From: Gammaproteobacteria bacterium
Lineage (GTDB): Bacteria; Pseudomonadota; Gammaproteobacteria; CAIRSR01
Direction of reading: 5' to 3'
Assembly: GCA_963575655.1 (NCBI GenBank)
Contig: CAUYTY010000188.1
Location: 1-37,078 of the forward strand
DNA length: 37,078 bases
The notes beneath the pieces were generated by a model, which was given only the letters and a program-made list of their open reading frames with translations, made no database searches and was not told the DNA's origin. Shown piece after piece: positions 1 to 37,078 of the stretch (positions are counted from its first letter, which is position 1; each line of letters begins with the position of its first letter). A program made the translations under genes and the position numbers.

Positions 1-669
1 ACACGACGAGTCACCATGACGGTAGTAGTGGCGGTAGCACGAGCACCGGTGGCGGTAGTACGAGCACGGGTGGTGGTAGTACCAGCACGAGCGGTGGCAG
101 CACGAGCGGCGGTAGCACGAGCGGCGGTAGCACGAGCGGCGGCGGTGAGGGTGGTGGAACCACATCCCACCACGGTACGACGAGTCACCACGACACGACG
201 AGTCACCATGACGGTAGTAGTGGCGGTAGCACGAGCACCGGTGGCGGTAGTACGAGCACGGGTGGTGGTAGTACCAGCACGAGCGGTGGCAGCACGAGCG
301 GCGGTAGCACGAGCGGCGGTAGCACGAGCGGCGGCGGTGAGGGTGGTGGAACCACATCCCACCACGGTACGACGAGTCACCACGACACGACGAGTCACCA
401 TGACGGTAGTAGTGGCGGTAGCACGAGCACCGGTGGCGGTAGTACGAGCACGGGTGGTGGTAGTACCAGCACGAGCGGTGGTAGCACGAGCGGTGGTAGC
501 ACGAGCGGTGGTAGCACGAGCGGTGGTAGCACGAGTGGCGGTAGCACGAGTGGCGGCAGCACGAGTGGCGGTAGCACGAGCGGCGGTGGCGAGGGTGGTG
601 GAACTACATCCCACCACGGTACGACGAGTCACCACGACACGACGAGTCACCACGATACGACGAGTCACC
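1..669 (+). repeat. 192-bp tandem repeat with expandable 15-bp sub-repeats
   Basis: Units begin at 1, 193 and 385; the marker ATGACGG recurs at 16, 208 and 400. A diverged fourth unit begins near 655 (ATGATGG at 670). Within units a 15-bp block encoding STSGG is repeated about four times in units 1-2 and more in unit 3. Identity between the first two units suggests recent duplication or ongoing homogenisation. The array is cut by the window edge, so its copy number is unknown. Confidence 0.9.
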
Positions 670-812
670 ATGATGGCAGTAGTGGGGGTAGCACGAGTGG
701 GGGTAGCACGAGCACGAGCGGCGGTGGTGAGGGTGGTGGTACCACGTCCCACCATGGTACGACTGGTCACCATGGTACGGTGGGTCACCACAGCGCAACG
801 GGTCACCATTAG
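1..812 (+). CDS. Gly/Ser/Thr/His-rich tandem-repeat protein, 3' part
   Basis: I read this in the frame starting at base 3. It is open from the window edge to TAG at 810-812, so the start lies upstream. The peptide is made of STSGG and GGGST blocks, a GGGEGGG spacer, and TTSHHG/TTSHHD triplets, ending in four GHH/SHH-type groups directly before the stop. Two successive 192-bp (64-codon) units appear identical. The third is expanded by 78 bp (26 codons), all within the STSGG array, so every length change keeps this frame. The competing frame (Val/Ala/Arg-rich, from ATG 16) looks like a translation artefact of the same repeats. His pairs spaced along a flexible Ser/Thr/Gly chain suggest metal binding or a surface/secreted linker, but no family is recognised and function is unknown. 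No signal sequence can be judged because the N-terminus is missing. Confidence 0.6.
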   Translation, partial: TTSHHDGSSGGSTSTGGGSTSTGGGSTSTSGGSTSGGSTSGGSTSGGGEGGGTTSHHGTTSHHDTTSHHDGSSGGSTSTGGGSTSTGGGSTSTSGGSTSGGSTSGGSTSGGGEGGGTTSHHGTTSHHDTTSHHDGSSGGSTSTGGGSTSTGGGSTSTSGGSTSGGSTSGGSTSGGSTSGGSTSGGSTSGGSTSGGGEGGGTTSHHGTTSHHDTTSHHDTTSHHDGSSGGSTSGGSTSTSGGGEGGGTTSHHGTTGHHGTVGHHSATGHH

Positions 813-828
813 CGTGTGAGATAACGGT

Positions 829-922
829 CGCCCCCTCATTCTCTCTTCACAATGAAGGATTGTGATCATTCGGATGTTCCGTGTGATCCAGTTTCTTCGC
901 TTGTGGGGGAGGTGAGGGGGCG
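829..922. repeat. Inverted repeat between repeat-protein gene and argS
   Basis: CGCCCCCTCA at 829-838 is exactly complementary to TGAGGGGGCG at 913-922, with imperfect pairing continuing inward for about ten more bases. It resembles the C/G-rich arms of the palindromic elements elsewhere in the window and may be a small relative. A terminator role for the upstream gene is possible, but there is no T-run. Confidence 0.4.
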
Positions 923-965
923 AAATTATTGCCCAATCTTATCTTGAGAAAGTGAGGTATTCCTC

Positions 966-2756
966 TTGAAACAGCACCTGGAACACCTCCTTGCGACGGC
1001 GGTAGGGCGGTTGCGTGTCGCGGGCCGGTTATCCGCTGATGTTGTTCCCACAGTAGCTGTGGAGCGTACCCGTGATCGCGTCCACGGAGACTTTGCCAGC
1101 AACTTGGCGTTGACCCTGGCAAAGTTGGCCCGGTGTAAGCCGCGAGAACTGGCTGAAGCGTTGTGTGCGCAGTTGCCACCTGATCCGAGATTGGATCGAG
1201 TAGAGGTGGCAGGTCCCGGGTTTATCAACTTTTTTCTCACCCACGCGGCCTATCAAGAGATGGTAGTGCGCGTGTTGGCGGAGGGAGAGACTTTCGGGTG
1301 TTCCAACTTGGGTGGTGGTCGATTGGTGCAGGTTGAATTCGTTTCTGCCAATCCTACTGGGCCGTTGCATGTTGGGCATGGTCGGGGAGCTGCCTGTGGT
1401 GCCGTAGTGGCGGATCTGTTGGCTGCCGTGGGCTTTCGAGTGCATCGGGAATATTACGTCAACGATGCCGGTCGTCAGATGGACATCCTGGCCACGAGCG
1501 TTTGGTTGCGTTATCTGGAACTGTGTGGTGAGGTTTTCCGTTTTCCCTCCAATGCCTACCGGGGCGACTACGTTTGGGACATCGCGGCGCTGTTGCATCG
1601 CACCCGCCAAGAGGCCCTGCGTATCGCTGCCGAAGTGGTTTTTACCTCTGTGCCTGAAGATGCTCCAAATATGGAAGAGCAGGCAGCGGGAATGGGTCCT
1701 GCCGGTGACAAGGAGGCTCATATCGACGCACTCATTGCCCGCGCTAAGCATCTGTTGGGAGAACAGAATTATCGTGAGGTTTTCGATCTTGGGCTTGGCG
1801 CTATCTTGGATGATATTCGCGATGACCTCGCCCATTTTGGCGTGCGTTATGACGAGTGGTATTCGGAGCGGTCGCTGGCTAAGCGTGGAAAAGTGGAAGA
1901 GGCTATTAACCGTCTTAAGGCCGCTGGCCATTTGTATCTCAAGGATGGCGCGTGGTGGTTTCAGTCGAGTGCCTTTGGTGACGAGAAGGATCGAGTGGTG
2001 GTTCGTGAGAATGGACAGACCACCTATTTTGCCTCCGATATTGCCTATCACATGGACAAATTGGAGCGCGGATTCGATCACGTTGTAGATATTTGGGGTG
2101 CCGATCACCATGGCTATGTCCCACGGATTAAAGCAGCGCTCACGGCTCTCGGCGATGATCCTGATAAGCTCCAGGTCTTATTGGTGCAATTTGCCATTCT
2201 TTATCGGAATGGTGCACGGATGCAGATGTCCACACGGAGCGGAGAATTTGTGACGTTGCGTGAATTACGCAAAGAGGTGGGTAAGGATGCCGCACGTTTC
2301 TTCTACGTGTTGCGTTCTTCTGAACAACACATGGACTTTGACCTCGACCTCGCTAAATCTCAGTCCAACGATAATCCTGTGTACTACTGCCAATATGCCC
2401 ACGCTCGAGTGCATAGCGTTTTTCGAGCGTTGGCGGAGAAAGGTCTCCCTTGGGATCGTAACAATGCAGTAGTACATCTGCACCGTCTCACGGAAGACCA
2501 CGAGCAGGCGTTGATGGTGACCCTATCTCGCTATCCCGAGGTGGTCAAGGGGGCTGCATTGACCTATGCCCCCCACGTACTCGCCCATTATCTGCGTGAG
2601 TTGGCCACCGATTTCCATACCTATTACAACGCACATACCTTTCTGGTGGAGGATACCGATCTGCGCGCGGCACGCTTGGCCTTAGTCGAAGCGGCGCGCC
2701 AGGTGCTTGCTAATGGCCTTAGGTTATTGGGGGTTTCCGCCCCGGATACGATGTGA
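966..2756 (+). CDS. argS: Arginyl-tRNA synthetase
   Basis: Cytosolic class I aminoacyl-tRNA synthetase that charges tRNA-Arg with arginine using ATP. The 596-residue product has the usual family length. The N-terminal tRNA-binding Add1 domain spans about residues 1-110 and ends in [12 protein letters not shown]. The class I signature [13 protein letters not shown] places HVGH at residues 135-138. The C-terminal DALR-type anticodon-binding domain starts near residue 470. The canonical KMSKS lysine motif is not evident; many ArgS proteins have a modified one, and [10 protein letters not shown] occupies that region. The start is TTG at 966, preceded by GTGAGG about 9 nt upstream; the sequence from there aligns with normal ArgS N-termini. 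It ends one base before the SPOR gene's start codon, so the two are probably co-transcribed. Confidence 0.96.
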
Positions 2757-2757
2757 T

Positions 2758-3510
2758 ATGGCTGCTACTTCGCGCAAACGCTCTCCGCCCCCTGATTACA
2801 AGCCTTCTCCTCCCGCATCTGATAGGGGAGGGGTGCCCGGGTGGGTTTGGGTTATGATCGGGCTGCTGATCAGCATGGTTGGGGCATTAGGTTACTATAT
2901 TTTGGGTGATTCCCGCCATGCTGGTGCAGGAGGTACCTCTCAGGCCATAGCGAGTTCTGCTACTCCCATCGCCAAAGAGTTGACCAAGGTTGCGAGTAAA
3001 CCACCTGTTAGTAAGGAGCCAGCAGCCAAGGAATCTACGAGCGAGGCCGCTCCGAAGCCTGCTCCCGTAGCTGAGGGAACTTCTTCCACGTCGTTCGATT
3101 TCTACAAACTCTTGCCGGCGATGAAGGTTGGTGATGCCTCTGAACCTCCCCAGGAGTCGCCCAAGCCGACGGTCAAGGAACCACCCAAGCCTCCCGCAAA
3201 AGAGCCGGCCTTGAAACAGCCAACACCTCCTGCCAAGGAGGCGGGGCGGGAGTCGGCGAAGGAGCCATCCACGGTTTATGTGCTTCAGGCCGGTGCCTTT
3301 CATACCTCCCAAGAAGCCGACCGTCTGCGTGCTCATCTCGCCTTTATGGGGTTGGAATCTACCATTCAGACTGTTGGGGCGGGTGCCTCGGAAGTCTGGC
3401 ACCGAGTCCGTTTGGGGCCTTTTCGGGAATTCAATCAAGCTACCCAGATCCAGCAGCGTCTACGCCAGGAGAGCATCTCCGCTACCTTGAGCAAAGAACG
3501 CCGCAATTAA
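2758..3510 (+). CDS. FtsN-like SPOR-domain membrane protein
   Basis: I place the start at ATG 2758, one base after the argS stop. A longer reading from 2707 would overlap argS and add residues unlike this family. The 250-residue protein has a short basic cytoplasmic tail (MAATSRKRS), a PGW motif leading into one membrane helix at about residues 28-48, a Pro/Lys/Ala/Glu-rich periplasmic linker (about 60-170), and a C-terminal SPOR domain (about 175-250, beginning near STVYVLQAGAF). SPOR domains bind septal peptidoglycan stripped of stem peptides, and this layout is that of FtsN, a late division protein that activates septal cell-wall synthesis. argS followed by ftsN is typical of gammaproteobacteria, but hslV/hslU, common next genes, are absent. 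The exact ortholog assignment is inferred from layout. Confidence 0.85.
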   Translation: MAATSRKRSPPPDYKPSPPASDRGGVPGWVWVMIGLLISMVGALGYYILGDSRHAGAGGTSQAIASSATPIAKELTKVASKPPVSKEPAAKESTSEAAPKPAPVAEGTSSTSFDFYKLLPAMKVGDASEPPQESPKPTVKEPPKPPAKEPALKQPTPPAKEAGRESAKEPSTVYVLQAGAFHTSQEADRLRAHLAFMGLESTIQTVGAGASEVWHRVRLGPFREFNQATQIQQRLRQESISATLSKERRN

Positions 3511-3623
3511 GTGTTTGGCGCGCAAGAGAACTTTCTCCCTTATAAGGTATTCCCGAGAAATCTCGTTTCAGCTACTGTCAGTTAGCTACAATACGGGCGC
3601 CACCGTCAAATACAACCGCTCAC

Positions 3624-3647
3624 TCCCCCTCCCAACGGGAAGGGGGA
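3624..3647. terminator. Possible hairpin after the SPOR gene
   Basis: A 10-nt C-rich arm (3624-3633) pairs with a G-rich arm (3637-3647), with one bulged A and a three-base loop. It lies between the convergent SPOR and glycosyltransferase genes. No T-run follows on either strand, so this may be a palindromic repeat fragment rather than a true intrinsic terminator. Confidence 0.3.
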
Positions 3648-3675
3648 TATGATTACACCAAACCTGCCGAGTCTC

Positions 3676-5934
3676 TTATTCGTCTCCCTTGATACGTAAA
3701 TAATCTAGGCCAAAACCATTCCGTTGATCGGCATCCTCGGAACTCCCTTTAATGGTAATCCTCAAGGTATGATTGCCTGATACTAGGCGGTGCCTACCCA
3801 AAGAGATTTCTTCACTACGTGAAGTATCGCGCGAATAACCCTCAAACTCGGTCCCAATCTTTGCACCGTCCAGCGCTAGTTGGAAACGCCCGAAGTCATA
3901 ACTGGTGGTGTAGCGGATCAACAAATCCGCATTCATTTCGCGCGGAACGAAAAATTGGAGATCTAAGGAGCTCCCCTCCCTGGCATCCAACCACAATAGG
4001 TGACTGCCGCCGCTCCATCCATTAAGTGCCTGCGGAAAATAATTTCCCCCCTCGCTATTCATAACCCCCATCGACTCGCCCTCCACGACCCAATCTTTGA
4101 GCATAATCACTTGCCTCGACGCTTCTCCACGTCGCTGGAACTCATAGATATAGAATCGCCCATCCTGACTAAGCGGGACACGTACCAAGGCATATTTGGG
4201 GAACGTCCGTTCTAACTCCTCAAGACTCATGTCATTTACCTGCTCCACTGCCACCTGCTGCGGAAGAGAAAATCGTGCATACATCTCATTCAAAACTGGC
4301 CGCTCTGGCCAATAGGGGGATGAGATGAACACCTGTTCGCCTTGCTTCAGCAGTTCGAACAACTCCGTAGCAAAACGCCGAGCCACCTCAGTATTGAGTT
4401 CAGGTCCGAATAGGGAATGAAAGTGGATATCTGTACGACGCTTCAAAACCTTCTGGTAATAGAGGCTAAAGGGGTATTGACCCTTTCCATCATCGTCGCA
4501 GATATGGGCGCCCACTGGAATTTTCTGGAAGAACGTCTCCGCTATTTCTTTCGTAATCGTATAGTTCATTTTGTTCGGATTCCCAAAATATAAGGACGCA
4601 TCCCATAGATTCGAGACATAATCATAAAATGAGAAATACTCTCTCCAGAATCCATTTTCCTTGTCCCATTTCGCTACCTGAGAATACACATAGGGACCGA
4701 TCAATAAGGTACAAGAAAGTATCAATGTCGCTCGTCGCCACTGCTTCCCCCGATTGAGAAAGTAAGCAAATCCTAGTGGGGTGAGTGAGCCAAACATGAT
4801 CCACACCGGTAGGCCAAACGCATAGGTGTCCCAGATCATGTAATTTGATGACCAAACAGCTTGAATCACAAAACCGGTCAAGAAAAAACCAGAAAACATC
4901 CGAAGGTCTTTCCTTCTCATTAGCAAGAAGAAACCTACTATGCCTGTGAGAAAGGCCACGGAAGGGTAATTTATCAGCAAGAGGAACAAGTAATTCAGAT
5001 GCCAATGCCATTTCTGCTCGCTGGTTAAATAGGTTGGAAACATGAAATCCTTAAATCGTCCACCGGTCATGCCATCGAGCATATCTTTCAGGATCAGCCA
5101 TTGATCATGGAACGTCTGTCCCCCTAATTTTAGTAGGTGGTCATTAAATTCTCTCAAAAAGATAAAGAGAAATATTTGTAAGGCCAATCCAAAGAACAGG
5201 AAAATTCTCAACAATGTTCCCGCCCTAAAAATCTTTCGCCACTGACTCGGATGAAGCGCCAAGATTACAAAACCAAAACCAAAAAGTCCCATTAATACAT
5301 GATTGAAGAGCCCCAAACCAAAAACAAAAACAGCTTTATAGAGATCGATCAACTGATCGGATTCCTGATAACGCAAAATATAATAAAGTAATATTCCGAG
5401 CAGTGCTGTATTGAGCGTGTACACCTCCAAGATTGTAGAATGCCACCACAGTGAATGACCAAGCATCACCGCAATGGCTCCTAACAGCGCTGCAACCGGG
5501 TTGCGCGTCATCTTCAGTCCATTCACAAAGACAAAATGGACCGTAATTGCCCCAAACACCCCACACAGCAGATTAAGACGATAGTGCAGGTCACCCCACG
5601 GAATGAGTAAGGTCCAGACTCGCCCAAGAATATGGAAGAGATTGTGAATATTTACCCACGTCCCGGTTACCAGCAGATGTACGTTGCTGGCAATCATTGG
5701 GGCATCAATCCAACCCGGCACTCGTGAGGCGGTGGTCCAATAAAAAGCGAGAGGAATCAACCAGAATAATCGGGAAGACCAGTGTACCCAATTCTCGCAA
5801 CAACCTGTCGAATCTTTACTCCCTCGTTCAGGAATAGCTACCGAGGAAGTCCCTGAAGCAGCCGAAGCCTCCGTGCAAGATTCATCTGGAATAGAGGCAA
5901 TTTCTTTACCATCATCAACCATGAATTTCACCAT
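3676..5934 (-). CDS. DUF2723-type polytopic membrane glycosyltransferase
   Basis: The 752-residue protein has an N-terminal soluble stretch of about 45 residues, then about ten or more membrane helices through residue ~420. The helix pattern and motifs (WIDAPMIASNVHLL, then HSLWWHSTILEVYTLNTALL, then GLFNHVLM) fit the DUF2723 family, GT-C-fold glycosyltransferases or mannosyltransferase-like proteins. These use lipid-linked sugars at the outer face of the inner membrane. A large soluble region follows; the last ~110 residues look like a beta-sandwich carbohydrate-binding module, ending in GFGLDYLRIKG. The start is ATG 5934; ATG 5922 is an alternative, and neither has a clear ribosome site. 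The gene stands alone, divergent from the methyltransferase gene. Acceptor and sugar are unknown. Confidence 0.75.
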   Translation of the reverse strand: MVKFMVDDGKEIASIPDESCTEASAASGTSSVAIPERGSKDSTGCCENWVHWSSRLFWLIPLAFYWTTASRVPGWIDAPMIASNVHLLVTGTWVNIHNLFHILGRVWTLLIPWGDLHYRLNLLCGVFGAITVHFVFVNGLKMTRNPVAALLGAIAVMLGHSLWWHSTILEVYTLNTALLGILLYYILRYQESDQLIDLYKAVFVFGLGLFNHVLMGLFGFGFVILALHPSQWRKIFRAGTLLRIFLFFGLALQIFLFIFLREFNDHLLKLGGQTFHDQWLILKDMLDGMTGGRFKDFMFPTYLTSEQKWHWHLNYLFLLLINYPSVAFLTGIVGFFLLMRRKDLRMFSGFFLTGFVIQAVWSSNYMIWDTYAFGLPVWIMFGSLTPLGFAYFLNRGKQWRRATLILSCTLLIGPYVYSQVAKWDKENGFWREYFSFYDYVSNLWDASLYFGNPNKMNYTITKEIAETFFQKIPVGAHICDDDGKGQYPFSLYYQKVLKRRTDIHFHSLFGPELNTEVARRFATELFELLKQGEQVFISSPYWPERPVLNEMYARFSLPQQVAVEQVNDMSLEELERTFPKYALVRVPLSQDGRFYIYEFQRRGEASRQVIMLKDWVVEGESMGVMNSEGGNYFPQALNGWSGGSHLLWLDAREGSSLDLQFFVPREMNADLLIRYTTSYDFGRFQLALDGAKIGTEFEGYSRDTSRSEEISLGRHRLVSGNHTLRITIKGSSEDADQRNGFGLDYLRIKGDE

Positions 5935-6141
5935 TTACCCATTTATGTAACCACGAAAAACATACCTTGAATGTTTCGGTAGATCTGTGATAGTTTCTTG
6001 CGTATCAAGTGATGTCGTGGGGATACTTTGCTATCGTTTCAATAAAGCGTTTAGATAACAAGACTCCCCCATCTTCTTTTCCTCTCTCTCCACGTTTGGA
6101 ATAGACTCGCACGCCGAGTTTCGCAAGAGCAACCATTATTT

Positions 6142-7287
6142 ATGAACGATGAACATCATCAGGAAACGAGTCAGGCACCGGAAACCCCAGCAATCTGGCG
6201 GGTGGCTAATGCCTTAGCAGCAGTGGCCATGGTTTGGGCGGTGTGGTGTGTAATTGCCGGCACCACCGCCTACACAGAAGCCTTTACCAACGGCGCTACT
6301 GCCTTTATGCATGGTGACGAAAAGATCTGGGAGATTTCCCATGCCAGTATCGCCCGCAATATGGCCATTGCCTTATCCATCATCTACGGTTTGTGGTTCT
6401 TGGTTACCGGTGCCAATGGTCCGGGCAAAGCCATGTTGGCCTGGCGGGCATTCATTAAAATGGTGGCCCACCCCACCAAGCCAGAACTTAGTTCTGCAGA
6501 GCGTGCCGCAGCGCTCAATTGCGCAGTCAAATGCTTTTTTTCCCCATTGATGACATTCTTCTTCGTGGGTAACTGTGCTCATTTCTACAACGCCGCTTAC
6601 AACACCGTAACCCAATGGGGTGCTATGCCCTTCCCCGAATTGTATTGGCGTCATTTTCATTGGGCTGCCTTCTGGGGAATTCTAATGTTGGACGTGGTCT
6701 GGTTTTTTATTGGTTATCTGGTAGAACACCGCAGTCTCGATAATACCATTCGTACTGTCGAGCCCACTGCCCTCGGCTGGTTTGTTTGCATAGTCTGTTA
6801 TCCACCCCAGGTGGGTTGGACCACCGATCTATTAGGGTGGTATGCGTCGGATATGCCTGTAGTGGTTTACCAATTTTGCGATTCGAATATCCTCAGCCTA
6901 GAAACGGGTTACATCCTGACCATGATGGTTGGCATCCCGGTATTGATACTGATGGGGGTTTATTCGTATGCCTCGGTAGCAATGGGTTTAAAGGCCAGCA
7001 ATCTTACCAATCGTGGCACCGTCGAACGCGGACCCTACGCACTGGTCCGTCACCCGGCCTACATCTGCAAGACCAGCGCCTGGAATCTCTCCGCCATGGT
7101 GCCTCTCTCTCGCGCCATCTACGACCAGGACATCCAATGGGGGGCGGCGATCCTCTTCTCTATCATTGTTTGGACTTTCATCTATCATGTCCGCGCACTA
7201 ACCGAGGAACGCCACCTATCCGCCGACCCAGACTATCGAGCCTACTGCGAGCGAGTAAAGTGGCGCTACATTCCTGGAGTCTATTAG
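6142..7287 (+). CDS. Membrane methyltransferase, isoprenylcysteine methyltransferase (ICMT/PEMT) fold
   Basis: The 381-residue protein is hydrophobic with about seven to eight predicted membrane helices. Near the C-terminus is the family hallmark RGPYALVRHPAYICK, followed by a conserved acidic/aromatic stretch (EERHLSADPDYRAYCERV), the SAM-binding signature of ICMT/PEMT/NnrU-like proteins. The N-terminal ~200 residues (helices around 25-45, 75-95, 135-155 and 175-195) exceed the minimal ICMT core. The catalytic fold is therefore well supported; the substrate (a phospholipid, a cysteine carboxylate or another small molecule) is not. Start ATG 6142 has only a weak upstream purine tract. It is convergent with the HAD phosphatase gene, 13 bases away. 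Confidence 0.7.
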   Translation: MNDEHHQETSQAPETPAIWRVANALAAVAMVWAVWCVIAGTTAYTEAFTNGATAFMHGDEKIWEISHASIARNMAIALSIIYGLWFLVTGANGPGKAMLAWRAFIKMVAHPTKPELSSAERAAALNCAVKCFFSPLMTFFFVGNCAHFYNAAYNTVTQWGAMPFPELYWRHFHWAAFWGILMLDVVWFFIGYLVEHRSLDNTIRTVEPTALGWFVCIVCYPPQVGWTTDLLGWYASDMPVVVYQFCDSNILSLETGYILTMMVGIPVLILMGVYSYASVAMGLKASNLTNRGTVERGPYALVRHPAYICKTSAWNLSAMVPLSRAIYDQDIQWGAAILFSIIVWTFIYHVRALTEERHLSADPDYRAYCERVKWRYIPGVY

Positions 7288-7294
7288 CGTTGTC

Positions 7295-7328
7295 CAACCT
7301 CTAACCACTTCTTTGGGGTTGGAGGTTG
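7295..7328. terminator. Hairpin between convergent methyltransferase and HAD genes
   Basis: CAACCTCTAACC (7295-7306) pairs with GGTTGGAGGTTG (7317-7328) through 12 positions with one T-G wobble and a 10-base loop. It overlaps the HAD gene's 3' end. The position between converging genes suits bidirectional termination, although no clear T-tract follows on either strand. Confidence 0.4.
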
Positions 7329-7996
7329 CTCTTCGCGCCGTGGACTGGTCCATCGAACCACGCACGCAACCCGGGAAAATCATCCAAACAAGCAAGAGGT
7401 CCCCAACGGCGCAGGCGCTCCACTTCGTGGACTCCATAGGTCATGGCAATACGTGGCATGGCGACGTTGTGGGCCATCTCCATATCGTATTCGGTATCGC
7501 CGACCATCACTGCGTATTCGGAGGCAGTATCCAACTCTTCTAGGATTTCCTGGAGCATCAACGGATCGGGTTTTGATTTGGTCTCATCGGCACAACGAGT
7601 GATGTGGAAAAATCGTCCCAGGTTTGTTTCCCGTAAGGCACGATCGAGCCCACGGCGACTTTTTCCAGTGGCCACCGCCAGGAGATAACCGCTATCGTGG
7701 AAGTGGCGCAGAGTTTCTTCCACGCCCGGAAAAAGGCTGGAGGGAGCAGGCTCGGATCCGAGAAAGTAGTGGTAGCGATAGCGCTCGATCACGGCCTGCC
7801 GAGTGGCATTGTCCGAGTCTGGAAAAAGCACCACGGACGATTCCATCAAACCAAGTCCGATGATGTTACGTACTGTGGCACGCGATAATGGCGCTAATTC
7901 CAGGTCGAGCGCTGCTTTTTGGAAGCAAGAGACGATATGGACCTCGGAGTCAATGAGGGTACCATCCCAGTCGAAGATGATTAGTCGATAGCTCAT
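7301..7996 (-). CDS. HAD-superfamily hydrolase, phosphoglycolate-phosphatase-like
   Basis: The 231-residue cytosolic phosphatase has all four HAD motifs. Motif I is DWDGTLID (residues 9-16; first Asp nucleophile, second general acid). Motif II is the Thr in AVATGKS. Motif III is the Lys before PDPLML. Motif IV is GDTEYDME, which binds magnesium. The helical cap between motifs I and II marks subfamily IA, as in Gph and beta-phosphoglucomutase. Likely substrates are small phosphate esters; phosphoglycolate is plausible but not proven. The start ATG 7996 precedes MSYRLIIFDWDG, the standard position for motif I. It lies 33 bases downstream of metH on the same strand and may share its transcript. 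Confidence 0.88.
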   Translation of the reverse strand: MSYRLIIFDWDGTLIDSEVHIVSCFQKAALDLELAPLSRATVRNIIGLGLMESSVVLFPDSDNATRQAVIERYRYHYFLGSEPAPSSLFPGVEETLRHFHDSGYLLAVATGKSRRGLDRALRETNLGRFFHITRCADETKSKPDPLMLQEILEELDTASEYAVMVGDTEYDMEMAHNVAMPRIAMTYGVHEVERLRRWGPLACLDDFPGLRAWFDGPVHGAKSNLQPQRSG

Positions 7997-8029
7997 AATG
8001 TATCTAGGTGGCCGCGTCTGGAAACTCTT

Positions 8030-10588
8030 TTAATTTTTGGCGCTGGTCTTGGCGGCCATGATGGTTTCCATCAGATGTAGACCGGCGAAGGCATCTTTGG
8101 CGTAGTGTACGGAATTAGCGAGCGGATAAGCCGCGCGGCAATCCTGTTCCACATAGCGGCGCGTCAAAGCAGCGCCCCCTAACAATACCGGGGCGTCAAT
8201 CCCAAGACGCGCCATCTCCTCCAGATTCTCCTTCATAATCACTGTGGATTTGACGAGTAATCCCGACATACCGATGGCATCGGCACGGTGAGAGGAATAG
8301 GCCTCCAAAATTGCGTGGAGGGGTTGTTTAATCCCTAGGTTGATCACTTTGTAGCCATTGTTAGTAAGAATGATATCGACCAGGTTCTTACCGATGTCGT
8401 GAACATCGCCTTTGACCGTGGCGAGTACCAGCGTCCCTTTGGTGGAGCCTGCGATCTTTTCCATGAATCGTTCCAGATATTTCACAGCGACTTTCATGGT
8501 CTCAGCGGATTGCAACACAAAGGGCAACTGCATCTGGCCAGCCCCGAAGAGTTCCCCGACCACACGCATTCCATCTAGCAACAGGGTGTTGATAATCTCT
8601 AGGGGTGAATATTTTTCTAGGGCGCGATCCAGATCCTGTTCCAGACCTTTACGGTCGCCATCCACTATCCGCTGCTTGAGGGCGTCTTCTACGCGGGTAG
8701 AACGTACCTCCCGCGTCTCTTTAGTCCCGGCATCCTTGAATAGCCCGATGAAGTGCAGTAAGGGGTCACGACCGTCATTATGACGGTCGAAGATCAAGTC
8801 TTCGGCTGCCTCTCGCTGCTGGGGATCGATGCGATGCAGAGGCTCGATCTTAGAAACATGAATGATCGCTGAGGTCATTCCCCGCGCTACGGCATGATGC
8901 AGAAATACCGAATTGAGTACCGCCCGTGCGGCGGGTTTCAACCCGAAGGAGATATTGGATAGACCGAGAAGAATCTGGCAGTCCGGCATTTCTGCGCGGA
9001 TTGCGGAAATGGCCTCCAACGTATTGATCGCATGGCGACGGTCTTCCTCCATGCCGGTACAGATCGTAAAGGTGAGCGGATCAAAAAAGAGGTCGCTGGG
9101 TGGTAGGCCGTGGTGATGAACGGCAAAATCGTAGAGGCGATGGGCAATCTCCAATTTGCGTTCAGCCTCCTTGGCCATACCCTGTTCATCAATAGTAAGT
9201 GCGACCACGGCCGCACCAAAGCGACGCGCTAGACGAAGAATACGTGCCGCTTTCTCTTCGCCATCCTCGAAGTTGATGGAATTGATTATGGGTTTACCAC
9301 CAATGAGTTTGAGGGCCGATTTAATTACCCCAACCTCGGTGGAATCGATAACCAGGGGAGCGGTTACCTGGCTGCGGTAGCGGGTAACGACCTCTCGCAT
9401 ATCGGAGATCTCCGGTCGCCCCACGTAGGCTACACACAGGTCCAATGCGTGGGAGCCTTCTTTGATCTGTTCGCGGCCAATCGCGGTTAATGCATCCCAG
9501 TCTTCGGCGTTGAGCAATTCGCGAAATTTTTTGGAACCATTGGCATTGGAGCGTTCGCCCACGGCGAATATGGCGTTTTCCTGGCGTAGCGGGACGGCGG
9601 TGTACAGAGAGGCGACCGCTGGCGTGAGGGTAATGTTACGTACCTTGGGAGCTGGATCTGGACGCACATCGAGCATCGCCCGCAAGGCGGCGATGTGAGC
9701 GGGCGTGGTGCCGCAACATCCTCCGATGAGGTTAACTCCATCCTCGACTACAAAACGCCCCTGCCAGTAGGCCAGTTCCTGCGGGGTCAGAGGATATTCG
9801 GTATGTCCATCTACCAGCAGAGGCAGACCAGCGTTGGGCATTACCGAGATGAATCCCGGCCAATTTTCGCTCAGGCTCTTCACATGCTCGGCCATCTCGG
9901 CGGGACCGGTGGCACAGTTGATGCCGATGCCATCGACCCCCATCGCCGCAAGTGTAACCACTGCGGCGCTTAGGTCAGAACCCACCAACAGTGTGCCGGT
10001 GGTCTCGATGGTGACCTGGGCCAGGATGGCAACCTCCCCGCGGCCGCTCAAGCGCCGTGCCTCCCGACAACCATTGATGCCTGCCTTGAGGGTGAGTAGG
10101 TCTTGATGAGTCTCCAGGAGAAGGGCATCTACCCCACCATCCAATAGCCCCCGGGCCTGCTCGGTATAGGATTCTTCGAGGGCGTCATATTCGATATGCC
10201 CGAGACTTGGCAACTTTGTCCCAGGTCCCATCGACCCTAAAACATAACGAGGCTGATCTTCCGTAGAGAATTGGGAGGCAATGATTCGCGCAATCGTTGC
10301 AGCGCGATGGTTTATCTCGTAGCTGCGCTGTTCGAGGCCGAATTCGGCAAGTACGATGCGATTGGCCCCAAAGGTATTGGTCTCAACGCAGTCGGCCCCC
10401 GCCTCGAAATAGGTTCGATGGACCTCTTCAATAAAGTCTGGGCGTGTTAGCACCAAAACCTCAGAGCAGTTTTCGAGACCCATGAAATCCCCTTCGAGAT
10501 CCCAGGTTCGTGCCTGGATTAGGGTCCCCGTGCCACCGTCACAGAGCAACACACGTTGCCGTAACCGCTCAATGAATCGCTGCGTCAT
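8030..10588 (-). CDS. metH: Cobalamin-dependent methionine synthase, short form lacking the reactivation domain
   Basis: Transfers a methyl group from methyltetrahydrofolate through cobalamin to homocysteine, making methionine in the cytosol. Domains: homocysteine/zinc barrel (about 1-310; zinc cysteines C225 in GINC and C291-C292 in GGCCGTTP), pterin-binding barrel (about 335-600, starting near FAVGERSNANGSKKF), helical cap (about 610-700) and B12-binding Rossmann domain (about 710-840), with DVHDIG at 728-733 where H730 should be the cobalt ligand. The protein ends at residue 852, shortly after the B12 domain. E. coli MetH is about 1,227 residues and carries a C-terminal SAM-binding activation domain, which is absent here. 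I chose ATG 10588 because GGAGG lies about 11 nt upstream; a start at 10630 would add unrelated residues. Confidence 0.93.
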   Translation of the reverse strand: MTQRFIERLRQRVLLCDGGTGTLIQARTWDLEGDFMGLENCSEVLVLTRPDFIEEVHRTYFEAGADCVETNTFGANRIVLAEFGLEQRSYEINHRAATIARIIASQFSTEDQPRYVLGSMGPGTKLPSLGHIEYDALEESYTEQARGLLDGGVDALLLETHQDLLTLKAGINGCREARRLSGRGEVAILAQVTIETTGTLLVGSDLSAAVVTLAAMGVDGIGINCATGPAEMAEHVKSLSENWPGFISVMPNAGLPLLVDGHTEYPLTPQELAYWQGRFVVEDGVNLIGGCCGTTPAHIAALRAMLDVRPDPAPKVRNITLTPAVASLYTAVPLRQENAIFAVGERSNANGSKKFRELLNAEDWDALTAIGREQIKEGSHALDLCVAYVGRPEISDMREVVTRYRSQVTAPLVIDSTEVGVIKSALKLIGGKPIINSINFEDGEEKAARILRLARRFGAAVVALTIDEQGMAKEAERKLEIAHRLYDFAVHHHGLPPSDLFFDPLTFTICTGMEEDRRHAINTLEAISAIRAEMPDCQILLGLSNISFGLKPAARAVLNSVFLHHAVARGMTSAIIHVSKIEPLHRIDPQQREAAEDLIFDRHNDGRDPLLHFIGLFKDAGTKETREVRSTRVEDALKQRIVDGDRKGLEQDLDRALEKYSPLEIINTLLLDGMRVVGELFGAGQMQLPFVLQSAETMKVAVKYLERFMEKIAGSTKGTLVLATVKGDVHDIGKNLVDIILTNNGYKVINLGIKQPLHAILEAYSSHRADAIGMSGLLVKSTVIMKENLEEMARLGIDAPVLLGGAALTRRYVEQDCRAAYPLANSVHYAKDAFAGLHLMETIMAAKTSAKN

Positions 10589-10717
10589 AGTAAAAAATTC
10601 CTCCGAGTAAGGCCAAAACCAACCTATCAAATTTCACTGTCCCTGCGCGCCCACACTGCGCGTCCGCACGGGAGCAATGAATAAGTGAACGGGTGTCGCG
10701 GGTTAAATAGATGGCTT

Positions 10718-11512
10718 TTATCTGGTAGACGTTGCCGAAGGTTGGTATGCCCGCCACAATAATCCGAGCCCCATTAGTGTCATTGGTAGAGAGAGCAATT
10801 GTCCCATGGTCAGCCAATCCCAGGCGAGGTAACCAATTTGTGGATCAGGTTGACGCGCAAACTCTACGAGAAAACGGAAGATACCATACCAAACCAGAAA
10901 CATACCAGAAACGGCCATGGTCGGGCGGGTTTTTTTGGAATATATCCAAAGAATGAGAAATAGCGCTATCCCTTCGAGCCCTGCCTCGTAGAGTTGAGAG
11001 GGGTGACGCGGGAGAAATCCTCCGTAGGGAAAAACCATTCCCCACGCCACATCGGTAGGTTTGCCGAAGAGCTCACCATTAATAAAGTTTCCGATACGTC
11101 CGGCCCCCAGACCAATGGGTACTAGTGGCGCGATAAAATCCATCAGGTTGAAGAAGCCGATCTGATATTTGCGTTGGTAAAACCAAAGAGACAATAGAAC
11201 ACCCAATAAGCCGCCATGAAAAGACATTCCTCCTCGCCAGACCTGGATCATGGTGGCAGGATTGGCCAGATAATTGGGTAGATCGTAGAACAAGATATAA
11301 CCCAAACGTCCGCCTAATACCACGCCCAGGGCTCCCCAAAAGATCACATCAGAGACCTGCTCCTGACTCAGAGGAATCTTGGAGTGGGGGGCACGTTGGT
11401 GTCCCAACCACCAAGCAGTCCCAAATCCTATGATATACATCAGCCCATACCAATGGACATTGAGCGGGCCAAGCTGGAGGGCAACGGGATTAATGGCGGG
11501 GTAGGTCAACAT
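10718..11512 (-). CDS. lgt: Prolipoprotein diacylglyceryl transferase
   Basis: Inner-membrane enzyme that moves diacylglycerol from phosphatidylglycerol to the lipobox cysteine of prelipoproteins, the first step of lipoprotein maturation. The 264-residue protein has about seven membrane helices. Conserved features include the HWYGLMY N-terminal helix, HGGLLG (H99-G104, matching the essential His region) and the family signature [15 protein letters not shown] with R139, followed by RHPSQLYEA. The C-terminal helix reaches residue ~258. Start ATG 11512 is at the expected position, though the upstream ribosome site is weak. It lies 129 bases upstream of metH on the same strand; a shared transcript is possible. 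Confidence 0.95.
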
Positions 11513-11599
11513 GATTTTTAATGGTTAGCCAAGGCGCGGTATCGCGCAGGGTGGAGTGATATTCGGGGAGTAATCCAAGTTGCTGCCGAGTAAGTCGTT

Positions 11600-11742
11600 A
11601 GCTCGTCATTCTGGTCTACCGGTAGACCAAGAACGACCGTTGATTTGGGCGGATCGATGAAGTCCTACCCCAGGGGGTACTGACCAAGGACGGTAACATA
11701 CCACTGTGTCCGCCCATGGTCGAAGTGACCGTGCTGGCGGTG
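11600..11742 (-). pseudogene. Degenerate FHA-domain fragment
   Basis: Bases 11635-11742 align with 14655-14763, inside the intact FHA gene, at clearly above-chance identity and with only one indel over 108-109 bases. On the minus strand the fragment starts HRQHGHFDHGRTQWYV, where the intact gene has HRHHCRFDHERTQWYV. It then meets an in-frame TAG after about 25 codons, and the one-base deletion shifts the frame. Weaker similarity continues down to about 11600. The zinc-ribbon N-terminus is missing. It is a decayed second copy or paralogue remnant. Confidence 0.7.
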
Positions 11743-11870
11743 TGAGGAGTGAATATATCATACCATTGGCGTGTATATTCTGCAACTTATCGTATTACAA
11801 GGTGATTTCCGGAAATCTCCAGGGTTCCCAGGTAAAACACGTCAGATTGCTCGGGATAGCCGCAGTATTT

Positions 11871-12038
11871 AACCCAAGTTACTACCTAGCGCGCTTTTCT
11901 CCCCTCTCCCTCCGGGAGAGGGGCCGGGGGTGAGGGCGTGATGCTGACGAATCAACAAATTCCCGCCCTCACCCCAACCCCTCTCCCGGGGGGAGAGGGG
12001 CTTTTTCGTTTCTCACCGCATAGGTAGCAACTTGGGTT
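11871..12038. mobile_element. Family A palindromic (MITE-like) element, copy 1
   Basis: A 168-bp non-coding element bounded by AACCCAAGTTACTACCTA (11871-11888) and TAGGTAGCAACTTGGGTT (12021-12038), inverted repeats matching at 17 of 18 positions. ATTT directly flanks both ends, a possible target duplication. Inside are two perfect 10-bp hairpins of CCCCTCTCCC/GGGAGAGGGG (11901-11923 and 11978-12000), and GGGGTGAGGGCG pairs with CGCCCTCACCCC across the centre, so the whole element can fold on itself. The second hairpin is followed by CTTTTT and could terminate rightward transcription. Confidence 0.8.
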
Positions 12039-12111
12039 ATTTATGGGACTCGATGTTCAAGTTTTTCCGTGCCGGATAACCAAGAATGAAAAACCCCTCT
12101 GCGAATAGTAG

Positions 12112-12709
12112 GCGCGACCATGTTCAACCGCCCCTCTGTCGTTCATAGAAAATCACCCGGCGGTAGTGGCTATCGACGAGATCGATAAGGTCCCACGCGA
12201 TTTTCCTAACGACCTGCTTCACGAATTGGACCAAATGAACTTTCGGGTGATCGAGACTGGCGAGGTAATACGCCCCGAGCGTCGGGTGAGTCCCATTCTC
12301 TTCATTACCTCCAACAGCGAGCGCCGCCTGCCGGAACCTTTTCTACGTCGCTGTGTCTACCATCACATCGAATTCGATGATGCTATCGTTCTTAAGGCGG
12401 TAGAGAAATGCAAGGATCAATATCACACCCTGAGAAAAGGTCTCCTCGAACTCGCCATTCGCTGTTTTCTCGCACTCCGCGACCGCAATCTGCGCAAACT
12501 CCCCGCTACTGGCGAATTGCTGGTCTGGTTACGAGTTATCACCTTGGCAGTGCAAAGCGAAAAACGTGTGGAGATCGAAAAGAATCTGAAAGATGATAAC
12601 CTTGGGCGGCTGCCCTATTTGGGCGTATTGTTGAAGGACCACTAAGGATCTGTTGGAGGTGCAGGAAAAATTAGGATCTTTGAGAGCTTACGTAGCTCAC
12701 TACCAGTGA
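12112..12709 (+). pseudogene. Truncated, frameshifted MoxR-like AAA+ ATPase remnant
   Basis: Reading opens at 12112. Homology begins just before the Walker B motif (VVAIDEIDK, about 12163-12189) and continues through sensor 1 (ITSNSERRLP) and the arginine-finger region (FLRRCVYH) into the helical lid (PATGELLVWLRVI). The Walker A/P-loop half is gone, so nucleotide binding is impossible. At 12643 a TAA stops the frame after LLKDH; dropping the T at 12643 would continue as KDLLEVQEKLGSLRAYVAHYQ to TGA 12707-12709, which fits a natural C-terminus. There are thus two lesions, a 5' deletion and a +1 frameshift. A GTG at 12166 would give a 159-residue product, but function is unlikely. A palindromic element sits just upstream. 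Confidence 0.8.
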
Positions 12710-12800
12710 ATTATCCAGAATAATCCATTGGTGTGGGGTTACGCAAAATGTAAAGAAGGGGTAAAGAGATATTCATCCTCAAAATACATGTTATAATGTC

Positions 12801-12829
12801 TTTACATTCAATATGCTAATTGATATAAT
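12801..12829 (+). promoter_or_regulatory. Near-consensus sigma-70 promoter of the chemoreceptor gene
   Basis: The -35 is TTTACA (12801-12806) and the -10 is TATAAT (12824-12829), separated by exactly 17 bases. A second TATAAT lies at 12792-12797. Transcription would begin near 12836, leaving a leader of about 22 nt that contains GAGAGG just before the start codon. Confidence 0.75.
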
Positions 12830-12857
12830 GTCCAATACTTTTCGATGAGAGGACGAT

Positions 12858-14486
12858 ATGCATTCTTTGGATCACTTGCCCATCCGAGTTCGTTTGCTGA
12901 TTCTGATTGTCATTGGTGTGATTTTGCTTCTGGGAACAGGATTATTTGCAAGCTGGGGCTTTAAACAAAACGCTGCTGCTCTTAATGTATATGACCAGCG
13001 ATTACAAACCATTAATCTCCTGCAGAAAGTGCGAGTGTTACAGCTTCAGATTCGGCATGAGATCAATATGGCGCGACTGGCTCAAGACCCCTTCGTGGCC
13101 GATGAGCGTTTTCAGATTGTCGACAAATTGGTTTTTGAAATCAATACGATGTTTGAAGGATTGACCCGGATTGATTTGAGCGAGGCCACGAAAAGCGCGA
13201 TCGCAGATTATTTCAAGGCCCGCAAGGACTACGGTCTAATCGGTGTCGATCGAATGCGCAGTTTGTTTGTCGCTGAAAATTATGAGGAAGTAGATCGTAT
13301 TAATCGGGGGGAGGGTGCCCAGGCCTTTACCAAAGTACAGGAGGCAACGGAAAAGCTTGTTCAGGGACTCACCCAAGAAGCCAAAACATTCCGCGTCAAA
13401 GCTGAGGAGAAGACCAGACTACTCAATACGGTTTCAAAATTGAGTGTGATAGTCGGTTTAGTCATTGTCGCTATTCTTGGCCTTGCCATTCGTTCCTCGA
13501 TTGTGCGTGGTGTCGCTCAATTGGAAAAAGCCACTACGAGGCTGGCGGAGGGTGACTTATCAACCCGTATCGAGATCAGCGGTCGCGATGAATTTACCCA
13601 AATTGGCACGGCCTTCAATCAGATGGTGGGTACTTTCGAGCAATTGATCGCCGAGATTAATAGCTCAGCGGATAATGTTGGTCAAAGCGTGGAGGTTAGC
13701 GTACGGCACAGCATTAGCGTTAGCGCCATTTCGGTACGCCAAGAGGAACTCGCCCGCAATGCACGAGAAGTTGCTAACAATCTAGCACGGAGTATGGCCG
13801 AGGTGGGCGGGCGTTTGACTAGCATGGTAAAGGCTGCGGATCGTGCCGAGGAGTTAACTCAATCGGGCCATCGCGTCATCAGCGCTACCCGAGGTGGGAT
13901 TGAGGCGGTTTCCCAGTCAGTCACCCACATATCCGACATTATCGGTTCCCTAGAGGCGAGTTCGGAACAAATCGGGCGTGTTGTGGCGGTCATCCGGGGC
14001 ATTGCTGATCAAACCAACCTACTCGCCCTCAATGCGGCCATTGAAGCGGCCCGCGCCGGCGAACAGGGACGCGGTTTTTCCGTGGTGGCCGAGGAAGTAC
14101 GCCGATTGGCCGAACGCACCACCCAGGCCACCCGCGAGATAGCAGATACGATTAACATTATCCTTACTCAGACCAAAAATGCCGTTGTCTCGATGAATAA
14201 TGCGCAACAGCGCGTGGCCGAGGGTTTGGAAAATGCGCGCCAAGGCGATCAAGTCATCACGGATATCAACAGTGACGTATCCGCTTTGGGTGATCAGATC
14301 CACTCGATTCAAGCTATCAGTGTTACCCAAAACACTGCCAATCGAAATGCCGCGCATCATATCGAGGAGATCTATTCTACGGCGGAGGAAAATCGAACGA
14401 CCGCAGAAAAATCAGTCCATACGGCTCAAGCGCTGTCTGATCTATCGATGCGATTGAAAGCCGCAATTCAGTGTTTCCAAACCTAA
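12858..14486 (+). CDS. Methyl-accepting chemotaxis protein
   Basis: Inner-membrane chemoreceptor that senses a periplasmic or membrane signal and controls a CheA kinase. The 542-residue layout is membrane helix 1 (about 12-34), a four-helix-bundle-type periplasmic domain (about 35-190), helix 2 (about 194-214), HAMP (about 215-267) and the long cytoplasmic coiled coil. The conserved hairpin tip [20 protein letters not shown] lies at about 381-400. The C-terminus (AIQCFQT) lacks the NWETF-type CheR-docking pentapeptide. Start ATG 12858 follows GAGAGG by 5 nt and a strong sigma-70 promoter. Its ligand is unknown. No cheA/cheW is nearby; the cheR-cheB operon at 27141-28598 encodes possible adaptation enzymes. 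A strong terminator follows. Confidence 0.95.
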
Positions 14487-14507
14487 CATAACGGAATGAC
14501 AACGAAC

Positions 14508-14547
14508 GGGGTTAGGTCTTTCCTTTTACCACGGCAAAAGGAAAGAC

Positions 14548-14555
<8 letters not shown>
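14508..14555. terminator. Bidirectional intrinsic terminator
   Basis: A 20-bp stem (14508-14527 with 14536-14555, one G-T wobble) has an 8-base loop. The A/T-rich inner half and G/C-rich outer half make it a strong hairpin between the converging chemoreceptor and FHA genes; it includes the FHA stop codon. Only a short T-run follows rightward. Confidence 0.75.
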
Positions 14556-16481
<1,926 letters not shown>

Positions 16482-16588
16482 CTAAATCCCCGCTGACTTC
16501 CCATGGATAAATCTAGACCTGCGAGGTTGTTGCGGGTGAAATACCCCGGAACAATACCCAAGGACAGATCTAGTGCTGGAGCCCCTTT

Positions 16589-19500
16589 ATGGCTGCCGAG
16601 AAGAATCTGTTGAACCCATCGAGACCGTCCTCAGTGAAGATCCCAACCGCAACCAGTGGGCCTGATATCGGTGACGCTGGTCTCTGTCGGCAGCACAGTG
16701 AAAAACTTCTGGGGCTTATCGCAGATACCTTGCCGGTGGCCATCTCATATGTGGACACCATCCCCCCCGGCGGATGGAACGCGGCAGCGGAATACCACCA
16801 GCGCCTCTGGCTCGCCCCCGACGCCGCTCAGGTCGGGACCTGGGAGTGGTTCCTCGAAACCAATCAATATTACTGGTCGGAGGAGATCTGGCCCCTCTAC
16901 GGACGGATGCCCCATAGCTGCCTGCCTTCCTATGATGGCTGGCTACAAGCAGTCTGCCCACTCGATCGCGAACGGGTGGCCGCAGCATTCTCGGCAGCTA
17001 CGGCGCAAGGTATTGAATTCAAGGTGGAATGGCGTGTCAATCCGGTAGCCGGGGCCTCGCTACGTTGGTTGATGGCGCATGGTCGGCCGGTTCGGGAGGT
17101 GGATGGTCGGATTACGAGTTACGTGGGCATTGTGTTCGATGTCACCGAGCGTAAGCGTGCTCGGCAGGCCCTGATGGAGAGCGAGGAACGCTACCGGCGA
17201 ATTGTCGCTACGGTACCAGGGATACTCTACGACTACATCCTGTATCCAGACGGGAGTAATCGTTTTCTGTACGTGGGGCCGCGACTGCACGAGATCCTTG
17301 AACTAGACGAGGCGGCACTGCTGGCCGATAGCCGCCTGTTCTGGGATATGGTCCACCCTGACGATGTGGCGTCGCTGCGTGCGGAGGACGTGGCCGCGCA
17401 TCGTGAAGGACGTTTGTTCAGTGCCGAGTGTCGCGTTATCACCCCTTCGCGTCAGCTGAAATGGATCCACCTCACCGCGAAGCCATGCCCAGGGTCGATA
17501 CCCACTCCAGGGGAGTGTATATTGCTTGACGATAGCCTCCCTTCGGCGGCAGTGAAACCAGGAGAGCCCGAACCCGCCATCTGGAGCGGGATCATCCTGG
17601 ACATTACGGCCCGCAAAGAAGCCGAGCAGGCCGTAAATGAGAGTGAGCACACCTACCGTTCGTTGTTCAAAAATCTACTCAATGGTGTTGCCTACTGTCG
17701 GATGCTCTACCGTAACGACCTACCGGAGGATTTCATCTATCTGGCGGTCAACGAGGCCTTCGTGGCCCAGACCGGGCTTCAAGACGTGGTGGGGAAACGG
17801 GTCTCCGAGGTAATTCCCGGTATTCGTGAGCAGGACCTCGAGCTATTTGAGATCCTTAGTCGCGTTGTGCTATCCGGTCGGCCGGAGTGTTTCGAGATCT
17901 ACGTTACCTCCCTACAACAGTGGATCTCGGCAACGGTATACAGCCCAGCGGCGACGCATTTTGTGTTGGTGTTCGACGTAATTACCGAGCGTAAGCAGAC
18001 GGAGGCCCGCCTACGTAAACTCTCGCTGGCGGTGGAGCAGAGTCCGAATAGTATCGTCATTACGAATACCGCTGCTGAAATTGAATATGTAAACGAATCA
18101 TTCACGCGTATCACCGGCTATACCCTCGATGAGGTGAGAGGTAAGAATCCGCGTATCCTGCAATCGGGGCAGACCCCGCCAGAACGTTATGAATTACTCT
18201 GGGATACCCTGACCCAAGGTCGCTCGTGGCAGGGTGAATTTGTCAATCAGCGCAAGAACGGGGAATTATTCGTTGAATACGAGATCTTTACCCCAATTCG
18301 GCAACCTGACGGTCGCGTTACCCACTATCTCGCCATCAAGGAGGATATTACTGAGAAGCAACGCCTCAATCAAGAACTTAATCAACACCGCCACCGTCTG
18401 GAGGAGTTGGTCAAGAAGCGTACCCAGCAATTGCAGGAGGCCAATCGTATCCTTGAAAAGACCTCGGCCGAGGTTGCCGACCTCTACAACAATGCCCCTT
18501 GCGGTTACCACTCGCTAGACGCCCAAGGCCGTTACGTTGCGGTCAACGATACGGAATTGGCAATGCTCGGCTATACCCGCGAGGAGTTGATTGGTAAGAA
18601 AAATATTCGCGATCTAATTTCTGTTGATTCCCAAGAACGGTTTTCTGCTAATTTCCAGACGCTTCTCAAAAATGGGCGAATCCGCGACGCGGAATATAAT
18701 CTAGTGTGTAAAAGTGGTGCATTGCTGCCTGTGGTCATCAATGCCGATACGGTTTGTGATGCCCAGGGTAATTTCCTTTATAGCCGTTCGACCCTGTTTG
18801 ACGATACCGATCGTAAACGCCGCGAGCAGCAGATCGTCTTACTAAATCGCCATTATTGGGCGGAATTAGCACGTCGCGCCGAAGAGGCGGAGGCCGCTAC
18901 TCGGGCCAAAAGCGCATTCCTGGCGAATATGAGCCACGAGATCCGTACCCCCATGAATGCGATCTTGGGGCTGACCCATCTGCTCCAACGCGGAATGAGC
19001 AATCCCAGTCATCTGGATAAACTCGATAAGATCTCTAGCTCCGCCCATCATCTATTATCGATTATCAACGGAATTTTGGACCTCTCAAAGATCGAGGCAG
19101 GTCGTTTCCAATTAGAGGTTACCGATTTCTCCGTCGATGAGATGTTGGCCAAGATCGTCGCCATGATTGGACCACGGGCACGCAGCAAAGGATTGACTCT
19201 CACCATTGACAAAGGGGGGCTACCCGCTTGGCTATACGGTGACCCGACTCGATTATCCCAAGTCCTGCTCAATTATCTGGACAATGCCGTAAAGTTTACC
19301 GAGCGCGGTGAGATTAGCTTATGCGCACGGATATTGGAGGTATTGGAAAACGAACTATGGGTACAATTTGAGGTTCAGGATACCGGTATTGGGATTGAGT
19401 CTGAGCAATGCTCACGACTCTTCTCTGCCTTTGAGCAGGCAGATAGTTCTATTACGCGGCGCTATGGCGGTACTGGATTAGGGTTGGCTATCAATCGACG

Positions 19501-20725
19501 CCTGGCCGCATTAATGGGGGGCGATACCGGAGTGGAAAGTGCTCCAGGGGTGGGGAGCACTTTTTGGCTTACGGCACGATTACGCCAGGGCTCGGAACAA
19601 GTGGTGCAGACTAAGAGGAAGGCCCTGGATGTAGAGCAAATATTGTTACGCGAGCATTGTCAGGCACGAATTCTGTTGGTAGAGGACAACCCGATCAATC
19701 AGGAAGTAGCGCGGGAACTATTGAAGGGGGTGGGTTTCGAGGTAGATCTAGCCGGTGATGGGGTCAATGCCTTGGCAAAGATACAAGAAGGTACCTACGA
19801 CCTTATTCTGATGGATGTGCATATGCCGGTCATGGATGGATTGGTCGCTACTCGTGCCATTCGCGCATTGCCTGGCTGGGAAAATGTACCTATCCTGGGG
19901 ATGAGCGCCAACGTTTTTGCCGAGGACCGACACCAGTGTTTGGCGGCAGGGATGGATGATTTTGTGGCTAAGCCGATGGTTCCGGAGGATCTATTTGCCA
20001 GTTTGGCGCGGTGGTTGCAAAACAGAAATGGGGGGAGCGCTACGATGGGGGAAAAGGCTGATACGGAATATCTCCGTCAGGATTCGGTAGCGATTGTACA
20101 AACCAATGTGGGAGCTGTGGTATCGACGGAATCTTTATTGCTGCGAGCGTTAACTGCGATTGCGGGTCTGGATACTACCCTGGGTTTGAAGACTCAGCGT
20201 GGCCAGCTTGAAAGCTATATCCGGTTATTGCATAGCTTCGCCCACTATCACCGCGATGATATGACACGCTTTGCCCAGAGCATGGCCAAAGGGGATCGCA
20301 AAGGGGCACAGCACTTGGTTCATACCCTTAAAGGCGTGGCCGGTAATCTGGGGGCCACCTCGCTACGGATACCAGTTCAACAATTAGAAGAGGCCCTCCG
20401 CCGTATTGATTCGGCCAAGGAAATCGACTCGCTGCAGATTATTGTGGAAAAAGAACTAAGTGCGCTGGTTACCGGTATCCTTGCCGTGCCGTTAATTGCT
20501 CCCGCAACTGTGGAGGTTAGCCCCGAACAGGCGCAGGAATTGCTGGATCAATTGGAACATCTACTTGCCACCAATGATTACGTTGGGCGTACATTTCTGC
20601 AAGAGCACAGTCTTCACCTTCGGGTTATTCTCGGGGAGCAGGCCACGGAATTAGAACGATTGGTTGAACGCTTCGATTATGAATCAGCCTTGGCCCTGGT
20701 GCGTGCCGCTCGTGTAGGAAAATAG
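16589..20725 (+). CDS. Cytosolic five-PAS hybrid sensor histidine kinase with receiver and HPt domains
   Basis: This 1,378-residue protein autophosphorylates on histidine and passes phosphate through an internal relay. I see about five PAS domains (near 70-190, 200-340, 350-465, 475-600 and 625-755), with linkers such as DVTERK, DITARK and DITEKQ. A coiled coil (about 595-625) separates PAS4 and PAS5. HisKA has H783 in SHEIRTPMN. The ATPase domain has its N-box near 898, DTGIGI at 931-936 and a GGTGLGLAI lid. The receiver phospho-acceptor is D1076 in LMDVHMP, and the HPt histidine is H1245 in HTLKG. No membrane helix is evident, so the signal is probably intracellular (redox, gas or small molecule). 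Start ATG 16589 has GGAG about 9 nt upstream. No partner regulator is adjacent. Confidence 0.93.
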
Positions 20726-20770
20726 GGCTATCCGTCTACGCAAGTCCCGTACCAAGGTAACAACTGTCGC

Positions 20771-20854
20771 GTAGCGGTGTAATGAGTTTCACCATGGGTT
20801 TCAACCCACGGCTAAACTCATTACACCGCTACACCGCTACACCGCTACACCGCT
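20771..20854. repeat. 19-bp stem-loop with attached octamer tandem repeat
   Basis: A perfect 19-bp stem (20771-20789 with 20814-20832) encloses a smaller TGGGTT/AACCCA hairpin. The right arm runs into four perfect copies of ACACCGCT (20823-20854). It lies just past the hybrid kinase stop and could end its transcript, but the tandem copies suggest repeat slippage at a palindrome. Confidence 0.8.
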
Positions 20855-20993
20855 ACGCAGCATTAACAGATCTGGTAGTTCTTTAGTCGAGAGTTGTCTA
20901 AGTAACCCAAGTTGCCACCTACTTGCCCCCCCCCCAGCCCCCCCCGTAAACGGGGAGGGAGTAGGCCGCAGACCTCCCCCCGTTTGCGGGGGG

Positions 20994-21764
20994 ATGGAGG
21001 GGGGACGATTGGATGCGATCCCGAATTTTTATATCGGTTATGTACCGTTTGTTTTAGGTAGGGAGTTTCCGAATCGAGTTAGTTATAACCGATTTGTAGA
21101 GCTAGAGCAATCCGTTCTAGTTCCACTGTGTGCCTATTTAAACACGCGTCGCGTTACTTCAAAAGGAATTGCATTTATTGACTCAACGCCATTACGTGTC
21201 TGCCATAACCGCCGTATTCCTCGTCACAGAACATTCAATGGACTCGCCGCAAGAGGAAAAACATCCGTTGATTGGTATTATGGATTTAAGTTGCATCTTG
21301 TTATTGATGACCAGGGAGAGCTGGTCTCTTTTCTTGTTACGCCAGGAAATATTGACGATCGTAAGGGGTTGAAGGAAATGGCAAAATTTATTAATGGTAA
21401 ATTGTTTGGAGACAAAGGGTACATTTCAAAGGCGCTTCAAGAATCTTTATGGGAGCAGGGAATTGAATTGATTACAAAAATTCGAAAGAATATGAAAAAG
21501 GTTTTTATTGGGGATTTTGACAAAATAATGTTGCGCAAACGATCCATAATTGAGACCGTTAACGATCAGCTAAAAAATATTTCTCAACTGGAACACACGC
21601 GTCATCGCAGTCTTGCTAATTTTATGGTGAATATAGTTTGTGCCCTTATCGCATACTCATGGCAACCAAAAAAGCCATCATTGAACCTTAGAAACTGGAA
21701 GACGAATAGTACAGATTTGATCGTAGTTGAAGAAAATAACACCCTATTTCTATCTAGAATGTGA
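20994..21764 (+). pseudogene. IS982-family transposase, 5'-truncated
   Basis: The reading frame of 256 codons matches IS982-type DDE transposases from about FYIGYVPFVLGREFPNRVSY onward. Catalytic acidic residues are visible in FIDSTPLRVCHNRR (first Asp), KLFGDKGYIS (second Asp) and RSIIETVNDQLKN (Glu). Complete family members are about 290-300 residues, so roughly the first 60-70 residues are missing. The first ten codons here (MEGGRLDAIP) come from the palindromic arm, not from the transposase. The catalytic core is uninterrupted, but loss of the N-terminal DNA-binding part probably inactivates it. A+T content is higher than in neighbouring housekeeping genes, as expected for an acquired element. 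Confidence 0.85.
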
Positions 21765-21795
21765 TGAGATGAGATGTTTAACAAATCCCTGATTG

Positions 21796-21815
21796 CTTAC
21801 GTCGAACTCAGGTTA
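21796..21815. repeat. Probable right end of the IS982-type element
   Basis: CTTACGTCGAACTCAGGTTA lies 31 bases after the transposase stop. The same 20 bases occur at 22330-22349, so this is likely the terminal repeat of the IS. The matching left end is not found; it was lost with the 5' end. Confidence 0.55.
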
Positions 21816-21822
21816 TCTACTT

Positions 21823-21969
21823 AACTCAAGTTGCCACCTATTCAAAACTCGGGATCGCATCCAATCGTCCCCCCTCAATCCCCCCGTAAACGGGGGGAGG
21901 TCTGCGGTCTACTCCCTCCCCGTTTACGGGGAGGGCTGGGGAGGGGGCAAGTAGGTGGCAACTTGGGTT
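21823..21969. mobile_element. Family A palindromic element, copy 2 (complete)
   Basis: A 147-bp element with ends AACTCAAGTTGCCACCTA (21823-21840) and TAGGTGGCAACTTGGGTT (21952-21969), matching in inverted orientation at 17 of 18 positions. The interior contains CCCCGTAAACGGGG-type hairpins in C/G runs. It directly follows the IS982 end and forms the right arm of the composite unit. Confidence 0.8.
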
Positions 21970-22020
21970 ATCTAAGACGGAGTGCTCCGCCGAAAATACT
22001 TTTGTCCGGACACATTAGAC

Positions 22021-22178
22021 ATTATCGGAAACCTCACCCCCCAACCCCCTCTCCTTAACAGGAGGGGGGAGAATTATTCCGTTGTTATGCTTAACTCCTG
22101 GACGGAACAGGCAAAAAATCTCCCCCTCTCCTGTTAAGGAGAGGGGGGCGGGGGGTGAGGTTTTGGGTTTCCGATAAT
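22021..22178. mobile_element. Family B palindromic element, copy 1
   Basis: A 158-bp palindromic element with ends ATTATCGGAAACCTCACCCC and the near-complement GGGGTGAGG...GGTTTCCGATAAT. Inner arms CCCTCTCCTTAACAGGAGGG and its partner around 22120-22147 also pair. AGAC is present directly outside both ends (22017-22020 and 22179-22182), consistent with a 4-bp target duplication. It has no coding capacity. Confidence 0.75.
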
Positions 22179-22280
22179 AGACCTTATCGGAAACCCCCTA
22201 CCTAGCTCTGCCGGACAACGCAACCTCATGATTTATATTGACTGTGGTGGGTGATGAGGAGGTTTCCGATAAGGTCTATT
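22176..22280. mobile_element. Family B-related palindromic element, copy 2
   Basis: AATAGACCTTATCGGAAACC (22176-22195) and its perfect complement (22261-22280) bound a 105-bp segment. The core TTATCGGAAACC is shared with copy 1, which it abuts. The interior has no recognised feature. Confidence 0.7.
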
Positions 22281-22329
22281 GATGTGCTCCAGTGGTGAAG
22301 GATAATGGATACAGGCACTTATCTTGTAT

Positions 22330-22349
22330 CTTACGTCGAACTCAGGTTA
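22330..22349. repeat. Orphan IS982-type terminal sequence
   Basis: CTTACGTCGAACTCAGGTTA is identical to the putative IS982 end at 21796-21815 and in the same orientation, but no transposase is adjacent. It is probably a leftover from a second insertion that was deleted. Confidence 0.5.
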
Positions 22350-22390
22350 GATAGCCCTTAGACGGATAGCCGGTTAAATTATCGTTCCAA

Positions 22391-23482
22391 TCACATCTCC
22401 CCGTTCAGGGTGAAATAGAAGGTCGTTCCCTCTCCCAACGTCGATTCGATCCAAATCCGTCCACCGTGACGTTCGACGATTTTTTTGACAATCGTAAGTC
22501 CCACTCCTGCGCCACCACCGTATTGGTCTTTCTCGTAGAGCCGTTTGAAGATACGAAAGACCATATCATGGTGCTGTGCCGCAATCCCCACGCCATTATC
22601 ACGAACCCAGAAGATTGGCCCACTCGTATCCTCGCGATAACCTACCTCGACCCATTTCTCCGATTTGTCGTTATATTTCGCGGCATTAATGAGCAGATTC
22701 TGAAAAATCTCAGCGACCCGTACCCCATTACCACGAATGATCGGTAGATGTCCCACCCGTCGCAATTCAGCCTGCTGCTCTCTAAAAAATGGTGCGACCA
22801 CCTCGGTGATCTCATCGACCAGTTCATTAAGGTCAAGGGTCGTCCAATCCAGTTCCGCATATCCCAAACGTGAATAGTCCAAGAGGCGGTCGATAAAGAA
22901 TGACAGATGCTCAACCAATCGCTGCGTGCGCTCAATATAATTTTTTGCCTCACTGTCAAGTCGTTCGGAATAATCCTCCGCCAGTAAGGTTACATAGGTG
23001 TAGATACCACGCAAGGGCTCCTTAAGATCATGCGAGACGATATGAGCAAAATCCTGCAACTCCACATTGGAACGCTCTAATTGCACCGTCTTCGCCCGCA
23101 GGGCTAATTCGGCGTTACGACGTGCCAACAGATTACGTATTCGTGCGCGAATCACCGCCGGCGCAAATGGTTTGTGAATATAATCGTCTGCCCCTAGCTC
23201 AAGGCCAATCGTTTCATCCGCATCATAGGACCGTACCGTGACAAAGATTATCGGAATTTCCGCAGTTCGCGGATTTTCCTTCAGGCTGCGGCATACCTGG
23301 TAGCCATCCATCCCCGGCATGACCACATCGAGTAAAATCAAGTCTGGTTTTCCATTAATCAGCAGCTCCAGTGCATCCGCACCATTGGTGGCGAATAGTA
23401 GCTCGTAGCTTGGCGATAGAATAGTGGCTAGAACTTTGATCTCACTGGGACTATCATCAATAATAAGAATTTTATTTGGCAT
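22391..23482 (-). CDS. Receiver-histidine kinase protein
   Basis: The 363-residue cytosolic protein has an N-terminal receiver (about 4-120, phospho-acceptor D52 in LILLDVVMPGMDG, conserved Lys in HKPF), a short coiled coil (about 122-142), a phytochrome-type HisKA domain with H151 in VSHDLKEPLRG, and a C-terminal ATPase domain. N-box residues lie at 262-271, DNGVGI at 295-300 and GGAGVGLTIV at 323-332. A receiver-first kinase of this kind usually has its kinase activity tuned by an upstream phospho-donor. It is the last gene of the cheR-cheB operon, 15 bases after the diguanylate cyclase gene. Start ATG 23482 gives MPNKILIIDD, the standard receiver start. Its phosphorylation target is not evident. 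Confidence 0.92.
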   Translation of the reverse strand: MPNKILIIDDSPSEIKVLATILSPSYELLFATNGADALELLINGKPDLILLDVVMPGMDGYQVCRSLKENPRTAEIPIIFVTVRSYDADETIGLELGADDYIHKPFAPAVIRARIRNLLARRNAELALRAKTVQLERSNVELQDFAHIVSHDLKEPLRGIYTYVTLLAEDYSERLDSEAKNYIERTQRLVEHLSFFIDRLLDYSRLGYAELDWTTLDLNELVDEITEVVAPFFREQQAELRRVGHLPIIRGNGVRVAEIFQNLLINAAKYNDKSEKWVEVGYREDTSGPIFWVRDNGVGIAAQHHDMVFRIFKRLYEKDQYGGGAGVGLTIVKKIVERHGGRIWIESTLGEGTTFYFTLNGEM

Positions 23483-23497
23483 GTCCGTTCTTTCATT

Positions 23498-24403
23498 CTA
23501 TGAATTGGCTATCGAAATCTGATTACGGCCTGCATGTTTGGCGCGGTAAAGTGCCTGATCGGCCGTCTCAATTAGTTGTAGGGATAATTCTGTGGGTGTC
23601 GGTATTTTCGTTGTGAGCCCTACACTTACCGTGACGCAATTGGCTTCCGGTGCAAAGGCATGGGGGATCTTCAATGCCTGAACCAGGCCCACCAACCGAT
23701 TTGCAATCAACTGCGCCCCGTCTAGGTCCGTCCCTGGTAATAGACATACAAACTCCTCGCCACCGTAGCGGGCGACAAGATCAGATGATCGCGCCACCAC
23801 CCCGGCAATCGCCCCGGCCACTTGCTTGAGGCATACGTCTCCGCGTGCATGGCCATAATGGTCATTGAACGCCTTGAAGTGATCCACATCTGCGAGGAGT
23901 AGTGATAACGGATACTTCAGGCGCATCGATTGCCGCCATTGGAAATCGAGATATTCGTCAAAACGACGCCGATTGGCAATCCCGGTTAGGCCATCGGTGG
24001 TCGATAGCCGTTCCAAAACATCGCGACTGCGTTTGAGATCGATATGATTGCGCACCCGCGCCTTAACGATCGAGGCACTCACCGGCTTGATCAGATAATC
24101 AATTGCACCCAGCTCAAGCCCTTTTGTTTCGTCTTCCGTCTGGTTTGCCGTGGTAACAAAGATAATCGGGATCGTTGCTGTCCGTGCAGCCGACTTGATC
24201 CGCACACAGACCTCATAACCATCCATACCCGGCATCCTGACATCCAGCAGAATTACATCGGGCAACTGCTCTTCGACAATATTAATCCCCTCTGTCCCGG
24301 AGGTCGCAAAGAAAATATCGTAATCCTTCTCCAATATTTCATGAAGACTCAGGATATTTTCCGGGATATCATCAATGATGACCACTTTCGGTCGTGTATT
24401 CAT
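23498..24403 (-). CDS. Receiver-GGDEF response regulator (diguanylate cyclase)
   Basis: Makes cyclic di-GMP from two GTP when its receiver is phosphorylated, promoting sessile or biofilm behaviour. The 301-residue protein has one receiver (about 5-122, D54 in VILLDVRMPGMDG, Lys in LIKPVS), then a GGDEF domain (about 130-300). The active-site motif is GGEEF at 214-218, an active variant. RSSD at 205-208 lies exactly five residues before it, matching the RxxD inhibitory site, so product feedback is expected. The layout resembles PleD-type regulators but with one receiver. It begins 7 bases after the hybrid kinase stop and is probably that kinase's output. Start ATG 24403 places the receiver in its usual position. 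Confidence 0.94.
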   Translation of the reverse strand: MNTRPKVVIIDDIPENILSLHEILEKDYDIFFATSGTEGINIVEEQLPDVILLDVRMPGMDGYEVCVRIKSAARTATIPIIFVTTANQTEDETKGLELGAIDYLIKPVSASIVKARVRNHIDLKRSRDVLERLSTTDGLTGIANRRRFDEYLDFQWRQSMRLKYPLSLLLADVDHFKAFNDHYGHARGDVCLKQVAGAIAGVVARSSDLVARYGGEEFVCLLPGTDLDGAQLIANRLVGLVQALKIPHAFAPEANCVTVSVGLTTKIPTPTELSLQLIETADQALYRAKHAGRNQISIANS

Positions 24404-24410
24404 GGAGGTC

Positions 24411-27143
24411 TCACGTCATCTGGATTTTCAAAGTGGCGGCAATATTGGTTAGCAGAACCAAGGCCGCATTGAAATCAAGTGTTTCAATCGCATGAGTAAG
24501 ATGCGCAAGCTCATCGTTATCGAACATCTGATGCAATTCCGGTTTGATCTGGGTATCGAATAATCGAAGTGCCCTAATATTGTGTTCACGCAACAGGGTG
24601 GCGAGCTGTTGTACGGTCAGCGTGCAATTGGGTGCATTGGTGGAAGTCGTCATCGGGGTTGGTCCCGGATCCTCGCTATCGTAAGGAAGCTGTTTGGTCG
24701 CTGCAATGAGATCTTGCATCCGACTATTCAATTCATCCAAACCGAGGGCGATTCGTTCAGGTGTGCCCTCTTTGACAGCCTCCTCCAAACTACGTGCCGC
24801 TGTCGATACTGCCAATGCGCCAATATTGGCAGCCGCACCGGTAATCGTATGGGCGATTAGTCGAATCTGGGCCAGATCATTTTCACTAAAGGCGGCGCGT
24901 ATCTTTTCTACCACCTCCAGATTGGCGCTAATAAACTGCCGCAAGAGTTTTCTGAAAACAATTTCGCGCCCCCCAAGTCGCCGTACCGCTTGAACTATAT
25001 CGATGGTGAGTGGTTGTTCAGTTGCAATTTTTGCTACCTTCGCGCTCTGTCCTGTCTCAAGTGCAGCTAGCGTATTACTACGTTGTGTCCACTTGCGCAA
25101 TACATCAAACAGTTGTCCGACATCGATGGGTTTCGCTACATGGTCATTCATGCCGGCCTCCAGACAATTTTCACGGTCCTGCATCATGGCATCGGCAGTC
25201 ATTGCAATAATCGGTACCAATTCGCCTTCTGGATTGGCGCGGATACACCGTGTGGCATCGTAGCCATCCATCACCGGCATGTGTAGATCCATCAGCACCG
25301 CGTCGTAGTGATTCTCTGAAAATGCCCGAACCGCTTCGGCCCCATTTTCGGAAAAGTCCACAGTGATCCCAACATCACTAAAGATTTCACGCACGATATC
25401 CCGATTAGTGATGTTATCCTCCGCTACCAATAGGTGGATGCCGTCTAAACCGGTACTGTCGGGGACCGTATTGGCTATCGTTCTGCTGGTTGCTAATGCT
25501 CGTTCGCCACCATGACCGATGGCCATATGTAAAGTGTCGAGTAGTGCTGATGGAGTAACGGGTTTAACCAACAGATTACCGATACCTGCCTCTACTGCAT
25601 TTTCCGTAATCAATCCTCGACCATAGGCGGTCACCATGATAATCAGGGGGGTACCCGCAGCAGGATTAGCGTAGCCCCGATAATTTCTAATCCGCCGCGC
25701 GGTTTCCATTCCGTCGAGGTCAGGCATCTGCCAATCGACGAATACCAGATTATAGGGTTGTTCACCAATTGTTACTGCTCGTTCCAATTCAGCGAGTGCG
25801 GCCTCGCCGCTTTCAACCGTGGTCGTTGATACCCCGAATGACGACAGCATTGCACTCATCGTCTCACGTGCAACATCTAAGTCATCGACCACTAGGGCAC
25901 GATGGATACTAAGATCTACGGTATGCTGCTCGCCACTAGAGGAATTACGATCATACCAGCGGTCAAAACGGGCGGTAAATGCAAAGGTGCTACCTTGTTG
26001 CGATCGGCTATCCACCGACATAGTGCCGCCCATCATCTCCACAAGTTGACGAACGATTATTAATCCCAAACCCGTACCACCATATTTGCGGGTTGTCGAG
26101 CTATCTGCTTGGGTAAATGGTTGGAAGAGCCGATTCATTTGTTCGGGTGTCATACCAATACCGGTATCTCGTACCGAAAAGCGCAATACTACAGATTCAT
26201 TTGTCACCATGACCGGCACGACTTGCAGAACTACATCGCCACGATTGGTAAATTTGATGGCGTTGCCCACCAGGTTAAGAAAAACTTGGCCGAGGCGCAG
26301 CGGATCACCCAATAGTGTATCGGGGACATCTGGCGCAACGCTGAGTACAACCTCAATATCCTTTTGACGAACCATATCGGTGGTTACATCAATCAAGTGA
26401 CTCATCACGTCGCTTAAACGAAAGCGGGTAGTTTCTAGTTCCAGCTTACCTGCCTCGATCTTGGAAAAGTCGAGGATGTCATTAATAACAGCCAGCAGCG
26501 AGGTTGCTGCTGTATGAATCTTCCAGACATAATTTTTTTGTTGTTCCGTCAGGTCGGTTTTCTGCAATAGATAGAGCATCCCGATGACGGCGTTCATCGG
26601 TGTGCGGATTTCATGGCTCATATTCGCGACAAAGTCGCTCTTGGCCCGATTTGCCTGTTCTGCGAGTGCTTTGGCCTCCCGCAGACGTTCCTCACTATCG
26701 CGTAAGGCATTGGTCACCGCATTGACACGCGCCAATTCAACCGCGACCTGTTTACGGCTTAGGTAGAGTTCAAGAAAAATAGTAACCTTGGCCCGTAGAA
26801 TGAATGGATCGACCGGCTTTAGCAGATAATCGACAGCGCCCACTGCATAACCACGGATTTGGTCGGCCTCATCCAGGCATGAGGCGGTTAGAAATACCAG
26901 CGGTACCTCAGCGGTGCGTGGTTCATCACGGAGAAGTTCTGCCAATTCGTAGCCATCCATCTCCGGCATATCGACATCCAAGAGGATGAGGGCAAATTCG
27001 TGGTCGAGGGTGAGTGCCAATGCCTGATTACCATCGGTCGCTTCAATGACCTCGGCCATCAACTTGGCGAATAATTTGCGCAGGGCGTGGAGATTGGCGG
27101 GCTGGTCATCGACAATCAGGATCTTGGGCGTCGGCAGACTCAT
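24411..27143 (-). CDS. Hybrid histidine kinase: REC-HisKA-ATPase-REC-REC-HPt
   Basis: A 910-residue cytosolic phosphorelay protein with no PAS or membrane sensor. Its input is an N-terminal receiver (D56 in LILLDVDMP), followed by a coiled coil, HisKA (H177 in SHEIRTPMN) and ATPase (DTGIGM, then [10 protein letters not shown]). Two further receivers follow: D470 in [12 protein letters not shown] and D619 in [12 protein letters not shown]. The HPt domain has H765 in [14 protein letters not shown] chose ATG 27143 because it overlaps the cheB stop as ATGA (27140-27143) and starts [14 protein letters not shown]; a longer start at 27224 would lie inside cheB. It is the central relay of the operon and presumably takes phosphate to the adjacent GGDEF regulator. 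Confidence 0.94.
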
Positions 27144-27769
27144 GTGACATTCCCATGGGGATGGTGTACTGCGGATACCAGAAAATCGGCAATTGCCTCG
27201 AGGGGGAGTACTACATCCACACAACCGGTCGCAATCGCTGCCTCGGGCATTTTGCGGGCAACTGCTGTTTCCGGAGTTTGGGCTATGGTCAGTCCCCCCA
27301 CCTTTTTGATAGCGGCGATCCCTCGGCTCCCATCATCATTGGCCCCAGTAAGGATTACACCAATTAATCCATTGCCATAAAGATCGGCGGCGGAATAAAA
27401 CAAGAGGTCAATGGCCGGTCGTACGTTGCATACCTTGTCATCGACCGACAGGGCAAAGGTTCGATCTGGTTCAAGCAGCAGGTGATAACTCGGCGGGGCC
27501 ACGTAGACCAATCCTGGCGCCACTGGACAACGTTCAATCGCCTCCTGCACCGGAAGCTTACATATCACTGTAAGAATTTCCGGCAATAGACTTTTTAGCG
27601 ATGCCGCGATATGAGAAACGATCACCACCGGCAAGGGAAAATCCATTGGCAGGCCGGCTAAAATAATTCGTAAGGCATCCACACCGCCGGCAGAACATCC
27701 CATAACCACCGCCTGTGGTTGCGATAGTCGAAAAGAATGGTTAGTGGTCGATTGAAAGTGCGCGATCAT
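27140..27769 (-). CDS. cheB: Stand-alone CheB-type methylesterase domain
   Basis: Removes methyl groups from receptor glutamates (and can deamidate glutamine) in chemosensory adaptation. This 209-residue protein is only the catalytic domain; the N-terminal receiver of classical CheB is absent. The triad is visible: S26 in GCSAGG, H53 in VSHIAAS and D146 in [10 protein letters not shown]. Start ATG 27769 is preceded by GGGAG 7 nt upstream, and its first 29 bases overlap the 3' end of cheR. An ORF from 27865 would run deeper into cheR. It cannot be activated by its own receiver, so control may come from the neighbouring hybrid kinase (inference). Its target may be a receptor elsewhere or a non-receptor protein. 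Confidence 0.9.
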
Positions 27770-28598
27770 GATATTCTCCCGTTTTCTTGAAGAGACGTAG
27801 CTCACTATCGAGAGGCAGAAAATAGCGCCCCGCCTCCGCAAATGACAGATTCTCACGTGTCCCAACGCACAACACCCCGCCCCGTGCCAGGCTCGCCAGA
27901 AATAATGACAGGACTCGGTCTTGCAATTGTCGATTGAAATATATTAAGACATTGCGACAGATCACCATCTGCACCTCACAGAACACCCCATCCGCAACCA
28001 AATTATGGTGGGCAAAGACAATGCGGCTGCGCAGTGCTTCATCCACGCGCCCCAGGTCATACTTCATGTGAAAGTAGTCACTCAGTGCGGCCTTACCACC
28101 CGCCTTGCGATAATTATCGTGGTACTCATGGATATTCTTGGCCGAGAATACCCCTTCCTCGGCAAAAGAGAGGGCCGCGTCATTAATATCGGTAGCGTAG
28201 ATCTGGGTCTTGTGTAGCAATCCTTCTTCTTGGAGCAGAATCGCGAGGGAATAGACCTCCTCGCCGGTCGCGCAACCGGCTTGCCAAATATTAGGGCGTG
28301 GGTAGGAATTTAGGATAGGCACCACCTGTTCACGGATGGCGCGAAATACCAGTGGGTCGCGGAACATCTCGGTCACTGGTACCGAAAGATGTGCAAGGAT
28401 ATTCGGTAGCAACATTGGTTCGCGTACTATACGTGGGATCAGATCCACCACGCTCGCACAACTAAAGGTATTGGCAAGGGCCTGTACCCGACGCTTAAAC
28501 GACGCCCGCGCATAGTGATCGAAATCATAACCATGACGCAGTCGCATCGCCTCAACGAATAGGTCGATCTCCAGATCCTCGATCTCAGTATCTACCAT
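27741..28598 (-). CDS. cheR: CheR-type SAM-dependent protein-glutamate methyltransferase
   Basis: Methylates glutamate side chains of chemoreceptors using SAM. The 285-residue protein has the N-terminal helical CheR domain (about 8-65), the VTEMFRDP motif (75-82) and the Rossmann SAM-binding domain. GCATGEEVYSLAI lies at 108-120 and the acidic ribose ligand in YATDIND (134-140), with CRNVLIYF further on. No TPR or PAS extension is present. The start is ATG 28598, with AAGGAAA about 6 nt upstream; the ORF from 28706 runs through a C/G-rich hairpin and is unlikely. It is the first gene of the five-gene minus-strand operon and overlaps cheB by 29 bases, implying tightly coupled expression. Confidence 0.92.
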   Translation of the reverse strand: MVDTEIEDLEIDLFVEAMRLRHGYDFDHYARASFKRRVQALANTFSCASVVDLIPRIVREPMLLPNILAHLSVPVTEMFRDPLVFRAIREQVVPILNSYPRPNIWQAGCATGEEVYSLAILLQEEGLLHKTQIYATDINDAALSFAEEGVFSAKNIHEYHDNYRKAGGKAALSDYFHMKYDLGRVDEALRSRIVFAHHNLVADGVFCEVQMVICRNVLIYFNRQLQDRVLSLFLASLARGGVLCVGTRENLSFAEAGRYFLPLDSELRLFKKTGEYHDRALSIDH

Positions 28599-28683
28599 AG
28601 TGTTTCCTTTCTTATAATTTTCTCGTAATTGCTTAGAATTGTTTATTCCCCCTCTCAGCAAGAAGGGGGAGGGGCTTGGCCAC

Positions 28684-28926
28684 CGTTTTGTCAAGCTACA
28701 TTTCATGCTACCTCGAAGGGGTTACGTTATTTGGCCCAGGGTTGCGACGTAGTCGCTACCCCGAGCTAAATTAGACGTATGCAACCCATTCTGGGTTGAG
28801 CTATGCCATACATAATTCCAGGGTAACGCTATTTTCTATTTCCCCAGGGTAGCGACTATGTTGCAACCCTGGGCCAAACGACGTAACCCCTTTTGGGTAA
28901 TAAGCTAAATGTAGCCTGACGAAACG
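28684..28926. mobile_element. Family C palindromic element
   Basis: Outer arms CGTTTTGTCAAGCTACATTT (28684-28703) and AAATGTAGCCTGACGAAACG (28907-28926) pair with two G-T-type differences. Inner arms 28717-28761 and 28847-28891 are 45 bp each and match at 41 positions. A further small hairpin sits at the centre (CAACCCATTCTGGGTTG). It has no coding capacity. The size and nested symmetry suggest a non-autonomous element or a strong cruciform. Confidence 0.8.
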
Positions 28927-28979
28927 ATAACTAAGGTCAGGGGGAGGGGCGATCAGAAAATACGTCCGACGCCGCAGAG

Positions 28980-28998
28980 ATAATCCAAGTTACTACCT
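28980..28998. repeat. Solo family A repeat end
   Basis: TAATCCAAGTTACTACCTA differs from the family A terminal sequence TAACCCAAGTTACTACCTA by one base. No matching inverted end is nearby, so it is a solo remnant. A similar partial end is at 11572-11589. Confidence 0.6.
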
Positions 28999-29126
28999 AT
29001 TCGTCGGGCTTGGTTATCGTTTCGTCAGGTTATGGTCAGTCGTCCTGAATGAGATAACTCAGTGCAATGCACCAGATAAAGATATGAGCAAGCATTCACC
29101 TTTTTTCGTTGGGAGGAAGGAGAATC

Positions 29127-29189
29127 ATGCTAGTTGATCTAACAATTCCGCACGAATATAGAAAATGGAGTTATTCCACGGGAAGTTAA
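29127..29189 (+). CDS. Candidate 20-residue small ORF
   Basis: GGGAGGAAGGAG ends 4 nt before ATG 29127, an unusually strong ribosome site. The frame encodes MLVDLTIPHEYRKWSYSTGS and stops at TAA 29187-29189. It lies 145 bases upstream of the peptidase start and might be a leader peptide or a remnant. No family is recognised; only the ribosome site supports it. Confidence 0.3.
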   Translation: MLVDLTIPHEYRKWSYSTGS

Positions 29190-29334
29190 TGGACGGGGAG
29201 AGACTTGGCAACAGCAATCTTGTTATGCTGGCGGTCGTAGTGCAACTATCCCAGACGGTGGCAAGGATCTAATGTTGATTAGAGGTTCATCGCCCCCTCT
29301 CGGCTCACTGGCGACAACGACCCTGGTATTCCCA

Positions 29335-32300
29335 ATGAAGAAGAATTTATTCGTCCTTCTAGCCTTAACCTCAGCCCTAGTCATTGAAAGCAGTGTCGCA
29401 CTCGGTGCTACGCCAGTGGTGCGCCCCAACTACGACGCATCTCTTGAAGGATCGGCTACTTCCACGGTTCCATCCGTTACGAATGGTGTGTTGCCACGCT
29501 CGGCCTGGGTCCAGTCTCGTCGTTCCTCGCGCAACCAGGCAGCGGGCTATCCATCCAACGACGACGAACAACTCGGTACTACTACTTTTCTGTGGGCTGC
29601 CCCCAACACCGACCCCTCGCCACCGCCAGCGATGGCGGCAAAGCAGCAGGAGCGTGCGGCCCAGGTGGAGCGCACGACCCGCGAATTCCTCGGCCATAAC
29701 GGGGTGCGCCTCGGGCTTAGTAAACACACTATCGCTACGGCGCGGTTGCGCGAATTACACGATACCAAGCGTGGTCCCCTCATCGCACGTTATCAGCAGA
29801 TGCACGGTGGCGTTGAGGTCTTTGGTCGCCACCTGAACGTAATGCTGGATCGCGAGCTACGACCGGTCGCTGCCTCTGGCTACTTCGCACCGGATGACAG
29901 CAGCGACGGTACGGCCGTTGCCTCCGCCTTGGCCGATGGAGGATTTCGCCAATCCCCGCAGCAGGCAATCGCCAGCGCGGTCGCTGACCTTGGGGGGGAG
30001 ATCGACCCTGCTACCCTGGAATCGCTTGGAGAACGCGACGACTACACCCTGTTTCGTGTTACTCGGCAGACGGGAGCATACCGCCTCACCGATACGGCGC
30101 GTAGTAAACGAGTTTACTTTCCCCTTGATGGTCGTCTTGTCCCGGCTTGGTACTTGGATGTGTCGCTGGAAAAGCGCGGTCAGGCTGGGCGCCTCTCCTA
30201 CGGCTATGTGGTCGCGGCGGAAGATGGGCGTATCCTGTTCCGTAACAACCATATAGATCGCGCGGCCTTTAGTTACCGCGTGTTTGCCGATGCTATCTCT
30301 CCAGGAATGCCCTTCGATACCCCCTTCGGCAATGATATTGTCCCACTAACGGCGTTGGATCCCAATCTTACCCTGCCGCGCATCTCGGCGGAGACCAATC
30401 TAGTCACTCTGGAGAGTGGTCCTATTGCTACCGGTGATCCGTGGCTTCCCAGCGGTGCTACCACGACCGTAGGTAACAATGTTGATGCCTACGTGGATCT
30501 AGGGGGTGGTAACGGGCGTCAGCCCAAGTCTGGTGACTTTCGCGCCAAGGTTACCAGCCTGCGCAGCTTCGACTATTCAGTCGTCGCCGATACCGATCCG
30601 ACCACCCCGACCGCACGCAACGGGGGGATCGTCAATTTGTTCTACGTGAACAACTTTCTACACGATTGGTGGTACGGCAACGGTTTCGACGAGGCCGCTG
30701 GTAACGCCCAAACCAACAACTATGGTCGTGGTGGACTAGGTGGCGATCCCATCCTCGCTGAGGGGCAGGATTATAGTGGTTTTGATAACGCCAACATGGA
30801 TACGCCCGCCGATGGTAGAAGTCCGCGTATGCAGATGTTTCTTTGGAGCGGGTCAACTGCTGCCAACGCTACGCTTTCCGCAGTGGGTCTCGGTTCACTG
30901 GTTACTAATGTCGCAGACTTCGGGGCAATGCAGTTTGATCTCGACGGTCAGGTGGTAACCGTTACCCCGGCCGATGCCTGCACCGACCTCACCAATACCA
31001 CCAACGTCAGCGGCAACATTGCGTTCATCGACCGCGGGAATTGTTTCTTCGTGGATAAGGTGGCGAATGTCCAAAAGGCTGGGGCTATTGGCGCGATCAT
31101 TGTTAACAACAGCGATGACGGGACTGCACCGAGCATGACCGGTACCAACGAAGCGGTCACCATCCCCGTCCTAAGCACCTCATTTGCGGATGGTGCTCGC
31201 ATCAAAAACGAGATTGCCCGAGGTCCGCTTACGGTGACCATGCATCGAGCCCCAAGCGCCAACCGTGATGGAGGTATAGACAACGGCATCATCGCCCACG
31301 AATGGTTTCACTACGTCAGTAATCGCCTAGTTGGTAACGGTGATGGCCTCTCCAATAAACAAGGTGGCGCCCTGGGCGAGGGTTGGAGTGACGTTAGTGC
31401 CCTACTGCTGGAGGCGCGCCCGGAGGATGCAACCGTGGCGGGCAACGCCAATTTCCAGGGGGCCTATCCGTTCGGCATCTACACTATGCCGAGTCCCTAT
31501 TTTGGTATTCGGCGTGCGCCTTACTCCACCAATCCGGCGGTGTTCCCGATGACCTTCAAGCACATCACCGACGGTGTGACACTTCCCAGCACCGCACCAT
31601 TGGCGCCGGGAGGAGACAACTCCGAGGAACATAGCGCCGGTGAGATCTGGGCCAACACCCTGTGGGATTTCTACGTCTCCTTGATCAACGATGCACGCTA
31701 TACCTTCCGTGAGGCCCAGGACCGGATGAAGGACTACATTATCGCCGGCCTCAAGATGACCCCGAACGCCCCAACCTTCCTTGAGGCACGTGACGCGCTG
31801 TTGGCGGCGGTCAAGGCCACGGATCGCGCAGACTTCGAACTCGCGACCAAATCATTTGCAAAGTACGGCATGGGGGTAGGTGCGATAGCGCCCTCTCGCA
31901 ATTCCCAAGATAACTCTGGATTGGTAGAGAGTTTCGTAGCGTTAAGGGCTTCGTACGAAGTGGTGGAAACAACCCTGGATACCACCTACCTTACTAGCAC
32001 CGCTGGCTACTGCGATGCGGACGGGGTATTGGATGCCGGTGAGACCGCATTGTTGACTCTGCGCATCCGCAACTCTGGGAACCAGCCCCTGCCACGGAGA
32101 TTGACGGCACAAGTTACTTCGACGGCGGATGTGTCCTTTGGTAACAGTGGCCGGATCGTCTTTGGCGTCTTTGATGTCAATGGTTTTGCCACCGGTAGCC
32201 TCCCTGTCACGCTGCATAGTGCTGCCACTGCGGCTGATTTAAAGTTGAAGGTTGATTTCCCGCAGGCGGGTGCGACCCCCAACACGGTGTTCGAACCGCA

Positions 32301-33285
32301 AACCGTATGGGTCGAAAGGATCGTCAATTACAACCTCAAAAGTTCTCTTTTCACCGTGGATAATGCGGAGCAAATCGCAGCCACCACGGCTGACTGGTCA
32401 CCCACATTGACGGAGATTTCCCCAGGGGCAGGTGAAGGTTGGCGAGTCACTAGCGACCTTAACGACAGCTATCACACTGGTCAGGCATGGTTCATCCCGG
32501 ACAACGATACTCCCACCGACGCATCTCTTATTTCCCCGGTGATTAAGGTTGGAACCCAGCCTTTCAGCGTCAAATTTGATACTGCGTTCCAATTTGAGAT
32601 CGACACCGATGATGGTCCCGGTTTTAGTTTCGATGGCGGTGTAGTCGAGGTCAAAATCGGCAGCGGCAGGTGGCAAGACGTACTGGCGGCAGGGGGTAGC
32701 TTTACTCGGGGTGGCTACAACACTCAGGTCATAGCCTTCGCCCCAAACTACGATGTCGCTGGCGCTTGTGCTGGTTTTGGTGGTTTTAGCGCTGGACTCA
32801 CACCGCAGACGATCAGCTTCGGTACTGCGCTTGCTGGGCGTAGTGTGCGTCTACGCTTCCGTGCTGCCACCGATAGCGGTACTGGTGAACTCGGTTGGTT
32901 GGTGGACAACATTCGAGTGGTTGGCGCCACCAATCTACCCTTCAGCGAGGTAGTCGCTGACACTGCCACCTGCGTCAATCGCCCTCCCTACGTGCGTGTC
33001 CCGGCCGTGTTCTCGACCCCGGAGCGCCTTGCCGGTCAGTCTGACCAAGCGATCATCAAACTGGTCGGCAGCGCCAAGGATCTGGACGGCCTCAACGGCC
33101 TTACCTACCTCTGGACCCAGACCTCTGGCCCAGCGGTGACACTAAACAATGCGCAAAGACCCACCGCCTACTTTCGAGCCCCATTGGTTAGCACGGATAC
33201 CGTTATGGGCTTCGAGTTACGGGTCAGTGATGGGACCAACACCCGCATCGGATCGGTCACGGTGACCCTACTTAACGTGGACTAA
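29335..33285 (+). CDS. Secreted M36-family (fungalysin-type) metallopeptidase with PA domain
   Basis: Zinc endopeptidase secreted as a proenzyme. I start at ATG 29335 because MKKNLFVLLALTSALVIESS is a classic signal peptide with cleavage expected near VALGA; an upstream ATG at 29272 would add 21 residues before it. Of 1,316 residues, about 100-350 form the FTP-type propeptide. The catalytic region has HEWFH (H655-H659, the HEXXH zinc motif) and E682 in GEGWSD. A protease-associated domain (about 540-630) is inserted just before the active site. The long C-terminal part (about 880-1316) is beta-rich and ends in a PKD/Ig-like domain (about 1215-1314, near YLWTQTSGPAV). It probably degrades external protein. 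It is monocistronic, and no type I or sorting tail motif is evident. Confidence 0.92.
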   Translation: MKKNLFVLLALTSALVIESSVALGATPVVRPNYDASLEGSATSTVPSVTNGVLPRSAWVQSRRSSRNQAAGYPSNDDEQLGTTTFLWAAPNTDPSPPPAMAAKQQERAAQVERTTREFLGHNGVRLGLSKHTIATARLRELHDTKRGPLIARYQQMHGGVEVFGRHLNVMLDRELRPVAASGYFAPDDSSDGTAVASALADGGFRQSPQQAIASAVADLGGEIDPATLESLGERDDYTLFRVTRQTGAYRLTDTARSKRVYFPLDGRLVPAWYLDVSLEKRGQAGRLSYGYVVAAEDGRILFRNNHIDRAAFSYRVFADAISPGMPFDTPFGNDIVPLTALDPNLTLPRISAETNLVTLESGPIATGDPWLPSGATTTVGNNVDAYVDLGGGNGRQPKSGDFRAKVTSLRSFDYSVVADTDPTTPTARNGGIVNLFYVNNFLHDWWYGNGFDEAAGNAQTNNYGRGGLGGDPILAEGQDYSGFDNANMDTPADGRSPRMQMFLWSGSTAANATLSAVGLGSLVTNVADFGAMQFDLDGQVVTVTPADACTDLTNTTNVSGNIAFIDRGNCFFVDKVANVQKAGAIGAIIVNNSDDGTAPSMTGTNEAVTIPVLSTSFADGARIKNEIARGPLTVTMHRAPSANRDGGIDNGIIAHEWFHYVSNRLVGNGDGLSNKQGGALGEGWSDVSALLLEARPEDATVAGNANFQGAYPFGIYTMPSPYFGIRRAPYSTNPAVFPMTFKHITDGVTLPSTAPLAPGGDNSEEHSAGEIWANTLWDFYVSLINDARYTFREAQDRMKDYIIAGLKMTPNAPTFLEARDALLAAVKATDRADFELATKSFAKYGMGVGAIAPSRNSQDNSGLVESFVALRASYEVVETTLDTTYLTSTAGYCDADGVLDAGETALLTLRIRNSGNQPLPRRLTAQVTSTADVSFGNSGRIVFGVFDVNGFATGSLPVTLHSAATAADLKLKVDFPQAGATPNTVFEPQTVWVERIVNYNLKSSLFTVDNAEQIAATTADWSPTLTEISPGAGEGWRVTSDLNDSYHTGQAWFIPDNDTPTDASLISPVIKVGTQPFSVKFDTAFQFEIDTDDGPGFSFDGGVVEVKIGSGRWQDVLAAGGSFTRGGYNTQVIAFAPNYDVAGACAGFGGFSAGLTPQTISFGTALAGRSVRLRFRAATDSGTGELGWLVDNIRVVGATNLPFSEVVADTATCVNRPPYVRVPAVFSTPERLAGQSDQAIIKLVGSAKDLDGLNGLTYLWTQTSGPAVTLNNAQRPTAYFRAPLVSTDTVMGFELRVSDGTNTRIGSVTVTLLNVD

Positions 33286-33602
33286 CGGGCGATCCACCTA
33301 AGCCGCGACATACGCCAACGGCGCACTGTCTCCAGCGTTCGTATCTGTTGTGGCTTAGAGGACATCCGGCACAAAATATGCACCAAGCTTGACAAACAAA
33401 AACTATTCTGTTGAATGGTTATTCTATTGATAGATTTATAGTAGTTTCTTATAGAAGTGGCCATACGGATCTGACAATTCCTTATATCACTCTCTGCTAG
33501 CGCACCATAGCTATATGGGATTAACTAATTCTTACTCCATTGTGGCTCTAAAATTTTGTAAAGTTATAATATGTACAATTATACCTGCCTGGAGAAAGTA
33601 AC
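33286..33602. other. A/T-rich gap between peptidase and IS5-type remnant
   Basis: 317 bases with no gene. TCCGGCACAAAAT at 33365-33377 resembles the complement of 34494-34506 and could be the left IS end. A TATAAT at 33565-33570 lies 38 bases before the transposase start and may be its -10. I see no terminator for the peptidase gene. Confidence 0.4.
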
Positions 33603-34420
33603 ATGGAACATCAAGAGATTTCAGATAAATTTTGGAAGAAAGTTAAACCCTTGCTGGATCCATTCGTGCGGAAGAAATCAGGTGGCAGTCCGCCTATAGA
33701 CTTCCAGATCATTCTAAATGGTATTCTACACATTCTTAAAACAGGCTGTCAGTGAAATTGCCTACCACATATCTATGGCTCAAAGAGTACAATTCATGAG
33801 CACTTTCAACAATGGGAGGCTGCTGGCGTTTTTCGTGAAATTTTTCGTTTAGATTATTATGAATATTAATAACTTAAAGTCGTTAGGTGGGAATGGCAGT
33901 CTATGGATGGTTCATTGGTACAAGCGCCCGTACGAGGGCAGATAGTATGTTTGGCGGAAGAAGGATTAGGACATAATCCGACCGAGAACGTAGCGGAAGT
34001 AAATTCCATTTGCAGGTGAATCAAGATGGAATACCTTTGGGAGTAGTTGTTGTTGGAGCCAATATCCACGATAGCAGTTTAGTCTCCTTAACGTTGGCAA
34101 CCGATATTCTCCCACGCCCTAAACCGACGCCAGAACGTCCCCAAAATATGTGCTTAGATAAAGGGTACGACTACCCTCGCGTCGAAAAAGAAGTGAGGGA
34201 AAATGATTATGTTCCACACATTCGCCGCATTGGTGAAAAGAAAATCGGGAAAGGAAAGAAAGCGCGTACCGCCCGACGCTGGGTGGTCGAGCGAACAATT
34301 GCCTGGGTGAAAGGTTTTCGGGCGATTCGTACCCGTTACATCTGTAAAGCAAGAAATTACTTGGCGATGGTTCATTTAGGTTGTGCATTGATTATATTTA
34401 GGAAAATCATAAAATCATAA
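33603..34420 (+). pseudogene. IS5-family transposase, inactivated
   Basis: From ATG 33603 (GGAG about 9 nt upstream) the frame reads MEHQEISDKFWKKVKPLL. It is broken by TGA at 33753-33755, where a Trp is expected (TGCQ-stop-NCLP), and by TAATAA at 33867-33872. A frameshift near 33990 then separates WQSMDGSLVQAPVRG from GSKFHLQVNQDGIPLGVVV. The last 136 codons (34010-34420) are open and contain LCLDKGYDYPRVEKE-type and RRWVVERTIAWVKGFRAI motifs carrying the later DDE residues. With three independent lesions it is not functional. Confidence 0.88.
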
Positions 34421-34482
34421 AATCATAAAATCATAAAATCATAAAATCATAAAATCATAAAATCATAAAATCATAAAATCAT
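34403..34482. repeat. Ten-copy octamer microsatellite AAAATCAT
   Basis: Ten perfect tandem copies of AAAATCAT span 34403-34482, starting in the last codons of the dead transposase and ending 234 bases before the next gene. Eight is not a multiple of three, so length changes would alter reading frame if translated. Perfect copies imply recent expansion. Confidence 0.95.
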
Positions 34483-34716
34483 AAATAACGCAAATTCTGT
34501 GCCGGACCTCTTCTTAGGTGGGTAGCTGCGTTGGTGATTCGCTTGTCACATAATCGAAACAATAGATTGTTACACTGACGAACTACCCATTGATTCCTGC
34601 TGAATTATATACCGAACAACAAAATCTACAAAGTTTCCCGTAACCCTTCATTCCCACCATATTGGGGAAAGCGCTTACCACCGGGAATTATCATGTGTTA
34701 AATGGATAATTAATTT

Positions 34717-36748
34717 ATGAAATATAAATATTTAATATCTTTTGCTGTATTAAAGAAATGGCAGAGTGGCTTTATAAGTCGCTCGCTGTATTGGTCTAGG
34801 CAATGGAAGTTGTCTCATCAATTGTTATTCTCCTCGTTATTAGTGACGTTGGTATTAGTCGTGACGGCAGGAACTTTTATCATCAACACTGAGGAACAAC
34901 AGCATCATAAGATATATGAGGCTACCTTGAGAGAAAAACTATCCTCTTTGGTGAGTACAATTATGGATGATTTAATCGATCTAGATGTGCGGGTACTTAA
35001 AGTAATCTTAGCGGAGACCGGGAAGAAAGATGATAATATTCTATCTTTGGAAGTATATAACCATGCTGGTATTTCTCTTGCCGAATGGAAAAGGGTGGCG
35101 TCTGCTTCGTCAATAGTTGCCAAAACTATGGAGTCGGAGTTATTGGTTTTCGGTCAGGTACGGGTAACATGGGATATGACCTCCCATCTAACGGAGATTA
35201 AGCAACATATTCATCGATTACTTTATACCCTAACGCTGACGCTGTTGACTCTTGCTACCAGTTTGATCCTGTTAGCACGGCTGATTGTGATACGACCAAT
35301 TCGAATCATTCATGAATCCTTGCAGACCGAGATTGCCTCGAAGGTCGCTATGCCCTACGCCGCCCGCGAGTTACAGAAGCTTAGCGAGGCAGCCACTACT
35401 TTGTTAAACCTCAAACGAGAGATTAATCGCAGCGAACTACGCTATCGGGGGTTATTCGACAACATGATCTCTGGTTGTATGGTGCTATCAGGTGCGGAAA
35501 ATAACTTTCGGATTGAGGATCTCAATGAGAGTTGTCGCCGCTTACCGGTTTTGGGAATAGGCAAACGGCAGGTTACCAACCTCAATGAGGTGATTAAGGA
35601 AAATGAGGCTCCCGCTCTCTATGAGGTTTTACGGAATGCATCAAAGAATCAGGCACCGTGCCATATTGAGGAATTTTCTCTGGAAAGAACTGGTCATAAT
35701 TATCGGTTAGACTGTCATGTTTTTTCGCTGGATGATGGTGAGATGGTCTTGGTGATTCGCGATGTCACCGAAAGAAGAATTGCACAAGACTTGCGTCGGG
35801 CCAAAGAGGCAGCAGAACAAGCAAATAAACTCAAGAGCGTATTTCTGGCCAGTATGAGTCACGAGATTCGCACTCCACTCAACGGGGTACTGAGTATGGT
35901 GGAACTTTTGCGCGGCACCCACTTGAGCAACAAACAGCAACATTGGGTTAATGCGATCCGTGGATCGGGTCAAATCCTCTTGTCTACTATCAATGATATC
36001 TTGGATTTCTCTAGAATTGAAGCGGGGCGATTGCGTCTGGAGAATATTCGCTTTTCGCTAAGCGAGATCATTGGGAACTTATTTAATGCGACCTCGCAGC
36101 GCGCCTTTGAAAAAGATCTGGAATTGGTTTTGCGGCAGGACCCAGATGTACCCGATCAGTTGATTGGTGACCCTTTCCGTATCCAACAAATATTAATAAA
36201 CCTGGTCGGCAATGCAATAAAATTCACGGAGCGCGGCGAGGTAGAAATCACCATAAGGAAACGCGACCTTGCTAATAATCGATTGCTGCTTTGTGTGTCG
36301 GTACGTGATACGGGTATTGGCATCGCGCCGCATCAACTGCGACGGGTGTTTCTCCCTTTTGAACAAGGAGTGGGTAACCGTTCTTTTTCCAACGAAGGGA
36401 CCGGGTTGGGCCTGCCTATCAGTAAACGCTTGGTGGATGCTATGGAGGGAAAGATCGGAGTAGAAAGCAGCCTTGGGGAAGGCAGTGTGTTTCATTTTGA
36501 GGTGCCAGTGGGTGTAATTGATATACCGCGCACAATACCACGGTTGGTTTCTCAACTCTGGCATGAATGCCAAACACTGATCTGGATCCGGCAGGAGGCA
36601 GTACGTGAGTCGATTACTCATGCCCTTGATTCTTTCGGTTTCAAAACCCACGCGATATCATCGGTCACCGAAGCAGTCAACTGGACCCGTGGTATGGATA
36701 ACAAGGAGCGTCTCTGTTTAATCGTGCTACTAACCTGCGCGTTGGTTA
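34717..36748 (+). pseudogene. Membrane hybrid histidine kinase interrupted by an IS630-type insertion
   Basis: The frame runs on to 36825, but native sequence appears to stop near 36748. The product has two membrane helices (about 35-56 and 168-192) around a periplasmic sensor of ~110 residues, a PAS-like region (about 245-355, ending VIRDVTERR), HisKA with H382 in SHEIRTPLNG, and an ATPase domain (N-box [24 protein letters not shown]). A receiver-like segment starts near LIWIRQEAVRESI but is cut before its phospho-acceptor. The last ~26 residues come from antisense IS sequence. The kinase core is intact and may retain activity without its receiver. Start ATG 34717 lacks a clear ribosome site. 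Confidence 0.8.
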
Positions 36749-37078
36749 GGGGACTCCAGCTAAATAGCATATTGGACGGATTCTTCTTTAAAAAGTTCTC
36801 TGACTTTCTCTGGCGATTTTTTTAAATCCTCTAAAAGTTGAGTAGCTTTATTTTTTAACTCCTCCACATTACGAATAAGGTGACGCGCAATTCCTTGTGT
36901 CTTAATATTGCTCCATACTAGCTCGACAGGATTAAGGTGTGGAGAATAGGTGGGAAGAAAGAATATTTTAACCTTTCCATTTGTCGTCTCCAGATATTCC
37001 TTAACTACTTTTGCATGATGGGCAGAAGGTGGTGTTTCAGACCTGGATATTGCGGTAGCCATTCTTCAAACATGGGTA
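36749..37078 (-). mobile_element. IS630-family insertion sequence, partial
   Basis: The left boundary is inferred at GGGGACTCCAGC (36749), directly after a TA dinucleotide (36747-36748), the usual IS630/mariner-type target. The element runs off the right edge, so its other end is unseen. Confidence 0.6.
36760..37062 (-). pseudogene. IS630-family transposase, C-terminal part
   Basis: The last 100 codons match the C-terminus of IS630-type DDE transposases: HHAKVVKEYLETTNGKVKIF, then FLPTYSPHLNPVELVWSNIK containing the catalytic Glu, and a helical tail ending ESVQYAI. Similarity begins around SAHHAKVV. Just upstream, the frame is closed by TGA two codons before ATG 37062, and MFEEWLPQYPG-like sequence continues in another frame. 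A frameshift near 37010-37060 is therefore likely, although the window ends too soon to be sure. It is antisense to the interrupted kinase. Confidence 0.75.

Follow-up and report, generated by a model that had tools for sequence, protein, structure and literature searches.

A histidine-pair repeat protein cut by a contig edge in a gammaproteobacterial draft genome, a candidate metal-binding tail

The first 812 bases of a gammaproteobacterial contig can be read as a Gly/Ser/Thr-rich chain carrying regularly spaced histidine pairs, in a frame with a stop codon and no visible start, which raises the questions of whether this chain is a real protein, where the rest of its gene lies and what it might do. 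The window analysed here is the entire contig C188 (37,078 bases), one of the 261 contigs of a 4.2 Mb draft genome whose completeness is 98%. The frame from base 3 is open up to the TAG, and a check for upstream stops, reaching back to the contig edge, found none. The preliminary description had reported a frame without a visible start; the start is indeed absent from the window, because the C188 assembly ends inside the repeat, but the gene itself is not startless, and what is missing reflects an assembly edge and no biological oddity. A caution follows for similar cases, namely that a gene may look "startless" where a window ends because the contig breaks within the gene's own repeat. Downstream lies argS (966), its nearest counterparts among named organisms being gammaproteobacterial (about 70% identity). 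The neighbours upstream of argS differ in three relatives, and the 5' half was not identified in that way.

The repeat architecture was then measured (Table 1). Tandem Repeats Finder (TRF) gave a 192-bp unit in 2.7 copies with 99% matches across bases 1-523, and unit lengths (64, 64, 90 and 51 codons) were counted from the TTSHHDGSSGG landmark. These measurements bore out the earlier claim of 64-codon units with a 26-codon expansion in a protein ending in HH groups at the TAG; the expansion, in unit 3, consists of four GGSTS (20 codons) and one TTSHHD (6 codons). Gly, Ser and Thr account for 225 of the 269 residues (90, 73 and 62, respectively), the others including 30 His, 8 Asp, 4 Glu, one Val and one Ala. 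Every His belongs to one of the 15 HH pairs, which are spaced by 6 residues inside clusters, the gaps from one cluster to the next being 52, 52, 72 and 28 residues. Bases 1-289 are repeated exactly from 193 and units 1 and 2 are identical; therefore the assembled copy number is uncertain and may differ from the true one.

Table 1. Positions of the repeat protein, its subunits and the adjacent hairpin in the window.
Feature	Position	Strand	Remarks
Gly/Ser/Thr-rich protein, C-terminal 269 codons, 15 His-His pairs	3..812	+	5' end cut by contig edge; stop TAG 810-812
Repeat unit 1, 64 codons	3..194	+	TRF, TTSHHDGSSGG landmark
Repeat unit 2, 64 codons, identical to unit 1	195..386	+	Landmark; exact recurrence
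Repeat unit 3, 90 codons, longer by four GGSTS and one TTSHHD	387..656	+	Landmark
Terminal diverged unit, 51 codons and stop, end SHHGTTGHHGTVGHHSATGHH	657..812	+	Landmark
Seven consecutive GGSTS pentapeptides (15-bp units)	477..581	+	
His-pair cluster of unit 3, four TTSHH[G/D] hexapeptides (18-bp units)	603..674	+	
Terminator-like hairpin, weak	918..934	+	Between the His-pair gene and argS (966); consensus match only

The genome was searched by protein, by DNA and with two patterns. Among the matches, the loci coding for GST repeats were on C188, C195 and C244; the second pattern search gave five further single matches, a level like that of the reversed control, the contexts of these five not having been read. 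The C195 locus (G000:C195:93452-94228, minus strand) encodes a complete paralog of 258 aa with a signal peptide, a hydrophobic segment near its end and, between the two, TTSHH (TTSHHG/TTSHHD) and THH/GHH cassettes on a Gly/Ser/Thr linker. It resembles the C188 protein in these cassettes and this linker, and the cassettes that define the C195 family, GGxTTSHH and HH hexapeptides on a GST linker, are present in C188; it differs in being complete and in having neither the 192-bp units nor a FecR domain.

The third locus, on C244, is the 5' part of a gene for a FecR-domain protein, in which a signal peptide and a His-rich stretch precede the FecR domain; after this domain come a hydrophobic segment and, beyond it, a run of Ser and GGSTSTS repeats. 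The fragment matches PF04773 (E 1.3e-8; 35.6 bits for a cut-off of 24), so that the likely N-terminal half passes the curated threshold for this domain of exported proteins; the domain is absent from the C188 part. Its eight His all fall within 25 residues, and the N-terminal half is therefore His-rich as well. The N-terminal part (L003 740-1036, minus) was also seen to hold two VExVxGxVNVNGVPAVAG copies with the His-rich insert between them. When the C244 N-terminus was used to search the genome, the only match outside C244 itself was C195 (15/23 identical, E 4e-8). Thus, C195 resembles C244 in its signal peptide, of the MSLxxYxLxGCxAF type, and C188 in its repeats; the N-terminus of the C188 gene lies off-contig. 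FecR homologs in two other genomes (G001 and G002) are about 30% identical, and the Gly-Ser-Thr/His-pair tail was not seen in those read.

Is the STSGG/HH frame the one that is translated? That this frame is kept through every length change, as had been pointed out, is true but not diagnostic: every subunit has a length in bp divisible by 3, and two other frames, Val/Ala/Arg (1-819) and one antisense (869-3), are likewise open, so length changes cannot pick a frame. The substitution pattern does. Among differing codons of the repeat copies, compared without gaps, the synonymous share was 59% in the STSGG/HH frame and 13% in each of the Val/Ala/Arg and antisense frames; between C188 and the C195 paralog the shares were 54%, 9% and 16%, respectively. 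About 60% of mismatches fall on the third codon position of the STSGG/HH frame. No P value is attached, since the comparisons overlap and are non-independent. This synonymous excess, found in the STSGG/HH frame only, supports the protein originally proposed and speaks for rejecting the two other frames. Codon scores were +0.089 for the STSGG/HH frame and -0.047 for the Val/Ala/Arg frame, the real genes of the window scoring 0.006 to 0.086 in their own frames; the codon-aligned antisense frame reached 0.244, above the STSGG/HH frame, a value taken to be compositional. It is extremely improbable that the region is non-coding as read, that is, a DNA element or a stretch translated in one of the rival frames: their openness and the antisense codon score speak for it, against a substitution pattern that favours the STSGG/HH frame alone, both inside the repeat and relative to C195, and against the occurrence of GST-type peptides in frame after the Pfam FecR domain on C244 and after the signal peptide on C195.

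On this reading the 3' end of a real gene occupies bases 3-812 and its 5' part is on another contig, most likely C244. The C188 gene has no 5' end, the C244 gene has no 3' end, and the GGSTSTS tail of C244 exits through the contig edge in the orientation that a join to C188 needs; from these compatible ends we judged the two to be, probably, halves of one gene. The longest exact word that they share is 11 bp, with no overlap and no spanning read, and Gly is encoded by GGA on C244 and by GGT, GGC and GGG on C188. Given these codon differences and the absent overlap, the C188 tail could come from a third gene, the 5' end of which would sit on an unbinned or short contig and which might encode a second C195-like protein without FecR; the His-repeat cassette is, moreover, demonstrated with the C195 architecture only. 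We consider this origin of the C188 tail unlikely, given that the search with the C244 N-terminus returned just C244 and C195, that only two GST-coding loci among the repeat-search matches lie at contig edges, in compatible orientations, and that the genome is nearly complete.

Assuming the C244-C188 join, the whole protein would begin with a cleavable signal peptide, continue through a His-rich insert to a FecR-like domain, and then carry a hydrophobic segment and a Ser/Gly/Thr linker ahead of tandem cassettes of the form [GGSTS]n-GGGEGGGTTSHH-(GTTSHHD)n and terminal HH groups. Its size could change by in-frame slippage or recombination of the 15-, 18-, 21- and 192-bp units. The surface or envelope role suggested at the outset gains indirect support, since a signal peptide, a sign of export, stands at the start of both the C195 paralog and C244, the likely 5' half. 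A difficulty is that the His repeats come before the hydrophobic segment in C195 and would come after it in the C244-C188 fusion; should this segment truly anchor the protein in the membrane, the tail of the fusion would be cytoplasmic and the side of the membrane may differ from that of C195.

The most likely role, in which our confidence is about even, would be that of an envelope-exported, disordered tail binding transition metals with low affinity and serving as a metal buffer or scavenger. Metal coordination by the His pairs is inferred from composition. The C188 part is expected to be disordered, and a long Gly/Ser/Thr chain of this kind with His pairs clustered at 6-residue steps would suit weak, many-copy metal binding; such a flexible, envelope-attached tail could hold Ni, Zn, Cu or Co ions loosely at its His pairs. 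Histidine-rich low-complexity regions are enriched in Ni/Co-binding proteins of prokaryotes (PMC6821194). As far as the neighbours of the C188, C195 and C244 loci were read, no obvious metal gene was found. In the main rival reading, the tail would act as a structural spacer or as a surface stalk of adhesin-like type, with the Gly/Ser/Thr repeat as a flexible linker and the His pairs serving pH-dependent or polysaccharide interactions rather than metals. The dominance of Gly, Ser and Thr and the repeat number differing from unit to unit would fit such a stalk, as would the position of the C244 gene, divergent from an ORF identified by eye as YjbH-like, a kind of protein linked to exopolysaccharide. 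Against it, the C188 protein (30 His) and the C195 paralog (25 His) have both retained the His pairs although they have diverged, and C244, the likely N-terminal half, has a His-rich insert of its own; we regard a stalk as rather unlikely. Returning to the metal-binding tail, a wider proposal is quite doubtful at present: these proteins might form a lineage-specific class of FecR-anchored envelope proteins in which the His-pair tail buffers metals tunably, in-frame change of repeat number setting how much it can hold.

Known His-rich proteins offer partial parallels. Plasmodium HRP2 is built of His-pair tandem repeats with Ala/Asp, where C188 has Gly/Ser/Thr, and, being eukaryotic, is a resemblance only. 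Among histidine-rich low-complexity metal-binding proteins, Helicobacter Hpn/Hpn-2 and the His-rich loops of ZnuA and PA4063 share with C188 a high His content in a flexible low-complexity segment (PMC4671568, PMC4542158, PMC8561739). The C188 protein differs from these in its strict His pairs, 6-residue steps and long tandem Gly/Ser/Thr repeats; no homology to them was found, and its metal binding is putative. If correct, our reading would describe a His-pair repeat scaffold that occurs naturally, is genetically encoded, is exported by a gammaproteobacterium and is open to rapid in-frame change of copy number, and would provide a simple test case for repeat number tuning metal capacity.

Distribution was assessed by several searches. 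The C188 protein, first described as unrecognised, matched no Pfam or NCBIfam model, in keeping with that description, and a protein search of plasmids gave no match. In the PDB, the sole match was HasA (E about 0.1), taken as low-complexity chance. The C195 protein found no relatives in 55 other genomes, among them the one other genome of the same genus and two of the same family. A DNA pattern of three successive HHxTxx matched, among 369 genomes of the class, the own genome and three others: the one context viewed, that of G136, is Cys/Arg-rich, and the matched bases of G086 and G058 read HHATTP and HHATTA, with G058 also matching in a control. A literature search on FecR combined with histidine-rich repeats yielded nothing on this architecture. 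The C188 protein is a real but lineage-specific histidine-rich low-complexity variant. In viral contigs the HHxTxx pattern gave 104 stretches, and the 45 richest in HH, which were viewed, were mostly Arg/Pro/Gln-rich or chance frames. Five viral loci (L213, L219, L198, L166 and L215) have ORFs of 708-820 aa with His pairs or triplets on Gly- or Asn-rich sequence; their motifs (HHHTNPHHHTNP, HHTTHPHH) are of another kind than the C188 repeat.

Other features of the window were noted. A perfect 8-bp tandem array (AAAATCAT, 10.4 copies) at 34403-34485 lies upstream of a histidine kinase ORF at 34717 and could be a slippage-prone regulatory repeat. Another perfect 8-bp array (TACACCGC, 4.4 copies) at 20822-20856 is flanked by a PAS histidine kinase (16589-20725) and a DDE transposase ORF (20994-21764). 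At 29272-33285, a 1337-aa protein combines M36 fungalysin metallopeptidase, PA and PKD-like domains.
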